This document shows positions 1-64,000 of a stretch of 64,000 nt of DNA, piece by piece. The stretch comes from an uncultured cyanobacterium (GTDB lineage Bacteria > Cyanobacteriota > Cyanobacteriia > PCC-6307 > Cyanobiaceae). The position numbers and the translations under genes were made by a program. The notes below the pieces were generated by a model. That model was not told the DNA's origin, ran no database searches, and saw only the letters and a program-made list of their open reading frames with translations. The first letter of the stretch is position 1, and each line of letters starts with the position of its first letter. The DNA lies in assembly GCA_903858015.1 (NCBI GenBank), contig CAIOGZ010000010.1, forward strand, positions 1 through 64,000, given 5' to 3'.

Positions 1-80
1 AAGAAGCGCTGACGACGCGTCCGCTTTTTGGCGAAGATCTGCTCGTAGTCCGAAAAGCCCAGCTGGAGGGGGTCAGCCAT
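1..80 (-). CDS. IS5-family transposase, N-terminal fragment
   Basis: Only the first 26 residues are in the window. They begin MADPLQLGFSDYEQIFAKKR, which matches the N-terminal pattern of IS5-family DDE transposases (a short leader, then LGFxDYE and a basic run ending TRRQRF). The start is the ATG at 78-80. The catalytic domain lies outside the window, so it cannot be said whether the gene is intact. Its relation to the element end at about 138 suggests an ordinary IS layout. Confidence 0.75.
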   Translation of the reverse strand, partial: MADPLQLGFSDYEQIFAKKRTRRQRF

Positions 81-140
81 CCGTTCCAGTCTCAGTCTTG
101 GATCTGGATTGATTTTAGCGGGTTTTTCAGAGATTCCTTA
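1..140 (-). mobile_element. End of an IS5-family insertion sequence (runs off the left edge)
   Basis: The 5' part of an IS5-type transposase reads leftward out of the window from position 80. About 50 bp of non-coding DNA separates its start codon from what looks like the element end. On the minus strand this edge reads GGAATCTCTGAAAAACCC, which resembles IS5-family terminal inverted repeats. The exact end is placed near 135-140 by inference, because the other end of the element is outside the window. Confidence 0.6.
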
Positions 141-330
141 AGCTAACTTCTCCAGCAAGCACCAGATAAAAGCCATCGGCTGTAAGCAATTCTCCAGCGG
201 GGGGAGCAAGAACGGAAAAGTGCTCTAAAATTCCTTCATTTCTTGCCAGCCCCGGTAGCGCATTAGCAGCCTGATTGATATCGGCAGCAGTGGGCCGCTG
301 AACAATGGCTGGAACAGCTTCAAGATTCAT
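127..330 (-). CDS. Small hypothetical protein, probably truncated by the IS5 insertion
   Basis: A 67-residue reading frame starts at the ATG at 328-330. It has no recognisable domain. Its last residues (SLRNL and the stop) are read from DNA that appears to belong to the IS end, with the TGA sitting inside the ATCTCTGA string. I infer that a longer gene was interrupted and now ends at a stop supplied by the element. The base composition is lower in GC than most of the window, as expected for an accessory region. Function is unknown. Confidence 0.4.
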   Translation of the reverse strand: MNLEAVPAIVQRPTAADINQAANALPGLARNEGILEHFSVLAPPAGELLTADGFYLVLAGEVSLRNL

Positions 331-540
331 CGCAAAAGTTTAGCCAACTACCGAGTAAATTTGATTTACAAAACTAAACCTAGCAAGCAACTACGGCAAG
401 ACATGGCTCGGTTGCAATTCTTTACTCGATCTACGGGGGCTTGCGCCGGCTTCAAAGTTCAGTGGACACAGAAGTTTTGACGGCCAAACATTTGCTTTGA
501 TGGCTTCATTCTATGAAAGCTCGAGGTCTTTATTTCCAAC

Positions 541-582
541 GGCTGACGCCGCTCTCCAACTGGGCTTCACGGACTACGCCTA
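541..582 (+). pseudogene. Remnant of an IS5-family transposase N-terminus
   Basis: This stretch reads ADAALQLGFTDYA and then stops at TAG (580-582). It matches the first residues of the transposase at the left edge (MADPLQLGFSDYE) but points the other way, and the ATG is replaced by ACG. The DNA matches along about 40 bp with scattered substitutions. Nothing transposase-like follows, so only the first few codons survive. It marks an old second insertion or rearrangement point. Confidence 0.55.
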
Positions 583-984
583 GACCCACGTCCTAGCGAG
601 GGCGAAGCCCGAGCCTGCCGGAGGCGCTTGAGCAAACGCAAGCCCAGGGATCCGGATATCCACGGGCTGGCCATCGGCAAGCAGGAATTCCACTAGTTGC
701 CTTGGCAAATCCATCAAGAGTGCGCGCAACGATGGCCAAACAGGCACAAAAGAAGCCGCTGATGTATCCGGGCGGTAGAATAGAACTAGCTCTGGGCGCC
801 AAGCGGGGCTTGGAAAATCAACCGAAGGCCCGCGGACTGTCAATCTAAAGACATCCAAGTCTCCAGATGCCCCTGGCAACAACTGCAGCAGGCTTGCCCC
901 AGCGGCTGGGGCAAGCCCTTGATCAGTAGCGGATTGAATTGCACTGAAATGAACTAAAATGTGATGAACTGCACTCAATCGCAC
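580..984 (-). CDS. Hypothetical protein of 134 residues
   Basis: An open frame with coding-like composition but no family that I recognise. The C-terminal half alternates hydrophobic and acidic residues (FLLADGQPVDIRIPGL, then a Gly/Ala-rich end). The first 15 codons lie inside the GCACTG-rich repeat, so the true start may be further in. The stop codon abuts the IS5 remnant, so the 3' end may have been reset by that insertion. No signal peptide or membrane segment is evident. The call rests on frame length alone. Confidence 0.35.
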   Translation of the reverse strand: MRLSAVHHILVHFSAIQSATDQGLAPAAGASLLQLLPGASGDLDVFRLTVRGPSVDFPSPAWRPELVLFYRPDTSAASFVPVWPSLRALLMDLPRQLVEFLLADGQPVDIRIPGLAFAQAPPAGSGFALARTWV

Positions 985-1035
985 TGATATTGGCCTGAAA
1001 TTGCACTGGATTGCACTGAAATTTGCACTGGATTG
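936..1035. repeat. Cluster of six GCACT(G/C) boxes upstream of the permease gene
   Basis: GCACTG or GCACTC occurs at 941, 971, 981, 1003, 1013 and 1025, mostly within a TTGCACTGRA context and separated by A/T-rich DNA. Spacings are 30, 10, 22, 10 and 12 bp, close to whole helical turns, so the boxes face roughly the same side of the DNA. The cluster ends about 40 bp before the start of the NCS2 permease. It could be an operator array or a decayed tandem repeat; the sequence alone does not decide. Confidence 0.55.
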
Positions 1036-1074
1036 CCCAATACTGCAGCCATCGTTTCAGCCGCCACCTGCGCC

Positions 1075-2679
1075 ATGGCCAGCAGCCCAGCCCAGCCATC
1101 GTTCCGCTCCAGCCCGCGCTGGTGGGTACGCGGCGACCTCGATGGCTTTCTGGGGTTGGGGCTCGACAACCTGATCCAGATCCTGCTGATCGTGTCCTTG
1201 TGTCGGGGGGTGCTGGGCTACCCCGATGCCCTGATCTTCGGCGTGATCCTGCCGGCCACGGGCCTCAGCCTGGTGGTGGGCAACCTCGCCTATGCCATCC
1301 AGGCCCATCGCCTCGGCCGCTGCGAGGGCCGAGACGATCGCACCGCCCTGCCCTACGGCATCAACACGGTGAGCCTGTTTGCCTATGTGTTCCTGGTGAT
1401 GCTGCCGGTGAAGCTGGCTGCCCTGGGGCAGGGGGCCGATCCGGCCACGGCGGTGCGCCTCTCCTGGCAGGCCGGCCTGATCGCCTGCCTTGGTTCGGGG
1501 TTGATCGAAGCCGCTGGTGCCTTCGTGGTCGGGGGCCTGCGGCGCTGGCTGCCCCGGGCTGCCCTGCTGGCCACCCTGGCGGGCATTGCGCTGGGCTACA
1601 TCGGCCTCGGCTTCCTGCTGCGCACCTACGCCGTGCCGGTGGTGGGCCTGGCGGTGTTGGCGGTGATCCTGGTGGCCTACTTCGGGGCCGTGCGTCTGCC
1701 CCTGCCCGGCGGCCTGCTGGCGGTGCTGGTGGGGGTAGCCCTGGCCTGGGCCACCGGTCTGCTCCAGATCGACCCCGTCGCCTGGCAGGCCAATGCCGCC
1801 CAATTGGGGCTGCATCTGCCGGTCCCCCAACTGGGGGCCCTCTGGGCCGGCCGCCAGCAGCTCCTCCCCTGGCTGGGGGTGACGATTCCGATGGGCCTGT
1901 TCAACGTGCTGGGCTCACTCCAGAACCTGGAAAGCGCCGAAAGCGCCGGTGACGTCTATCCGGTGCGCAGTTCCTTGTTGATCAACGGCGTCGGCACCCT
2001 TTGCGCCGCCCTGCTGGGATCCTGCTTCCCAACCACGATCTACATCGGCCATCCCGGCTGGAAGGGGATGGGGGCGCGGATCGGCTACTCCTGGCTCAAC
2101 GGCCTCGTGATCGGGTTGGGCTGTCTGCTGGGCCTGTTCGGGGTGATCGGCCAGCTGGTGCCGATCGAGGCCGGCATGGCCATCGTGCTGTACATCGCCC
2201 TGGTGATCGCCGCCCAGGCGTTCCAGGCCACCCCATCGGCCCATGCCCCCGCCGTGGCCCTGGGCCTGTTGCCCGGCCTGGCCGGCTGGGGATCGCTGCT
2301 GATCAAGGCCGGCTTGCGGGCCGGCGGCGCCGGCACCGCGGGCCAGCCGTTCGGGCCGGCGCTGCTGGCCCCCCTGCAGCAGGCGGATGTCTGGGCCGCC
2401 GGTGCCTTCGCCCTCGAACAGGGCCAGATCGTGGCCGCCATGCTGCTGGCGGCGATCTTGGTGTACGTGATCGAGCAACGCTTCCGGGCCGCCGCCGCCT
2501 GCGCCTTGATCGCCGCCGCCGGTTCCTGGGTGGGCCTGCTGCATGCCTGGCGCTTCACCCAGGCCGATACCGTGCTCGATCCGGGCTGGGGCCATGGCAG
2601 TTCCTGGGCCTTGGGCTACTTGGCGATGGCGCTGGTGTTGCTGCTGGGCTGGTGGGGGCAGCGGCGTCCCCAGCCCTAA
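1075..2679 (+). CDS. NCS2/AzgA-type xanthine-uracil permease family membrane protein
   Basis: A polytopic inner-membrane protein of 534 residues with about 12-14 hydrophobic segments from residue 22 onward. It carries the family features WWVRGDLDGFLGLGLDNL near the N-terminus and a YGINTVSLFAYVF segment near residue 100. NCS2 members usually import nucleobases by proton symport, but the substrate cannot be read from sequence and this cyanobacterial branch is uncharacterised as far as I know. The ATG at 1075 is preferred; a TTG 14 codons upstream lies next to the GCACTG cluster. The gene is monocistronic, with a secreted protein 60 bp downstream. Confidence 0.75.
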   Translation: MASSPAQPSFRSSPRWWVRGDLDGFLGLGLDNLIQILLIVSLCRGVLGYPDALIFGVILPATGLSLVVGNLAYAIQAHRLGRCEGRDDRTALPYGINTVSLFAYVFLVMLPVKLAALGQGADPATAVRLSWQAGLIACLGSGLIEAAGAFVVGGLRRWLPRAALLATLAGIALGYIGLGFLLRTYAVPVVGLAVLAVILVAYFGAVRLPLPGGLLAVLVGVALAWATGLLQIDPVAWQANAAQLGLHLPVPQLGALWAGRQQLLPWLGVTIPMGLFNVLGSLQNLESAESAGDVYPVRSSLLINGVGTLCAALLGSCFPTTIYIGHPGWKGMGARIGYSWLNGLVIGLGCLLGLFGVIGQLVPIEAGMAIVLYIALVIAAQAFQATPSAHAPAVALGLLPGLAGWGSLLIKAGLRAGGAGTAGQPFGPALLAPLQQADVWAAGAFALEQGQIVAAMLLAAILVYVIEQRFRAAAACALIAAAGSWVGLLHAWRFTQADTVLDPGWGHGSSWALGYLAMALVLLLGWWGQRRPQP

Positions 2680-2740
2680 CCATCGGGAAGCCCCAGCGCT
2701 GAAGACCGGCTAGAAAACGCTGCGATCGATCCCTTCCGCC

Positions 2741-3541
2741 ATGCTCCCTGGCCCCCATTTTCTTGTTGCTGCGGCAATCCTGCCGCTGCTGGCCTCCACG
2801 GGCATGCTGCCTGCCGCCAGGGCGGCGGAGCCGCAGGATTGCAGTGCCCCCCGGCCGGGCCGCTATGTGGTGATGGGCGATGGCGTGGTTCAAGACGAAC
2901 CATTGGCCCGCATCCTGCAGGAAACCTGGAAGCCCGACGGCAGCATCTCTGGAGTGCGGCTGGAGCGCCGCGGCCGCTCCTACAAGGAAGTGGCCTACAC
3001 AGGCCGCTTCCGCCCCCTGTCGCTCTGCCGGGCCGCGATCGAACGCAGCTACAACAACGAAACCAGCACCAGCCAGGCGGTTCTCGATCGCACCGGCCGG
3101 CCCCGCTATTCGCTCGGCACCCTCCCCGGGGTGGTGGTGGTGTCGCGCTGGTTCGACCAGGGCAGCAACCCCTGCACCGCCTCCCTGCTCGATGGCAGCG
3201 TGTTGAGCATGCAGCAGGGGCGCAGCTGGAGGGATGGCCAATGGCGCCCCAACGCCATGATCCAGCAGGAGCGCTGGAACGCCGGCCGGGTGGAGGGGAT
3301 CAGCATCACCAGCTACGGCCCCAGCATTGAGGAAAGCACCTACAGCGGCAGCATCAGCGTCGCCGCCGACTGCCTGGCCACCGTGCAGGAAAAGGATTCG
3401 CTGGGCGTGCCCTTCAACTACCGGGCCGTGGTGCTGAGTGATGGCTCGGGCTACCTATACCTCCAGACCGATCCCAACGAGCACACCGTGGGCTTCCTGG
3501 AGCACCAGCGGACCACCGCCAGCGCTCCTGGGCAGCGCTGA
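2741..3541 (+). CDS. Secreted hypothetical protein
   Basis: A 266-residue protein with a clear Sec-type signal peptide: a hydrophobic run (HFLVAAAILPLLASTGMLPA) ending in ARAAEP, so cleavage is expected near residue 29. The mature part is mostly beta-like and Gly/Ser-rich, with cysteines at widely spaced positions (NPCTAS, ADCLAT, LCRAAI) that could form disulphides. I recognise no domain. Similar secreted proteins without a known role occur in Synechococcus-type cyanobacteria; that is recollection, not a search. It is probably periplasmic or exported. Confidence 0.65.
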   Translation: MLPGPHFLVAAAILPLLASTGMLPAARAAEPQDCSAPRPGRYVVMGDGVVQDEPLARILQETWKPDGSISGVRLERRGRSYKEVAYTGRFRPLSLCRAAIERSYNNETSTSQAVLDRTGRPRYSLGTLPGVVVVSRWFDQGSNPCTASLLDGSVLSMQQGRSWRDGQWRPNAMIQQERWNAGRVEGISITSYGPSIEESTYSGSISVAADCLATVQEKDSLGVPFNYRAVVLSDGSGYLYLQTDPNEHTVGFLEHQRTTASAPGQR

Positions 3542-3629
3542 GGGCCTCCAGCGCCAGGCGCGAGGCTCGGCAGGGTAGGGGGGGCGCCATTGAGGCAGCC
3601 CTAGGGAGGCAGCAGAGTGTTGTTAATCG

Positions 3630-3689
3630 GAAGGCTGTTCGGCGGAAGGCTGTTAGGCGGAAGGCTGTTCAGCTGAAGGCTGTTCAGCT
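3630..3689. repeat. Tandem repeat, four 15-bp units
   Basis: Four consecutive copies of GAAGGCTGTTCRGCK with one or two changes each, at 3630, 3645, 3660 and 3675. No frame across them looks coding. The array sits between the secreted protein and the broken YqhA-type gene. Confidence 0.9.
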
Positions 3690-3708
3690 GTCCGATCAGC
3701 CTTGTCTA

Positions 3709-3935
3709 CTGCTAACCCGCCCCGATTCCGATCGGCTGCGGCTGATCGCCATCCTGCCCGTGGTCATGGGCCTGGCCAGCACCGGCGTCACCTTCGTGCT
3801 CGGCACGGGGTCTCGCCCCGGATGCACAGCGGCCTGCTCGAAATCAGCAACCTCGATCAGCTCAAGGAAAACTTGGTGAAGGTGCTGGCGGTGGCCTTGA
3901 TCGTGGCCGATCGGGGCCACCATCCCCCCGGCTGA
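3709..3935 (+). pseudogene. Degraded YqhA/UPF0114-type membrane protein gene
   Basis: Two frames hold pieces that fit the start and the middle/end of UPF0114 (YqhA) proteins. From 3724 one frame reads DRLRLIAILPVVMG and then TFVLGT, like the first membrane helix. From about 3824 another frame reads SGLLEISNLDQLKENLVKVL, which matches the family signature of a Leu-Glu-Ile, then LDxLKxxLxKV. The central helices and the C-terminus are missing, and the pieces are out of frame, so an internal deletion with frameshift is inferred. The next frame runs to a TGA at 3935. Confidence 0.5.
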
Positions 3936-3992
3936 TGCACCAGGCTGCCTCCTGGGCCCCAGCCTGGGCTCCTCCGCCAGCGCTTCCCCACC

Positions 3993-5099
3993 ATGGCCGG
4001 CCCGATTCCAGCCCAGTCTTCCTTCGCCACGGCCGGGGAGAGCAGCCCCGCCAGCCGCCTCAGCCTGCGGCGGCCCGACGACTGGCACGTCCACCTGCGC
4101 GATGGCTCCCTGCTGCAGGCGGTGGCGCCAGCCACGGCGCGCCAGTTTGGCCGCGCCATCGTGATGCCCAACCTCAACCCGCCGATCACCACGGTGGCGG
4201 CGGCGGTGGCCTACCGGGAGCGCATCTACGCCGCCCTGCCCGATGGCGCCGCCTTCACGCCGCTGATGACCGCCTACCTGACCGACACGATCGATCCGGC
4301 CGAACTCGAACGGGGCCACGCCGCAGGGGTGTTCAGCGCCTGCAAGCTCTATCCCGCCAACGCCACCACCAACTCCGCCGCCGGCGTCAGCGACCTGGCC
4401 AAACTGACGCGGGTGTTCGAGACCCTGGAGCGGATCGCTCTGCCGCTGCTGATCCACGGTGAGGTCACCGACGGGGCGGTCGACATCTTTGATCGCGAAG
4501 CCGTGTTCATCGAGCGGCACCTGGAGCCGCTGCTGCGGCGCCATCCAGGCTTGAAGGTGGTGCTGGAGCACATCACCACGGCCGAGGCTGCCGATTTCGT
4601 GGCCGCGGCCGGGCCCCAGCTGGCGGCCACGATCACCCCCCACCACCTGCACATCAACCGCAACGCTCTTTTCCAGGGCGGCCTGCGGCCTGATCTCTAC
4701 TGCCTGCCGGTGGCCAAGCGCGAACGGCACCGCCTCGCCCTGGTGGCCGCGGCCACGTCGGGCAATCCAAAATTTTTCCTGGGCACCGATTCAGCCCCCC
4801 ACCCGCGCCATGCCAAGGAGGCGGCCTGCGGCTGCGCCGGCATCTACAACGCGCCGTACGCGATCGAGAGCTACGCGATGGTGTTTGAGGCCGAGGGCCA
4901 GCTCGGGCGGCTGGAGGCCTTCGCCAGCGAATTTGGGCCCCGCTTTTATGGCCTCGAGCCCAATCCAGGCCAGATCACCCTGGTGCGGGAACCGCACACC
5001 GTGCCGCCCCGGCTGCACGCCAACGACGCCGCCGGCGTAGCAATCGCCCTGGTGCCGTTCCACGCCGGCGCGGTGCTGCCCTGGCGGTTGCTGGATTGA
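3993..5099 (+). CDS. pyrC: Dihydroorotase
   Basis: Catalyses the reversible cyclisation of N-carbamoyl-L-aspartate to dihydroorotate, step 3 of de novo pyrimidine synthesis, in the cytosol. At 368 residues it fits the short homodimeric (class II, E. coli-like) type. Zinc-site motifs are in place: DWHVHLRDG near residue 29, the carboxylated lysine in ACKLYPANATTNS near 113, HGEV near 155, EHITT near 192 and GTDSAPH near 263. About 20 extra residues precede the core, so the start could be later than the ATG chosen. Malic enzyme and UMP synthase follow on the same strand. Confidence 0.93.
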   Translation: MAGPIPAQSSFATAGESSPASRLSLRRPDDWHVHLRDGSLLQAVAPATARQFGRAIVMPNLNPPITTVAAAVAYRERIYAALPDGAAFTPLMTAYLTDTIDPAELERGHAAGVFSACKLYPANATTNSAAGVSDLAKLTRVFETLERIALPLLIHGEVTDGAVDIFDREAVFIERHLEPLLRRHPGLKVVLEHITTAEAADFVAAAGPQLAATITPHHLHINRNALFQGGLRPDLYCLPVAKRERHRLALVAAATSGNPKFFLGTDSAPHPRHAKEAACGCAGIYNAPYAIESYAMVFEAEGQLGRLEAFASEFGPRFYGLEPNPGQITLVREPHTVPPRLHANDAAGVAIALVPFHAGAVLPWRLLD

Positions 5100-5141
5100 A
5101 CGCAGGATGGGGCTTGGCCAACCCAGCGGTAGCCAGCAGAG

Positions 5142-5162
5142 CTTGCCGCGCCAGGCAAGTTT
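5142..5162 (+). terminator. Possible terminator after pyrC
   Basis: CTTGCC and GGCAAG form a 6-bp stem around a 6-base loop, followed by only three T residues. The 15-mer GCTTGCCGCGCCAGG is repeated directly at 5141 and 5165. It is a weak candidate. Confidence 0.3.
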
Positions 5163-5198
5163 GGGCTTGCCGCGCCAGGGGAGGCGGCTTGCGGCGCC

Positions 5199-7010
5199 AT
5201 GGAAGATAGGGCAGCAGCTCCACCCGCCTTGGCCGATCCAGCGCCGGCCTCCCAGCCCCTCGCCCCCCTGCCCACCCCGCTGCGGGGCGAAGCCCTGCTC
5301 AACGATCCCCGCCTGAACAAGGGCACCGCCTTCAGCCGCGCCGAACGCCGCCAGCTGGAGCTCGAAGCCCTACTGCCCTGGCAGGAGGAAAGCCTCGCTG
5401 AGCAGGTGGATCGCTGCCGGCGGGCCTTCGAGGCGATGGGCAGCGATCTGGAGCGCTACGCCTATGCCCAGAGCCTGCGGGAGCGCAACCTCACCCTCTT
5501 CCACCGCTTCCTGGCCGAGCACATCGAGCTGGTGATGCCGATCGTTTACACCCCCACGGTGGGCCGGGCGATCCAGCAGGCGAGCACCACCTACCGCAGC
5601 CCCAGCCAGGGGGTGTACCTGGCGGCGCCCCAGCAGGAGCGGCTGGTGGAGCTGCTGCGCCAGGCCTGCGGCGACCGGCAGCCCCAGCTGCTGCTGGTGA
5701 CCGACGCCCAAGGCATCCTCGGCATCGGCGACCAGGGGGTGGGCGGCATCCAGATCTGCCAGGGCAAGCTCGCCGTCTACACCCTCTGCGCCGGCCTCGA
5801 TCCGGCCGCCGGTCTGCCGGTGATGCTGGATGTGGGCACCGACCGGTCGGAGCTGCTCCACGACCCGGCCTATCCGGGGCTGCGCCAGCCGCGGCTGCAG
5901 GGCGCCGCCTACGACGCCTTCCTGGAGGCCTTCATCGCCGCCGTGCAGCAGGTCTGCCCCGGCGCCCTGGTCCACTGGGAAGACTTCGGCGCCGCCAACG
6001 CCCGCCGCGTGCTCGATCGCTTCCGCGACCGCATCCCCAGCTTCAACGACGACATCCAGGGCACCAGCGGTGTGGCGGCGGCGGCGATCCTGGCGGGGCT
6101 GCGCGGTCTGGGCCGGCCCCTGGCCGAGGAGCGGATCGTGATCTTCGGGGCCGGCAGCGCCGGCTGCGGCATCGCCGAGCGGCTGCAGCGGCTGCTGGAG
6201 CGGACTGGACTTTCCGCCGCGGAGGCGGCCGCCCGCATCTGGCCGATCGATCGCTTCGGCCTGGTGCACGAAGGGCTGGCCGAGCGCAGCGAGGCGGTGG
6301 CCCCCTGGGTGAAGAGCCTTGACCAGCTGGCGGCGGTCGGCCTTGCGCCTGGCTCGTCCCATGGGCCCGTGACTTCCGGGGCGGGTCCCGCCCTGCAGGC
6401 GGTGATTGAGGCGGTCAAACCCGGCGTGCTGATCGGCACCTCCACCCGCGCCGGCGCCTTTGATCAGGCGGTGGTGGAGGCCCTCTGCCGCGGCGTGGAG
6501 CGGCCGATCGTGCTGCCCCTCTCCAACCCCACCCAGCTAGCGGAGGTAACCCCTGAAAACCTGCTGCGCTGGAGCGCTGGCCGCGCCCTGCTGGCGACGG
6601 GCAGCCCCTTCCCCCCAGTCACCACCGCCGAGGGGAAACGGCTGATCGGCCAATGCAACAACTGCTTCGTGTTTCCAGCCCTGGGCTTTGCCGCCATGGC
6701 GGTGGGGGCCAGCGCCGTGAGTGAAGCGATGATCGATGCCTGCATTGAAGCCCTGGCCGCCGCCATCCCCGCCTGTAGCGATCCCGAGGCAGCGCTGATG
6801 CCGGCCTTGGACGAGGTGGCGAGGGTGTCGCAGGCGGTGGCCGAGGCGGTGGCCCTGGCGGCGGTGGATGGGGGCTTGGCAACCCTGGCCACCAGCCACG
6901 CCGAAGCCCGCCAGCGGCTGGCGGCCTGCCGCTGGCAACCCGACTACCGGCCGATCGTGGCGGCTGAAGCAGCGGCGGCTAGAAGCGGAGCGGCTGAACC
7001 AGCAGGCTGA
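5199..7010 (+). CDS. maeA: NAD-dependent malic enzyme
   Basis: Oxidative decarboxylation of malate to pyruvate with NAD(P)+. At 603 residues it belongs to the large malic-enzyme class (SfcA/MaeA type), not the short prokaryotic one. Visible motifs: MPIVYTPTVGRAIQQ near residue 109, LLVTDAQGILGIGDQGVGGI with the following K near 166-190, WEDFGAANARRVL then PSFNDDIQGTSGV (metal ligands) near 260-290, and the dinucleotide-binding IFGAGSAGCGIAERL near 314. About 45 N-terminal residues are Pro/Ala-rich and probably disordered. It lies between pyrC and UMP synthase, with 85 bp to the next gene. Cofactor choice is not certain from sequence. Confidence 0.9.
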   Translation: MEDRAAAPPALADPAPASQPLAPLPTPLRGEALLNDPRLNKGTAFSRAERRQLELEALLPWQEESLAEQVDRCRRAFEAMGSDLERYAYAQSLRERNLTLFHRFLAEHIELVMPIVYTPTVGRAIQQASTTYRSPSQGVYLAAPQQERLVELLRQACGDRQPQLLLVTDAQGILGIGDQGVGGIQICQGKLAVYTLCAGLDPAAGLPVMLDVGTDRSELLHDPAYPGLRQPRLQGAAYDAFLEAFIAAVQQVCPGALVHWEDFGAANARRVLDRFRDRIPSFNDDIQGTSGVAAAAILAGLRGLGRPLAEERIVIFGAGSAGCGIAERLQRLLERTGLSAAEAAARIWPIDRFGLVHEGLAERSEAVAPWVKSLDQLAAVGLAPGSSHGPVTSGAGPALQAVIEAVKPGVLIGTSTRAGAFDQAVVEALCRGVERPIVLPLSNPTQLAEVTPENLLRWSAGRALLATGSPFPPVTTAEGKRLIGQCNNCFVFPALGFAAMAVGASAVSEAMIDACIEALAAAIPACSDPEAALMPALDEVARVSQAVAEAVALAAVDGGLATLATSHAEARQRLAACRWQPDYRPIVAAEAAAARSGAAEPAG

Positions 7011-7095
7011 CTGCAGCCGTTTCGCTAAGAGCTGTTTCGGCCCCTCGCGCCGGCAGCCCCGGGGGGACTAACACAGGCGCATCGACCCCGGCGCG

Positions 7096-8658
7096 ATGGG
7101 CTTTTTCATTCGGCTCACCGACGCCATTGCGGAGCGGCAATCGTTGCTTGTAACGGGGCTCGACCCGAATCCCGAGATGCTGCAGAGCTGGGCCCATCGC
7201 CGGGGCCTGGGCGGCCGCTCCTTTCTCTCCCAGGCCCGCCACTGGATCAAGGCGGTGATTGAGGCCACCGCCGAGCATGTCTGCGCCTACAAGCCCAGCC
7301 TGGGCTTTTACCAGGCCCTCGGGCCGGTGGGCCTGGAGTTGCTGCGGGAGGTGCGGGAGCTGGTGCCGCTCGAAATCCCGTTAATCGTGGATGCCAAACA
7401 CGGCGACCTCAACAGCTCCTCGGCCCTTGCCGCCTACCTCTTCCGCGACCTCGGCGCCGATGCCGTCACCCTCTCGCCCCTGGCCGGCCAGGACATCGCC
7501 GCCCCCTTCCTGCTTTATCCGGAAAAGGCCGTGGTGGTCACCTGCCACAGCTCCAACCCCGCGGCGCGCATCCTGCAGCACCACCCGGATGAGGACGATC
7601 CCCTCTACCTCCGCATCGTTAGGGAAAGCCAGTTGTGGGGCACCCCCGAGCAGCTGCTGCTGGAGGTAGGCACCAGCGATCCGGCCGTGCTGGCCCGGGT
7701 GCGGCAGCAGGCTCCCGAACGCTTCTTGATCCTGCGCAGCCTCTGGGGTGAGGAAGACCGGCTCGATGCCCTGCTGGAGGCGGGCCTCAGCCCCTCGGCC
7801 GATGGCCTACTGCTACCCCTGCCCCAGAATCTGCTGGTCGAAGACGACATGGCCGAGCGGGCCGGACGGCTGAAGCGCCGCATCCGGGAGCGCCGCGATG
7901 CCTGGCTGGAGCGGAGCCCCAGCGGAGCCGAATCCTGCAGCCTCTGGCTACCAGAACCGGGCAAGACCGGCGGTGCGGGCCCTGGGGCCGAGGCCGCGGC
8001 CGACCCGTCCAACCCCGGCCGGGCGGCCGAGCCGGCGGGCCAAGGCGGCGAGCCGATGGAGCAGCTGATCCTCGACCTTTATGACATCGGCTGCCTGCTG
8101 TTCGGTGAATACGTGCAGGCCTCCGGGGCGGTGTTCAACTACTACATCGACCTGCGCCAAATCATTTCCGATCCCAACTTGTTCCATCGGGTGCTGCATG
8201 CCTACGGCACCCTTATGCAGCAGCTCCAGTTTGATCGGATCGCCGGTATCCCCTACGGCTCCTTACCCACGGCTACCGGCCTATCGCTGCAGCTGCACAA
8301 ACCGCTGATCTACCCGCGCAAGGAAGTGAAGGCCCACGGCGCCCGCCGGCTGATCGAGGGCGATTTCGAGGAGGGCGATCGCGTCGCGGTGGTCGACGAC
8401 ATCTTGATCACCGGCGGCAGTGTGCTCGAGGGCATCGCCAAATTGGAAAGTTCAGGCCTGGTGGTCCACGACGTGGTGGTGTTCATCGACCATGGCGGCG
8501 ATGCCGACCACAGCGCCAGAAACCGGCTGCTGCAGGCCGGCTACCGCTGCCATGCCGTGCTCGATATCCGCAACATCACGGCCGTGCTGCACCGCGCCGG
8601 CCGGCTCAGCGATAGCCAGGCCGCGGAGTTGGGAACGGGAGTCTTGGCTACTCCCTAA
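7096..8658 (+). CDS. pyrFE: Fused orotidine-5'-phosphate decarboxylase / orotate phosphoribosyltransferase (UMP synthase)
   Basis: One 520-residue protein carries the last two steps of UMP synthesis. Residues 1-300 are an OMP decarboxylase of the group with DAKHGD as the catalytic Lys/Asp motif (near residue 98) and KPSLGFYQ near 71. A Gly/Pro/Ala-rich linker of about 35 residues follows. Residues 321-520 are orotate phosphoribosyltransferase, with the PRPP-binding motif VAVVDDILITGG near 431 and KEVKAHGARRLIEGDF before it. The order (decarboxylase first) is the reverse of the animal and plant enzyme. An ATG inside the linker (8056) could also start a free PyrE, but the continuous frame argues for a true fusion. 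A small hairpin lies just downstream (8685-8701). Confidence 0.92.
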   Translation: MGFFIRLTDAIAERQSLLVTGLDPNPEMLQSWAHRRGLGGRSFLSQARHWIKAVIEATAEHVCAYKPSLGFYQALGPVGLELLREVRELVPLEIPLIVDAKHGDLNSSSALAAYLFRDLGADAVTLSPLAGQDIAAPFLLYPEKAVVVTCHSSNPAARILQHHPDEDDPLYLRIVRESQLWGTPEQLLLEVGTSDPAVLARVRQQAPERFLILRSLWGEEDRLDALLEAGLSPSADGLLLPLPQNLLVEDDMAERAGRLKRRIRERRDAWLERSPSGAESCSLWLPEPGKTGGAGPGAEAAADPSNPGRAAEPAGQGGEPMEQLILDLYDIGCLLFGEYVQASGAVFNYYIDLRQIISDPNLFHRVLHAYGTLMQQLQFDRIAGIPYGSLPTATGLSLQLHKPLIYPRKEVKAHGARRLIEGDFEEGDRVAVVDDILITGGSVLEGIAKLESSGLVVHDVVVFIDHGGDADHSARNRLLQAGYRCHAVLDIRNITAVLHRAGRLSDSQAAELGTGVLATP

Positions 8659-8684
8659 ACCTGGCTGCCGCTCGAATCGAGTTG

Positions 8685-8701
8685 CCCTTAAACGCTAAGG
8701 G
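8685..8701 (+). terminator. Small hairpin after UMP synthase, possible terminator
   Basis: CCCTTA and TAAGGG pair across a 5-base loop 27 bp after the UMP synthase stop. There is no T tract, so termination is uncertain. Confidence 0.25.
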
Positions 8702-8775
8702 TGCAGCGCTGCGGTACATCAACGGCCGGCAGCATGGCCAAGATGGCAGCAGTGAGCGGCGCCCGCGCCAGCCCG

Positions 8776-9438
8776 ATGTCGTCGTCGATCCCGCCCCTCT
8801 GGAGCGATCGCCAACAGGCGGGCCTGGCCTTGGCCCGCCGCTGCTCAGACCTGCGCGGCCAGCCCCACACCTTGCTGATCGGCCTGCCGCGCGGTGGGGT
8901 GGCGGTGGCGGCCGCCATGGCAAAGCCGCTGCAGCTGCCGCTGGCCAGCTGGGCGGTGCGCAAGCTGGCTGATCCGGCCTGGCCGGAGGTGGCGATCGGA
9001 GCGGTTGCCCCCGGCGGCGTGGTGCTGTGGGGAGCCCAGCAGCATGCCGGTGGCCTCGACCAACCGGGTCGCGCCGAGCTGGTGCGCCAGCAGCAACGGG
9101 AGCTGGAGCGGCGCCAGGCCTGTTATGGCGATCCGGATCCCCAGGCCTTGGCGGGCCTGCATCTGGTGGTGGTGGACGATGGCATCGCCACCGGCCTGAC
9201 GGCCCAGGCCGCCCTGCTATCGCTGCGCCAACTGCAGCCCGCCTCCCTCACCCTGGCGGTGCCGGTGGTCGATCACGACCTGGTCGCCCCGCTTCAGGCG
9301 CTGGTGGAGCGGCTGGAGGCGTTGGCGGTGGTGCCGCGGCTGGAGGCGGTGGGGCTCTGGTACCGGCGCTTCGAGCAACTCGATGACGCAGCTGTGCTGC
9401 AGCTGTTGGCCGAGGCCCCACCGTTCTCTCCATCTTGA
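8776..9438 (+). CDS. Stand-alone phosphoribosyltransferase-domain protein
   Basis: About 220 residues with a type I phosphoribosyltransferase fold. The PRPP loop is LVVVDDGIATGLTAQAALLS, and an N-terminal GLPRGGVAVAAAMAKPL segment matches the family (usually annotated phosphoribosyltransferase, Pfam Pribosyltran). These ComF-like or erythromycin-esterase-linked proteins have no firmly known substrate, and I do not assign one. I chose the ATG at 8776 because it precedes the conserved part (SDRQQAGLALARR); in-frame starts at 8701 and 8737 would add unconserved residues. It sits between UMP synthase and a P-type ATPase; the gap to the ATPase start is 25 bp, so the two may be co-transcribed. Confidence 0.7.
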   Translation: MSSSIPPLWSDRQQAGLALARRCSDLRGQPHTLLIGLPRGGVAVAAAMAKPLQLPLASWAVRKLADPAWPEVAIGAVAPGGVVLWGAQQHAGGLDQPGRAELVRQQQRELERRQACYGDPDPQALAGLHLVVVDDGIATGLTAQAALLSLRQLQPASLTLAVPVVDHDLVAPLQALVERLEALAVVPRLEAVGLWYRRFEQLDDAAVLQLLAEAPPFSPS

Positions 9439-9463
9439 ACGGGGTGATCGCCGGCCAACAACG

Positions 9464-12400
9464 GTGCAGCTTTCCCCCGCCCAGCCGATCTGGTCGCTGC
9501 CGCCGGCGGCGGTGATGGCGGCCTTGGCCAGCCGACCCGAAGGCCTCAGCCAGGGCGAAGCGCTCGAACGGCTGCAGCACTACGGAGCCAACCGGCTGCC
9601 GCCCCTGCACCGCCGCCCCCTGGCCCTGCGGCTGCTCGATCAGATGGGGCACTTCATGGCCCTGCTGCTCTGGATCGCCGGCGGCCTGGCCTTCGCCGCC
9701 GGCACCCCCCAGCTGGGCTGGGCGATCTGGGCCGTGGTGCTGATCAACGGGCTGTTCTCCTTCTGGCAGGAGTTCCAGGCCGAACGGGCCCTGGAGGCCC
9801 TCAGCCGCTCCCTGCCGCAGCAGGTGCAGGTGTGGCGGGATGGGGTACTGCAACAGCTGCCGGCGGAGCAGCTGGTGCTGGGGGATCGGCTGCGGCTGGA
9901 GGAGGGCGACCGGATTGCGGCCGATGCCCGCCTCAGCGAGGGCTGGAGCCTGCGGGTGGATCTGGCGGCGCTGACGGGGGAATCGCAGCCGGTGGCCCGC
10001 CAGGCCGCAGCCCAGGAGATCAGCCCAGCCAACAGCAGCTTGGCGGATAGCGAACGCACCAACCTGGTGCTGGCTGGCACCACGGTGGTGGCCGGCCGGG
10101 GAGAGGCCTTCGTGTATGCCACCGGGGCGGAAACCGCCTTCGGCCAGGTGGCCCACCTCACCGCCGGCACCCAGCGCGGTGCCAGCACCCTGGAGCAGCA
10201 GGTGGGGCGGATCGTGCACACGATCAGCACGGTGGCGGTGCTGATGGGACTGGTGGCCTTTGGCCTCAGCCTGCTGTTCGTGGGGATGGGCCCGCTGGAA
10301 AGCCTGGTTTTCGCGGTGGGCATCCTGGTGGCCAATGTGCCCGAAGGGTTGCTGCCCACCGTGTCCCTGGCCCTGGCCCTGGGCGTGCAGCGGATGGCCC
10401 GCAGCCGGGCCCTGGTGCGGCGCCTCTCGGCGGTGGAAACCCTGGGCTCGGTGAGCGTGATCTGCTGCGACAAAACCGGCACCCTCACCGCCGGCCAGAT
10501 GGCGGTGGAAGAGATCTGGCTGCCATCGGAGCCCGCCCCGCTTCGGCCCCGAGCGGGGGCCCCAGCTCAGACCCCAACACCCCAGCCACCGGGGGCGCAA
10601 CGTCTGCTGTTCCAGGCCGCCGCCCTCTGCTCGAACGCCCGGCTGGTGGAGGGCCAGGGCGCGGTGGGGGATCCCACCGAAACGGCCCTGCTGCGGGCCG
10701 CCCTGGCCGCCGGCCTGGATCCCGCCCAGGAGCACCGCAACCACCCCCGCCTGCAGGAAATCCCCTTTGATTCGAACCGGCGCCGGATGAGCGTGGTGCT
10801 GCCCTGGTCGCAGGCCCGGCGCTGGGCCGCTGCAGCCAACTTGCCCGCAGCGAGCTCGGGCGAAGCCAACTTGCCCGCAGCCAGCTTGGGCGAAGCCCGC
10901 GGCACTCAAGACGCCACGTTGGTGGTCACCAAGGGGGCGCCGCTGGAGGTGCTGGCCCAATGCAGCCACCGCCTGACGGCCCAGGGGGCCGCACCCCTCG
11001 ATGCTGCCGGCCGGGCCGCGATCGTGGCCGCCAATGATGCCCTGGCCCTGCGGGGCCAGCGGGTGCTGGCCGTGGCCCTGCGCCGGGCCGGGCCGGGCCA
11101 GTCGGGGCAGGAGCTGGAAGCGGACCAGACCCTGATCGGCCTGATTGGCCTCTACGATCCGCCCCGCCCGGAGGTGCCCGACGCCCTGCGGCGCTGCCGC
11201 GAAGCGGGCATCCGCGTCACGATGGTAACCGGCGATTACGGGCTCACCGCCGAGGCGATCGCCCGCCGCATCGGCCTGCTGGAGCCAGCCGCCGGGCCCG
11301 AGCCCTGCCCGGCTTCCGGGGAGCCGGAGCCCCTTGGGGATTCCTCGGAGCCGCAGCCCCCGGGGGATGGCGGGGATCCAGAGCCGCTTAGGGCTTCTAG
11401 GCCCCGGCTGGCCGATCCGGTGCGGGTGATCGAGGGAGCCACCCTGGAGCGGATCAGCGATCTGCAGCTGCGCCAACTGATCAAGTACCGGCACCGGCTG
11501 GTGTTTGCCCGGATGGCGCCAGAACAGAAACTGCGGCTGGTGCAGGCCTACCGCGCCTTGGGCGATGTGGTGGCGGTCACCGGCGACGGCGTCAACGATG
11601 CGCCGGCCCTGCGGGCCGCCGACGTGGGCCTGGCGATGGGCCTGGGCGGCACCGACGTGGCCCGCGAGGCCGCCGACATCGTGCTGCTCGACGACAATTT
11701 CGCCACGATCGTGGCGGCGATTCGGATGGGCCGCGCCGTGGTGGCCAACATCGGCCGCTTCATCACCTATGTACTCGCCTCGAACGTGCCCGAGGTGGCG
11801 CCCTTCCTGGCGATGTTGCTGCTGCGGATCCCGGCCGCCCTGACGGTGCTGCAGATTCTGGCGGTGGATCTGGGCACCGACCTGCTGCCCGCCCTCGGCC
11901 TCGGCGCCGAACCGCCGGAGCCGGGGGTGCTGCGGCTACCGCCCCGGCCCCGCCAGCAGGCGCTGCTGAACCGCCCGGTGATGGTGCGGGCCTACCTGGT
12001 GCTGGGGCTGGTGGAAGCGATCGTGGCGATGGCGGGCTACCTGCTGGTGTGGCGCCACCACGGTGTGGGCTGGGACGCCTTGCGCAGCCTCGCCCCCCAG
12101 CTGCTGCACCACCGCGCCCCGGCGGCGCTGGAAGCGGTGGCCAACCAGGCCTCGAGCGTGGTGTTTTGCTTGATCGTGGCCGGCCAGATGGGGGCGCTGC
12201 TGGCCTGCCGCAGCGAGCATCGCCCCTTCTGGCAAACCCTGGCCGTGCCCAACCCCTGGTTCTGGCTGGGCCTGGCCAGTGAACCCGTGCTCGCCTCGCT
12301 GCTGGTGGTGCTGAGCGGGCTGGCGGCGGTGTTCGGCACCGCCCCCTTCCCCCTGGCCTGGCTGGGCTGGATCGCCCTGGCGCCCGTCGCGGTGCTGCTG

Positions 12401-12478
12401 GCCGACACGTTGCACAAGCTGCTGCTAGCCCGTGACGCCCAAACACCCGCGGCAAAGCGACGGACCCAACAGGCCTGA
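9464..12478 (+). CDS. P-type cation ATPase with Na,K-ATPase-like (P2C) cation-site motifs
   Basis: A membrane ATPase of 1,004 residues from a GTG start. Actuator motif LTGES is near residue 170; the phosphorylated aspartate is D336 in DKTGTLT, preceded by ICC instead of the usual ICS; KGAP lies near 490 and TGDGVNDAP near 706. Ten hydrophobic segments are expected. The cation site reads VANVPEGLLPTV (E294), SNVPEVAPF (S773, N774, E777) and DLGTDLLPA (D802, D806). These match the Na,K/H,K-ATPase pattern (VPEGLL, SNIPE, DLGTD) and not the Ca-ATPase pattern (IPEGLP, NLVTD). Two low-complexity insertions occur in the nucleotide-binding part, one containing a 30-bp duplication near 10840. The ion cannot be assigned from sequence alone. 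Confidence 0.85.
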   Translation: MQLSPAQPIWSLPPAAVMAALASRPEGLSQGEALERLQHYGANRLPPLHRRPLALRLLDQMGHFMALLLWIAGGLAFAAGTPQLGWAIWAVVLINGLFSFWQEFQAERALEALSRSLPQQVQVWRDGVLQQLPAEQLVLGDRLRLEEGDRIAADARLSEGWSLRVDLAALTGESQPVARQAAAQEISPANSSLADSERTNLVLAGTTVVAGRGEAFVYATGAETAFGQVAHLTAGTQRGASTLEQQVGRIVHTISTVAVLMGLVAFGLSLLFVGMGPLESLVFAVGILVANVPEGLLPTVSLALALGVQRMARSRALVRRLSAVETLGSVSVICCDKTGTLTAGQMAVEEIWLPSEPAPLRPRAGAPAQTPTPQPPGAQRLLFQAAALCSNARLVEGQGAVGDPTETALLRAALAAGLDPAQEHRNHPRLQEIPFDSNRRRMSVVLPWSQARRWAAAANLPAASSGEANLPAASLGEARGTQDATLVVTKGAPLEVLAQCSHRLTAQGAAPLDAAGRAAIVAANDALALRGQRVLAVALRRAGPGQSGQELEADQTLIGLIGLYDPPRPEVPDALRRCREAGIRVTMVTGDYGLTAEAIARRIGLLEPAAGPEPCPASGEPEPLGDSSEPQPPGDGGDPEPLRASRPRLADPVRVIEGATLERISDLQLRQLIKYRHRLVFARMAPEQKLRLVQAYRALGDVVAVTGDGVNDAPALRAADVGLAMGLGGTDVAREAADIVLLDDNFATIVAAIRMGRAVVANIGRFITYVLASNVPEVAPFLAMLLLRIPAALTVLQILAVDLGTDLLPALGLGAEPPEPGVLRLPPRPRQQALLNRPVMVRAYLVLGLVEAIVAMAGYLLVWRHHGVGWDALRSLAPQLLHHRAPAALEAVANQASSVVFCLIVAGQMGALLACRSEHRPFWQTLAVPNPWFWLGLASEPVLASLLVVLSGLAAVFGTAPFPLAWLGWIALAPVAVLLADTLHKLLLARDAQTPAAKRRTQQA

Positions 12479-12637
12479 GCAGGGCCGCAAACCCCAGCTG
12501 GTAGCGGCTGGCAGCTGGGCACGGCCAGCGCCTGCGCCTGGCTTCGGTGGCGTTGTCGCCCCTGGGATTGAATCACGTGCGCCAGGCTGAAAACAGTGGA
12601 GGGTTCCGGCCCTGTTCCAGATCCAGGTACTCCCTGC

Positions 12638-13954
12638 ATGCTCCCCCTTCCTTCCCCCCCAATGGGAGCCTCCCCTGACATCCCCTACCACCAGTTCCGC
12701 ACGCTCGTGGCGGCGCCCCGCTCCGCCCGGGCCATCGCGATCGGATCGCGGCCCAGCCCCCTCGCGGCAACGGCGCTGGAGCGCCGTGGGCTGACGGGGC
12801 TGGCGCCCAGTACTCCCAGGGATCGCTACCTGTTCGAGGCCGGCGGCGCCGACGATGACCGGGGTGCGTTGCTCTGCCTGCGGTGCCGCGTCAGCCACGC
12901 GGCAGAGCAGCGGATTGAGGCGCTGTATCGCCAGTTCGGCTCCAGCCACCAGCTCGATCTGATCGACATGGCGGCCACCGTGCTCGACGACCAGGGGGCG
13001 CCGCTGCCCTGGCCCCAAGCCGACCAGCCCCCCGCAGGTCACCGGCCCTTCGCGCTCGAGGTGATCGAGAGCTTCCGCCCCGAGTTGGCGGGCCTCGGCC
13101 AGTGGACACGGGTGCGGGTACAGAGCCACGGCGCCCTGGCGCAGTTGCTGCGCGAGCATGGACTGCTGTTGATCCGCGACTGGGCCCTGCTCGCCCACTC
13201 CAGTCCCACCCGCATGGAGCGGGCCTGGCGGAGCCATGGCCAGGCGGCCCTGGATCTCACAAGCGTGCGGCGGTTGCATCAGAGCTTCCGCCGGCACTAC
13301 AGCCAGGCGATGGCCGATCTCGTCAGCCGGCGCCGGCGCTGGGAGCCCAACATCGCCTTCCTCGAACGCCTCGATCCAGCCGTCGCTGCGGATGTCACCC
13401 GGCGGCGGCTGCAGGCCCTGGCCTCAGCCCTGCGCCGTGAACGGCTTGATCCCCTGACCGCTCCGAAGCAGGAGTACCTCGAAGCGGAGTTGGCCCCTGG
13501 CGACGGGGCCGGCGCCGACGGCCACGCCCCCCCGCCCGAGCGCATCGGCCTGCTGGAACGAACCCTGCGGCGCGCCCTGGCCCAGCAGCTGCCCGCCATG
13601 CTGGCGGCCACCGGAGCCGAGGCAGCGCTAAGGGCCTGTCTGTGGCGCCACTACGCCCTCGGTCTGCGCCAGCGGGAGATCAGCGAAGCCTGCGGCTGCT
13701 GTCAGGCGAAGGTGAGCCGGCGCCTGCAACCCTCCGCCCATGCCGGGGTGATCGCCACCACCGCCCTCACCCAGCTGGCGGGCCAGGAGGGCTTCGAGGC
13801 GGTCGGTGGCTGCCTGAAGGCCACCGAAACCCAGGTCGCCGCCCTGCGCGACTACCTCCTGGGCTGCCCGGTCGCCACCGACCGCCCGCGCCTGGCCCTC
13901 TGGCTGGCGCCCTTGCTGGCTGCCATTCCCCCAGTCCCCCCCCTGTCTCCATGA
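12638..13954 (+). CDS. Sigma-70-like regulatory protein
   Basis: About 438 residues. The C-terminus holds a helix-turn-helix like sigma region 4: CLWRHYALGLRQREISEACG, then KVSRRL. The central part carries RDWALLAHSSPTRMERAW, which recalls the DWALLRKVSKKRL segment of a cyanobacterial sigma-70 family found beside DUF1822 genes (recollection). The ATG at 12638 is a compromise; GTG 12596 and ATG 12662 are also in frame and no ribosome-binding site decides. It overlaps the DUF1822 gene by 4 bp (ATGA), so the two are translationally coupled. I infer that it regulates its own operon; whether it binds RNA polymerase is untested. Confidence 0.65.
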   Translation: MLPLPSPPMGASPDIPYHQFRTLVAAPRSARAIAIGSRPSPLAATALERRGLTGLAPSTPRDRYLFEAGGADDDRGALLCLRCRVSHAAEQRIEALYRQFGSSHQLDLIDMAATVLDDQGAPLPWPQADQPPAGHRPFALEVIESFRPELAGLGQWTRVRVQSHGALAQLLREHGLLLIRDWALLAHSSPTRMERAWRSHGQAALDLTSVRRLHQSFRRHYSQAMADLVSRRRRWEPNIAFLERLDPAVAADVTRRRLQALASALRRERLDPLTAPKQEYLEAELAPGDGAGADGHAPPPERIGLLERTLRRALAQQLPAMLAATGAEAALRACLWRHYALGLRQREISEACGCCQAKVSRRLQPSAHAGVIATTALTQLAGQEGFEAVGGCLKATETQVAALRDYLLGCPVATDRPRLALWLAPLLAAIPPVPPLSP

Positions 13955-15090
13955 CCCCGCCAGCCCCCACCCCTGATCCCCTCGGGGATGATCCCAACGA
14001 TCCCATGGCCCTGCCCCTGCCCCCGGACAGCCTGCTACTGGAGGATGCCGGCCCGATCGGTTGCGCCGCTGACCGTCCTCGGCTGGTCATGCAGGTGCTG
14101 CGGCAGCAGATGGCGGAACTCGGCCTGAACCTGAGTCTGCAGGAAGCCGCAGCGTCCCCCGCAAATCGGGGCTGGAGCGGGGGCGACGGGCTGGTGTTCC
14201 TGCTGCAGGGCTTCCGCGTGCAGCTGGTCTGCGCACCCTTCTGGGCGGACGAGCTGCTGCTGCCGGCGGCGCCATGGCGGCAACCGGGCCAGTCCCCCCA
14301 GCTGCTGCTGGGAGCCTGGGTCGAAGAGGAAAGCGGCGTCGTGCGCCTGCCGGGAGTGCTCACCGCCGCCGAACTGCTGGACCGTTGTGCCGGCTTCCCC
14401 CACGGGCAGGCCCCGCGCACGCTGCCGCTCACCGCTTTCCTGGGAGGACTGGAGCGTCTGTTCCAGCTCGTGCGGCTGCTGAGCCCCGAAGCGCTGACGC
14501 CGCTGCTGACACCAGCTCTGCCATCGCTGCAGACGCCGCTGCCAACGCTGCGGACAGCCGCCGCCGCCCTGGTGGTGATGCGTGATTGGCTCGAGGGCCA
14601 GCTCGGGGAAGCGCTGGCGGCCCTCGGCGCCGAGCTGCTGCCGGCCACGGCCGGGGCGTTCCGCTCAGCCGCGGTCCAGCCGCGGTCCGCGGCCCTCGCC
14701 ACCGTCTCCATCCCGCTGGGTCTAGTGCTGGGCCGAATCCAGTGCGGACCGGGCCGCAGTGGGGCCAGCGAGCGCTTCCAGCTGATCCTCCAGCTCTGCG
14801 GGGAGGGGGACGGAACGGAATGGCTCCAGGTGTGGCTGGAGCCTGATCTGCCTGGCGACCTGCTGCCCCAAAGGCTGGCCCTGAGCGTCGGCGACCAGGT
14901 GATCGACACCGGCCTCGACGGCAGCTCCGAACCCCTCAGCCTGACGGTGCCGGCGGGAAACGATGGAATCGGCATCAGCCTTCGCCACGGCGGCGGTTCG
15001 CAGATCGAGTTGCCGTTTCTTTATTTTTTCCGTGCCGATCTCGCCCAGGGAGAAGCCGATCACGCCCAGGGAGAATCGGGGCACGTCTGA
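13951..15090 (+). CDS. DUF1822 family protein
   Basis: A 379-residue soluble-looking protein of a cyanobacteria-restricted family of unknown function. An acidic Pro-rich N-terminus (about 25 residues) is followed by an LPLPPDSLLLEDAG segment. The middle has the family-like LGAWVEEESGVVRLPGVL and a helical Leu-rich region with VVMRDWLEGQ. The C-terminal 130 residues are beta-rich (SIPLGLVLGRIQCG, then repeated strands ending LRHGGGSQIELPFLYFF). The start ATG overlaps the stop of the sigma-like gene and the CHAT gene begins 11 bp after its stop, so the three form one operon. Its partner could be the CHAT protein; that is inference. Confidence 0.75.
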   Translation: MTPPAPTPDPLGDDPNDPMALPLPPDSLLLEDAGPIGCAADRPRLVMQVLRQQMAELGLNLSLQEAAASPANRGWSGGDGLVFLLQGFRVQLVCAPFWADELLLPAAPWRQPGQSPQLLLGAWVEEESGVVRLPGVLTAAELLDRCAGFPHGQAPRTLPLTAFLGGLERLFQLVRLLSPEALTPLLTPALPSLQTPLPTLRTAAAALVVMRDWLEGQLGEALAALGAELLPATAGAFRSAAVQPRSAALATVSIPLGLVLGRIQCGPGRSGASERFQLILQLCGEGDGTEWLQVWLEPDLPGDLLPQRLALSVGDQVIDTGLDGSSEPLSLTVPAGNDGIGISLRHGGGSQIELPFLYFFRADLAQGEADHAQGESGHV

Positions 15091-15101
15091 TCAACGCTGT
15101 C

Positions 15102-17264
15102 ATGGCCAGCATCGATCTGAACCTGCAGCCCCTGGAGGGCGGCGAAGGGCTGGCGGTCCTGCTGGTCAGCCCGGCCTGCCAGGCCGCCTTCACGACGCCG
15201 ATCCCCACAGCCTTGATCGAGCTGCAAGCGGTCTGGCGCCGCCGCTTCGTCCACCATCACGGCAGCCGCAGCGGCGGGGTGCCGACGGCGGTGCTGGAGG
15301 ACTACAGCAATCAGCTGATCCGGGGTCTGGGGCAATGGTTCGAGCAGGATCGCTGGCTTCCCCTGCACCGTGCCCTGCGGCTGCAGCCGGCCCTGCCCCT
15401 GCGGCTGCGGGTGGCGCCGGAGCTGCGGAAGCTGGAGGAGTTGCCGTGGGAGAGCCTGCCCCTCGATCGGCCCCTCTGGCGGTTGCCGCCGCAGGATCCC
15501 CCCCAGCCGGTGGCGGTGCCGCGGGCGCGCCGGGCGCGGCTGCTGCTGGTGGTGGGCTACGAGCAGGAGCTCGACCTCCAGTCGGAGGTGGAGGAACTGC
15601 AGGATCTCGCCCAGCGGGGCCGGCAGCTGCTGCGCATCCTGCGCGGCCCGGGCGCAGGCTCCCAGGCCCTGCAGGCGGTCCTGGCGGAGGATCCGGGCTG
15701 GGACGCGCTGATCTTCCTGGGCCACGGCGACGGCTCTGCCGACCAGGGGGGACGTCTGCAGCTCGGAGACGGGACCTGGATCTCCGGCGCCAGCCTGGAG
15801 CTGCCGCTGCGGCGGGCGGTGGATCGCGGCCTCAGCCTGATGCTGCTCCACTGCTGCCTGGGCATCGATCTGGCCCATCGCTGCCTGGCGGCCGGAGTCG
15901 CCTGGGTGCAGGTGTTTCGGGAGCGGGTGCCCGATGGGGCCGCCGCCCAGGCCTTCCGGCGGCTGCTACGGGAGCTGCAGGTCGGTCACCCCTTCACCGA
16001 GGCCCAGCGGCGGGCCGCCCAGACCCTCGACCAGCCCGCCTGGAGCGGTTGCCGGGGCCTGCTCAGCGTCTACAGCCATCCCGATGCCCAGCCGTACCGC
16101 TGGCCCCGCCCGAGCCAGACCCTGCAGCGCCGCGAGCTGCTCCTGCTCGGCGGCGCGGCCGGGGTGGCCTACGGCGTCGGCCTCCTGCAGGGCTGGGACC
16201 GCCGCGGCCGCGATGGCAGCCGGGTTTGGCAGATGGCCGCCTACAGGGGCTCGCCGCAGTACCGGCAACTGCTGGTGGGGCAGGTGCCCGAGCGGCTGTC
16301 CCAGCGGCTGGCGACCCTCACGGAAGGGCGCTTCCGCCTGGAATTGGTGGATCGCTCCGCCCTCTCCAGCTCCCACATCCTGCAGCTGGTGAATGACGGT
16401 CGCTCGTTCCAGTGCGGCTATGTCGACAGCTATTACGACCAGGTGCTGCTGCCGTTGGTCTTCGCCAAGGCGGTGCCCTTCGGCCTCAACCCCCGCGAGC
16501 AGACCGCATGGCTGTCGTACAGGCGCCAGGGGGACGATCGCCCCTTCCACCAGACGGTCTATCCCCGCCTGGAGGTGGATGGCGTCAAGCTCGATCAGCT
16601 GCAGTCCATCCCCCTGACCCTCACCGGCGGGCAGATGGGGGGCTGGTTCAAACGGGAGGTGCAGACCCTGGAGGATCTGCGGGGCCTGCGCATGCGTATC
16701 CCCGGCCTCGGCGCCGATGTGCTCAACGCCTTCGGCGTCAAGACCGATTACGACATCAACTCCGGTCGGGTGATTCGCGCCGACCAAATCCTGCCGCGCC
16801 TGCGCGATGGCCGGCTCGATGCGGCGGAATGGATCGGGCCCTACGACGACGAGCTGCTCGGATTGCACACCGCGGCCCGTTTTTACTACTCCCCCGGCTG
16901 GTGGGAACCCTCCACCACCAACGAACTGATGGTCAGCAGCCGGGCCCTGGCGGAGCTGTCACCGGCCCATCGCCTCGCCCTGGAGACCGCCTGCGCCGAA
17001 ACTTATCTGTGGAGTCGGCGCGAGTACGACCTGCTCAACGTCGAGGCCCTGCAGCGGCTGCGGGCCGCCGGGGTGCAACTGCGGCGTTTCAGTCCTGAAC
17101 TCATGCGGGCCTTCGCCCGGGAATCGGAGCGGCTGCTGCAGGAGCAGAAGCGCCAGGATCCCCAGCGCTTCGGCTACGTCTACGCCGAATGGCAGCGATT
17201 TCGCGACCGTATCCGCGACGTGATCGCCGTCACCCAGTTCAGCCCGGCGGATCCGCCGCCCTGA
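15102..17264 (+). CDS. CHAT caspase-like protease domain fused to a TakP-type TRAP solute-binding domain
   Basis: A 720-residue fusion. Residues about 1-335 are a CHAT domain: LEELPWESLPL near 111-120, the catalytic-His strand IFLGHGDGS (H208), and the catalytic-Cys strand LMLLHCCLGID (C251 or C252). Residues 342-363 (LQRRELLLLGGAAGVAYGVG) are one hydrophobic helix after a twin Arg, like a TAT/Sec anchor. Residues 376-710 match TRAP DctP proteins of the TakP (2-oxo-acid) type: QMGGWFKREV, EDLRGLRMRIPGLGADVL, DAAEWIGPYDDELLGLH and YYSPGWWEP in the right order. The predicted topology is cytosolic protease, one membrane pass, periplasmic ligand domain. No TRAP permease subunits are nearby, so I infer a sensor role, not transport. 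Its 3' end overlaps a flotillin gene on the other strand by 26 bp. Confidence 0.8.
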   Translation: MASIDLNLQPLEGGEGLAVLLVSPACQAAFTTPIPTALIELQAVWRRRFVHHHGSRSGGVPTAVLEDYSNQLIRGLGQWFEQDRWLPLHRALRLQPALPLRLRVAPELRKLEELPWESLPLDRPLWRLPPQDPPQPVAVPRARRARLLLVVGYEQELDLQSEVEELQDLAQRGRQLLRILRGPGAGSQALQAVLAEDPGWDALIFLGHGDGSADQGGRLQLGDGTWISGASLELPLRRAVDRGLSLMLLHCCLGIDLAHRCLAAGVAWVQVFRERVPDGAAAQAFRRLLRELQVGHPFTEAQRRAAQTLDQPAWSGCRGLLSVYSHPDAQPYRWPRPSQTLQRRELLLLGGAAGVAYGVGLLQGWDRRGRDGSRVWQMAAYRGSPQYRQLLVGQVPERLSQRLATLTEGRFRLELVDRSALSSSHILQLVNDGRSFQCGYVDSYYDQVLLPLVFAKAVPFGLNPREQTAWLSYRRQGDDRPFHQTVYPRLEVDGVKLDQLQSIPLTLTGGQMGGWFKREVQTLEDLRGLRMRIPGLGADVLNAFGVKTDYDINSGRVIRADQILPRLRDGRLDAAEWIGPYDDELLGLHTAARFYYSPGWWEPSTTNELMVSSRALAELSPAHRLALETACAETYLWSRREYDLLNVEALQRLRAAGVQLRRFSPELMRAFARESERLLQEQKRQDPQRFGYVYAEWQRFRDRIRDVIAVTQFSPADPPP

Positions 17265-18450
17265 GCCAGCGGCCCAGGTCGAGGTCGGTGGCGGCCTGCA
17301 ACCGGGCCAGCAGGGTGGGCAGGCTGATCTCGCTGCCCTCGCCCTCGCCGATCAGGCGCAGCTCCTCCACCTGCAGTGTCGGCACCGCCTGGCGCAGCAG
17401 GGCGAGCAGCGGCTGCAGCCGCTGCATCAGGTACACGGTGCGGGCATCGGGGCCGGCCGCCAGCAACGAGTCGATCAGCGCCCGCAGGGCCTCCGTCTGG
17501 GCATCCCCCTCGGCGCGAATTCCGGCGGCACCGGCGCGGGCGATCGCCATCGCCTCCTGGCAGGCCGCTTCGGCCGGAGCCACCACATCGGCTTGCAGCT
17601 GCAGCGCGATGCTTTCAATCCGAGCCTGCTGCAACGGCAGCTCCGCTTCGGTCCGCGATCGCTCGCCCGCGGTTCGGGCCTCTGCCTCGGCGACCAGGGC
17701 CTGCTGGCGTGTGCCAGCCTCCTGGATGCGGCGGTTGGCCTCGGCGCGGGCCAACGCCTCATCGCGGCCGAACTGCACCAGCCGCGTGGTCTTCTCCTGT
17801 TCCACCGTTTCGATGCGGGCCTCGGCCCGCGCCTCCGCCTCGGCGATCCGAGATTGGCGCAGCAACTCCACCTGTTGGGGCCTGCCCAGGGAGTCGAGAT
17901 AGCGCACGTCATCGCGGATCGAGGTGATCTGCAGGCTGTCGAGTTCGAGGCCGAGCTGGCTCAGGTCGTCCTCCGCCTCTTCCAACAGGGCCCTGGAGAA
18001 GGCTTCCGTATCGGCATTCACCTGTTCCGGAGTGAGGGTGGAGAGCACACCGCGCAGATTGCTTTCCAGCGTCACCCCAGCCAGGGCGCTCACCTCCCCC
18101 CGACTGCGGTCGAGCAGACGTTCCACGGCGGCGTGGATCGTCGGTTCATGCCCGGCGATCTTGACGTTGGCCACCGCCTCGACGCTGATGCGGATGCCGC
18201 TGCGGGTGAGGGCGTTGGTCACGCTGATGGCGATGTTGAGGTTGCCGAGATCGATCGTTCTGATCTCTTCCACCAGGGGCATCAGCAGGGTGCTGCCTCC
18301 CTTGAGCAGGCGGTAACCGCGACGGCCGGGCAGGCCGTAGATCACCAGGGCCTGGTTCGGCTGGCAGACGGCCAGCAGGCGGCCCAGGGCAGCGCGGAAG
18401 ACCAGCAGGCCGCCGCCGCTCAGGAGCAGCAGTGCGAGGAAAGGAGTCAT
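17239..18450 (-). CDS. Flotillin/SPFH-domain membrane protein (second of a pair)
   Basis: A 403-residue SPFH (band 7) protein. Residues 4-25 are a membrane segment (FLALLLLSGGGLLVFRAALG). The SPFH core follows, with VISVEAVANVKI-like strands (RISVEAVANVKIAG), SNLRGVLSTLTPEQVNAD and LQITSIRDD. Residues 230-330 are an Ala/Glu/Arg-rich coiled coil (RIAEAEARAEARIETVEQEK, then EANRRIQEAG), as in flotillins, and ADVVAPAEA marks the family tail. Such proteins organise membrane microdomains. The ATG at 18450 overlaps the stop of the upstream flotillin (ATGA). The 3' end overlaps the CHAT gene, so transcription of one could affect the other. Confidence 0.85.
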   Translation of the reverse strand: MTPFLALLLLSGGGLLVFRAALGRLLAVCQPNQALVIYGLPGRRGYRLLKGGSTLLMPLVEEIRTIDLGNLNIAISVTNALTRSGIRISVEAVANVKIAGHEPTIHAAVERLLDRSRGEVSALAGVTLESNLRGVLSTLTPEQVNADTEAFSRALLEEAEDDLSQLGLELDSLQITSIRDDVRYLDSLGRPQQVELLRQSRIAEAEARAEARIETVEQEKTTRLVQFGRDEALARAEANRRIQEAGTRQQALVAEAEARTAGERSRTEAELPLQQARIESIALQLQADVVAPAEAACQEAMAIARAGAAGIRAEGDAQTEALRALIDSLLAAGPDARTVYLMQRLQPLLALLRQAVPTLQVEELRLIGEGEGSEISLPTLLARLQAATDLDLGRWLRAADPPG

Positions 18451-19796
18451 GGCCGGGAAGGGCGATGGGGATTGAGGGCCTGAAGCACGTCGATGCCGAC
18501 GATGTCGCGCACCTGATCGAAAAAGTTGCGCATCACGGCTGGATGGAGGCCGGCCAGATTCGCCAGAGCGACCGGGTTGCCGGTTTCGAGCGCGGTGATG
18601 CGGCCCAGTTGCAGTTGGCCGGCCAGGGCTGCGGCCTCGCCCAGCACCGTCTCGAGCTGCTGCAGCAGAAAAATGGATCCGGCCTGATCCCCCGCCGCTC
18701 GCCAGAGCGCCGCGAGCTGGTCGTTGATGGCGGCGCTGGCCAGCGCGTCTTCGATCGTGGCGGCGGCGGCGCCGCGGCAGCGCCATTCCTCCGCCTGCTC
18801 CCGGGCCCGGGCCGGCAGCACCACATCGGCCTCCAGGCGCAGCCGCTCCAGCTCGGAGCGCAGGGCCTGGAGAGCCTTCTCGGCGCGGGCGCGGGCCTCC
18901 TCCGCCACCGCATCCACCCGTTCCTCCGCGGAGCGCACCTGCTGATCGAGGCGGGCCCGGACCGTGCGCAGCCCGTTGCCGCGTTCCTCCACCACCGTGC
19001 GGGCGGTGGTGGCCGCCACCTCGGCCCGCTCCTCGGCCCGGGCCTCCCGCTTATCGGCATCGCCGAACCCTTCGGCCTCGGCCTTCGCCGCGTCCCGCAG
19101 CACCTCCGCCAGGCGGGCGCGGCCGAGGGAATCGAGGTAATCAACCCCATCACTCACCCGCAGAATCTTGAAGGTGTCGATCTGCAGCCCGATCTTGGTG
19201 ATGTCCGGTCGGGTGATCTCCAGCACCTTGTCCGCAAAGCGCAGGCGGTCTTCGTTGACCTGCTCCGGGGTGAGGCCGGCCACCATCACCCGCAGGTGGC
19301 CCTCAAGGGTGCGAACGGCCACCTCCTGCATGGCGGCGGAGTCGTGCTCCAGAAAGCGTTCGATCGCGTTGCCCACACAATCGCGATCGGTGCTGATCTT
19401 GACGGTGGCGATCGCCTCCACATCGATCGGGGTGCCACCGAGGGCGTAGGCCTTCACCACCTGAATCGGCACGGGCTGGGTGCGCACATCCATCCAGCTG
19501 CAGCGCTCCAGCCAAGGCAGCACCAGCGACCGACCGCCGTGCACAACCCGATAGCCGACGCTTTGCCCATCGCCCCGGCGATGGGCGCGACCGGCGATCA
19601 CCAGGATCTGATCGGGGCGGCAGTTGGGGATGAGGCGGCGGCAGGTGCCGAGCAGCAGTCCCAGCCCGAGGACGGTGAGCAAGGGGATCTCGAACCCCGA
19701 GCCGCTGGGCAGGGACCAGGGCGGCGGCTCGGTTGGCGACGGCGCGGCGCGGGTCGTGGTCAACAGCACGGGCGGGGTGGCTGGAATCGGCGTCAT
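18447..19796 (-). CDS. Flotillin/SPFH-domain membrane protein (first of a pair)
   Basis: A 449-residue protein with the same layout as its neighbour: a Pro/Thr-rich N-terminus, a membrane helix near residues 36-52 (IPLLTVLGLGLLLG), an SPFH domain (PIDVEAIATVKIS; EGHLRVMVAGLTPEQVNEDR; DTFKILRVSDG) and a long charged coiled coil (about 225-330, including AEGFGDADKREARAEERAEV). LEADVVLPARAREQAEEW ends the coil as in flotillins. The two paralogues overlap by 4 bp and probably form hetero-oligomers; pairing is inferred from the operon. The upstream OB-fold gene overlaps its start by 4 bp. Confidence 0.85.
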   Translation of the reverse strand: MTPIPATPPVLLTTTRAAPSPTEPPPWSLPSGSGFEIPLLTVLGLGLLLGTCRRLIPNCRPDQILVIAGRAHRRGDGQSVGYRVVHGGRSLVLPWLERCSWMDVRTQPVPIQVVKAYALGGTPIDVEAIATVKISTDRDCVGNAIERFLEHDSAAMQEVAVRTLEGHLRVMVAGLTPEQVNEDRLRFADKVLEITRPDITKIGLQIDTFKILRVSDGVDYLDSLGRARLAEVLRDAAKAEAEGFGDADKREARAEERAEVAATTARTVVEERGNGLRTVRARLDQQVRSAEERVDAVAEEARARAEKALQALRSELERLRLEADVVLPARAREQAEEWRCRGAAAATIEDALASAAINDQLAALWRAAGDQAGSIFLLQQLETVLGEAAALAGQLQLGRITALETGNPVALANLAGLHPAVMRNFFDQVRDIVGIDVLQALNPHRPSRP

Positions 19797-20191
19797 GGCG
19801 CTTGAGGTGAAGGGAACTCCTCGGGGTCCGCGGCCTTCAGGTCGGTGACCCAGAGCTGGTGGTCCTGGTGGTGCAGCACCAACACCCGATCTCCCCGCAG
19901 CAGGCGCTGGGTGTCGGTGCCGTAGGCGGGGACATCGATCAGACAGCCCCTGACGCTCAGGCGCACCAATCCCCGCTGGGTGCGGCTACACGCCAGCAGC
20001 ACAAAGCCGGTCTGACCGACTAGGTCCCACTCGCGCACAAGGCTGTCCACCTGGCGGCGGCAAAGCCACCGCCAAAGCAGCAGAGGCAGCAACTGGGGCA
20101 GGAAATGCAGGGTGGATCCAAGGTGGTGGGGCGGAACCCCAGGACCCTGGCTTGTGGTTGTGACGCGCCCGCTCTGATTCAGAGGCGGCAT
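19793..20191 (-). CDS. Small OB-fold (NfeD/YqiJ-like) protein
   Basis: 132 residues. A short hydrophobic stretch (HFLPQLLPLLLWRWL) precedes a beta-rich C-terminal half: LVGQTGFVLLACSRTQRGLV, then RLSVRG and GDRVLVLHHQDHQLWV. This fits the OB-fold of NfeD/YqiJ-type partners of flotillins. The gene is first in an overlapping trio with two flotillins, the usual partnership for this family. Similarity is modest, so the fold assignment leans on context. The upstream EamA gene ends 37 bp before it on the same strand. Confidence 0.6.
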   Translation of the reverse strand: MPPLNQSGRVTTTSQGPGVPPHHLGSTLHFLPQLLPLLLWRWLCRRQVDSLVREWDLVGQTGFVLLACSRTQRGLVRLSVRGCLIDVPAYGTDTQRLLRGDRVLVLHHQDHQLWVTDLKAADPEEFPSPQAP

Positions 20192-20228
20192 CAGGTGATC
20201 GAGATCGAAGCGAACACGCCTGGACCGC

Positions 20229-20687
20229 CTATCGCAGGGCCAGCAACACCGCCCCCAGCCCCATCAGCGCCACGCCGAGCCACTGGCGTGGATCGAGGCT
20301 TTCCCCCAACAGGGTCACCCCCAGCACCGCCACCAGCACCACGCTGAGCTTGTCGATCGGGGCCACCTGGGACACCGGGCCCAGCTGCAGGGCCCGGAAC
20401 CAACAGAGCCACGACACCCCCGTGGCCAGCCCGGAGAGCACCAGGAAGATCAAGCTGCGGCGCGGCAGTGCGGGCCAGGGTTGCAGGTCGCCGCCCACCA
20501 CCACCACGGCCGCCAGCAGCAGCAGCACCACCACGGTGCGCAACAAGGTGGCCAGGTTGCTATTGATCCCTTCAACCCCGAGCTTGGCCAGCAGCGACGT
20601 GACGGCGGCGAACACAGCCGAAAGGCCCGCCCAGAGCTGCCAACTACCGAGCAGGGCCGGATTTGGAAGCATCGAAATGAGGGGCAT
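20229..20687 (-). CDS. Half-size EamA/DMT-family permease
   Basis: 152 residues with four to five membrane helices, one EamA repeat where most family members have two. Motifs include WLCWFRALQLGPVSQVAPIDKLSVVLVAVLGVTLLGESL, quoted here in parts: the RALQLGPVSQVAPIDKLS loop and the LGESLDP turn. Single-repeat members must dimerise, as in small multidrug transporters. The substrate is unknown. It lies 8 bp after the J-domain-like gene and 37 bp before the OB-fold gene, so it may belong to the flotillin operon. The first ATG was chosen; an internal ATG at 20672 would give five residues fewer. Confidence 0.75.
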   Translation of the reverse strand: MPLISMLPNPALLGSWQLWAGLSAVFAAVTSLLAKLGVEGINSNLATLLRTVVVLLLLAAVVVVGGDLQPWPALPRRSLIFLVLSGLATGVSWLCWFRALQLGPVSQVAPIDKLSVVLVAVLGVTLLGESLDPRQWLGVALMGLGAVLLALR

Positions 20688-20695
20688 CGGATTGA

Positions 20696-21304
20696 TCAGA
20701 CCACCCCTCGCCCCAGCAGCAGATCGCGGGCGGTGTTGACGGCCTGCATGGTGTCGAGGCGGCCGCCGCGGTCGGGATGGTGGTCGGCGGCGGCGAGCTT
20801 CCAGGCCCGGGTCACATCGGCTTGCCGCAGGCGGCCGGCCAGGGGCAGGCCGAGGCGCTGGCGGGCAATGATCGCGTCGAGGTCGGGGGCCTTGCCCAGC
20901 GGCGAGCGATCGGCGGCACTGAGGCCCGTCCCCCGTTTGCGCCGGCCGTGGCTGGCTTGGCCCTTGCCATCAGCAGGATTGCCATTAGCAGGATTGCCAT
21001 TGGCAGAATTGTTGTCAGCACGTTGGCCGTCAGCAGCATCGACGTTGCCCTGACTGCCCCGGTCGCGGCCGCTGGCCTTGGGGCTGGCCTTGGCGCTGGC
21101 ACTGCCTGCTTTGCCGCTGGCGCCAAAGCCACCAGTTCGGCCAGCACCGGCGCCAAAACCGCCCCGGCCGCCGGAGCCGCCGCCAAAGCCGCGGCCCTGG
21201 CCTGGCTCCTGGTCGGGCAGGGTCCCATCGGTGCTGCCGGGATCGTCGGCGCTGGCGATGCGGCGCAGGGCTAGGGCGGCGCTCAATCGGGTGGCGGTGG
21301 ACAT
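20696..21304 (-). CDS. J-domain-like protein with a Gly-rich and NGNPA-repeat segment
   Basis: 202 residues. The C-terminal 70 resemble a J domain: helix II-like VTRAWKLAAADHHPDRGG with the HPD motif, then TMQAVNTARDLLLG. The N-terminal 120 are low complexity: Gly/Arg-rich (GGRGGFGAGAGRTGGFGASG), then Lys/Ser/Ala-rich, then tandem NGNPA units coded by the 15-bp repeats at 20964-21038. J proteins stimulate DnaK, and here the HPD suggests that ability, but the domain is at the C-terminus and has no zinc finger. The start chosen is the ATG at 21302-21304; an extension upstream lacks conserved sequence. Confidence 0.65.
   Translation of the reverse strand: MSTATRLSAALALRRIASADDPGSTDGTLPDQEPGQGRGFGGGSGGRGGFGAGAGRTGGFGASGKAGSASAKASPKASGRDRGSQGNVDAADGQRADNNSANGNPANGNPADGKGQASHGRRKRGTGLSAADRSPLGKAPDLDAIIARQRLGLPLAGRLRQADVTRAWKLAAADHHPDRGGRLDTMQAVNTARDLLLGRGVV
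20964..21038. repeat. 15-bp tandem repeat inside the J-domain gene, five units
   Basis: Units beginning at 20964, 20979, 20994, 21009 and 21024 (consensus TTGCCATYAGCAGGA on the plus strand). They encode the Asn/Gly/Pro/Ala repeat of the neighbouring protein; because the unit is 15 bp, the frame is kept whatever the copy number. Confidence 0.85.
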
Positions 21305-21621
21305 CGCTACGGGGCAAGCCTGATTGCTCCAGCCTCCCGCATCGCCTGCTGCGCCGCTGCCATCCAGCCGACAGGGCCCTGTTCCGGCCGTGCCGGACAG
21401 GGGCCGCATCGCCTGCCACGATCAGGCAAAAGCTCCTGCGACCTCCAGGCCAGCCGCTCCTGCCATTGCCAGGCACCAGCTGCTGCCCTTGGATGGACAG
21501 CTCCACCGCCGCTAGCACCGTGAAGCCACTGGGAACTCCAGTTAGGGCACCCGATCGGCTTCTGCCACCCGATCGCCCCGCCGCTAAGGGAGCTCGCCCA
21601 GCCCAACACTTAGGCCGCCGC

Positions 21622-22428
21622 ATGGCCCTGCTGCTGGGCCTGCTGCTGGCACTGGCCAGTGGGGCGACACCATTGCTGGCTTTGGCAGCTCCTGCTGGGG
21701 CCGCGGGGCCACCCCCCGCAGCAGCGGCCCCCAGCACGGCCGATTCAGCAGCGGCAGTGCCAACGAAGCCCGCAGCAGCAGCGGCAGCCGAATTCGAACA
21801 AAGGGTGCTGGAGGTGCTGCGCAACCATCCCGAAGCGGTATTTGAAGCCCTCCAGACCCAGCTGCGGCGCCAACAGGAGCAGAAACGCCGCGCCCAGGAG
21901 CAGGCCCTCGCCGAGCTGCAGCGCAACCCGACTGCGGCGGTCGGCAGCTCCCCCAGCCGCGGCAAGGGCAAGCTGCAGCTGATTGAGTTCTCCGACTTCC
22001 AGTGCCCCTACTGCGCCGTCGCCAGCAAGACCCTGGCGGCGTTTTTGGCCAACAACGGCAGCAAGGTGAGCCTGATCTATAAGCATTACCCCCTCACCCA
22101 GATCCATGCCGAGGCGCTGCCGGCTGCCAGGGCGGCCTGGGCAGCGCAGCAACAGGGGCGGTTCTGGGAATTCCACGACGCCCTGTTCGCCGCCCAGACC
22201 CGACTCGGCGAGCCGCTTTACCTCGAAACCGCCCGGGCCCTGGGGCTCGACCTAAAGCGCTTCGCTAGCGATCGCAACGGCAAGGCCAGCTTGGAGGCGA
22301 TCGACCGGGACCGGGCGTTGGCGGATCGCCTCGGCCTCGAAGGCACGCCGTTCTTCGTGGTCGATGGCCAGGTGGAAGCCGGCGCCCTGGACGAAGCCTT
22401 CCTGCAGAAGTTGGTCCAGGACCATTGA
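21622..22428 (+). CDS. DsbA-family thioredoxin-fold oxidoreductase, exported
   Basis: About 268 residues. A signal peptide (MALLLGLLLALASGATPLLALA) is followed by an Ala/Pro-rich linker, a helical segment rich in Gln/Arg (residues 60-100) and a DsbA-like domain. The active site is CPYC in IEFSDFQCPYCAVASKTL near residue 133, and the cis-Pro loop is LEGTPFFVVDG near 245. This layout is typical of BdbD/DsbA-like oxidases that make disulphides in the periplasm. I chose the ATG that directly starts the signal peptide; longer in-frame starts add 52 unconserved residues. It converges on the DOMON-like gene. A VKOR-type partner is not visible in the window. Confidence 0.82.
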   Translation: MALLLGLLLALASGATPLLALAAPAGAAGPPPAAAAPSTADSAAAVPTKPAAAAAAEFEQRVLEVLRNHPEAVFEALQTQLRRQQEQKRRAQEQALAELQRNPTAAVGSSPSRGKGKLQLIEFSDFQCPYCAVASKTLAAFLANNGSKVSLIYKHYPLTQIHAEALPAARAAWAAQQQGRFWEFHDALFAAQTRLGEPLYLETARALGLDLKRFASDRNGKASLEAIDRDRALADRLGLEGTPFFVVDGQVEAGALDEAFLQKLVQDH

Positions 22429-22459
22429 GCCGATGCGGGCTAGCTCCGCACCAAGCGGG

Positions 22460-23089
22460 CTAGATCCGTACCAAAAAGCCATCGCGGCGATGGAAATCGG
22501 CCTCCGCGCCGGGGTGGCTCAGGGCCCAATAAAGCAGTGGGCCATCGTTGAGTTCGAGCACGGCGGTGATCCCCAGCTCCAGGGCCCGACCGGGGGGCAG
22601 TAGGTGACCCAGATCCAGGCTCAGCCGCAGGTCGAGGCCCGATGCGTCGCGCTCGACCTGCAAGGGCAGCGAAGCGATCGCCGCTACGGGCTCCAGGCCC
22701 TGGCGGTAGGCCGCGAGCCGGTAGGCGTTCCAATCGCCGCTCGGCGCCAGGTTGAACTCCCAATAGGGGGGAGCGCCGGGTTCGGCCAGGAAAAACTCCA
22801 GGCAGGTGGTGCTCCAGAGCCCATCGGCGCGGCGGGGTCGAGGGGCGGGCGGCGGCAGCAGCACCAGGCCATCAGGGTCGCTGAGGCGGTAGGCAAGGCT
22901 GAGCCGCTCGCCGCTGCGGCCGACGCTGCCCTGCAGCCGCAGCGATGGCGGGGGGGATAGGGGTGGCGACAGCGACAGCGGTGATGGCGATGGCGATGGT
23001 GATGGCAAGGCAGCTGCTGCCGCCCCGGGCGGCTGAAAACACCGGAGCTCGAAGGCTTGCGCCGCCGCTGGCGGGGCTGGAAGGACCAT
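22460..23089 (-). CDS. DOMON-like domain protein
   Basis: 209 residues. A Ser/Pro-rich run with PSPSPSPSPLS lies near residue 30, then a beta-sandwich-like stretch: RLSLAYRLSDPDGLVLL, DGLWSTTCLEFFLAEPG, YWEFNLAPSGDWNAYRLAAY and LYWALSHPG. DOMON-like proteins are thought to bind sugars or haem; the ligand here is unknown. There is no clear signal peptide. It lies 30 bp after the kinase gene on the same strand, which suggests co-expression. Confidence 0.75.
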   Translation of the reverse strand: MVLPAPPAAAQAFELRCFQPPGAAAAALPSPSPSPSPLSLSPPLSPPPSLRLQGSVGRSGERLSLAYRLSDPDGLVLLPPPAPRPRRADGLWSTTCLEFFLAEPGAPPYWEFNLAPSGDWNAYRLAAYRQGLEPVAAIASLPLQVERDASGLDLRLSLDLGHLLPPGRALELGITAVLELNDGPLLYWALSHPGAEADFHRRDGFLVRI

Positions 23090-23119
23090 GGTTGGGGTGG
23101 CGTGGGGCAGGGCGCCAGC

Positions 23120-24730
23120 TCAGCTCAGACGGGCCACCAGGGCCACGATCGCCTCGCGCTGGAGCTCAACGCTGCGGGCCAGGCGGAATTGCACCAGGGC
23201 GCGGTCGAGGTTGTGGCCGCTGCGGCTGGTACGGAAGTAAACATCGCCGGCGAGGTGGTCGGTGAGGAAGCGCAGGCCCAACTCGAAGGGCAGCAGGGCA
23301 ATGGCAGCGGGGATGGCGGCGAGTTCCTCAGCGCTGAGGAAGCTGCGGGCAACCCCGAGATAACTCTGGAGCACCGCCTCGGCCAGGTCAAGATCGAAAT
23401 GAACGGCGTCGAGGTCGGTGGTTTCCTCGCCGAGGCGGTTGCAGGCCGACCGCAGGCAATCGCCGATGTCGTAGTGCACCAGGCCGGGTTTGACGGTGTC
23501 GAGATCAATCAGGGCCACGGCGCGGCCGCTGTGCTGGCAGAGCAGCAGGTTGTTGATCTTCGGGTCGCCATGGATCGGCCGCAGCCGCAGCCGCCCCGCC
23601 GCCTTGCCCTCCTCCAGCACGGCGGCACCCTGTTCGCGCTCGGCCACGAAGGCGATCGCCTCGCTGCAACGCCCGCAGCGCTGCCGGGGGCTGGCGGCTA
23701 GCACCAGCCGGTAGTGCTCCAGGTAGGCCGGCGTGATGTGGAAGCCCTCCAGGGTGTCGGCCAACTGGGGGCTGGGCAAATCGTGGATCAGGGCATGGAA
23801 CAGCCCCAGGGCGGCGCCGATCTCCCGGGCCTGATCCAGCCCCTCGATTGTGTCAACGCTGCGGGTGCCCTCCAAAAAGGTGAGCAGACGCCAGATCTCG
23901 CCATTCCGCTCCAACCAGGGCTGGCCGCCGCTGCGCTCCCGCACCAGCGCCGGCATGCGCCAGGGCCGGCCCTCCGGATCGGGGTTGCCTGCGGCCAGGC
24001 GCCGTTCGACATGCTCGACCACCGCCTGGATATTGGCCATCACCAGCTGGGGCTGGGGGAACACCTGGGTATTGAGGCGTTGGAGCACAAAACTGGGCTG
24101 GCCTTCAGCGGCCAGGTGCACCCGGTAGGTGTCGTTCACATTGCCGCTGCCCAGGGGCTCGACCCTGGCCACCGGGCCCGGTAGATCAAAGGCTGCCGCC
24201 AGCTCCGCCAGGGAAGCGGGGGTGGGGGGGGAGGTGGGTTCGGGCCTGGCGGGGGGAACCCCGCTGGGTGCGGCGGGTTCGGCCGTGGCCAGGGTGGCTT
24301 GAGGCGGTTTGCTGGCTTTGGGGGTGGCGCTGGCTTTAGGGGTGGCGGTGGCTGGAGGGGTGGAGGTGGCTTTGGCGGTTGGAGGGGCTTTGGCGGTTGG
24401 GTTGGCCTTGGGGGTTGGGGTGGCCTTGGCGGTTGGGGTGGCTTTGGCCGTTGGAGTGGCCTGGGGGGGTGGGGTGCCTTTTTTGGGGGGTGGGGCTTGG
24501 GGGATGGGCGAGCTGGCCTCGACCTCGCTTCGGTTCGCCCTGGTCGTGGCGGCAGCAACCGGAGCCGGAGCGAGCGGGGCAGCCGCAACCGGGGGGGCCG
24601 CAACCGGGGCGCTAGGAACCGTGGCCGCAGCGACCGGGGCGGGAACAGAGCGTGCCGCAGCCGCGGCTTCCGAATCCAACCAGGGATCGGCCAGGGGGTT
24701 ACCGCTACTGGCCACGAAAACGCTCCGCAT
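23120..24730 (-). CDS. APH/NahK-like phosphotransferase with a long low-complexity N-terminus
   Basis: About 536 residues. The C-terminal 330 are an APH-type kinase: PLGSGNVNDTYRVHL (nucleotide loop), FVLQRLNTQVFPQPQLVMAN, catalytic LRPIHGDPKINNLLL and metal-binding VALIDLDTVKPG. The GSGNVNDTY and QRLNxxVF pattern is closest to N-acetylhexosamine 1-kinase (NahK)-type enzymes, though the sugar is not certain. The first 180 residues are Ala/Pro/Thr/Lys-rich with repeated ATPTAK-like units, unusual for the family. The start could be 24730 or 24805; 24730 is used because nothing conserved lies further out. The DOMON-like gene follows 30 bp downstream. Confidence 0.78.
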   Translation of the reverse strand: MRSVFVASSGNPLADPWLDSEAAAAARSVPAPVAAATVPSAPVAAPPVAAAPLAPAPVAAATTRANRSEVEASSPIPQAPPPKKGTPPPQATPTAKATPTAKATPTPKANPTAKAPPTAKATSTPPATATPKASATPKASKPPQATLATAEPAAPSGVPPARPEPTSPPTPASLAELAAAFDLPGPVARVEPLGSGNVNDTYRVHLAAEGQPSFVLQRLNTQVFPQPQLVMANIQAVVEHVERRLAAGNPDPEGRPWRMPALVRERSGGQPWLERNGEIWRLLTFLEGTRSVDTIEGLDQAREIGAALGLFHALIHDLPSPQLADTLEGFHITPAYLEHYRLVLAASPRQRCGRCSEAIAFVAEREQGAAVLEEGKAAGRLRLRPIHGDPKINNLLLCQHSGRAVALIDLDTVKPGLVHYDIGDCLRSACNRLGEETTDLDAVHFDLDLAEAVLQSYLGVARSFLSAEELAAIPAAIALLPFELGLRFLTDHLAGDVYFRTSRSGHNLDRALVQFRLARSVELQREAIVALVARLS

Positions 24731-24948
24731 TCCTAACCATCCTGGCAGCACCGGCCCAGGAACCACAGTCAGATCAGCAGCACAGCCAGGGGAGCTATGC
24801 AGCACAGCCAGGGGCGCTTAGCTACGCAGCCAGTTGCCAGGCAGCCAGGCGTGCTCAACCAAGACCCACCACAGGGGTCCCAACCCAGCAGGAGTTGCCA
24901 GCCCAGCGGTGGTTAACTGGCGATCTTGATGATCGGAGCGGCCCCAGC

Positions 24949-25707
24949 ATGGGCTGGTGGGAGGCGCTGCTGATCCTGGTGGCCGCCGCTGGCGCCGGAG
25001 CGGTCAATGTGGTGCTGGGCGGAGGATCCCTGATCACCTACCCCACGCTCCTGGCCCTGGGCTTGCCGCCGCTGCTGGCCAACGTGGCCAACACGATCGG
25101 CCTGATCGCCGGCAATGCCGCCGGGTTGCTCGCCTACCGCCCGCTGCTGCAGGCGCAAGGACCGCTGCTGCTGCGGCTGCTCCCCTTCTCCCTGCTGGGC
25201 GGGCTCAGCGGAGCGATCCTGCTGCTGACCCTGCCGGCCGAGGTGTTTGCCGCGGTGGTGCCCCTACTGATCGCCCTGGCCTCGCTGCTGATGGCCATCC
25301 AGCCCCCCCTGAAGCGCTGGATCGAGCGCCGCAGCGGCAGCCAGCCGCCTGCGGCCTGGCCGCTGCCGCTTGGCCTTTACCTGGCCGGCGTTTATGGCGG
25401 CTATTTCGGGGCCGCCCAGGGGGTGATGCTGATGGCCATCCTGGCGCTGGGCCTCCAGGGCAGCCTGCAGCGGCTGAACGGCATCAAAAATTTGTTGGCC
25501 CTGGCGGTCAATGCCACGGCGGCGCTCTACTTAATCTGGTTCAGCCCGGTGAACTGGCCTGTTGCCGGCCTGCTGGCGGTGGGCAGCGGCCTCGGCGGCT
25601 GGCTAGCGGGGCGGCTGGGCCAGCGCATCCCCGATCGGATCCTGCGCAGCGCCATTGTGGTCGGTGGCCTGCTGCTGGCAACGCTGCTGGCGATCAACCT
25701 GCGCTAG
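24949..25707 (+). CDS. TauE/SafE-family membrane transporter
   Basis: 252 residues, with seven or eight predicted membrane helices in two repeats. It opens with GAGAVNVVLGGGSLITYPTL, the family glycine-rich loop, and the second repeat contains LAGVYGGYFGAAQGVMLMAI. These proteins move sulfite, sulfonates or related anions in other bacteria; the substrate here is not known. The ATG at 24949 directly precedes the first helix; a longer frame upstream overlaps the opposite-strand kinase gene and looks spurious. The 3' end overlaps the molybdoenzyme gene by 14 bp, tail to tail. Confidence 0.85.
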   Translation: MGWWEALLILVAAAGAGAVNVVLGGGSLITYPTLLALGLPPLLANVANTIGLIAGNAAGLLAYRPLLQAQGPLLLRLLPFSLLGGLSGAILLLTLPAEVFAAVVPLLIALASLLMAIQPPLKRWIERRSGSQPPAAWPLPLGLYLAGVYGGYFGAAQGVMLMAILALGLQGSLQRLNGIKNLLALAVNATAALYLIWFSPVNWPVAGLLAVGSGLGGWLAGRLGQRIPDRILRSAIVVGGLLLATLLAINLR

Positions 25708-27976
25708 CGGCTGGTGGGGCGCTGCGCACCAACACAGGCACCCGCTTGAAGGCTGGCGTGCCGCTTTGGGGATCGATCACGGCACGCATCAGCTGGTTGG
25801 CCTCCGGGTAGAACATCAAGGCGGCGCCGGCCCGGATCGCCCCGGGAATCACCTCCACCTGCTCGAGGGCACCGGCCTCGCCCTGCACCGTGACCCGTTG
25901 GTGGGCCTGCAGCCCGCTCAGGTCGAGATCGGCTTGGTTGATCAGGATCGTGTGGCGATGGGGCATGCCGCGGTAGGGATCGCCCTGCTTGTAGACCACC
26001 GTGTTGTGTTGGCCGTAGCTGCGGGCCGTGATCAGGCTCAGCACCAGCCCGACTTCGCCGGGGGGGATACCACCGAAGTGATCGGCATCGGGCAGCCGCA
26101 ACTCGGGCAGGGGGGTGGGGGCCAAGCGGGCGCGGCCGCTGGCGGTGGCAAAGCGAGGTTGATCAAACACCCTGCCGGCTACCTCAAATTCCTGATGACT
26201 GACGTCAATATCAGCCATCGCCCCATAGCCGGGCACGGTGCGGGCGATCAATTGGCGCACCGCGATCGGATCAGCCAAGCTGCGCCAATCGATCGGATCG
26301 CTTCCCAACAGCCGAGCGGCCAGTTCGGTAAGGAAAGCCACCTCGCTGATCAAGGAACTGCCCCGCAGGTGGGTCCTTCCCGGTTCGTTCAGCCGCACCC
26401 AGTTGTTGCCCGATTCCACGGTGGTGCGATGGGGCGTTTCAAAGCGGTTGAACACCGGCAGCAGCAAGGTCTGGCGGGCGCCAAGGCCGTGGAAATGGCC
26501 GGTGTTCGGCTTGGTGGCGAGCTGGATCACGGTGTCGATGCGGCCCAGGGCGCGGCCGGCCTGGCGGCTGTCGGGATTGGCGCCATAGAGGTTGCCGCCC
26601 AGGCAGAGCAGCGTGTCGACCCGGCCGCGATCGGCGGCTTCGATCAGGGCGCGGGTGTCGTAGCCGGGAACGGGGCTGAGGGAGCGGCCCAGCAGCTGCT
26701 CCAAAGCCTGCCGCAGCGGTTCGCGGAGCTTCACGCCCACCCCCATCGAACCGAAGCCCTGCACATTGGAGTGGCCGCGAATCGGCATCGTCCCCGCCCC
26801 GGGGCGGCCGACGTTGCCGCTGAGCACGGCGGTGTTGGCGATCGCCTGCACGTTGTCGGTGCCGTTGGCGTGGTGGGTGATGCCCATCGCCCAGGCGAAC
26901 ACCACAGCGCCGGCGGCGGCGATGCGCTCCGCTGTCAACACCAACTGGTCACGGCTGAGGCCACAACAGTTGCTGATCGCCTCCCAGCTGGTGTGCTCCA
27001 ACTGGGCGATCAACCCCTCCCAGTTCTCGGCGTGGGCCTTGAGAAAATCCCAGGCGATCGCATTGCTTTCGAGCCAGGCCTTCTGGATGCCCAGAAACAC
27101 AGCGGTGTCGGAACCGGGCACCGGCTGCAGCACGATCGAGGCGATCTCCGACCCGCCCAGCATGGAACGGATCGGAAAGGCCGGCGAACCGAATTGCAGC
27201 AGACCCACCTCCAGCACCGGATTGATCACGATCACACTGCCGCCCCGCTGCCGCAGGCGGATCAATTCATTCATCAGGCGTGGATGGTTGGCGGGGGCGT
27301 TGGAACCCACCAGCACAACGCAATCGGCCTGCTGCAGACTTTCCAGGCTCACCATCGAGGTCGGCGAACCAAACACCCGGTTCAGCCCCACCGTGGAGGG
27401 GGCATGGCAGAGGTCGGAACAATCGGCCAGGTTGTTGCAGCCCATCGCCCGCAACATCAGCTGCAATAGATAGGCCGCCTCGTTGGAAGAGCGGCCTGAG
27501 CTATAGGAGGCCACCCGCTCGGGGGGGCGCCGCAAGGCGGCTTCGGTGAGGGCGAACACCTCCTCCCAGCTGATCGGCTCGTAGTGCTGCGTCTCGGCGC
27601 GATGGATCAAAGGACGGCTCAGCCGACCCAGCCGGTCACAGTCGGCTGAGTCGAGGCCCTGCAGCTGGGCCAGGCTGCGGCCGGCGAACAGGGCATCCGG
27701 TACGGCCGGCTGCAGTTCGGCGCTGATCGCCTCCACGCTCTTGAGGCAGCGCTGCAGCGGCTCGCCCAACTCATCACGAAAGCCGCCGTTCTGGCCGCCG
27801 GTGCCCCAGGCGCAGGAAAGGCAAGCGCTGCGGTGGTTGAGGGTCTGCCACAGCCGGGGCCCGCTGGGCGAGAGGCTGGCCCGGGCCCAACCGTCGATCA
27901 ACGGCCAGCCGCCGCCCATGGTGGGCAACCCTTGCTGCGGCGGGGCCTGCGGCGGCGGGGGCTGCTGAGCCGGCAA
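25694..27976 (-). CDS. FdhF/YdeP-family molybdopterin oxidoreductase
   Basis: 760 residues of the molybdopterin-guanine-dinucleotide enzyme superfamily. A short cysteine cluster (SACLSCAWGTGGQNGG) near residue 50 replaces the usual N-terminal 4Fe-4S motif, as in YdeP-like proteins. Further on are SYSSGRSSNEAAYLLQL, LCHAPSTVGLNRVFG, GANAPANHPRLMNE-like text (VGSNAPANHP) and the C-terminal QHNTVVYKQGDPYRGMP. The physiological substrate of YdeP-type enzymes is not established; they are linked to acid resistance in E. coli. No FdhD, electron-transfer subunit or second cofactor gene is in the window, but a MOSC protein gene lies directly upstream on the same strand. Confidence 0.85.
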   Translation of the reverse strand: MPAQQPPPPQAPPQQGLPTMGGGWPLIDGWARASLSPSGPRLWQTLNHRSACLSCAWGTGGQNGGFRDELGEPLQRCLKSVEAISAELQPAVPDALFAGRSLAQLQGLDSADCDRLGRLSRPLIHRAETQHYEPISWEEVFALTEAALRRPPERVASYSSGRSSNEAAYLLQLMLRAMGCNNLADCSDLCHAPSTVGLNRVFGSPTSMVSLESLQQADCVVLVGSNAPANHPRLMNELIRLRQRGGSVIVINPVLEVGLLQFGSPAFPIRSMLGGSEIASIVLQPVPGSDTAVFLGIQKAWLESNAIAWDFLKAHAENWEGLIAQLEHTSWEAISNCCGLSRDQLVLTAERIAAAGAVVFAWAMGITHHANGTDNVQAIANTAVLSGNVGRPGAGTMPIRGHSNVQGFGSMGVGVKLREPLRQALEQLLGRSLSPVPGYDTRALIEAADRGRVDTLLCLGGNLYGANPDSRQAGRALGRIDTVIQLATKPNTGHFHGLGARQTLLLPVFNRFETPHRTTVESGNNWVRLNEPGRTHLRGSSLISEVAFLTELAARLLGSDPIDWRSLADPIAVRQLIARTVPGYGAMADIDVSHQEFEVAGRVFDQPRFATASGRARLAPTPLPELRLPDADHFGGIPPGEVGLVLSLITARSYGQHNTVVYKQGDPYRGMPHRHTILINQADLDLSGLQAHQRVTVQGEAGALEQVEVIPGAIRAGAALMFYPEANQLMRAVIDPQSGTPAFKRVPVLVRSAPPAASAG

Positions 27977-27994
27977 GCTGCTGGCAACTGGGGG

Positions 27995-28066
27995 CTGGGC
28001 GTTAGCCGGGAGCTGGGCGTTAGCCGGGGGCTGGGTATCAGCCGGGGGCTCGCTGTTAGCCAGGGG
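27995..28066. repeat. Tandem repeat, four 18-bp units
   Basis: Copies at 27995, 28013, 28031 and 28049 with consensus CTGGGCGTTAGCCGGGGG. A partial copy precedes the first. The array fills most of the gap between the MOSC gene and the molybdoenzyme start. Confidence 0.9.
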
Positions 28067-28094
28067 TCAAGGCCGCGACGAAGCTTTGATCACG

Positions 28095-28976
28095 CTAGGC
28101 CCCGTGGCAGCCGGCAGGCTCGCCGCTTGGCGGCAAGGGGATCAGCCGCACCGGATCCCCCACCGCGATGGCGCCGCTGCGGCGCACACTGAGGCGGATG
28201 CCGGCCACAACCTGGTTATGGCGGGCGGTAGTGCGAAGGATTTCGATGTCGTTGGGCAAGCTTCCCTGGGCCAAGGTGGTGATCACGCAACGGGGACAAC
28301 CGCCCTCCACCAGCAGTTCGAGCTGATCGCCAATGTGCAGGCAGCCACCCACCCAGCCCTCCTCCACGAAACCCTCGCTATCGCCGCAGGGAGCGATTAA
28401 CAAATTGGGGCGAAAACGCTCCACGGCGAAATCACTGCCGGGTTGAAGTTGTCGCAAACGTTCCAAGCTGGCCGTGCTGATCGCATGGATGGAACAGGCA
28501 TCAAAAAAGCTGCCCGCCGGCAGGACCAGCTCATTGGTCACATCCTGGTAGGCACGGCCTTCGACAGGCGGCCAGTACTGATCGAGGCTGGCCCCCGGCG
28601 GCGGGCGATCCAGCAGGCTCACCCGCCGGCCCAGCTGTTGGGAAAGCCGGGCATTGAGATCAGCATCGGCGCTCGAAGCCCTCGCTCCAGGCGCGTCGGC
28701 AGAGGTCGGGGCAGGGCCCTCAATCGTCACCGGCGGCAAGGGACAACCAGGCTCGGGTTCGCGGACATAGGTGGCCCTATAGGCCAGCAAAGCGCTCCAG
28801 AGGCTGGGGTTTTTGGCGCTGGCCACGCGGCTGCTGGCGTGGTCCCAGAGGGCATAGCCCCGGTCACCGCATACCCCGGAGCTCTCCACCTCCAACCGGG
28901 GCACCTGCTCGCCGAGCATCGACTTGACCGGATAGCGCCAGAGCGCCGCGACATGCCCCACCAGTCGATCGCCCAT
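28095..28976 (-). CDS. MOSC-domain protein (YcbX/mARC-like)
   Basis: 293 residues. An N-terminal MOSC_N beta-barrel part (ALWRYPVKSMLGEQ, then VCGDRGYALWDH) is followed by the MOSC domain, with the conserved cysteine in EGGCPRCVITTLAQG and FRPNLLIAPCGDSEGF. MOSC domains hold or sulfurate molybdenum cofactor and often act on N-hydroxylated compounds. It lies just upstream of the YdeP-type molybdoenzyme on the same strand, separated by the 18-bp repeats, so a common role in molybdenum metabolism is plausible. The ATG at 28976 is preferred over the TTG two codons earlier. Confidence 0.85.
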   Translation of the reverse strand: MGDRLVGHVAALWRYPVKSMLGEQVPRLEVESSGVCGDRGYALWDHASSRVASAKNPSLWSALLAYRATYVREPEPGCPLPPVTIEGPAPTSADAPGARASSADADLNARLSQQLGRRVSLLDRPPPGASLDQYWPPVEGRAYQDVTNELVLPAGSFFDACSIHAISTASLERLRQLQPGSDFAVERFRPNLLIAPCGDSEGFVEEGWVGGCLHIGDQLELLVEGGCPRCVITTLAQGSLPNDIEILRTTARHNQVVAGIRLSVRRSGAIAVGDPVRLIPLPPSGEPAGCHGA

Positions 28977-29141
28977 CAACAAGGCCCACCAAGTTCAAAA
29001 TTCTCCCTGCAGGGCCGCAGCGATCGCGTAGCCACTGCTACTGCAGCCGGCACTGCTACTGGCACCTCCAGTGCTGCGGTGATGGCCCTACGGCTTGGGC
29101 CCCGCCGCGCCGCTCCGGCGCCGAACGGCGGGGCGCTGCCT

Positions 29142-30050
29142 TCAGCCCTGCTCCCAGCGGAAGCCCTGGTCATCCCAGGATTTCGGATCCTCGATCGGTT
29201 CGAGGTGGGTGAGCACATGGCTGCGGGGCAGGGCTGCGGCGATCTCCCGCTCCAGCTGCTCGCACAGATCATGGCCGGACTGGACACTCCAGGCGCCGGG
29301 CACCAGCACGTGGAAAGCCACAAAACGGCGGGAGCCCGCCACCCGTGTCCGCAGGGCATGAAAACGAATCTCGTCGCTCTCATAGCCGGCCAGCAGCGTC
29401 TCCAGTTGTCGATGCTCCGCATCGGGCAGGGAGCGATCCAGCAGGCCGGAGGCGGTTTCGTGCAGCAGCTTCCAGCCGGTCACCACGATGTTGAGGGCCA
29501 CGGCGATGGCGATCAAGGCATCGAGGCGTGTCTGGCCGGTGAGTTGCACCAGCCCCACCCCGACCACCACCCCAATCGAAGTCCAGACGTCGGTGAGCAG
29601 GTGGTGGGCATCGGCCCTCAAGGTGATCGAATCAAACCGCCGGGAGGCACGCAGCAGCACCCAGGCCACCACGCCGTTGAGGGCGGTGGCCAGCAACGAC
29701 AGCACGAGGCCGATCCCCACCTGCTCCAAGGCAACCGGGTGCTGCAGGCGGCCGATCGCGGCGTGGATGATCGCCAAGGCGGCCACCACGATCAACACGC
29801 TTTCGAGGCCACTGGAGAAGTATTCCGCTTTGAAATGGCCGTAGTGATGGCTGCGGTCGGCCGGCTTGGCGGCCAGGGTGAGGGCCCAAAAGGCCGCCAG
29901 GGCCGCCACCAGGTTGACGCCGGATTCCATCGCGTCGGAGAGCAGACCCACCGATCCGGTGAGCCGCCAGGCCAGGGTCTTCAACACGATCGTGGCCACC
30001 GCCGCCGCCACCGAAAGCAGGGTGTAGGCGCGGGGGGATTGGAACAGCAT
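29142..30050 (-). CDS. Cation diffusion facilitator family metal exporter
   Basis: 302 residues with six membrane helices and a cytoplasmic C-terminal domain. Metal-site residues: helix II reads LLSDAMESGVN, helix V ADAHHLLTDVWTSIGV (HxxxD), and YGHFKAEYFSSGLESVL links helices II and III. This is the MESxVN subgroup of CDF proteins; zinc, manganese or iron are all possible. The C-terminal domain carries FHVLVPGAWSVQSGHDLCEQLE, typical of the dimeric metal-sensing fold. It is isolated; groEL is divergent, and the 159 bp on the other side contain only a GC-rich palindrome (29099-29134). Confidence 0.9.
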   Translation of the reverse strand: MLFQSPRAYTLLSVAAAVATIVLKTLAWRLTGSVGLLSDAMESGVNLVAALAAFWALTLAAKPADRSHHYGHFKAEYFSSGLESVLIVVAALAIIHAAIGRLQHPVALEQVGIGLVLSLLATALNGVVAWVLLRASRRFDSITLRADAHHLLTDVWTSIGVVVGVGLVQLTGQTRLDALIAIAVALNIVVTGWKLLHETASGLLDRSLPDAEHRQLETLLAGYESDEIRFHALRTRVAGSRRFVAFHVLVPGAWSVQSGHDLCEQLEREIAAALPRSHVLTHLEPIEDPKSWDDQGFRWEQG

Positions 30051-30210
30051 CGGGGGCGGCGGGGCCGGAGCAAGCGGGGCTGGCGGCCAGTCTCCCGGAA
30101 ATCAGCACCCGAAGGCGCCGGGCCATGCCACCGGCACCCCCTTCACCCTGTGCAAGGGCAAGCCAGTGCGGCTGAAAACCCTCGCCTCCCCCTGCCATTC
30201 CCTGGTCTGA

Positions 30211-31944
<1,734 letters not shown>

Positions 31945-31974
31945 GCCAAGCCCGCCCCCTGGCCCAGCCCAAAC

Positions 31975-32121
31975 TCAAAGGCTGCTCAGCAGCCGGGCAT
32001 GCAGCCGACAAACGGTATGGGCCTGGGGCGGCGGGTTCGAGCCCATCTTGCCCAGCTCCCGGTTGAGGGCTTCGAACTGGGCTAGGTGCTCGACGCTGAA
32101 GGGAAGCCCAAGCAACGTCAC
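31975..32121 (-). CDS. Candidate small protein of 48 residues
   Basis: From a GTG at 32119-32121 the frame reads MTLLGLPFSVEHLAQFEALN, then RELGKMGSN and ends LHARLLSSL before TGA. The amphipathic helical composition and the balanced codon choice suggest a real small gene in the otherwise empty stretch between groEL and nanE. I recognise no family. A start further out at TTG is possible. A 15-base palindrome (GGCTGCTCAGCAGCC) overlaps its last codons. Confidence 0.35.
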   Translation of the reverse strand: MTLLGLPFSVEHLAQFEALNRELGKMGSNPPPQAHTVCRLHARLLSSL

Positions 32122-32163
32122 CCACCCACAAGGCCAACCCCGCAAGCGGGGGAAGCAGCTTCA

Positions 32164-32184
32164 CCTGGCGGCGGGTCCGCCAGG
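32164..32184 (-). terminator. Hairpin downstream of nanE, possible terminator
   Basis: CCTGGCGG and CCGCCAGG form a perfect 8-bp stem with a 5-base loop, 50 bp past the nanE stop. There is no T run. A second smaller hairpin (CCCCGCAAGCGGGG) lies at about 32139. Confidence 0.35.
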
Positions 32185-32234
32185 CCCTTGATTGCACTCC
32201 GGGATCCAGGCGGTGCCTGCCACTAGGGCCCTCC

Positions 32235-32972
32235 TCACTCCATGCTGACCGCTGTCTCGATCGCTAGAGCCTGCAAGGCGCGGCGATAGGCAGCCACCTG
32301 GAGGTCCACGCCGGTGATGGCGGTTCCCACCACCACCGCATCGGCACCCGCCGCCACCGCCCGCCTGGCCTGCTCCGCCGAGCCGATCCCCCCTTCGCAG
32401 ATCAGGGCCACCTCCAGCGGCAGTTGCCGGCGCAGGGCCGGCAACAGATCCCAGGCGGGGGGACGCCAGGCTGCGCTGGCCTCGGTGTAGCCATAGAGCG
32501 TTGTGCCCACCCAGGCACAACCGAGCTCAGCGGCCCGCAAACCGTTGGCCACGCTGTCCACATCCGCCATCAAAGGGGCGCCGAGTTCCTGCCGGCAGCG
32601 GCGGATCAGCTCTGGCAGCTGCTGGCCATCGGGCCGGATTCGATCGGTGGCATCGAGGGCGACCAGATCGGCCCCCGCCGCCCAAACGGCCCGGATCTCC
32701 TCCCAACCGGGGGTGATGTACACAGGGCTATCAGCAAAACTACGCTTCCAAAGCCCCACGATCAAGGCTCCAGGGCAGCGGCATCGCACCGCACCGATGT
32801 GCTCCGGACTTTCGAGCCGCACCCCGATCGCCCCCTGGCGCAAACTGGCCTCGGCCATCGCCGCGATCACCTGGGGATCGCGCATCGGGGAGCCCTCCGG
32901 CGCCTGCACCGAAACAATCAAACCACCCGCTAAAGCAGGGCGCGCCGGGATCGGGTGGTGGGGATGGCCCAT
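32235..32972 (-). CDS. nanE: N-acetylmannosamine-6-phosphate 2-epimerase
   Basis: Interconverts N-acetylmannosamine-6-phosphate and N-acetylglucosamine-6-phosphate. 245 residues with a TIM-barrel pattern: GGLIVSVQAPEGSPMRDP at the start, GLWKRSFADSPVYITPG, LVALDATDR, APLMADVDSV, WVGTTLYGYT, VALICEGGIGS and AVVVGTAITG. Family residues Lys (in WKR) and Glu (in CEGGI) are present. No sialate lyase or ManNAc kinase is nearby, so its role in amino-sugar recycling is inferred. It is alone on the minus strand. Confidence 0.93.
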   Translation of the reverse strand: MGHPHHPIPARPALAGGLIVSVQAPEGSPMRDPQVIAAMAEASLRQGAIGVRLESPEHIGAVRCRCPGALIVGLWKRSFADSPVYITPGWEEIRAVWAAGADLVALDATDRIRPDGQQLPELIRRCRQELGAPLMADVDSVANGLRAAELGCAWVGTTLYGYTEASAAWRPPAWDLLPALRRQLPLEVALICEGGIGSAEQARRAVAAGADAVVVGTAITGVDLQVAAYRRALQALAIETAVSME

Positions 32973-33041
32973 GGCGAGCGAAGCAGCAAGTGGATCAAGG
33001 GAGTGGGCCAGAGGCGGGTTGGACGGGGTGCCCGCCCCGCC

Positions 33042-34376
33042 TCAACGGGCCTTGGGCGAACCGGAATCTGGGAGCCAGGCCCGCAGATCGGCCAAGGCGG
33101 CCGGAGCTGGAGCGGCCGAAGTCGCTGCAGCCGGGGCTGGTGCAGCAGCAGCCTGCAAAGCCGAATGCTGCCAAGTCGAAGGCTGCGAAACCCCATGCTG
33201 AGCAACAAAATTCTGCCTCCCCGAATCCGGCAAAACCGCAGCCTGCCATGCAGATTGCTGGGAGATCGAATCCTGCCGAGTTGAATCCTGAGAGATCGAA
33301 TCCTGAGAGATCGAATCAGGCCAATCTCGCCCTGAGCAATCCAACTCGGGCCAATCTGCAGCGGCCGAGCCTGATTGAAGCACCGCCAAGTGATCCGTCG
33401 CTAAATGATCAATCGCTAAATGATCCATCGCCAGGGATTCAGCCTGGCGAGTCACTGACGCCTCAGCGCCCGTCCCCGCATCGAGGATCTCAGCCGCGTC
33501 GAGGATCCCAGTCGCTTCGACAATCTCAGCCGGCTCACCGGTCTCAGCCAGCCGCTCGCCAGCCCCAAGATCGAGGCAACGGCGCACTTGGGCCTTCCAA
33601 CGGCCCAAGGGCAAGCGCCGGCGGAGTTGGGCGCCCAGGCCTGCGAAGCCCCTGGTTTCGAGATCCTGCCAGGCTGGCCCTGCCAGATTCGGCTGCTCAG
33701 CTACGGCTGGATCGCGGCCTGGTTGAGGCCATTCCAGGCCAGAGCTAACGGGAGCCAGGCCCGCCAGCTGATCGCTGCTGGGCAGCGCTGGATTGGCTGC
33801 GACCTGGGCCCAGCCAGGGGTTGGCTCGGGGCTGCCGCCCGGGCCAGCATCAGACGCTGCCCGAAGGGGGGACTGCGCCGTTTCGATCGGGATCGGTGGG
33901 GGCGGCTGCAGCGCCCATTCCGAGGCCAGAGGCTGGGGCAGCGCGCCGAGCTCGGGGAACTCGGCGACCATGGCCGCGATGGCCGCATCCACCTCCGCAA
34001 GAGCCCGTTGCTCGATCTCAACCGGATTGATTGCAACCGGAGTCATCGCAACCCGATCGGGCTCAACCGGATCAGGCTCAGCCCTCGGGGCAGCCAAGGA
34101 TGGAGATCTGGCCACCACCCCATCGGCCAGGGTCGCATCGAACCAGGCGCTGGCGTCGGCACCGGCGAGGGCCGGCAGCGTGGTGGCCTGGAACAGCTGC
34201 AAAGGCCCCACACCGCTGCGGTGCACCCAGCGCTGCACCAGCTCCAGGGTTCGCTGAGCCTGGCGCCGTTCCACCGCCGCCAGCAGCAGTGCTGCGGGAT
34301 CGGGGCGCAAAGCGCCGCAAGGCTGTTGGCTGGAGGAGTGTCGTCTGGAAGGCTGGCTGAGCGAAGGCAAAGACAC
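33042..34376 (-). CDS. Hypothetical repeat-rich protein after the ABC-2 permease
   Basis: About 444 residues from a GTG, 11 bp after the permease stop, so it is probably the last gene of the exporter operon. Residues 20-90 look folded: DPAALLLAAVERRQAQRTLE, then VQRWVHRSGVGPLQLFQATT and a WFDATLADG end. The remainder is acidic and low in complexity, with tandem DHLAIDHLATDHLAV and QDSISQDSTRQDSISQ runs coded by the 15-bp repeats at 33263-33322. I recognise no domain. Coding is supported by codon-like periodicity and the tight spacing, but the low-complexity C-terminal half could be drifting. No signal peptide is seen. Confidence 0.5.
   Translation of the reverse strand: MSLPSLSQPSRRHSSSQQPCGALRPDPAALLLAAVERRQAQRTLELVQRWVHRSGVGPLQLFQATTLPALAGADASAWFDATLADGVVARSPSLAAPRAEPDPVEPDRVAMTPVAINPVEIEQRALAEVDAAIAAMVAEFPELGALPQPLASEWALQPPPPIPIETAQSPLRAASDAGPGGSPEPTPGWAQVAANPALPSSDQLAGLAPVSSGLEWPQPGRDPAVAEQPNLAGPAWQDLETRGFAGLGAQLRRRLPLGRWKAQVRRCLDLGAGERLAETGEPAEIVEATGILDAAEILDAGTGAEASVTRQAESLAMDHLAIDHLATDHLAVLQSGSAAADWPELDCSGRDWPDSISQDSISQDSTRQDSISQQSAWQAAVLPDSGRQNFVAQHGVSQPSTWQHSALQAAAAPAPAAATSAAPAPAALADLRAWLPDSGSPKAR
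33263..33322. repeat. 15-bp tandem repeat inside the hypothetical gene
   Basis: Four units at 33263, 33278, 33293 and 33308 (consensus AGATCGAATCCTGAG on the plus strand). They encode part of the Ser/Gln/Asp repeat of the protein. Looser copies continue on both sides. Confidence 0.8.
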
Positions 34377-34386
34377 GGCGAAGCAC

Positions 34387-35262
34387 TCAGGTGAGTTTTC
34401 GATCGAGCAGCGGCCGGATCGCCAGAAACAAGCCCAGCGCCAGGGCGGCCAGAATGGCCAGGCAGGAGGCGGCCGTGAGCGAGCCGTAGGGCGCCTGCAG
34501 AACCACATCCGTGAAGATGCGATTCAGCTGGAAATTACCGGCGTAGGCGGCGCGGATCGGTTCAATCGCGAAGGTAAGGGGATTGAGCGCCGCTAACCAG
34601 CCCAACCAGGTAGGCATGAACGACAACGGCGCCAGGGCGGTGCTGGCAAACAGCAGCGGCAGATTGGCAACAAAGATCACCGCAATCAGCTCAATGTGAC
34701 CTGGCAGGGCAAAAGCCAGGCCCAAGCTCAAGGCGGTGACAGCAAACACCAGCAGCAGCAGGGTGATCAGCACCAGCAGCAGGCCACTGGCACCGGGCCA
34801 GCCGTAGCCCAGCAGGGCGGCGGTGACCACAATCGCCAGGCTCTGAACCAGGGCGAGGCTGGTGATGTACAGCACCGAAGCCAGCACAATCGAGCTACGC
34901 GACCGCAGCGGCGCCACCAGCAACCGATTCAGGAAGCCGAACTCCCGGTCAAACATCACCGGTAAACCCGCATTCAGGGCGGCACTGAAGGCCGTGAACA
35001 CGATCACACCAGCGCCAAGGAAGCGGCCATAGCTGCCTCCGCCGGGCAGCAGCCCCTGCGGCGCCTTGGCAAACAGGGCTCCGAACAGCACCAACCAAAT
35101 CAATGGCTGCAGCACCCCGGCCACCAAGGTGGACGGCCGCCGGATCAGCTGCACAAACAAACGACGGGTGAGGGCCAGGGTTTCCTGGCTGATCTCGGCT
35201 AGGGCCGAGGGTTCAGCCGCCGCTTCAGACAGCGGAGCGAGGCTGGGGGAAGCACTGGTCAT
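34387..35262 (-). CDS. ABC-2 type exporter permease
   Basis: 291 residues with six membrane helices. LFVQLIRRPSTLVAGVLQPLIWLVLFGALF, in parts LQPLIWLVLFGALF, opens the permease core, and GLPVMFDREFGFLNRLLVAP is the diagnostic ABC-2 loop, as in DrrB-type exporters. LSFMPTWLGWLAALNPLTFA ends the domain. It pairs with the ATPase encoded 109 bp upstream. The substrate is unknown. In cyanobacteria this exporter is linked to ctaA/ctaB, which raises a possible role in oxidase biogenesis or haem handling; that is inference. Confidence 0.88.
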   Translation of the reverse strand: MTSASPSLAPLSEAAAEPSALAEISQETLALTRRLFVQLIRRPSTLVAGVLQPLIWLVLFGALFAKAPQGLLPGGGSYGRFLGAGVIVFTAFSAALNAGLPVMFDREFGFLNRLLVAPLRSRSSIVLASVLYITSLALVQSLAIVVTAALLGYGWPGASGLLLVLITLLLLVFAVTALSLGLAFALPGHIELIAVIFVANLPLLFASTALAPLSFMPTWLGWLAALNPLTFAIEPIRAAYAGNFQLNRIFTDVVLQAPYGSLTAASCLAILAALALGLFLAIRPLLDRKLT

Positions 35263-35371
35263 CGCTGGTGCGGGCGGTTAGGGGGGCAATTGGGCAAGGG
35301 CTGGACCGACTCCCTTGGGGAGGAGCAGCGAGGGCGGCTTGGAAGCCAGGCTTCAGCGCATCGACTGTGCT

Positions 35372-36514
35372 TCAGCGCATCGACTGTTTGCGTTCGGCCT
35401 TGGCATCCCGCTGACCCGCCCCTTCCAGCTCCGCATCCAACAGGGTGCGGCCGGTGGCCTGGAGGTAGACATCATCGAGGCTGGCGCGGCTCTGGGCCAG
35501 GGCAAACACCGGCAGGTCGGCCGCCGCCAGCTGGCTGCGCAGCCGTTCAATCACCGCTGCGTTCTCCACCACCAGGTTGAGGGAGTAGCCCTGGGCACGG
35601 TTAACCACCACCTGGCGCACTCCAGCGCAGTGCTCCAGCAGGGTTCGCACCCGGCTGGCCTCGCCTGCATCGCTGAACTCCCGCACCCGCAAGGTCACCC
35701 GATCGCCCCCGAGGGCCCCCTTGAGCTCGGCCGGACTGCCCTCAGCAATCACCCGACCCGACTCGACAATCGCCAACCGATCGGCCAGGGCATCCACCTC
35801 TTCGAGGTAATGGCTGCTGAGCAGCACGGTGGTGCCCTGGTCCCGGAGCTGCTGAAGCACCTGCCAGATCGCAGCACGGCTCTCGAGGTCGAGCCCCACG
35901 GTGGGCTCATCCAGCACCAGCAACCGGGGGCTGTGGAGCAGGCCGGCCGCCAGATCCAGCCGGCGCCGCATGCCTCCGGAATAGCCGCCGCAGCGGCGAT
36001 CGATCCAGTCGCCCATGCCCAGCAGGCCGATCAAATCTCCGATGCGACGATCCCGATCGACCCGATTGAGATGGTAGAGATCGCCCTGCAGCGCCAGCAA
36101 CTCCTTACCGCTGAGGATCTTATCGATCGCCACGTCCTGGGCCACATAACCAAGGAGTCGGCGGACCGCGCGCGGATCGGCGAGGGCATCAACACCGGCC
36201 ACCCGCACCGTGCCGGCATCCGGGGCGAGCAAGGTGCAGACAATCCGCAAGGCGGTGGTCTTGCCGGCCCCATTGGGGCCCAGCAGGCCATAGAGGGAGC
36301 CAGCTGGAACTGCCAGGGAAAGGTCGTTGAGGGCCTGGACCGGGGCCGATTTACGGCCGGTGCCATAGCGCTTGCACAGATGCTGCAGCTCGATCAAGCC
36401 AGGCTCACTCCCAATTGGCTTTGGGCAGGAATCTAGGCAGAGCCCCGGACCAGCCGCTGGCGGAGAACCGTCCGCCGGCAGGAGCCCCAGGCCTGGGCAT
36501 GGGGGCGTGCTCAA
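35372..36514 (-). CDS. ABC exporter ATP-binding protein (DrrA/NatA type)
   Basis: About 380 residues. Walker A is [15 protein letters not shown], the Q loop YVAQDVAID, the signature [16 protein letters not shown], Walker [13 protein letters not shown] and the switch SSHYLEEV. The C-terminal 90 residues are the extra domain of DrrA-type ATPases ([17 protein letters not shown] to [14 protein letters not shown]). The start is a TTG overlapping the ctaB stop by 4 bp; about 40 N-terminal residues before [12 protein letters not shown] are not conserved, so the start may be later. The permease is the next gene. Confidence 0.88.
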
Positions 36515-37557
36515 GGGGGTGCCACCCCAGGCTGGATCAGAGCCTTGAGCACGGGATCAAAGCCGGCCGCCTGGGGAGTGCGGGCCAGCACCAGTAACAA
36601 GCAAATTCCAAACAGGTAAAAAATCGACCAACGAAACATGCTGCGGGCCCGCTGGGGATCCTCAGGTTCAAGGCAGAGGGCCTGGCTGAGCTGCAGCAAG
36701 CGGGCGTTGAAGGGAAGCACGAGCAGGCCGTAAAGCCAGCCCCCCGTTGGCAAAGCGATCACCCCGAGGCCGCTTAGCAGCACCGTAAGCCAGCTGTAGC
36801 GGGCGATGGCCTGGCCGGTGACCGCCGTTCCCCGCACCACCGGCAGCATCGGAATCCCCACCGAGCGGTAGTCCTCCCGCAGCAGTAGGGCCAGGGCCCA
36901 GAAGTGGGCAGGGGTCCAGACCATCACCAAGGCAAACAGCCACCAGCCCGACCAGCCCAGGCGGCCGCTGGCCGCCGCTGCCCCCACCAGCGGTGGGATG
37001 GCGCCGGCCACCCCACCGATCACAATGTTGAGCGAGGTGCGGGGCTTCAGCAGCGCCGTGTAGAGCAGCACATAGCTGCATAGCCCCAGCAGGCTGAGGG
37101 CTGCAGCCAGGGGGTTCACCCCCACCACCAGCACCACGGTGGCCGCCGAGGCGAGCAGCACCGCCAGGGCGAAGGCCTGGCGGTGGGCCAGGCGGCCGGA
37201 AGGAAGGGCGCGGCGACTGGTGCGCTGCATGCGGCCGTCGAGTTCTTCCTCCCAAAGGCAGTTGAGAACCCCCGCCGCGGCCGAGGCCATCGCTCCGCCC
37301 AGCAAGGTGGCCAGCAGCCTGGTGGCATCGATCGGCCAGGCGGCGGTCAGGGCCATGCCGCCGATGGTGGTGGCCAGCAGCAGGGGAATCAGCCGGGGCT
37401 TGGCCACCTCCAACCAGGCCGGCAGCCGCCGCGACGGGCTGATCGCGGCGGCGGGCGAGGGGCTTGGCGCCGCTGCCAGCCCCCCGGAAGCGGGAGCGGC
37501 AGCTGAACTGGCCAGGGGTGACGAGGCCCGCCAGGCACGGGGACGAAGGCTAACCAT
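36511..37557 (-). CDS. ctaB: Protohaem IX farnesyltransferase (haem O synthase)
   Basis: Attaches a farnesyl group to protohaem to give haem O, the step before haem A, at the membrane. 348 residues with eight or nine helices. The UbiA-type prenyl-diphosphate motif is [15 protein letters not shown] (usual NxxxDxxxD shape with E/D), [13 protein letters not shown] follows, and the second motif is [16 protein letters not shown] near residue 230. The first 48 residues are Ala/Pro/Ser-rich and poorly conserved. It overlaps ctaA by 8 bp upstream and the ABC ATPase by 4 bp downstream, so one transcript is likely. Confidence 0.93.
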
Positions 37558-38758
37558 GGGCCATCTCCAAAGGGGGGGGAAGGGGGACGGCTCGGGACGG
37601 CAGGGCTGTTACGGCCAGGCTGCGGCCCCAAAGGGCTCCTAGCAGGGCCACCAGCAAAGCAGCCAGCAACTGGTGGGCCACCGTTAGCAGGGGTTGGTTG
37701 AGCTGAAGACGGAGCGTTAACAGGCCCAACAGCAGCTGAACCGGCGCTAGCAGGGCTGCCGCCAGGGCTAGACGGCGGATCGTCCGCTGCCTGGCGGGCA
37801 GGGCCAACTGGGCCAGAACCGCCGGCAACACCAGGGCCAGCAGGGCACCCCAGGCAGCGAGGTGATGCAGCAGCAACCAATGGCAGCCCTGGCCCCCGTT
37901 GAGGCAGAGGGAGGCGGCCCAGCGGCTAGCCATGGCGGCGCCCAAGCCGCACTGGCCGAGCAGCACAAGAGTGGACGAAGCCAACAAGGGGATCCACCAG
38001 GCGGGAAGCTGCTGATCTGGGGATTCGGAGGTGCTTGCACCCGATTGAGCCGTGGAGCCTGCCGAGCAGAGAGCGGATTCGGCAGCTTCGGCGGTGCTGG
38101 GAGCTTCGAAGCCGGCCGGCTGGAGATCAGCGGCTTGGTTGAAGGGCAAAGCCTGGTGCATGCCGCTGACCAGAAAGACCAGCAGCAGGGCCGTCAGCAG
38201 GTGGGCCGTCACACTGGAGGCCGCCAGCAACCCCAGCACGGTGAGCGCCCCCAGGCCACCCTGGAACACCACCAGAGCCAGGGCCAGGCCGGTAGCCCAG
38301 GGGAGCCACCCAGGCAGCCTTCGGCGCCGCAGCAACACCATCGCCACCAGCGCCAGGAGTGCCAGGCCCACCAAAAAGGCGTCAAGGCGGTGGAACCATT
38401 CCAGAAAGACCTGCAGGTTCATCTGGCGCCCCGGCAGCAGGGTGCCATAGCAGAGCGGCCAATCGGGACAGGCCAGGCCCGCCTGCATCACCCGGGTGGC
38501 CCCACCGATACCCACTAAGGCGATCAGGGCAACCACCAAATGGGCGGTCAGCAGATCGAGGGCGGCCTCCAGGGGGAAACGGCGCGGCGCCGGCTGCGTC
38601 GACAAGCCAGGGGTCAAGCTGGATCTGCTGGATCGGAACAAAAACTCCACCACCGGAACCCCGCAAAACCGTCGAAACAAGGCTGACGATCCGGCTATCG
38701 CCGTGCCTGCCGCTGCCGCCACAAGGTAGCGAGCCTGGGCCCATGAGCGATCCCGCAC
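37550..38758 (-). CDS. ctaA: Haem A synthase
   Basis: Oxidises haem O to haem A for cytochrome oxidase. About 402 residues with eight helices. The conserved sequence starts near residue 62: [20 protein letters not shown], then [32 protein letters not shown] (haem-ligand His) and, late, [12 protein letters not shown] with [13 protein letters not shown] long Ser/Ala/Glu linker lies between the two halves. The first 60 residues are not conserved, so an internal GTG (in VVEFLFRSS) may be the real start. It is divergent from coxB, with about 130 bp holding both promoters. Confidence 0.9.
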
Positions 38759-38887
38759 ATCTCAGGCACAAATCTGGATCTAATGTGAAATTTCGCGCCG
38801 TTCCCGCCCCGGAATAGGTTGCCACTTCCGGCCCAGCTCCGTTCTCCATAGGCTGGAGCCGCTGCGTCCTGCATCTAGGCCCCTACC

Positions 38888-39838
38888 GTGCCGATCCCTT
38901 CAGCGCTGATCACCCTCCTGCTGGGCATGGCCCTCGTGCTGGCCGGCCTTTGGGTTGGATACAACGTTTCCCTGTTGCCGGTTGATGCGAGCAGCAACGC
39001 TCCGGTCTACGACGCCCTTTTCCGGGTGCTATTCAGCATCGGAACGATTTTGTTTATCGGAATTGTGGGCTTGCTTCTATTCAGCCTGGTGCGATTCCGC
39101 CGCCGCGAAGGGGATTTGGCCGATGGCGCCGCGATCGAGGGCAACCTACCCCTGGAAATTGTCTGGACCGCCATTCCTGCCGTTGTGGTGCTGTTTGTGG
39201 GGATCTATAGCTACGATATTTATGAGCGCATGGGTGGCATGACACCCCTCAATGACCACAGCGCCATGCACGCAAACCACAGCGCTCTTGGATCGGCTGA
39301 GCAACCAGGCACCGCGGCGGCGATCCAAGCAGGCTCGGTCTCGATCCAAGCCGCTGCCGTTGCCCCAACGGGCGATGGTCCTTCAACAGGCGACGGCAAG
39401 CCGCCCAGCCGTGTTTGGGCTGGCATTGGAGCCGGATCTGACCAGCAGGGCGCCTTGAGCGTGGACCTAACTGCAATGCAGTTTGCCTTCATTTTTCACT
39501 ATCCCCAAGCCAACATCATTAGTGGGGAATTACATGTGCCAATCGACCGCCAAGTGGCGTTGCGAATGGAAGCCCGTGATGTGATCCACGCCTTCTGGGT
39601 TCCCCAGTTCCGGCTCAAACAAGACGTGATCCCCGGCCAACCAACCCTGCTCAACTTCACCGCCACCCGACCTGGCACCTATCCCATTGTCTGCGCCGAA
39701 CTATGTGGTCCCTACCACGGCGGCATGCGCTCCAGCGTGGTGGTGCATGAGCCTGCCGATTTCGAAGCATGGCTGAGCAAGAACACCCCGGCTCCGCCGC
39801 CCACCGTTGCCAGCTCCAATTCCACCCCCACGGCTTGA
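38888..39838 (+). CDS. ctaC: Cytochrome c oxidase subunit II
   Basis: 316 residues from a GTG. Two N-terminal membrane helices (LITLLLGMALVLAGLWVGY; FSIGTILFIGIVGLLLFSLV) are followed by a periplasmic/lumenal cupredoxin domain. The CuA site is complete: HAFWVPQFRLKQDVIPG near 235 and CAELCGPYHGGMRSSV near 275 (two Cys, Glu, His, Met). An insertion of about 60 residues, rich in His, Ala and Gly, separates the second helix from the CuA domain. The coxA start is 7 bp downstream, giving a tight operon. Base composition is less GC-rich than in neighbouring genes. Confidence 0.95.
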   Translation: MPIPSALITLLLGMALVLAGLWVGYNVSLLPVDASSNAPVYDALFRVLFSIGTILFIGIVGLLLFSLVRFRRREGDLADGAAIEGNLPLEIVWTAIPAVVVLFVGIYSYDIYERMGGMTPLNDHSAMHANHSALGSAEQPGTAAAIQAGSVSIQAAAVAPTGDGPSTGDGKPPSRVWAGIGAGSDQQGALSVDLTAMQFAFIFHYPQANIISGELHVPIDRQVALRMEARDVIHAFWVPQFRLKQDVIPGQPTLLNFTATRPGTYPIVCAELCGPYHGGMRSSVVVHEPADFEAWLSKNTPAPPPTVASSNSTPTA

Positions 39839-39845
39839 GAACACC

Positions 39846-41558
39846 ATGACCGTTGCCTCCCCGAGCGATCTACAGCCACCGGCCCCCAACAACCAGGGCC
39901 CCTCCGGCCAAGGCCAATCCCTGGGATTGCAACCGGAGGGTTGGTTGCGCTATCTCAGCTTCAGCCTCGATCACAAAGTGATCGGGCTCCAGTATCTAAT
40001 CTGTGCTTTCTTATTCTATTTCCTCGGTGGCGCCCTGGCCGGCGTAATCCGCACTGAATTGGCAAGCCCGATCAGTGATTTTGTCAGCCGAGAAACCTAC
40101 AACGAAGTTCTCACTCTGCACGGCACGGTGATGATCTTTCTCTGGATTGTCCCCGTCGTCAATGGGGCCTTCGGTAACTACCTGATCCCCTTCTACGTAG
40201 GGGCCAGAGACATGGCCTTCCCCCGCCTCAATGCCGTGGCGTTTTGGCTGATACCGCCGGCCGGTATATTGCTGATTAGCAGTTACTTCATTAAGGGAGG
40301 TGCGGCCCAATCGGGTTGGACGGCCTACCCACCCTTGAGCATCACCACCCCAGCGCTCGGCCAGGTGATCTGGATTCTCAGCGTTCTGCTGCTGGGCGGT
40401 AGCTCAATCTTTGGCGGCATCAACTTCATCGCCACCATCTTGAAGTTACGCCGGCCAGGCCTCCAGCTGATGCAGCTACCGATGTATTGCTGGGCCATGC
40501 TCGGTACCAGCATCCTGGTGGTGCTATCGACTCCGGTTTTGGCTGGAACCTTGATCCTGCTGAGCTTTGACATCATCGCCCACACCGGCTTCTTTAACCC
40601 TGCCCTGGGGGGCAATGTGGTGGTATATCAACATCTCTTTTGGTTCTATTCACACCCTGCAGTTTATATCATGGTTCTACCAGCCTTCGGCCTAGTCAGT
40701 GAAATACTGCCGGTCCACGCGCGCAAACCGCTATTTGGTTATACCACGATGGTCTATTCAATCCTAGCCATCGTTGTACTCGGCCTCGTAGTTTGGGCCC
40801 ACCATATGTTCACCAGTGGCACCCCACCCTGGATGCGCCTCTTTTTCACGATCGCAACCTCGTTTATCGCCGTTCCGACAGGGATCAAATTCTTTAATTG
40901 GCTCGCCACCCTCTGGGGCGGAAAGATTGCCCTCAACAGCGCCATGCTGTTCGCCTGTGCCTTCATCGTCAATTTCGTGTTCGGCGGCATCACCGGAGTA
41001 GCCCTGGCCCAAGTGCCATTCGATATTCACGTTCATGACACCTATTTCGTAGTGGGGCACTTTCATTACATTGTTTATGGTGGTACCGTCTTCGTCATCT
41101 TCAGCTCGGTTTATCATTGGTATCCAAAATTTACCGGCAGGATGCTCAATGAAGACCTCGGCCGCCTACACTTCCTGCTCACCTTTGTGGGCTTCAACCT
41201 CTGCTTTGCTCCCCAGCATTGGCTTGGTCTCAACGGCATGCCTCGCCGGGTGGCGGAATACGACCCCGCCTTCACCACCTGGAACCAGGTGAGCAGCGTT
41301 GGCGCCCTGCTGATGGCGATCAGCACCCTTCCCTTCCTGATCAATGTGGTGGTCAGCGCCTTCAACGGCAAACCGGCCGGAGCGAATCCTTGGAACGCCC
41401 TCACCCCGGAATGGCTGACCAGCTCACCGCCACCGGTTGAAAACTGGATCGGCGAAGCTCCGCTGGTCACCCATCCCTACGGCTACGGCACTCCTGCCGA
41501 CCGCATCGATCTTGGTAATGCCACCGGTGAGCAGATCTGGGGAGATAGCCGCCGCTAA
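39846..41558 (+). CDS. ctaD: Cytochrome c oxidase subunit I (A2-type haem-copper oxidase)
   Basis: 570 residues with 12 core helices. Haem and CuB ligands are present: TLHGTVMIFLW, FWFYSHPAVYIMVL, HHMFTSGTPPW and DTYFVVGHFHYIVYGG. Helix VI reads YSHPAVY (Y268, S269, H270) and lacks the glutamate of HPEVY. That is the mark of the A2 subfamily, which uses the Tyr-Ser pair in the proton path. The ATG at 39846 follows a 7-bp gap. It forms the respiratory terminal oxidase with subunits II and III. Confidence 0.96.
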   Translation: MTVASPSDLQPPAPNNQGPSGQGQSLGLQPEGWLRYLSFSLDHKVIGLQYLICAFLFYFLGGALAGVIRTELASPISDFVSRETYNEVLTLHGTVMIFLWIVPVVNGAFGNYLIPFYVGARDMAFPRLNAVAFWLIPPAGILLISSYFIKGGAAQSGWTAYPPLSITTPALGQVIWILSVLLLGGSSIFGGINFIATILKLRRPGLQLMQLPMYCWAMLGTSILVVLSTPVLAGTLILLSFDIIAHTGFFNPALGGNVVVYQHLFWFYSHPAVYIMVLPAFGLVSEILPVHARKPLFGYTTMVYSILAIVVLGLVVWAHHMFTSGTPPWMRLFFTIATSFIAVPTGIKFFNWLATLWGGKIALNSAMLFACAFIVNFVFGGITGVALAQVPFDIHVHDTYFVVGHFHYIVYGGTVFVIFSSVYHWYPKFTGRMLNEDLGRLHFLLTFVGFNLCFAPQHWLGLNGMPRRVAEYDPAFTTWNQVSSVGALLMAISTLPFLINVVVSAFNGKPAGANPWNALTPEWLTSSPPPVENWIGEAPLVTHPYGYGTPADRIDLGNATGEQIWGDSRR

Positions 41559-41593
41559 ACTCATTTTGTTTCCTTCTCACTGTTCATTTCCTA

Positions 41594-41649
41594 CTGCTCA
41601 ATCTTTTCTTCTCAATCTTTTCTGCTAAATCTTTTTTGCTCATTCCCTA
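41594..41649. repeat. T/C-rich 14-bp tandem repeat, four units, between coxA and coxC
   Basis: CTGCTCAATCTTTT-like units at 41594, 41608, 41622 and 41636. The strand is strongly pyrimidine-rich over about 90 bp. It lies within the 227-bp gap between subunits I and III, which otherwise contains nothing recognisable. Confidence 0.85.
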
Positions 41650-41785
41650 CTGGTTCATCGCTTCTGTTCAATCCCCTCGGGTCAAGCGTTCAGTCTTGAA
41701 GGTCTGGCACTCCTGCAACGCCAGTAGCACCGTCCGCCCCTCCTGCCTCTCCCCCTTGGCAATTCCCTTTGCGACCAGCCCCCCC

Positions 41786-42421
41786 ATGACAAGCCTTGCC
41801 CCAGCCACCAGCAACACACCTGAGCTCAGCAGCGGCGAAGCGACCCATGGATCTAGCCATGCGGAACAGGATCACGGCGCCCATAGCGATGCGCGCCTGT
41901 TTGGCCTGGCCACCTTCCTCGTGGCCGATGGCATGACCTTCGCAGGCTTCTTCGCCGCCTATCTAACGTTCAAAGCAGTAAATCCATTACCGGAAGGTTC
42001 AAACTATCAGCTTGAACTGTTATTGCCGAGCCTCAACACTCTCCTCCTGGTAATCAGTAGCTTCACCTTCCACCGGGCCGGCAGGGGTTTGTTGCGAGGC
42101 GATGGGCCAAGCTGCCGCCGCTGGCTGCTCATAACCGCAGCCCTGGGGCTGGCCTTTTTAGGCGGCCAAATGGTGGAATATTTTCATCTCCCCTTCGGTC
42201 TCACCGACAATCTGTTCGCTAGCACGTTCTATGCCCTCACCGGCTTCCATGGACTGCACGTCACCCTCGGGGTGATCTGCATCTTGATCGTTTGGTGGCA
42301 AACCCGTAGCGGCGGTCGAATCGAGGCCACCTCCCCGTTTGGGCTGGAGGCAGCAGAGCTGTACTGGCATTTCGTGGACGGCATCTGGCTTGTTCTGTTC
42401 GGCATCTTGTATCTGCTCTGA
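41786..42421 (+). CDS. ctaE: Cytochrome c oxidase subunit III
   Basis: 211 residues with five membrane helices. RLFGLATFLVADGMTFAGFF starts the core; TFHRAGRGLLRG, GQMVEYFHLPFGLTDNLFAS, LTGFHGLHVTLGV and the final LYWHFVDGIWLVLFGILYLL are all family features. The ATG at 41786 is preferred to a start 150 bp upstream, which would read through T/C-rich repeats. It has no role in electron transfer but stabilises the oxidase. The gap to coxA is larger than usual for this operon. Confidence 0.94.
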   Translation: MTSLAPATSNTPELSSGEATHGSSHAEQDHGAHSDARLFGLATFLVADGMTFAGFFAAYLTFKAVNPLPEGSNYQLELLLPSLNTLLLVISSFTFHRAGRGLLRGDGPSCRRWLLITAALGLAFLGGQMVEYFHLPFGLTDNLFASTFYALTGFHGLHVTLGVICILIVWWQTRSGGRIEATSPFGLEAAELYWHFVDGIWLVLFGILYLL

Positions 42422-42587
42422 TCCCGATCTGCCGGTATCAGGGCGCCCCAGAGCTTACGACCGCCGCCCAGCAGCTCACCCATCCAAATCCGGTTCCAAA
42501 GATCTTGGCGCGATACTTGCCGAAGCCACATCTGATTCGTCAGAATAAGCCTTAGGTACAGGCTGCTTCAGGCCGATCTCGAATTCA

Positions 42588-43007
42588 ATGGCTGCCAACA
42601 GGTTGACGTCTACCTCCTTTAGTGGCGACGGCCATGCCGAGCCTCCCCTCGAGGGCAAGGCCCTGCTCGATCGAGCCCGCTCCCTCAGCAATCGGCCAGA
42701 AGACCAGATCGCCAGGGCCTGCGGTTATGTCGGTCCGAGTGGTCGGATTCTGAAGAAGAGCTTCTACCGCGCCCTTGTGGTGGCCAAGGGTTACCTTCTG
42801 CCCTCCTCCATTCCCGGTTCCAGCGGGGTCAAAGGGCGACAAGCCGATTTCCGAACCCGGGTCCACGGCAATGGCAATCTGCTCATTGGCCAGGCCTACA
42901 CCCGTCGCATGGGCCTAGAGCCCGGCCAGGAATTCCGGATCGAACTGCACAAGGAAACCGGTTCGATCTGGTTGGTCCCCATGGCCGGCGCCATGGACGC
43001 TGATTGA
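42588..43007 (+). CDS. cyAbrB-type DNA-binding transcriptional regulator
   Basis: 139 residues. A preceding helical part (LEGKALLDRARSLSNRPEDQ, then IARACGYVGPSGRILKKSFY) leads to the C-terminal AbrB-like swapped-hairpin domain: GNLLIGQAYTRRMGLEPGQE and FRIELHKETGSIWLVP. cyAbrB proteins are cyanobacteria-specific regulators of carbon and nitrogen metabolism. The AbrB domain sits at the C-terminus, as in that family. It follows the oxidase genes by 166 bp; whether it controls them is unknown. Confidence 0.9.
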   Translation: MAANRLTSTSFSGDGHAEPPLEGKALLDRARSLSNRPEDQIARACGYVGPSGRILKKSFYRALVVAKGYLLPSSIPGSSGVKGRQADFRTRVHGNGNLLIGQAYTRRMGLEPGQEFRIELHKETGSIWLVPMAGAMDAD

Positions 43008-43142
43008 GGGCTCCCAGCCCCCCTGCCGCTCCCTTGCTCCCAGCAGCAGCTGGCGCGGCGCCTTGATCCAGCCGCTGCCGAAGCACCGGTGCTGCAGCTG
43101 GTCTGAACGACCCAATCCCAGCCAGGCCCTACCTGATCGCGG

Positions 43143-43763
43143 CTACTTGGCGGGCTTTCCGGGGTGGAAGCTGGCGCTGAAGGTCAGCAGGTCGAGGCCG
43201 CTGAACAGAAAACTGATCCCCACCAGGGTGCCGAGAACCCACAGCAAGCTGAGCGATTTCATCGTGAGGATCATCAAGCCCAGGATCAGGGTCACGATGC
43301 CATTGGCGAGGCCCCAACCCCACCCTTTGACCTGCCGGTGGGTCAGGGCCGTCACACTGGCCACGGCTCCCTCGACCAAAAACACCACCCCGATCGCCAG
43401 GGCCAGGGCCGCCACCTGGGAGGCGGCGGCGGTAGGGCCCGAGGCGAGCTGCCGCACCATCCAGATACCGGCCACCAGGAACAAGCTGGCCACGGTGAAG
43501 CGCCAGAAGCTGATCGCACCGCTGAGGCGTGAGCTCCGGGCCAGGGTGTTCACCCAGCCGACGATGCCGGCCACCAGAAATCCAATCGCCACCACGGCGG
43601 TGACCCAGACGGAGGCCAGCACCGGAAACACCATGGCCAGCAAGCCCAGCACCAGCATCAGAACGCCCTCAGCGAGGGTGAAGGTGCGCAGCGCTTCACT
43701 ATCTCGGGCCAGGCGGCTGGCTCCACCAGCGCCGGGGATCAGCTCGTTCAGTTCGGGGGCCAT
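43143..43763 (-). CDS. HdeD-family (DUF308) membrane protein
   Basis: 206 residues with six membrane helices in tandem pairs: LAEGVLMLVLGLLAMVFPVL, then AVVAIGFLVAGIVGWVNTL, FTVASLFLVAGIWMV, ALALAIGVVFLVEGAV, GLANGIVTLILGLMIL and LGTLVGISFLFSGLDLL. The paired short hairpins match HdeD, tied to acid or osmotic stress in other bacteria. The ATG at 43763 is the first that fits the conserved part. The mechanism is unknown. It is downstream of ribE, separated by the 14-bp repeat. Confidence 0.85.
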   Translation of the reverse strand: MAPELNELIPGAGGASRLARDSEALRTFTLAEGVLMLVLGLLAMVFPVLASVWVTAVVAIGFLVAGIVGWVNTLARSSRLSGAISFWRFTVASLFLVAGIWMVRQLASGPTAAASQVAALALAIGVVFLVEGAVASVTALTHRQVKGWGWGLANGIVTLILGLMILTMKSLSLLWVLGTLVGISFLFSGLDLLTFSASFHPGKPAK

Positions 43764-43827
43764 GGGCTGGGGACGACCAGGTAAGAGATAGAAAAACCCT
43801 AGACATGGTGGAGAGTTCTGGCCACGC

Positions 43828-43911
43828 CCACCGAGTTCCAACCACCTAGCTCTAACCACCGAGTTCTAACCACCGAGTTCCAACCACCTAGCTGCAAGCG
43901 CCTAGCTCCAA
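43828..43911. repeat. Tandem repeat, six 14-bp units
   Basis: Units CCACCGAGTTCYAA or CCACCTAGCTSYAA at 43828, 43842, 43856, 43870, 43884 and 43898. The array reaches the last 10 bp of ribE, so its stop codon (TAG) is read from within the repeat. Confidence 0.9.
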
Positions 43912-44600
43912 CCGTGGTTGGCCAACCAATCGGCGCTGATCGGCGGCCCCGTCGGTTGGCCTGATGCCAGCGCTGCCGCGATGCCACCTTGCTGCAGCAG
44001 CCGTTCTGTGTACTTGGCGAGCAGATCGGCCTCCAGGTTCACCGCATCCCCCACCCGGCGCAGGGCCAAGCTGGTCGCCGCCCAGGTGTGCGGGATGACG
44101 GCGATCGAGAAATGGCCATCGTCGCTGCAGGCAGCCACCGTGAGGCTGATGCCATCGACGGCCACACTGGCCTTGTCACAGAGGTAGCGGCCGTAGGCAG
44201 GATCGTTCCAGCGCAGGGCAAGATGCCAGGAAGCAGGCAGCCGCTGGATCGCCACCACGCTGCCAAGGCCGTCGACATGGCCGCTGACCAGATGGCCGCC
44301 GAGGCGGTCGCTCAGCCGCAGCGCCGGCTCCAGGTTCACCGCCGCCCCCGCCGCAGCCCGGGCGCCCAAGGTGGTGCGCCACAGGGTTTCCTCACTCACA
44401 TCGGCGCGAAATCCATCCGGCCATAACTCCGCCACGGTGAGACAGACGCCATCGACCGCGATGCTGTCCCCCAGGGCCAGGGGGCCAAGACCCGCAGACT
44501 CCGGAGCCATGGCGGCGGCGCCCCTGCCCAGCAGGCGGAGTCGCACCCCCGCCGGGGCCGGCTCGATCCGGCCCAGGGCCCGCACCAGTCCCGTGAACAT
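43902..44600 (-). CDS. ribE: Riboflavin synthase alpha chain
   Basis: Joins two lumazine molecules to make riboflavin. 232 residues in two similar beta barrels: MFTGLVRALGRIEPA at the start, GDSIAVDGVCLTVAELWP, SDRLGGHLVSGHVDGLGSV, then the second half DKASVAVDGISLTV and HFSIAVIPHTWAATSL. MFTG and the GHxVxGHVDG motif are diagnostic. The start is ATG at 44598-44600. The last codons overlap the 14-bp array. It is divergent from the bifunctional-nuclease gene, with about 70 bp between them. Confidence 0.95.
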   Translation of the reverse strand: MFTGLVRALGRIEPAPAGVRLRLLGRGAAAMAPESAGLGPLALGDSIAVDGVCLTVAELWPDGFRADVSEETLWRTTLGARAAAGAAVNLEPALRLSDRLGGHLVSGHVDGLGSVVAIQRLPASWHLALRWNDPAYGRYLCDKASVAVDGISLTVAACSDDGHFSIAVIPHTWAATSLALRRVGDAVNLEADLLAKYTERLLQQGGIAAALASGQPTGPPISADWLANHGWS

Positions 44601-44669
44601 CGCTGGCTTAGCCGCTGCTGTCGCCATAATCGCCTCAAGGCAACGGCCAAGGCCGGGAGCAAAGCGGGC

Positions 44670-45260
44670 ATGGTGGAGATGCGGGTTGCGGGGATCGCCC
44701 TGGATGCGGCCAGCCGCAGCCCGATCGTGCTGTTGCGGGATCCCGCCGCCCGCCGCCAGGTGCCGATCTGGATCGATCAGGCCCAGGCCCAGAACATCCT
44801 GGCCGGCCTGAACCGCGAGCGCCCAGCCCGTCCCCTCAGCCACGACCTGATGGTGAGCCTGCTCGAGGCCGGCGGCCTCCGACTGGAGCGCATCGTGATC
44901 CACACGATCGAAGACAACACCTTCCGGGCCGTGCTGAAACTGCAGAAGGGCGAAACCGAAACGATCGAGCTCGATGCCCGTCCCAGCGATGCCATCGCCC
45001 TGGCCCTCCGCACCGGCAGCACGATCTGGATGCTGGAGGAGGTGGTGGCCGATGCCTCGATTCCCGTGGATGCGGAAGCCGACGCCGAAGACCAGGAGGA
45101 TTTCCGCCGCTTCCTCGAACGCACAAGCCCGGCCGAACTGATCCGCCACCTGCGCCCCAAGCCCGAAGCCCCCGCGGGCCCGGAATCGGGCGGCCAGCCC
45201 AAGCCCCAGGACGAAGCGGCTGATGGCCCAGACGATGCCCCAGCCCCCCCCAGCGCCTGA
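44670..45260 (+). CDS. Bifunctional nuclease family protein (DUF151)
   Basis: 196 residues. The first 135 form the BFN domain: VLLRDPAARRQVPIWIDQAQ, RPLSHDLMVSLLEAGG, LERIVIHTIEDNTFRA and IELDARPSDAIALALRTG. Homologues in plants and bacteria have DNase/RNase activity reported; a function in cyanobacteria is not settled. The last 60 residues are acidic and Pro-rich. The next gene begins 38 bp before its stop, so the two are coupled. Confidence 0.87.
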   Translation: MVEMRVAGIALDAASRSPIVLLRDPAARRQVPIWIDQAQAQNILAGLNRERPARPLSHDLMVSLLEAGGLRLERIVIHTIEDNTFRAVLKLQKGETETIELDARPSDAIALALRTGSTIWMLEEVVADASIPVDAEADAEDQEDFRRFLERTSPAELIRHLRPKPEAPAGPESGGQPKPQDEAADGPDDAPAPPSA

Positions 45261-46401
45261 GCAGGCGGCCCGCCGGAGCTTCGGCAAGGGCCGGCCCGTC
45301 TCCTTGTTTACCCTTGGCACCATGCGGGCGCTGCAGGACGCCGCGGCCCTGGAACGGGTGCTCCAGGCCGCCCTTAAGGCCGGCATCAACCACATCGAAA
45401 CGGCGCCGGCCTACGGCCCCGCCGAAGCCTTCCTCGGCCAGGCCCTCGCCCGGCTGGCGGAGCACGACCCCACCGCCCGCCGCGGGCTCGTGCTCACCAG
45501 CAAGCTGCTACCGGGGGCAGGGCTGACCCTGGCCGAGGGGCTGGCCCAGCTGCGGGCCAGTTTGGCGCGCCTCGGCATCGCCCAGCTCGACAACCTGGCG
45601 GTGCATGGTCTCAACACCAGCAGCCACCTGAGCTGGGCCCTGGAGGGGGCCGGGGCCCAGCTGCTGGAGGCGGCCCTGGCGGAGGGGCTGGTGGGGCAGG
45701 TGGGATTTTCCAGCCACGGCGACCGGGCCCTGATCGAAGCCGCCCTGGCCAGCGGTCGATTTAGCTTCTGCAGCCTGCATCTGCACCTCTTCGATCCAGA
45801 ACGGTTGCCCCTAGCCCGGCAGGCCTTGGCGGCAGGGATCGGTGTGCTGGCGATCTCTCCGGCCGACAAGGGGGGCCGCCTCTACGATCCGCCGCCCCAA
45901 CTTGAGGCTGATTGCGCCCCGTTCGCGCCGCTGGAACTCGCCTACCGCTTCCTGCTCAGCGCCGGCATCAGCAGCCTCAGCCTCGGCGCAGCCAAGCCGG
46001 AAGACCTGGTCTGGGCCGCCCGCCTGGCCCATGCCGATGGTCCGCTCCGGCCTGAGGAAGGGGCGGCGCTCGCCCGGCTCAAGGCCGCCGCCAAGCGCCG
46101 CCTTGGGCCTGAGAGCTGCGGCCAGTGCCGCAGCTGCCTGCCCTGCCCCTCCGATCTACCGATCCCCGCCCTGCTGCGGCTGCGCAACCTGGCGGTGGGC
46201 CATGGCATGGTGGCCTTCGCCAGCGAGCGCTACAACCTGATTGGCCGCGCCGGGCACTGGTGGGAAGCCCTTGATGCCTCGGCCTGCGCCCGCTGTGGCG
46301 CCTGCTTGCCCCGTTGTCCCCACGGATTGCCCATTCCTGACCTGTTGGCCGATACCCACCGCCGCCTGGCCGCAGCACCCCGGCGGCGGCTCTGGGGCTG
46401 A
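45223..46401 (+). CDS. Aldo/keto reductase with a C-terminal 4Fe-4S ferredoxin-like domain
   Basis: 392 residues. Residues 20-285 are the aldo/keto reductase barrel: LFTLGTMRALQD, NHIETAPAYGPAEAFLGQAL (catalytic Asp/Tyr region), LDNLAVHGLN, GQVGFSSHGD and VLAISPADKGGRL. Residues 295-392 bind iron-sulfur clusters: CGQCRSCLPCP and CARCGACLPRCP. The first motif (CxxCxxCxxCP) is the standard one for this subfamily. The substrate is unknown; an electron-transfer role is likely. The start overlaps the nuclease gene; ATG at 45223 is supported by the immediate downstream coding. Confidence 0.88.
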   Translation: MAQTMPQPPPAPEQAARRSFGKGRPVSLFTLGTMRALQDAAALERVLQAALKAGINHIETAPAYGPAEAFLGQALARLAEHDPTARRGLVLTSKLLPGAGLTLAEGLAQLRASLARLGIAQLDNLAVHGLNTSSHLSWALEGAGAQLLEAALAEGLVGQVGFSSHGDRALIEAALASGRFSFCSLHLHLFDPERLPLARQALAAGIGVLAISPADKGGRLYDPPPQLEADCAPFAPLELAYRFLLSAGISSLSLGAAKPEDLVWAARLAHADGPLRPEEGAALARLKAAAKRRLGPESCGQCRSCLPCPSDLPIPALLRLRNLAVGHGMVAFASERYNLIGRAGHWWEALDASACARCGACLPRCPHGLPIPDLLADTHRRLAAAPRRRLWG

Positions 46402-46425
46402 TCGAGCTCGGCGGGGCCGGCAACG

Positions 46426-47457
46426 CTACGGACGAGCCCGATGCATGGGGGCCGGGGCAGCCCCATCCCATTGCTCCTGCAGCCGGCGCCGTTCGGCCGC
46501 AGCAAGCGGCGGCAGGCTGCGACAGCGGGCCAGCACGGCGGCGGGGGGCGCCAGCAGCTCCCGCAGGGGGGGCGGGAAGCCTGCCAGGGCAGGTTCGAGC
46601 AGCGCCGGCGGCAGGGGGGGCACCCAACCGGCAGCCAGCAGACGGGGCAGCAGGGGTGGCTCCAGGGCCTCAGCCAGCCAATCGAGCGGGGCGCCCGCAG
46701 CACCGGCCGGGCTGAGCAGCAGGTTCCAGCCCAGGGGAGCCCCCTGCTCGGGCAACAGCACCGCCAGGCGGGGATCCCGGCGCAACAGCGGCACCACCCG
46801 CTGGCGCGGCAGCACCGCCGCCTCCGCCTGGCCATCGAGCAGGAGGCTGAGGCCGTCCCGGTCGTCGTAGGCCAGCGCCTGGGCCCGCAAGCGCCGCAAC
46901 CGACCCCCATCCCCCTCAACCAGGGCAAGCGTGACCCGCGGCGAGGCCGGTAACACCACCCTGCCGCTAAGGCTGGGATCGAGCAGCAGATCCCAGCCTT
47001 CGGCCCGGCGGGCCAGCAAATCGGGGCGGTTGCGCAACACCAGCACCCAGGGATTGACGGACCAGGGGAAGGCCAGAACCGGTCCCCCGGCCGGAGCGAA
47101 CAACCGGCTTACCGGGGCGGCAACGGGGTCGAGGCGGGCCAGCAGGGCCGCTGGGCCGATCGGCTGCAGGCTGGCGGCGGCCAGGCTTGAGGCCCAACCA
47201 TCACTGAGCTGGGCCAGGGCCGGTCGAGGGCCAGCTGCGGCCGTCAGGGCCGCCCGCACGGCGGCGGGCTCCTCCAGCAACTGGGCCCGCCAGGTTTTTG
47301 GCAGCCGCGCGATCCAGGTGGCGGGGAGGTCGCCGCGGCTTGCGATCAGGCGCAGACGGGCGGCATCACAGCCCGTCAGGCCCAGGGCAGCCAGGCCAAG
47401 GGAGCCCCCGGCACCGAGCCGTAACACCTGCCGGCGCGACCAACGAAGCTCAGCCAT
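46426..47457 (-). CDS. ABC-type substrate-binding lipoprotein, TAT-like signal
   Basis: 343 residues. The signal is RWSRRQVLRLGAGGSLGLAA and then LTGC, which combines a twin-Arg-like motif with a lipobox; the lipid Cys is near residue 30. The mature part resembles PotD/FbpA-type periplasmic binding proteins: WASSLAAASLQPIGPAALLA, FPWSVNPWVLVLRNRPDLL, EGWDLLLDPSLSGRVVLP and YDDRDGLSLLLDGQAEAAVL. The ligand may be a polyamine or a metal complex. No permease or ATPase is nearby. It starts 8 bp inside the CobT-like gene. Confidence 0.7.
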   Translation of the reverse strand: MAELRWSRRQVLRLGAGGSLGLAALGLTGCDAARLRLIASRGDLPATWIARLPKTWRAQLLEEPAAVRAALTAAAGPRPALAQLSDGWASSLAAASLQPIGPAALLARLDPVAAPVSRLFAPAGGPVLAFPWSVNPWVLVLRNRPDLLARRAEGWDLLLDPSLSGRVVLPASPRVTLALVEGDGGRLRRLRAQALAYDDRDGLSLLLDGQAEAAVLPRQRVVPLLRRDPRLAVLLPEQGAPLGWNLLLSPAGAAGAPLDWLAEALEPPLLPRLLAAGWVPPLPPALLEPALAGFPPPLRELLAPPAAVLARCRSLPPLAAAERRRLQEQWDGAAPAPMHRARP

Positions 47458-48700
47458 CGCCGGACGGTAGAGGGTCGCCAGCCCCAGGCTCGAGCGGGGG
47501 GCCACCTGGAGCAGCTTGGGACGCCCCCAGCAGCTGGCGGCAGGCGGCATCGCAGGCGGTTGCCAGGCCCTCGGGCGAACGCCCCGCCAACTCCCAGAGG
47601 ATAGCCAGACCGCCAGCCCCAACGCCTTCTTTGACGTAGCCCCGCTCGTAATCGGCCAGGGCGGGATGGATCGGGCCCCGAAAGCGCAGGGAAGCCGCGA
47701 ATGCGAGCGGATCCACGCCCCATTGGATGCCAATTCGCTGCAGCAACAGGCTCAGATCGCTGTCGGCCTCCGCGGCCACCCAGGCCGTGGTGCCCACCGC
47801 CGCCAACTCCGCCAGCCTCAAACGCAGGGCGGGAGGGGCTAGGGCCAGGGCCAGGGCCAGCACCGCCGCCATCTGGCTACCGCCGGCCAGTAGCACCGGC
47901 TGGCCCGTCTCAGCAGCAGCCAGCAGCAGCCCGGCCGCCAGAGGCTGCATCGGATCCCCGAGGCAGGCCAGCACCGCCACTGGATCAGGATCTCGTCCCC
48001 AGCCAGCCTTCAACGAGGTCCCGGCCGCCGCCAAGCCGCGGGCCACGAGGTCGGCCTTGAGGGCATGGGCAGGGCGATGCAGGCTGCCACTGACGATGCC
48101 GCCGGCCTCCAGGCCAAGACCCGTCAGCACAGCCTGGGCCGTGGTTGTGCCGCCGGGCACGCATTCGGCCAGCAGCAAGGGGCGGCAGCCGCCGGCAAGA
48201 CTGCTGCGAGCAGCGGCCTGGCCCCAGCGCCGCCCCTGGGCCAGCAGGGCCTCGACCCGGGGCCGCTCCATGGCGCGACCACTGCTGAGGCAGCGGGCCG
48301 GGCCGCCCCCCGCCGGGGGGGGCAAACGCAGGTGGGGCACCGCCGGTGCCACCGCACAACCCAGATCCACCACCAGCGGTTGCAAGCCCAAACCAGCAAC
48401 CACCACCTGGGCGATCAGGGCCGGTGACACCCCGGCCGGCAGGGGCGGCAGGGCATGGGGCAGGCTGGCTGCGGGGCCGAGCAGCAGCAACTCGGCGTCG
48501 GCGGCGGCGGTGGTCAGCCGCGCCGCGGGGCTGGCACCAGCGGCGGAGATCCCAGGCACCGCTGCCGTTTCGGTGGCGGCCAGCAGCAGCAGGACTTGGC
48601 AGTTGCCCAGGCTGGCGGACCAGCGGCGGCACCAGCGATCCGCCGCCGCCGACTCTCCATGCAGCCGCTGGGGGAAGCGAATCACTCCAGAGCGAATCAC
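47450..48700 (-). CDS. CobT-like nicotinate-nucleotide phosphoribosyltransferase family protein (UPF0284)
   Basis: 416 residues of the TIGR00303/UPF0284 branch, distantly related to the CobT enzyme that activates the lower ligand of cobamides. Features: PALIAQVVVAGLGLQPLVVD, AECVPGGTTTAQAVLTGLGL (active-site-like glycine loop), LLAGGSQMAAVLALALAL and YVKEGVGAGGLAILWELAG near the end. Whether this branch has CobT activity is unproven; a role in pseudocobalamin or cobamide synthesis is inferred. It overlaps the genes on both sides by 4-8 bp. Confidence 0.8.
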   Translation of the reverse strand: MIRSGVIRFPQRLHGESAAADRWCRRWSASLGNCQVLLLLAATETAAVPGISAAGASPAARLTTAAADAELLLLGPAASLPHALPPLPAGVSPALIAQVVVAGLGLQPLVVDLGCAVAPAVPHLRLPPPAGGGPARCLSSGRAMERPRVEALLAQGRRWGQAAARSSLAGGCRPLLLAECVPGGTTTAQAVLTGLGLEAGGIVSGSLHRPAHALKADLVARGLAAAGTSLKAGWGRDPDPVAVLACLGDPMQPLAAGLLLAAAETGQPVLLAGGSQMAAVLALALALAPPALRLRLAELAAVGTTAWVAAEADSDLSLLLQRIGIQWGVDPLAFAASLRFRGPIHPALADYERGYVKEGVGAGGLAILWELAGRSPEGLATACDAACRQLLGASQAAPGGPPLEPGAGDPLPSGDG

Positions 48701-49353
48701 TGCGGATCAAGGCAGATCAGGCCGCGCAGGGCCTGGGGTGGTTCGCCGATCGGCGCCTGCAGCCTGGGGAAGATCCAGTAGGCCAGCACATGCAGGCAGA
48801 GGGCCATCAGCAGGTTCTGAATCAGCACCAAAACCAAGGCGGTGAGCTGCACCTGAGCCAAGTCGATGCCGGCACCGAGCCCCACCAAAGCCAGCAGCCG
48901 CTCCAAGAAACCAGCGGCGGCGGTGGTGATCAGCACCCAGAGGTTTTCGCCCACCAGCACCGACAGCACGGCCACCCGTATCAGAAAGCCAAGTGCACCG
49001 ATCAGGCCTGCCACCGCCAGGCTGATCCACCAGTTCAGCCGCCGCCGCCAGCTCCAACCCAGCCACAGGGCCAGTAAACCGTAGGGGAACAGCACCAGGG
49101 GGCCCCGGATCGGGCCCATCAAGACCACCACGAGCAACCCCAGCACAACCACCCCCTCAAGGGCGCAGCGCCAACCATGGCGAAGCTGCAGCAGGGCCAG
49201 CGGCAGGGGCATGGCGAGGCGGAACAGGGGGCTGCCCACCGGCAGGTAATAGAGCGCCACCCACAACAGGGCGGTGGCGGCCGCCAGATAGGCGCTGTCC
49301 ATCAGTTGGCGGGCCTGCCTGGGACTGAGCTGGCGCTGGGGAGGGGGCGACAT
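48697..49353 (-). CDS. DUF2232 polytopic membrane protein
   Basis: 218 residues, mostly hydrophobic, with six or seven helices: YLAAATALLWVALYYLPVGS, LLVVVLMGPIRGPLVLFPYG, LLALWLGWSWRRRLNWW, VGENLWVLITTAAAG and LIQNLLMALCLHVLAYWIFP. DUF2232 proteins occur widely in cyanobacteria and resemble YybS/ECF-type membrane subunits. The function is not known. The start MSPPPQRQLSPRQARQLMDS is the second in-frame ATG; the upstream one adds five residues. It is between the lipoprotein and CobT-like genes of one operon. Confidence 0.82.
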   Translation of the reverse strand: MSPPPQRQLSPRQARQLMDSAYLAAATALLWVALYYLPVGSPLFRLAMPLPLALLQLRHGWRCALEGVVVLGLLVVVLMGPIRGPLVLFPYGLLALWLGWSWRRRLNWWISLAVAGLIGALGFLIRVAVLSVLVGENLWVLITTAAAGFLERLLALVGLGAGIDLAQVQLTALVLVLIQNLLMALCLHVLAYWIFPRLQAPIGEPPQALRGLICLDPQ

Positions 49354-49389
49354 GGTTGGCGCAAACAAAAGGCAGGTGCGGAAAACGGC

Positions 49390-50061
49390 CTAGCGGGGTG
49401 GCGGGGCGGGACGCACCGCCGGGCTGGCCGGCGCAACGGGCTCGGCGGCGGGGCCAGCGGCGGGAGCGGGAGCAGCGGTTGCAGCGGCGCCGATCCGTTC
49501 AATCGTTTCAACCTCGAAGGGCACGCCAGCGGCCCGCAGGGCCTGGGTCACCACCTCCGCCGGAGCGGCGGGATCGGCCTGGGGCAAACGAATCGTGACC
49601 CGGTACGGAGCCGCCTGGGCCGGGGGCTGGGCCAAGCGCGGCCCCCCGGCGCTGCCAGGCCCACTGCGGGACGACGATCCAGCCGCAGAGCGGGCTGGCG
49701 CTGGGGGGAGCGCTGGCACGGCGCCGGGCTTGGGCGCGGCCAGCGGCGTTGGGGCGGGCAGGGCTGGCGTTGTTGGCGCGCTGCCCCCGGGGGCGGCGCT
49801 GCCTGGGGGCAGCGCGCCAGCGGCGCCATTTGCGGGCTCGGCGTTCGGCTGGGCCCCAGGGGAGGCAGGGGTGCTGCTGGCGGCTCCCGCCACCGCCCCG
49901 GCGGCTGGGGGATCGGCGGGGCCGGGAAAGCTGCGGGAGAGGGCCTCCCCAAACGGCGTGCCACTGCAACCTCCGACCAGCAGCAGCGGCAGTAACCAGG
50001 GCAGGGCCTTGGGAACGGGGCAGGCAGGGGGCCGCCGCTGCCACACAGGGTCCGGGTCCAT
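49390..50061 (-). CDS. Lipoprotein with a long Ala/Pro linker, unknown function
   Basis: 223 residues. The signal LPWLLPLLLVGGC contains a lipobox (VGGC), so the mature Cys is near residue 32. A 90-residue Pro/Ala/Ser/Gly linker follows, then a short domain of about 45 residues (YRVTIRLPQADPAAPAEVVT, QALRAAGVPFEVETIERI) that looks like a small alpha/beta unit, and an Ala/Pro tail. The start shares one base with the topA stop (TGATG), so they are translationally coupled. The domain is not recognised. Confidence 0.65.
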   Translation of the reverse strand: MDPDPVWQRRPPACPVPKALPWLLPLLLVGGCSGTPFGEALSRSFPGPADPPAAGAVAGAASSTPASPGAQPNAEPANGAAGALPPGSAAPGGSAPTTPALPAPTPLAAPKPGAVPALPPAPARSAAGSSSRSGPGSAGGPRLAQPPAQAAPYRVTIRLPQADPAAPAEVVTQALRAAGVPFEVETIERIGAAATAAPAPAAGPAAEPVAPASPAVRPAPPPR

Positions 50062-52820
50062 CAGCTGCCCGCTGGCTTGATCACCCGCACCGCACTGGCC
50101 CGCAACCGGCCGGTCTTGGTGGTGGCTGGAGTTTTGGAGGCGGGTTTGGCGGCCTTGGCCGCAGCGCTGCTGGCCTTACTGGCACTGGCCTTACTGCCAC
50201 TGACCTTGCTGCCACTGGCCTTGCCCGTACCCGCCCGGCCGGATCCCTTGCCGCTGGCAGCCTTGGCGGCCAACAGCTCGACCGCCTGCTCCAGGGTGAT
50301 CGTCTCGGCCGTGCCGCCCTCGGGCAGGGAGGCATTGAGCTTGCCCTGCTTCACGTACAGCCCGTAGGGGCCATTGAACAGCTGGATGGCGTCATCGGCC
50401 CCTGGCGGCGTGCCGAGGTCCTTGAGGGCGGTGCGCCCGCCACGGCCGCGCTTGGGTTCGGCCAGCAACTCCAGGGCCCGGGCCAGGCCGATCGCCAGCA
50501 CCTCGTCGTCACCCTTGAGGGAGCGATAGTCCTTCTCGCCCTTGCCCTTGTCGTGCACCACATAGGGTCCGAACCGCCCTAGCCCTGCCTGCACCTTGCC
50601 CCCGTCGGGGTGCTCACCCAGGTGGCGGGGAAGGCGCAGCAGACCGAGGGCATCCTCAAGAGCCATCTCCTCGGGCTTGATCCCCTTGGGTAGGGAGGCG
50701 CGCTTCGGTTTGGGGGTGGCCTCACTGGCCTGACCCAACTGCAGATAGGGCCCGTACTGGCCGAACAGCAGGTAGACGGCTTCGCCGGTTTCCGGATCGA
50801 CCCCCAGCGATTCGGGGCCATCGGCCTTTTGCTTCAGGATCAGCTCGGCGCGGTCGGCATCGAGGTCGGCCGGGGTGACCTCCACCGGCAGGGTGGCCTT
50901 GAGCAGCTCTTCACTGCCGTCGTCGGCCAGCCGTTTCTTTTCGAGGTAGGCGCCGAAGCGGCCGATCCGCACCACACAGGGCAGCCCCTCCAGCTCCACG
51001 GTGCGGGAGACGCCGGGGTCGATGTCACCCTCCCGTTGCAGCACCTGGGTTTCCAAGCCCTGCTCGCCCTTGTAGAAGCCCTCCAGATAGGGAAGCCACG
51101 GCACCTTGCCGGTGGAAATCTCATCGAGGGTGGTTTCCATCCGGGCGGTGAAGCTTGTATCGACCAGATCGGGGAAATGCTCCTCTAGCAGGGCCGTCAC
51201 CGCGAAGGCGGTAAAACTCGGGGTGAGGGCGTTGTTGTGGAGGGTTGCATACCCCCGATCCACGATCGTGCCGATAATCGAGGCATAGGTGGAGGGGCGA
51301 CCGATGCCCTCCTTCTCCAGCATCTTGACCAGGGCCGCCTCGCTGTAGCGGGCCGGTGGCTGGGTCTGGTGGCCGAGGGCCTCGACCAGCTCGCTGCTGG
51401 GGCTATCGCCCACCTTGAGGCTGGGCAGGAGCACCTCCTGGCCCTCCAGGGCGGCATCGGGGTCGTCGCTGCCCTCCACGTAGGCGCGGAAGAAGCCGGC
51501 GAAGTCGATCCGCTTGCCGCTGGCGCGGAAGCTGGCGGGGCCCACGGCGCTGCCGGCGGCGGCCTCCAGGTCGACCGCCAGCATGGTGAGCTTGGCGTCG
51601 GCCATCTGGCTGGCCACGGTGCGCTTCCAGATCAACTCGTAGAGGGCCAGGTCGCGGCCATCGAGGCCAGTATCGGCTGGGGTCCGGAAGGCTTCACCGG
51701 CGGGCCGGATCGCTTCGTGGGCCTCCTGGGCGTTACGGGCCTTGGTGGTGAACTGGCGCGGTGCCGGTGAGAGGTAGTCCTTGCCGTACTTCTCGGCCAC
51801 GCAGCTGCGGGCGGCGTTGATCGCCTGGTCGGAGAGGTGCACCGAATCGGTGCGCATGTAGGTGATGAACCCCCGCTCGTAAAGGGCCTGGGCGGTGCGC
51901 ATCGTTTCCCGGGCCGAGAGCCGCAGCTTGCGGTTGGCCTCCTGCTGCAGGGTGCTGGTGGTGAAGGGCGGCACCGGTTTGCGCAGCGTGGGCTTCTCCT
52001 CCACCGCCGCCACCCGCCACGGGGCGTTCTGCACCGCCTGTTGGAGGGCGCGGGCCTCGGCCTCGCTGAGCAGCCGCGCTTTGGTACCGGCCTTGAGGCC
52101 GCCGGTGGTCTCGTCGAAATCGCCGCCACCGGCGATCCGCTCTCCCTTCACATGGCTGAGCTTCGCCTCGAAGCTGTGGCCGGCCTGCACCAATTTGGCT
52201 TTGAGATCCCAGTAGCTGCCGCTGCGGAAGGCCCGACGGGCCCGCTCCCGCTGCACCAGCAAGCGCACCGCCACCGACTGCACCCGACCGGCCGAAAGCC
52301 CCCAGGCCACCTTCTTCCAAAGCAGCGGCGAGAGCGTGTAGCCCACCAGGCGATCGAGGATGCGGCGGGTTTCCTGGGCGTGCACGAGCTCCATGTCGAG
52401 TTCGCGGGTGCTCTCCAGGGCCCGGCCGATCGCCTCCTTGGTGATCTCGTGGAACACCATCCGCTTAACGGGCACCTTGGGGGAGAGCAGCTGCAGCAGG
52501 TGCCAGCTGATGCTCTCCCCCTCGCGGTCCTCGTCGGTGGCTAGCAGCAGCTGGTCGGCACCCTTGAGGGCGTCCTTGAGCTCCTTGACCACCTTTTTCT
52601 TGTCCTTGGGCACCACGTACAGCGGTTCGAAGGCCTGGGCGGTGTTAACGCCCAAGTTGGCCCACTTCTCACCCTTGTGGCTGGCCGGAATCTCGCTGGC
52701 GTTATTGGGCAAATCGCGCACGTGGCCCATGGAGGCCTCGACGCGAAAATCCTTCGGCAGGTAGCCCCGGATGGTTCTGGCCTTGGTGGGGCTCTCAACG
52801 ATGACCAGGGTGTGCGCCAC
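50061..52820 (-). CDS. topA: DNA topoisomerase I
   Basis: 919 residues. It relaxes negative supercoils. Toprim domain: [17 protein letters not shown] and [17 protein letters not shown]. The active-site tyrosine is in [15 protein letters not shown], and [20 protein letters not shown] lies in the gate. Residues 600 onward hold repeated zinc-lacking topo C-terminal modules, for example [10 protein letters not shown] and [30 protein letters not shown]. The last 60 residues are a Lys/Ala/Ser tail ([17 protein letters not shown]), probably disordered. The start is GTG ([11 protein letters not shown]); longer frames are not conserved. Divergent from ndhB, it heads an operon of five genes. Confidence 0.96.
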
Positions 52821-52946
52821 GGAAACGCAGGAAATCGTCTCCCTCTTTATCGCATCGGCGTCCTTGGCGACGAACCGGACCGCCACCAACAGGCCTGGAG
52901 CAGGGCAATGGAAGCCTGAAACGGCCGCTACAGTCCGCTGCACCGG

Positions 52947-54611
52947 ATGCCTTCCTCCCCCGTGGTCGTCGCCCTGGCACTTGCCGGTGCCCTCGCAGGG
53001 ATCCCACCTGGGGTCCAGCCCCCCCTGCTGATCAGCTTGCCAACCCCAGCGTCTGCGGCCACCGATGCGATCGGCTCAGGCCTCAGCACCGGTGCCCTCA
53101 ACCTCCAGCTCAATGCCGGCGCCATCGCCCCCGAGGTGGCGGTGCTGCTGGCCCTGTTGGCCTGCCTGCTGGTGGATCTGGCCGGTGAAAAGGCCGCCAG
53201 CCGTTGGGTACCCCCGCTTTGCTACGGCGGCCTGGGAGCCGCCCTGGTGCTGCTGGCCCTGCAGTGGAACGGCCCCCTGGAGCCGTCTTTCCTAGGCTCC
53301 TTCCTGGCCGACAACCTGGCGATCGCTTTTCGGGCCGTCGTGGCGGCCTCCACCTTGATCACGCTGCTGCTCAGCTGGCGCTACGTGGAGCGCAGCGGCA
53401 CGCCAGTCGGCGAATACGCGGCCATCTTGCTTGCCGCCACGCTCGGGGCGATGTTCCTGTGCGGTTCCACCGACCTGATCAGCATTTTTGTTTCGCTGGA
53501 AACGCTCTCGGTTTCCAGTTATCTGCTCTCGGGCTACATGAAGCGGGATGCCCGCAGTTCTGAGGCAGCCCTCAAGTATCTGCTGGTCGGTTCCGCGGCG
53601 GCGGCGGTGTTTCTTTACGGTGCCTCGCTGCTCTACGGCCTGAGTGGGGGTAGCACCAGCCTTGAGGGGATCGCCCTGGCCCTGCGCACGGCCGCCTCGC
53701 CGATCACGGCGCTCACCCTGGTGTTTGTGCTGGCCACCGTGGCCTTCAAGATTGCGGCGGTGCCGTTCCACCAGTGGACCCCCGATGTCTATGAGGGCTC
53801 CCCTACCCCGGTGGTGGCCTTCCTTTCGGTGGGCTCCAAGGCGGCGGGGTTTGCCCTGGCCCTGCGGTTGCTGGTGGGCTGTTTCGAGGTCTTTGATGCC
53901 CAATGGAAGTTCCTGTTCACCGTGCTGGCGGTGCTGAGCATGGTGCTGGGCAATGTGGTGGCCCTAGCCCAGACCTCGATGAAACGGATGCTGGCCTACA
54001 GCTCGATTGGCCAGGCTGGTTTTGTGATGATCGGCCTGGTCTGCGGCACCGAGGATGGCTTCGCCTCGATGGTGCTGTACATGGCGGCCTACCTGTTCAT
54101 GAATCTCGGCGCCTTCGCCTGCATCATTCTGTTCTCACTGCGCACCGGCAGCGACCGCATCGCCGACTATGCGGGCCTCTACCAGAAAGATCCCTTAATC
54201 ACCCTGGGCCTGAGCCTATGCTTGCTCTCGCTGGGCGGCATCCCTCCGATGCTCGGCTTCTTCGCCAAGATCTATCTGTTCTTCGCCGGCTGGGCCGACA
54301 AGCAATACCTGCTGGTGGTGGTCGGCTTAGTGACGTCAGTTGTCTCGATTTATTATTATATCTCCGTCATCAAGATGATGGTGGTCAAGGAGCCCCAAGA
54401 GGCTTCTGATGTGGTGAAAGCCTACCCCGAGATCAGCTGGAATCTGGCTGGCATGCAACCGCTGCGCGCCGCCCTGGTGGGCTGCGTGCTGGTGACGGCG
54501 GTGGGCGGCATCCTCTCCAGCCCCCTGTTTGACTGGGCCAGCGCCACCGTGGCTGGCACCCCGATCCTGCAGCAGGCGATTGCCGCAGCGGCTGTGCCGC
54601 CGCTGGGTTGA
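52947..54611 (+). CDS. ndhB: NAD(P)H-quinone oxidoreductase subunit 2
   Basis: 554 residues, a membrane antiporter-like subunit of the thylakoid NDH-1 complex used in respiration, cyclic electron flow and CO2 uptake. About 14 helices. Markers include [76 protein letters not shown] and [20 protein letters not shown]. Charged residues in the helices (Glu, Lys and His in [11 protein letters not shown]) fit the proton path. It is divergent from topA. The ABC ATPase gene starts around its stop. Confidence 0.96.
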
Positions 54612-54658
54612 ACCATTCCAACCCCAGCTCGCGCCCAGCTCCCCAGCCCCCTTCAGCC

Positions 54659-55342
54659 GTGGCCCATCCCCCTGATCCGGTTGCCGAGCTGCTGCATGTC
54701 TCGAAGCTCTACGGCAGCGGCGACACCCTGGTGAAGGCCCTCGACGACCTCTGCCTCAGGCTCGAGCGAGGCGATTATGTGGCGGTGATGGGCAGCTCCG
54801 GCTCGGGCAAGAGCACGGCGATGAATATCCTGGGCTGCCTCGATCGGCCCAGCAGCGGCAGCTATCGGCTCAACGGCGTGCCGGTCGAAAGCCTCGACGA
54901 CGATGCCCTAGCGGATGTGCGCAATCGCCAGCTGGGCTTTGTGTTCCAGCAATTCCATCTGCTGCCCCAGCTCAGCGCCCTCGACAACGTGATGCTGCCG
55001 ATGATTTATGCCGGGGTGCCCGCCGAGCAGCGGCGCCAGCGGGCCCGCCTGGCCCTGGAGCGGGTGGGTCTGGGCCAGCGGATCGACAACAGGCCCAACC
55101 AGCTCTCGGGCGGCCAGCAGCAACGGGTGGCGGTGGCCCGGGCCCTGATCAACCAGCCAGCCCTGCTGCTCGCCGATGAACCCACCGGCGCCCTCGATTC
55201 CCAAACCACTAAGGAGGTGCTCGCCATCTTCGACGAGCTCAATGCCCAGGGGATCACGATCCTGCTGGTGACCCATGAACAGGAGGTGGGCGACCGGGCC
55301 AAACGGGTGGTGCAATTCCGCGATGGCCGCATCGCCAGCTAA
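54659..55342 (+). CDS. ABC transporter ATP-binding protein (MacB/DevA/LolD type)
   Basis: About 227 residues from GTG 54659. Walker A GSSGSGKSTAMNILG, Q loop FVFQQFHLLPQ, signature LSGGQQQRVAVARAL, Walker B LLADEPTGALD and switch VTHEQEVGDRAKRVV. The sequence FQQFHLLP and LMLPMIYAG-like text (NVMLPMIYAG) place it in the MacB/LolD group. No permease is adjacent, so its partner must be elsewhere. A TTG at 54608, within the ndhB stop region, could extend it by 17 residues; these look unconserved. Confidence 0.88.
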   Translation: MAHPPDPVAELLHVSKLYGSGDTLVKALDDLCLRLERGDYVAVMGSSGSGKSTAMNILGCLDRPSSGSYRLNGVPVESLDDDALADVRNRQLGFVFQQFHLLPQLSALDNVMLPMIYAGVPAEQRRQRARLALERVGLGQRIDNRPNQLSGGQQQRVAVARALINQPALLLADEPTGALDSQTTKEVLAIFDELNAQGITILLVTHEQEVGDRAKRVVQFRDGRIAS

Positions 55343-55393
55343 GCCAGGGCCGCCCGGCGCTGGTAGGGTTCGGCCAACGGACTAGCCCAGTCA

Positions 55394-56776
55394 ATGGCCT
55401 CAGGACTGCTGATCGAAGGTCTGCTGATCCTGGTCCTGATCGTTGCCAACGGTGTGTTTTCCGGTTCGGAAATTGCGGTCGTTTCAGCCCGCAAAGTGCG
55501 CCTGCAGCAGCTGGTGGAGCGCGGCGACCGCCGGGCCCGGGCAGCCCTGAAGCTGGCCAACGCCCCCAACGATTTCCTCTCGACCGTGCAGATCGGGATC
55601 ACCCTGATCGGCATCCTCAGCGGTGCCGTGGGGGGAGCCACCATCGCCCGCAGGCTGGAGCCGCTGCTGGCGGGCCTGCCCTGGATTGGCCGCTCCGCCG
55701 AGGGGGTCAGCGTGGTGCTGGTGGTGGGGGTGATCACCTATTTGTCGCTGGTGATCGGCGAACTGGTGCCGAAGCGAATCGCCCTCAACGACCCCGAGGC
55801 GATCGCCTGCGCCGTAGCTGGGCCGATGCGGGGTCTGGCCCGGATCAGTGCCCCCCTGGTGCAGCTGTTGGGCAAGTCCACCGAGGCGCTGCTCAGCCTG
55901 CTGGGGATCCGCGCCTCCGGCGAACCCGACCTCACCGAAGACGAGATCAAGGCCCTGATCCGCCAGGGGGCCGAAGCGGGGGTGTTTGAGGAGGCGGAGC
56001 ATGACATGGTGCAGCGGGTGTTCCGGCTGGGGGATCGCCCGATCCGCGCCTTCATGACCCCCCGCACCGAGATCACCTGGCTCGATGCCGAAGCCCCAGC
56101 CGAGCAGCAACTGGAGACGGTGATCGCCAGCAGCCATTCGCGGCTGCCGGTGGGCCGCGGCAGCCTCGACGCCTGTGAAGGGGTGCTGCGCACCAGCCAG
56201 TTTCTGGTGGCCGAGCGGCTGGGGTGGAGCGGCCGCGGCGAAACGGCGGACTTCTCCGCCGGAGCTCGGGTCAACGGCCTTGGCGTCCAGCTGCCGCCGC
56301 TGCTGCAACCGACCCTCTATGTGGCCGCCACGACGCGGGCGCTGGCGGTGATCGAGCAATTCCGCCAATCCGGCAGCCACATCGCCCTGGTCACCGATGA
56401 ATTTGGAGGCATTGAGGGCTTGGTCACCGTCACCGACCTGATGGAGGCGATCGTGGGCGACCTGCCCTCCGCCGAAGACAATGAAGACCCGGCCGTGGTC
56501 CAACGGGAGGATGGTTCCTGGCTGATCGATGGCTTCCTCGAGATTGAAGCCTTCAAGGAGCTGGTGGAGCGCTCGCGGCTGGCGGGCGAAGGCAGCGGCG
56601 ATTTCCACACCGTCGGCGGCTTTGCCATGCACCGGCTCGGCCATATCCCCCGCACGGGCGAACGGTTCGAAACCGATGGCTTGGGCTTCGAAATCGTTGA
56701 CATGGATGGCCATCGGGTCGACAAGTTGCTGGTCAGCCTGGTGGAACCCGATGCTTCGAGCGGCGATCCCAGCTGA
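55394..56776 (+). CDS. CNNM/hemolysin-family transmembrane protein with CBS and CorC domains
   Basis: 460 residues. The N-terminal CNNM domain has three or four helices (EGLLILVLIVANGVFSGSEI, VSVVLVVGVITYLSLVIGEL). LTEDEIKALIRQGAEAGVFE leads into two CBS motifs (RPIRAFMTPRTEITWLDAEA, VTDEFGGIEGLVTVTDLMEA) and a C-terminal CorC_HlyC domain (GDFHTVGGFAMHRLGHIPRT). Family members handle magnesium or cobalt efflux, or are uncharacterised; no lytic activity is implied. The first ATG is used. The gene is 51 bp after the ABC ATPase. Confidence 0.9.
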   Translation: MASGLLIEGLLILVLIVANGVFSGSEIAVVSARKVRLQQLVERGDRRARAALKLANAPNDFLSTVQIGITLIGILSGAVGGATIARRLEPLLAGLPWIGRSAEGVSVVLVVGVITYLSLVIGELVPKRIALNDPEAIACAVAGPMRGLARISAPLVQLLGKSTEALLSLLGIRASGEPDLTEDEIKALIRQGAEAGVFEEAEHDMVQRVFRLGDRPIRAFMTPRTEITWLDAEAPAEQQLETVIASSHSRLPVGRGSLDACEGVLRTSQFLVAERLGWSGRGETADFSAGARVNGLGVQLPPLLQPTLYVAATTRALAVIEQFRQSGSHIALVTDEFGGIEGLVTVTDLMEAIVGDLPSAEDNEDPAVVQREDGSWLIDGFLEIEAFKELVERSRLAGEGSGDFHTVGGFAMHRLGHIPRTGERFETDGLGFEIVDMDGHRVDKLLVSLVEPDASSGDPS

Positions 56777-56830
56777 TGGGTGCTAGCTGATTGGGCACCA
56801 GCTGATGGGCGCCAACTGATCGCCCCCACT
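56771..56830. repeat. Imperfect 14-15-bp repeat at the end of the CNNM gene
   Basis: AGCTGATGGGTGCT-like units at 56771, 56785, 56800 and 56814, overlapping the CNNM stop. The copies are degenerate. Confidence 0.6.
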
Positions 56831-56981
56831 GGTTGGCCGGCGAGAAGGCTTGCAGATATAAGCAAGCCATGGGGGGATAGATCGTCACTGGGAGCGAAAG
56901 AAATCGCTGGGATCACAGGATGTTTCCACCATTACACCCAGCAAGATCGACTGACTATAATTTGCCCTTGTCCAGCTGAAC

Positions 56982-57061
56982 AACCTAGAAGCCCAGAAAC
57001 CTAGACACTTAGAGCCCGAGATACTTAGAGTCCTAGATACTTAGAGCCCAAGAGACTTAGC
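56982..57061. repeat. A/G-rich 16-bp tandem repeat, about five units
   Basis: Units such as ATACTTAGAGCCCAAG at 57006, 57022 and 57038, with looser copies at 56982 and 56998 and a partial one at 57054. The 370-bp gap between the CNNM gene and ppk2 holds this array and the previous one and no gene that I can support. Confidence 0.8.
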
Positions 57062-57146
57062 TGCCACAAAGCAGAAACAATTAGCAAGAAGCCAGATACC
57101 AGGGATTACCAGTAGCTAGGGCTTAGACTTTGGAGCCTAGATGGCG

Positions 57147-58151
57147 CTAGGGATACTGATTTGGAACAAAAAACTGCTCGCCGATCGGTGGCCTTTCGAT
57201 CGGCTTGGCCTGCTTGCGGGGCGCCAGCTTGATGGCGGCAGGGGTCATGTCCCGGTAGGGAACTTTGCTCAGCAGGTGGTGCATGGTGTTGAGGCGAGCG
57301 CGGCGCTTGTCGTCGGCCTCGACGGTGAACCAGGGGGCCTCGGGGATATTGGTGTGGGAGAACATCGCATCTTTTGCCTGGGAGAATTCCTGCCAACGGT
57401 CGCGGGCCTCCAGGTCCATCGGCGAAAGCTTCCAACGCCGCATCGGGTCGTCGATGCGATCGAGGAAGCGGGCCTCCTGCTCCAGATCGCTCACCGAAAA
57501 CCAATACTTAAGCAGCAGGATGCCGCTATCCACCAGCATCCGCTCCAACTCAGGGCAGGCCCGCAGGAATTGCTCCACATCTTGCTTGCTGCAAAAACCC
57601 ATGACATTCTCTACACCAGCGCGGTTGTACCAGCTGCGATCAAAGATCACGATCTCGCCGGCGCAGGGGAAATGCTCCACGTAGCGCTGGAAATACCACT
57701 GGGTCTGTTGCTGGTTGGAGGGGGTGCCTAGGGCCACCACCCGACAGCCGCGCGGGTTGAGCGGTTCGGTGATGCGTTTGATCGTGCCGCCCTTGCCGGC
57801 TGCATCCCGGCCCTCAAACACCACCATCAAGCGGAAGCCGGTGGCCTTGATCCAATACTGCATCTTCACCAGTTCCAGCTGCAGCCGGGCCAGCTCGGAC
57901 TCGTAAAAGCGGCGGTCCAGCTTCTCGCCCGGGGCACCTGGGATCGGGGCCAAAAGATTGCCACCAGCGGCCGAATGGGCTGCGGGTTGATCGGGCCGCT
58001 GGTCGGGCCGCTGATGATCCCCCTGTTGTTCGGACGCAGCCTCCCCGGCCGGCCAAGCAGCGGAGGGATGCTCGTTGGCCCCGCTGCTCCAGGGCGGTTG
58101 GTTGCTCGGGCTGCCGGACTGCCGTTGTTTGCCCTCGTGCTTCTTAGCCAT
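57147..58151 (-). CDS. ppk2: Polyphosphate kinase 2 family protein
   Basis: 334 residues. The PPK2 core starts near residue 85: LARLQLELVKMQYWIKATG, Walker-A FEGRDAAGKGGTIKRITEPL, FDRSWYNRAGVENVMGFC, and the lid KYWFSVSDLEQEARFLDR. It transfers phosphate between polyphosphate and nucleotides; this subtype usually prefers GDP/ADP phosphorylation. About 80 N-terminal residues are Gln/Pro/Ser-rich. It overlaps the M23 peptidase gene by 8 bp, so they probably form an operon. Confidence 0.92.
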   Translation of the reverse strand: MAKKHEGKQRQSGSPSNQPPWSSGANEHPSAAWPAGEAASEQQGDHQRPDQRPDQPAAHSAAGGNLLAPIPGAPGEKLDRRFYESELARLQLELVKMQYWIKATGFRLMVVFEGRDAAGKGGTIKRITEPLNPRGCRVVALGTPSNQQQTQWYFQRYVEHFPCAGEIVIFDRSWYNRAGVENVMGFCSKQDVEQFLRACPELERMLVDSGILLLKYWFSVSDLEQEARFLDRIDDPMRRWKLSPMDLEARDRWQEFSQAKDAMFSHTNIPEAPWFTVEADDKRRARLNTMHHLLSKVPYRDMTPAAIKLAPRKQAKPIERPPIGEQFFVPNQYP

Positions 58152-59673
58152 CCTGGTTGGGCCGCTGGGAGGGGGCCCGCCCCGGTATTGGCGTGGCCGG
58201 GAGATTGCGGGGCAGGGGCGCTGGCCCCGGCAGGGCGGCGGCGGCCGGAAGCCGCTGGGGCAGGCGATCGCTGCTGCCAGCGGGTGAAGCCAGCCCACTG
58301 CCGCCAGCTTCGCCCACTGTCGCCAGCGGCGAGCGCGGCCGCTCCAGGCTCTGGATCAACTGGCCCATCAGCAGCGCAACGGCGTCGGTGGGAGCACCGC
58401 TGGCGCTGGCGAGCAGGCCGGCCAGGCCGGGCAACGCTCCTGCAGCAACCTGGACGCCGCCGCCGGGATCGAGCTCACCGGGATCCACCGCCACCCAGCC
58501 ACCCTCCTGGGGCATGCGCAGCTCAAAGTGCAAGTGGGGCCCGGTGCTGCGGCCGGTGCTGCCAACCCGGCCGATCACCTCACCCTGGCGGATGCGCTCG
58601 CCCTCCTTGACGTAAAGCTCCGAGAGGTGGCCGTAGAGGGTGCGGCGGCGGGGGTTGTCGTGTTCGAGTTCGATCGCCAGGCCGTAGCCACCGGCATCGC
58701 CGCTGCTCACCACCCGGCCGGAGAGGGCCGCCACCACGGGGGTGCCCTCGGGGGCGGCAAGGTCGCGGCCGCTGTGCATCATCCAGGTGCCGAGCATCGG
58801 ATGGAGCCGCCAACCGAAGCCACTGCTGATCTCGGCGCCGCCGATCAGCGGAAAAATGGGCCGGGCATTGCCATTGCCGCGGATCGAGGCCGGACGGGGC
58901 GTGCGCTGGAACACATCGGTGAGCCGGAAACTGCCCCCCGCCCCGGACAGCAAGGCCGTGACCGGCACCGAAATCGGCGGCAGCGGTGCCGCATCGATGC
59001 CATAGCGCTCGCCGCCAGCACTGCCACTGAAGCCATAGGCAACGCCGCCGCCACCGCCATCAGCTCGGGCGCGGAACTGCACCCCGCCATCGCTGGCGCC
59101 GCATTCGCGGGCTGAGAAGGCGCCGTTGCTGCAGCCCTGGCGGAGCAGGTCGGGATTGGCGATCAGGCCGGCATGGACCCGCACCTCCCGGCGGCTGACC
59201 ACCCCATCGCGCATCAAATCCTCGAGGGAGGCATCGAAGCGTTTGCTGGGCAGGCTCTGGCGCTGGGCCCGATCCGGTTGCAGCGGCGCCGGAACGGACT
59301 GCGTGGCTGCGCTGTTGGGCAGCAGGCGAGGAGAGGCCGCAGGCATGGGCAGCCCTGGGGCGGTGACTGCTGTAGGCGCGGCCGGGGCCAGGGGCCCCGG
59401 CACCAACGGCGGCGGAACCGCTGGCGGCCGATCCGCCGAGGGCGCAGCCACCGAACCCGGAGCCGCTGCCTGCCCCACCGGCGCCGGCGCTACCCCAGCG
59501 GCGGCAGGGAGTGGCGCTGGCACCCCGGCCGCAGACGGCCCGCCGGACGCCTGGCCAGCCGCCCCGGCCCCCCCATCCGGGGCCGTCTGGGCCATCACCA
59601 GCGGCACAGCCGCCAGGGGAAACGCCACCAGGGCGCTCAAGCCCAGGAGGCTCTGCAAGCGCTGGAAAGCCAT
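58144..59673 (-). CDS. M23-family peptidoglycan metallopeptidase
   Basis: 509 residues. Signal peptide: SLLGLSALVAFPLAAVPLVM, cleaved near AQTA. A 130-residue Ala/Pro linker follows. The C-terminal LytM domain contains SSGFGWRLHPMLGTWMMHSG (first zinc His), LYGHLSELYVKEGERIRQGE and TGPHLHFELRMPQEGGW (HxH ligands). It probably cuts peptidoglycan cross-bridges in the periplasm, or, if one site residue is missing, acts as a regulator. The linker may span the peptidoglycan layer. The start ATG at 59673 precedes the signal peptide directly. Confidence 0.87.
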   Translation of the reverse strand: MAFQRLQSLLGLSALVAFPLAAVPLVMAQTAPDGGAGAAGQASGGPSAAGVPAPLPAAAGVAPAPVGQAAAPGSVAAPSADRPPAVPPPLVPGPLAPAAPTAVTAPGLPMPAASPRLLPNSAATQSVPAPLQPDRAQRQSLPSKRFDASLEDLMRDGVVSRREVRVHAGLIANPDLLRQGCSNGAFSARECGASDGGVQFRARADGGGGGVAYGFSGSAGGERYGIDAAPLPPISVPVTALLSGAGGSFRLTDVFQRTPRPASIRGNGNARPIFPLIGGAEISSGFGWRLHPMLGTWMMHSGRDLAAPEGTPVVAALSGRVVSSGDAGGYGLAIELEHDNPRRRTLYGHLSELYVKEGERIRQGEVIGRVGSTGRSTGPHLHFELRMPQEGGWVAVDPGELDPGGGVQVAAGALPGLAGLLASASGAPTDAVALLMGQLIQSLERPRSPLATVGEAGGSGLASPAGSSDRLPQRLPAAAALPGPAPLPRNLPATPIPGRAPSQRPNQDG

Positions 59674-59776
59674 CGAATCAAACCGCAGCGGCACAACGGC
59701 CCAGCAAAACCCTGGCCATTTTGATGCATCAGCGCAATCCTGGCGGGCCGGATCACCGCCGCAGGTGTCGCTCGCT

Positions 59777-60565
59777 TCAAAAGCGGCGCAGGGTGCGCAG
59801 GCGGCCATCGGCATGGCCCAGCCGCAGGCCACCATCGCCGGCCAGGCCCAGGGGCCACCAGGCCTCACCCTCCAACGCCAGGGGGGAAGCCGGCAGCAGC
59901 AGCAGCTGCTCAGCCTGGATCCGCACCGCCTCCGGCTGGCTGGCCAGGAGCATCGCCTGATCGAGGGCCAGCAACACCCTCGCCGCCAACAAGGCCTGCT
60001 GGCTGGATCGGGCCCGCGGCAGCCCCCGCAGGTTGCCGCCGCCCGGGGGCACCGGGTTGCGGCCGTTAAGACCAATGCCGATCCGGGCCCAGCGCACAAC
60101 TTTGGCCCGCAGCCGCAGGCCCGGCAGTAACCCCGCCAACTTGCGGGGTCCGGCGGCGGTGATCAGCATCAGGTCATTGGGCCACTTCAGCCGCAGCGGC
60201 ACTCCCAGCCGTGCCAATTCGGCCGCCAAAGCCACCAGCACCGCCAGGCCCGGCGCGGCTGCCCGGGTTGGATCGGCAGGCCAGGGCAGGGCGGCACTGA
60301 GCCAGATGCCGCCCGGCGGCGAAAGCCAGCTGCGCCCCTGCTGGCCATGGCCGAAGCGCTGGCGGCGGGCGATCACCGCCCGCGGCCAGCGCAGGGCCGC
60401 CGCGCCAGGCGGGCAGGCAGCGGCCGGGGGACACTGCCGCAACCAGCGCTCCAGCTCCAGCTCCGTACTGGCGCACACCGGCAAGCCCCGCAGCTGCCAG
60501 GCCAGGGGCTCCAGGCCGGCGCGCTGGGCCAGGGCGCGGTGGGCAGCAAGGATCGGGCCGACCAC
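59777..60565 (-). CDS. birA: Biotin--[acetyl-CoA-carboxylase] ligase
   Basis: 262 residues from a GTG. It biotinylates the carboxylase carrier protein. Visible: SALPWPADPTR-like text in LSAALPWPADPTRAAAPGL, the biotin/ATP loop ARRQRFGHGQQGRSWLSPPG (a GxGxxGR variant), LRLKWPNDLMLITAAGPRKL and ARIGIGLNGRNP. There is no N-terminal repressor HTH, so it is the monofunctional type. The start is uncertain because the GTG lies 8 bp past the aminotransferase stop; the two genes are contiguous. The sequence is divergent in the N-terminal 80 residues. Confidence 0.82.
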   Translation of the reverse strand: MVGPILAAHRALAQRAGLEPLAWQLRGLPVCASTELELERWLRQCPPAAACPPGAAALRWPRAVIARRQRFGHGQQGRSWLSPPGGIWLSAALPWPADPTRAAAPGLAVLVALAAELARLGVPLRLKWPNDLMLITAAGPRKLAGLLPGLRLRAKVVRWARIGIGLNGRNPVPPGGGNLRGLPRARSSQQALLAARVLLALDQAMLLASQPEAVRIQAEQLLLLPASPLALEGEAWWPLGLAGDGGLRLGHADGRLRTLRRF

Positions 60566-60573
60566 AGCGCCGC

Positions 60574-61785
60574 TCAGAGTTGCTGCAGCCAGGCGCCCAT
60601 GCGGGCAGCCGCGGCCTCGAGTTGGTCGCTGGGATGCACCAGGGCCAGGCGCTGCCAACCCTCCCCACCGGGGCCAAAACCATTGCCGGGGGTGAGGCAG
60701 ACGCCCGTGCCCTCGAGCAGCGCCGCGCAGAAGGCCTCCGAATCCAGGCCCCCAGCCCGGGCCGCCGCCGGGAGCGGCAACCAGTGGTATAGGGCCATCG
60801 AGGCGTGGGGCACCTCCCAGCCCTGGGCGCCAAGGGCCGCGGCCATCCGATCCCGCCGCTCGCGGTAGACCTGCCGCAACTGCTCGGGCCAGTGCGGCGC
60901 CTGCTCCAGGGCGGCAATCGCACCGGCCTGCAGGGCTAGGGATTGGTTGAAATCGACGATCGCCTTGAGCTGGCCCAGGGCCGTGATCAACCAAGGGGCA
61001 CCGATGGCGAAGGCGAGCCGGTAGCCCCCCAGGCACCAGCCCTTCGAGAAGGAGAAGAATTCGATCCCGCAGCGGCGCCAGTCGGGATGGCGCAACAGGG
61101 CCGGCGCCTCACCATCGAGGGCAAGATCGACGTAGGGGTTGTCATGGGCCAGCACGATGTCGTGGTCGATCGCCCGGGCCACCGCCGCATCGATCCAGGC
61201 CTGGTCGCCGGTGGTGGCGGTGGGGTTGTGGGGAAAGCCCAGCACCATCAACCGCAGGGCATCCCAGCTGGCCGATGGCAGCAGCTCAAAAGCTGGTCGC
61301 CAGCCCTGCTGGGGATCGAGGGGCAGCAGCACCGTTTCGGCGGAGGCGAGCTGCAGGCCGCCCCGATGGGAGGGATAGCAGGGATCCAAGAGCAGGGCCG
61401 GCTCGCCCGGATTGAGCACCGCCAGGGGCAGGTGGGCCGTGCCCTCCTGGGAGCCCACCAGCAACAGCACCTCCCGCTGCGGATCGACGGCCACCCCGAA
61501 CCGCCGCCCAGCCCAGGCGGCCACCGCCTCGCGGAAGGGCAGGGTGGCGGCCTGGAGGCAGTAGGCCGAACTCTGGGGCTGGTCCAGGGCCGCCGCGATC
61601 GCCTCGATGGCTTGGGGCGGCGGCGGCAGATCGGTGGAGCCGAGCGAGAGATCGAGCAGCGGCGGCAGGCCGGCGGCCGGCTCAGCCTGGCGACGGCGGT
61701 AGGCCAGCTTGCGCTGGTCGTTGCGGGCGAAGACGCCGCTGCCTAACTGGGCAACCCGCTGGGAGAGCCGCTCAGAGATGGGCAT
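60574..61785 (-). CDS. PLP-dependent class I/II aminotransferase
   Basis: 403 residues of fold type I. DLSLGSTDLPPPPQAIEA near the N-terminus, LLLVGSQEGTAHLPLAVLNP, DPCYPSHRGG, LGFPHNPTA and the PLP lysine in EFFSFSKGWCLGGYRLAF near 245. It resembles the succinyldiaminopimelate or LL-diaminopimelate aminotransferase branch, so a role in lysine/peptidoglycan synthesis is possible. Neighbouring thioredoxin and birA genes do not settle the substrate. It overlaps the thioredoxin gene by 14 bp. Confidence 0.85.
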   Translation of the reverse strand: MPISERLSQRVAQLGSGVFARNDQRKLAYRRRQAEPAAGLPPLLDLSLGSTDLPPPPQAIEAIAAALDQPQSSAYCLQAATLPFREAVAAWAGRRFGVAVDPQREVLLLVGSQEGTAHLPLAVLNPGEPALLLDPCYPSHRGGLQLASAETVLLPLDPQQGWRPAFELLPSASWDALRLMVLGFPHNPTATTGDQAWIDAAVARAIDHDIVLAHDNPYVDLALDGEAPALLRHPDWRRCGIEFFSFSKGWCLGGYRLAFAIGAPWLITALGQLKAIVDFNQSLALQAGAIAALEQAPHWPEQLRQVYRERRDRMAAALGAQGWEVPHASMALYHWLPLPAAARAGGLDSEAFCAALLEGTGVCLTPGNGFGPGGEGWQRLALVHPSDQLEAAAARMGAWLQQL

Positions 61786-62098
61786 CCAAAAAAGCGCTGA
61801 GTTGGGTGTTGGTCAGCACCCCCTCGTGGCGGCTGAGCTCGGTGCCGTCCTTGAACAGCACCAGGGTGGGCAGCCCCTTCACCCCCAACGACTCGACCAG
61901 CTGGGGATTGGCATCGCAATCGGCCTTGCCAACCCGGAGCCGGTCGCCGTAGGTAGCGGCTGCCCAACTGATCACCGGGGCGATCAGCCGACAGGGGCCG
62001 CACCAGGCGGCCCAGACATCGAGCAGCAGGAAACCGGGTTGGCCCAGCACCTCCTGGCTGTAGTTGGCATCGCTGATCTGCAGAACGGCTTCAGACAC
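61772..62098 (-). CDS. Thioredoxin
   Basis: 108 residues, the size of a classical thioredoxin. The active site is WAAWCGPCRLIAPVISWA near residue 31, and the cis-Pro loop is VKGLPTLVLFKDG near 74. It reduces protein disulphides in the cytosol. The last residues overlap the aminotransferase start by 14 bp. A paralogue of the main TrxA (m-type) is likely, since some residues differ (an Ile-Ser-Trp after the site). Confidence 0.9.
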   Translation of the reverse strand: MSEAVLQISDANYSQEVLGQPGFLLLDVWAAWCGPCRLIAPVISWAAATYGDRLRVGKADCDANPQLVESLGVKGLPTLVLFKDGTELSRHEGVLTNTQLSAFLDAHL

Positions 62099-62187
62099 GG
62101 GGCAAGCAAGGGCTGGAGGACTGGAGGGCTGGCGAACAGCTCGATGCAGGGCTGGATCGAGGCTGGGTTAGATCCGGGGCGGGGGAA

Positions 62188-62961
62188 TCAGAGCTTGTCG
62201 ATCGAGCGCTTCAGCTCTTCGAGCTCCGCATTCACCTCGGCCACCTTCACCGGCTCCAACTGGGGCAAGGGGCCGTTCGGGGCCGGCAACTGGATCGGGG
62301 TGGCGCCACCGGACATGCGGGTCTTGAGGGCCTCGAGTTCGTCATCGACATCGCTGCCTTGCAGGGAGGCGAACTGGCTTTCGAGGTCGGCGCCGGCCAG
62401 TTCGGCGGCGGCCTGGCTGCGGGCCTCCAGGCCCAGCACCTTCTCCTCCATCTGCTCGAAGGCGGCCATCGAGCTGTTGGTGCTCAGGTTGCCAACGGCA
62501 CTCTGCAGCTGCTCCTGGGCCTCGGCCGCCTGGGCCCGGGCCTTGAGCATGTCCTTCTTGGTTTTGGCCTCGGCGATCTTGCCCTCAAGGGCGGTGAGAC
62601 TCTTTTTAAGGGTCTCCACCTGGCCCGCCTGGGAGTTGACCTGGTTGGTCAAGGCGGTGGCGGTGTCCTGATAGGTCTTGCGGCGCGAGAGCGATTCGCG
62701 GGCCAGCTCCTCCTCGCCTTTCTTGAGGGCCAGCTCGGCTCGCTCGTACCAGGTTTTGGCCTGGGTATCGGCCTGTTCAGCCTGGTTCTGCAACCGCTTC
62801 TGGCTGGCGATGGCGGTGGCCACCGCCTGGCGCAGCTTGACCAGATCGGTCTGCATGTCGGTGACCGACTGGTCGAGGATCTTGGCCGGATCCTCCGCCT
62901 TGCTGACCAGGTCGTTGAGATTGGCGCGCAGCAGGCGGCTGAGCCGATCGAAGAAGCCCAT
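62188..62961 (-). CDS. vipp1: PspA/IM30-family membrane-remodelling protein
   Basis: 257 residues. The amphipathic N-terminal helix is MGFFDRLSRLLRANLNDLVS, then KAEDPAKILDQSVTDMQTDL. Residues 30-200 form the long coiled coil (ELALKKGEEELARESLSRRK). A short C-terminal extension (EVNAELEELKRSIDKL) goes past the PspA core and fits Vipp1, the ESCRT-III-like protein needed for thylakoid membrane maintenance. It has 89 bp before the thioredoxin gene and is divergent from the DUF721 gene. Confidence 0.93.
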   Translation of the reverse strand: MGFFDRLSRLLRANLNDLVSKAEDPAKILDQSVTDMQTDLVKLRQAVATAIASQKRLQNQAEQADTQAKTWYERAELALKKGEEELARESLSRRKTYQDTATALTNQVNSQAGQVETLKKSLTALEGKIAEAKTKKDMLKARAQAAEAQEQLQSAVGNLSTNSSMAAFEQMEEKVLGLEARSQAAAELAGADLESQFASLQGSDVDDELEALKTRMSGGATPIQLPAPNGPLPQLEPVKVAEVNAELEELKRSIDKL

Positions 62962-63030
62962 GGCTAAGGGGGGTAGTCAGCTTGAGGGTAGACACGACTG
63001 TGCAGCAGCGCGCCGCCTAGCCTGTTAAGG

Positions 63031-63651
63031 ATGGACGATCCCTACCGCAGCAGCCGCAAAGCCAGCAACAAAGCCAGCAGCAACAAAGCCACCAGCCGCA
63101 ACATCAGCAGCCGGCCCGCCACTAGCCCGCCCGCTAACAGCCGGCGCATCGGCAATGTGTCGTACCTGCTGCCGCCCCCCCGTCCCCCTGCTGCCGCCGT
63201 GGCCGACTGCCTGGCCAGGCTGGAGCGGGACTGGCAACGGCAGGGGCACCTGGCGGCCCTGTGGCAGGCCTGGCCGCGGATCGCCGGTCCCCAGCTCGCC
63301 CCCCACTGCCGGCCGCTCGACCTGCAGGCCGGCGTGCTCACGGTGGGGGCAGCCCCAGGACCGTGGCTGCTGGCCCTTCGCTACAACCGTCACCAGCTGC
63401 TGGGTGCCCTGCGCGGCGCCGGATTCACCCTGCGGGATCTACGCCTGCGCCAGCACTACGGCGACGCCATCGCCCCGCCCGGATCGGAGGTTGAGGCCGA
63501 GGTTTGGGCCCGCCACCCCAGCCGGATCGATGTGCATGGGCTGGCCAACTGCCCCGCCTGCGCCCGGCCGGCGCCCGCCGGGGAGATGGCCCGCTGGGGC
63601 CACTGTGGTTTCTGTCGCCGGGCCGCCCTGGCCGCTCCGCCCCTGGGCTAA
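63031..63651 (+). CDS. DUF721/DciA-like protein with a C-terminal zinc ribbon
   Basis: 206 residues. A basic Ser/Lys/Asn-rich N-terminus (about 45 residues) precedes the DUF721 domain: WQAWPRIAGPQLAPHCRPLD, LQAGVLTVGAAPGPWLLALR and YNRHQLLGALRGAGF. This is the KH-like fold of DciA, the loader or regulator of replicative helicase in many bacteria. The last 50 residues hold CPACARP and then CGFC after about 15 residues, a C2-C2 zinc-ribbon pattern. Whether it acts with DnaB is inferred. It is divergent from vipp1. Confidence 0.78.
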   Translation: MDDPYRSSRKASNKASSNKATSRNISSRPATSPPANSRRIGNVSYLLPPPRPPAAAVADCLARLERDWQRQGHLAALWQAWPRIAGPQLAPHCRPLDLQAGVLTVGAAPGPWLLALRYNRHQLLGALRGAGFTLRDLRLRQHYGDAIAPPGSEVEAEVWARHPSRIDVHGLANCPACARPAPAGEMARWGHCGFCRRAALAAPPLG

Positions 63652-63666
63652 CCGGCCCAAGCCGCG

Positions 63667-64000
63667 CTAGCGAGGCAGGGCGGCGCCTGGTGGGGCTGCC
63701 GGGCTGCCGGCAACCCCGGCCGGCGGCGGTGGCGCCCCACAGGAACTCTCCAGATGGGCCAGATACAGCGGCATTTGCTGGGCAGCCATGGCCCGGGCTT
63801 CAGCCTCCCGATGCCAGCTTTTGGCGGCGTAGAGGGCATCGATGTCGCGCAGATCGGCGCGGCTGAGGTTGGCGCGCAGGAATTCGTTAGTGAGCAGCGG
63901 CTTGCCGCGGCGACAGCGGGCCTGCACCGCATGCCAGCCCTCGTGCATCAAGGTGTCGAGCTGGTTACCGCGGGGGCAGACCACGATGCGGCGGGTGCCG
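63667..64000 (-). CDS. Partial protein with an HExxH metallopeptidase-like motif
   Basis: The N-terminus is outside the window; 110 residues are visible. TRRIVVCPRGNQLDTLMHEG and WHAVQARCRRG include HEGWH, which fits the HExxH zinc motif, and a following helix. C-terminal residues have MAAQQMPLYLAHLESSCGAP. The family is not recognised; related cyanobacterial proteins with this motif have unknown roles. The frame stays open to the window edge, and a GTG at 63982-63984 is not likely to be the start. Confidence 0.6.
   Translation of the reverse strand, partial: GTRRIVVCPRGNQLDTLMHEGWHAVQARCRRGKPLLTNEFLRANLSRADLRDIDALYAAKSWHREAEARAMAAQQMPLYLAHLESSCGAPPPPAGVAGSPAAPPGAALPR

Follow-up and report, generated by a model that had tools for sequence, protein, structure and literature searches.

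A CHAT–TakP fusion as a candidate keto-acid-gated receptor-protease of cyanobacteria

Introduction

A 64,000-nucleotide stretch of DNA from an uncultured cyanobacterium of the Cyanobiaceae, here called the window, carries a gene in which a CHAT caspase-like domain is followed by a TRAP solute-binding domain of the TakP type. What could a protein that joins a protease to a transporter-type receptor do, and how did it arise? An earlier note on this DNA suggested that an organic anion bound outside the cell switches the protease inside, and took the pairing to be undescribed.

Results

Architecture and occurrence of the fusion

The frame list and its translation show a single open frame of 720 codons, with no stop, at positions 15102–17264 of the plus strand. 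The gene stands third in an operon that comprises the following features.

12662..13954, plus strand: sigma-like regulator gene, opening the operon; start placed by reference to L031, a related contig
13951..15090, plus strand: DUF1822-like gene, second of the operon; assigned by family profile against the DUF1822 profile
15102..17264, plus strand: CHAT–TakP fusion protein, 720 amino acids, third gene of the operon
15102..15530, plus strand: N-terminal domain, residues 1–143; putative counterpart of the "EACC2" region of Kaur et al. by profile match
15546..16103, plus strand: CHAT caspase-like domain, residues 149–334; Pfam PF12770, E 3.6e-8, over the curated cut-off
15723–15725, plus strand: H208, the CHAT histidine
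15855–15857, plus strand: C252, the CHAT cysteine
16128..16211, plus strand: twin-Arg signal-anchor-like helix, residues 343–370; low-confidence model helix, twin Arg kept
16221..17246, plus strand: TakP-type TRAP solute-binding domain, residues 374–715; Pfam PF03480 and structural match to 7ug8

The DctP match (PF03480) covers residues 394–682 with an E-value of 2.1e-24 and, like that of CHAT, exceeds the curated cut-off. The two domains are therefore joined in one protein, as the earlier note had claimed.

The full-length fusion is found in four other cyanobacterial contigs, L031, L032, L033, and L034, at 82, 78, 68, and 55% identity, respectively. The four are among 20 loci obtained from a species-genome collection by peptide patterns and then tblastn, a pattern-first scan that may miss distant relatives of the fusion. 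TakP fusions are rare, and a match across residues 1–720 is present in one of 151 genomes of the window's family, the window's own. The four further CHAT and DctP fusions show that the two halves are not always separate in homologs. A frame error, set beforehand as a refutation of the architecture, and a chimeric contig are ruled out, as the fusion is intact in all four contigs. This conservation, together with a whole-gene dN/dS of 0.23 between the window and L031, excludes a frame error in practice.

Both halves appear to be under purifying selection in the closest pairs. Against L031, the CHAT half has a dN/dS of 0.25 and the TakP half one of 0.22; against L034 the values are 0.53 and 0.41. 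The linker of about 33 codons gives 1.29 against L033 and 1.22 against L034, indicating fast change in distant pairs. The halves of L033 (1628–3796) differ in age, with a dS from the window of 0.43 for CHAT and 1.30 for TakP, a possible trace of recombination close to the linker.

Two SPFH/Band_7 genes (window 17239–19796, minus strand) are convergent to the fusion and also lie beside it in L031, L032, and L033. Blastp found no homolog in L034 or the other loci compared, and the pair are thus probably only neighbors. Elsewhere in the window, a 520-residue frame at 7096–8658 resembles, by eye, orotidine-5'-phosphate decarboxylase joined to a phosphoribosyltransferase.

An AlphaFold model of the whole fusion, built from 18 aligned sequences, has a mean pLDDT of 67.0. 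The TakP half is modeled well, the CHAT core partly, and the N-terminal domain poorly. The CHAT catalytic loops and the N-terminal domain are of low confidence.

The N-terminal and CHAT domains

With a CHAT-half profile, matches at E ≤1e-10 were obtained in 100 of the 386 cyanobacterial genomes sampled. Sixty relatives were taken for comparison, one well-scoring match each from 60 of 96 matching genomes (excluding the four close genomes G000, G030, G090, and G126), and form a non-random sample.

The first 140 residues match the N-termini of DUF1822-linked CHAT proteins (97.0%, E 1.2e-10) in a profile comparison. The N-terminal 143 residues of the window protein contain no Pfam family over the cut-off.

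All 13 of 13 close CHAT halves keep H208 and C252 without change. An aligned His/Cys pair is also present in 60 of 60 wider relatives, where the stretch with His/Cys was taken for proteins with several matched stretches. The neighboring C251 is kept in four of five fusions and replaced by Ser in the fifth. Of the catalytic residues proposed in the earlier note, H208 and C251 or C252, the histidine and C252 stand; C251 is ruled out as the conserved cysteine. The conservation of the pair argues for an active protease without proving it.

The closest solved CHAT structure by profile is 8tl0 (E 8.2e-6). In a fold search with the fusion model, TakP fills the match lists (rows spanning residues 372–713), and the search does not inform the CHAT fold.

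The TakP domain and its pocket

The closest solved relatives of the TakP half are 7ug8 (E 2.9e-50), then 4yzz/4yic, and then 2hzk/2hzl (E 6.3e-42). Structural alignment yields a Z score of 34.2 for 7ug8 (rmsd 2.6, 320 aligned) and 33.7 for 2hzk (rmsd 3.3, 318 aligned). In the 7ug8 structure, a Synechococcus CC9311 solute receptor holds alpha-ketovalerate and calcium.

Gonin et al. (2007; 2hzk/2hzl) described the residues of TakP that hold sodium-pyruvate as Tyr100, Gln156, Arg177, Glu214, Trp215 (by its main chain), and Glu240. They reported a Kd of about 0.26 uM for pyruvate and no binding of alpha-ketoglutarate by the Rhodobacter protein, which is a helix-swapped dimer. The predicted pocket of the fusion, mapped by hand through the alignment to TakP, is composed of Y445, Q511, R532, E576, W577, and E602. 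All six residues are identical in five of five CHAT–TakP fusions, answering the question raised earlier of whether the ligand residues are kept, and in 10 of 10 fusion-type TakP domains. As regards a helix-swapped dimer, the monomer model of the fusion contains the C-terminal helices.

The window contains no DctQ/DctM permease, as noted earlier. Its genome yields a single DctQ and a single DctM match, both on contig C16 beside a stand-alone TakP. The genome possesses a complete separate TakPQM (DctP, DctQ, and DctM), and the transporter need not rely on the fused TakP as its sole receptor.

TakP is also fused to other domains. In a Calothrix MAG (L042:4463–6691), it follows a Ser/Thr kinase (Pkinase E 1e-31, DctP E 3.8e-38), with a twin Arg at the boundary; this arrangement, with TakP the presumed outer part of a different signaling enzyme, fits a sensor use of TakP. 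In records from Microcystis, Okeania, Anabaena, and Symploca (L035:5569–7134, L036:3836–5344, L037:5506–7116, and L041:5569–7149), it follows a helical N-terminal domain of about 125–165 residues in which no Pfam family exceeds the cut-off. An 848-residue frame with TakP in L059 (G072) was rejected as a fusion: its first ~500 residues are without a Pfam match and, by eye, resemble an out-of-frame translation of a neighbor.

The membrane anchor

The earlier note placed one hydrophobic helix after a twin Arg between the two halves. The twin Arg holds and the sequence supports a membrane step, but the helix is weakly hydrophobic and of low confidence in the model; the window protein contains no 19-residue stretch over the hydrophobicity threshold. 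The CHASE2-type relatives have clear membrane segments.

Comparison with stand-alone TakPs suggests where the helix comes from. In a hand-chosen subset of 19, each carries a twin Arg close to its start and a Cys between residues 22 and 37, mostly in an LSSC-, LSAC-, or LAAC-like context. The TakP fusions, which include the kinase protein L042 and the four proteins with the other N-terminal domain, keep the twin Arg at the boundary but have no Cys in the following 36 residues (10 of 10). The helix that follows it resembles a Tat signal inherited from an ancestral TakP lipoprotein. With the lipobox Cys lost, the anchor would be left uncleaved. These features would be best explained by in-frame fusion of an entire TakP gene together with its signal, the lipoprotein cleavage site being lost. 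Such a fusion predicts that the twin Arg faces the cytoplasm and that TakP lies outside.

The operon

The partners of the fusion, at 12662–13954 and 13951–15090, are absent from the earlier note. Their genes overlap by ATGA, and the fusion starts 11 bases past the DUF1822-like stop. The fusions of L031 and L032 have both genes conserved next to them. In L033 both are present but the contig ends within the sigma-like gene, and in L034 it ends within the DUF1822-like gene.

The sigma-like protein has a weak match to Sigma70_r4_2 (E 0.015, under the Pfam cut-off), and its family profile gives a weak region-4 match to the SigF region-4 structure (E 0.0028). Its structure model, from four sequences, is poor (mean pLDDT 45.9). 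Homologs occupy the same position in other CHAT loci, with 34–38% identity to the counterparts at CHASE2-type loci of the family and 20–25% to those at other cyanobacterial CHAT loci. A homolog lies upstream in only 15 of the 60 relatives by profile, nine of these 15 belonging to the profile used.

A single-sequence scan gave no Pfam match for the DUF1822-like protein of the window. Its family profile matches the DUF1822 profile (99.1%, E 4.6e-19), and one member of the set matches PF08852 directly (E 7.4e-24). DUF1822 is found upstream in 42 of the 60 relatives, 40 within 700 bases and two over 3 kb away, with 12 of the 42 matches being members of the profile used. By Pfam, 45 of 104 neighbor proteins are DUF1822; the scan took no more than two same-strand frames of 200 residues or longer within 2 kb upstream (102 frames), together with the two window genes. 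Against the PDB, the DUF1822 profile has no match under E 0.15.

Other sensors in the same slot

The CHAT half without TakP is present in eight other genomes of the window's family (151 scanned). Five of the eight were scanned with Pfam, leaving out L053, L054, and L056. CHASE2 is over the cut-off in L052 and L058, under it in L051, and without a match in L055 and L057, which have a similar length and C-terminal membrane segments. In L058, Pfam found CHASE2 and not CHAT.

Among the 60 wider relatives, the remainder of the protein matches CHASE2, a receptor domain, in 38, Peripla_BP_6 in five, nSTAND1 in five, pentapeptides in five, and WD40 in four. Peripla_BP_6 occurs in L073, L074, L082, L091, and L096, and was confirmed on the whole proteins of L073 and L082. 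PBP_like_2 occurs in two relatives, L094 and L097 (E 5e-29 and 1e-27). The genes adjoining L073 and L094 are DUF1822. These Peripla_BP_6 and PBP_like_2 proteins are other candidate ligand-gated proteases. Three solute-binding folds of different Pfam families, TakP, Peripla_BP_6, and PBP_like_2, thus occupy the same slot.

In a maximum-likelihood tree built from 68 CHAT halves, a single clade (100/99) holds all five TakP fusions and falls within a family clade of 13 rows (100/100). Support is 93/86 at the fork uniting them with L052 and 99/94 at the wider fork. The Peripla_BP_6 rows may have one origin or several. The root was placed at the midpoint for drawing, and five of the 60 relatives with a C-terminal CHAT were omitted. 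The TakP clade is nested among CHASE2-type relatives, suggesting that TakP replaced CHASE2 once while the operon was retained. A single replacement in place is the plain reading of the tree. The idea of an undescribed stand-alone pairing of CHAT with TakP is not supported: the fusion is rather a member, with its sensor swapped, of a large CHAT family of cyanobacteria with interchangeable C-terminal domains and DUF1822 and sigma-like neighbors.

Discussion

Proposed mechanism and its alternatives

As far as sequence can tell, a ligand-gated protease appears the likeliest mechanism. We consider it probable that the fusion is a one-pass receptor-protease of the EACC2/DUF1822/sigma type, in which the binding of a keto acid outside is transmitted to the protease and the sigma-like regulator within the cell, and in which CHASE2 was swapped once for a whole TakP. 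The TakP domain would lie outside the cytoplasmic membrane as a dimer like that of Rhodobacter TakP, and would close upon binding a short 2-oxo acid and a cation. Closure could shift the paired anchors and switch on the CHAT domains. The protease would then cut itself or the DUF1822 protein, and cleavage would activate the sigma-like regulator. The gene order and the precedent of a CHAT protease that cuts a sigma-factor inhibitor (Strecker et al.) make DUF1822 the candidate for the cleaved inhibitor. The output would be transcription, perhaps for the uptake or use of the same acids.

The same features may be read in other ways. The ligand might trigger a suicidal protease, rather than gene control. 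Kaur et al. (PMC8195603) class EACC2 with conflict and apoptosis-like systems, a review proposes ligand-gated membrane caspase homologs in cyanobacterial cell death, and some relatives carry nSTAND1 or WD40 parts; a pocket for common metabolites and a sigma-like partner nevertheless fit regulation better, and we regard such a death switch as unlikely. About as unlikely is a sensor of keto acids inside the cell. The weak hydrophobicity of the helix and the fast change of the linker would be in keeping with a helix that does not insert, but all ten fusions keep the twin Arg at the position of the Tat signal in stand-alone TakPs, and the CHASE2 versions have clear membrane segments.

A role in transport seems somewhat more improbable still. 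The fused TakP could feed the TakQM encoded elsewhere in the genome, with CHAT only regulating or reporting transport, as a fully conserved pocket and a genome with one DctM and one DctQ would allow. That permease, however, is clustered with a TakP gene of its own, whereas the fused gene is on another contig in a regulatory operon, and the TakP slot otherwise holds CHASE2, itself no transporter part. A functionless fusion retained by chance would agree with the rarity of the protein, but it is very improbable given its full length at 55–82% identity in four contigs, dN/dS well under 1, and the retention of catalytic and pocket residues. A receptor-protease gated by keto acids remains our preferred reading.

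A wider claim is plausible, though we do not yet favor it. Cyanobacteria may repeatedly have recruited transporter-type binding proteins (TakP, Peripla_BP_6, and PBP_like_2) to sense, outside the cell, for a membrane-bound CHAT protease in control of a dedicated sigma-like factor via DUF1822. The window would then hold the cation-dependent, keto-acid-gated version, derived from a Tat lipoprotein that was fused in frame and lost its cleavage site.

The signals of EACC2 systems appear unknown, as a literature search for EACC2 gave no other related work beyond Kaur et al. The CHAT-half family is widespread, with matches in 100 of the 386 cyanobacterial genomes sampled. For CHASE2, its commonest sensor, we know of no solved ligand. 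The pocket chemistry of TakP is solved and points directly to short 2-oxo acids with Na+ or Ca2+ as the candidate ligand, with cleavage and transcription as the read-out. Through the TakP version, a signaling system with unknown signals gains a testable candidate ligand. If true, it would further offer a clear example of a transporter component turned into the outer domain of a protease receptor.

Comparison with known systems

EACC2 systems were predicted from sequence in 2021 by Kaur, Iyer, Burroughs, and Aravind (PMC8195603), who place them among conflict and apoptosis-like systems and propose self-cleavage for the EACC2-caspase. Their EACC2-caspase systems and the fusion, both cyanobacterial, share a caspase-like domain, a variable C-terminal domain such as CHASE2, accompanied by membrane helices where it is extracellular, and putatively the constant N-terminal domain. 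The operons share a DUF1822 neighbor and perhaps a sigma-type neighbor, which is ECF there and a weak region-4 match here. The fusion thus has the His/Cys caspase-like domain, the DUF1822 neighbor, and the variable C-terminal domain of EACC2 systems; the membrane step is read from the sequence. The main text of Kaur et al. makes no mention of a TRAP, DctP, SBP, or PBP domain, although its "several small-molecule-binding domains" may cover binding-protein folds. The literature searched, which included the main text of that paper, contained neither the TakP sensor nor its one origin by CHASE2 replacement nor the proposed conversion of a Tat signal into an anchor.

The fusion shares with the TakP receptors (2hzk/2hzl and 7ug8) the fold, at Z scores of 33–34, and the six sodium-pyruvate residues. 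It differs in being borne on a protease, in lacking the lipobox Cys that 19 of 19 stand-alones have, and in having no adjoining permease genes. In the Csx29/Csx30 CASP system, a CHAT protease cuts a sigma-factor inhibitor (Strecker et al. 2022, PMC10028731). A CHAT protease is linked to a sigma factor in both cases, but CASP is activated by target RNA and not by an outside ligand; a distant relation of DUF1822 to Csx30 might escape the PDB search.

Cyanobacterial metacaspases with ANF_receptor or CHASE2 domains were described by Asplund-Samuelsson et al. (2012, PMC3501461). They likewise combine a caspase-like domain with an extracellular receptor domain, and a receptor-outside topology was proposed for the CHASE2 case. 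As described there, they differ in being single cases with other receptor folds and no TakP. A 2020 review proposes ligand-triggered membrane orthocaspases, which are caspase homologs, in cyanobacterial cell death. The kind of system is already known as a prediction, and the TakP version is an addition to it. Over the EACC2 systems of Kaur et al., it adds the TakP sensor, the putative Tat-derived anchor, and the apparent replacement of CHASE2 by TakP.
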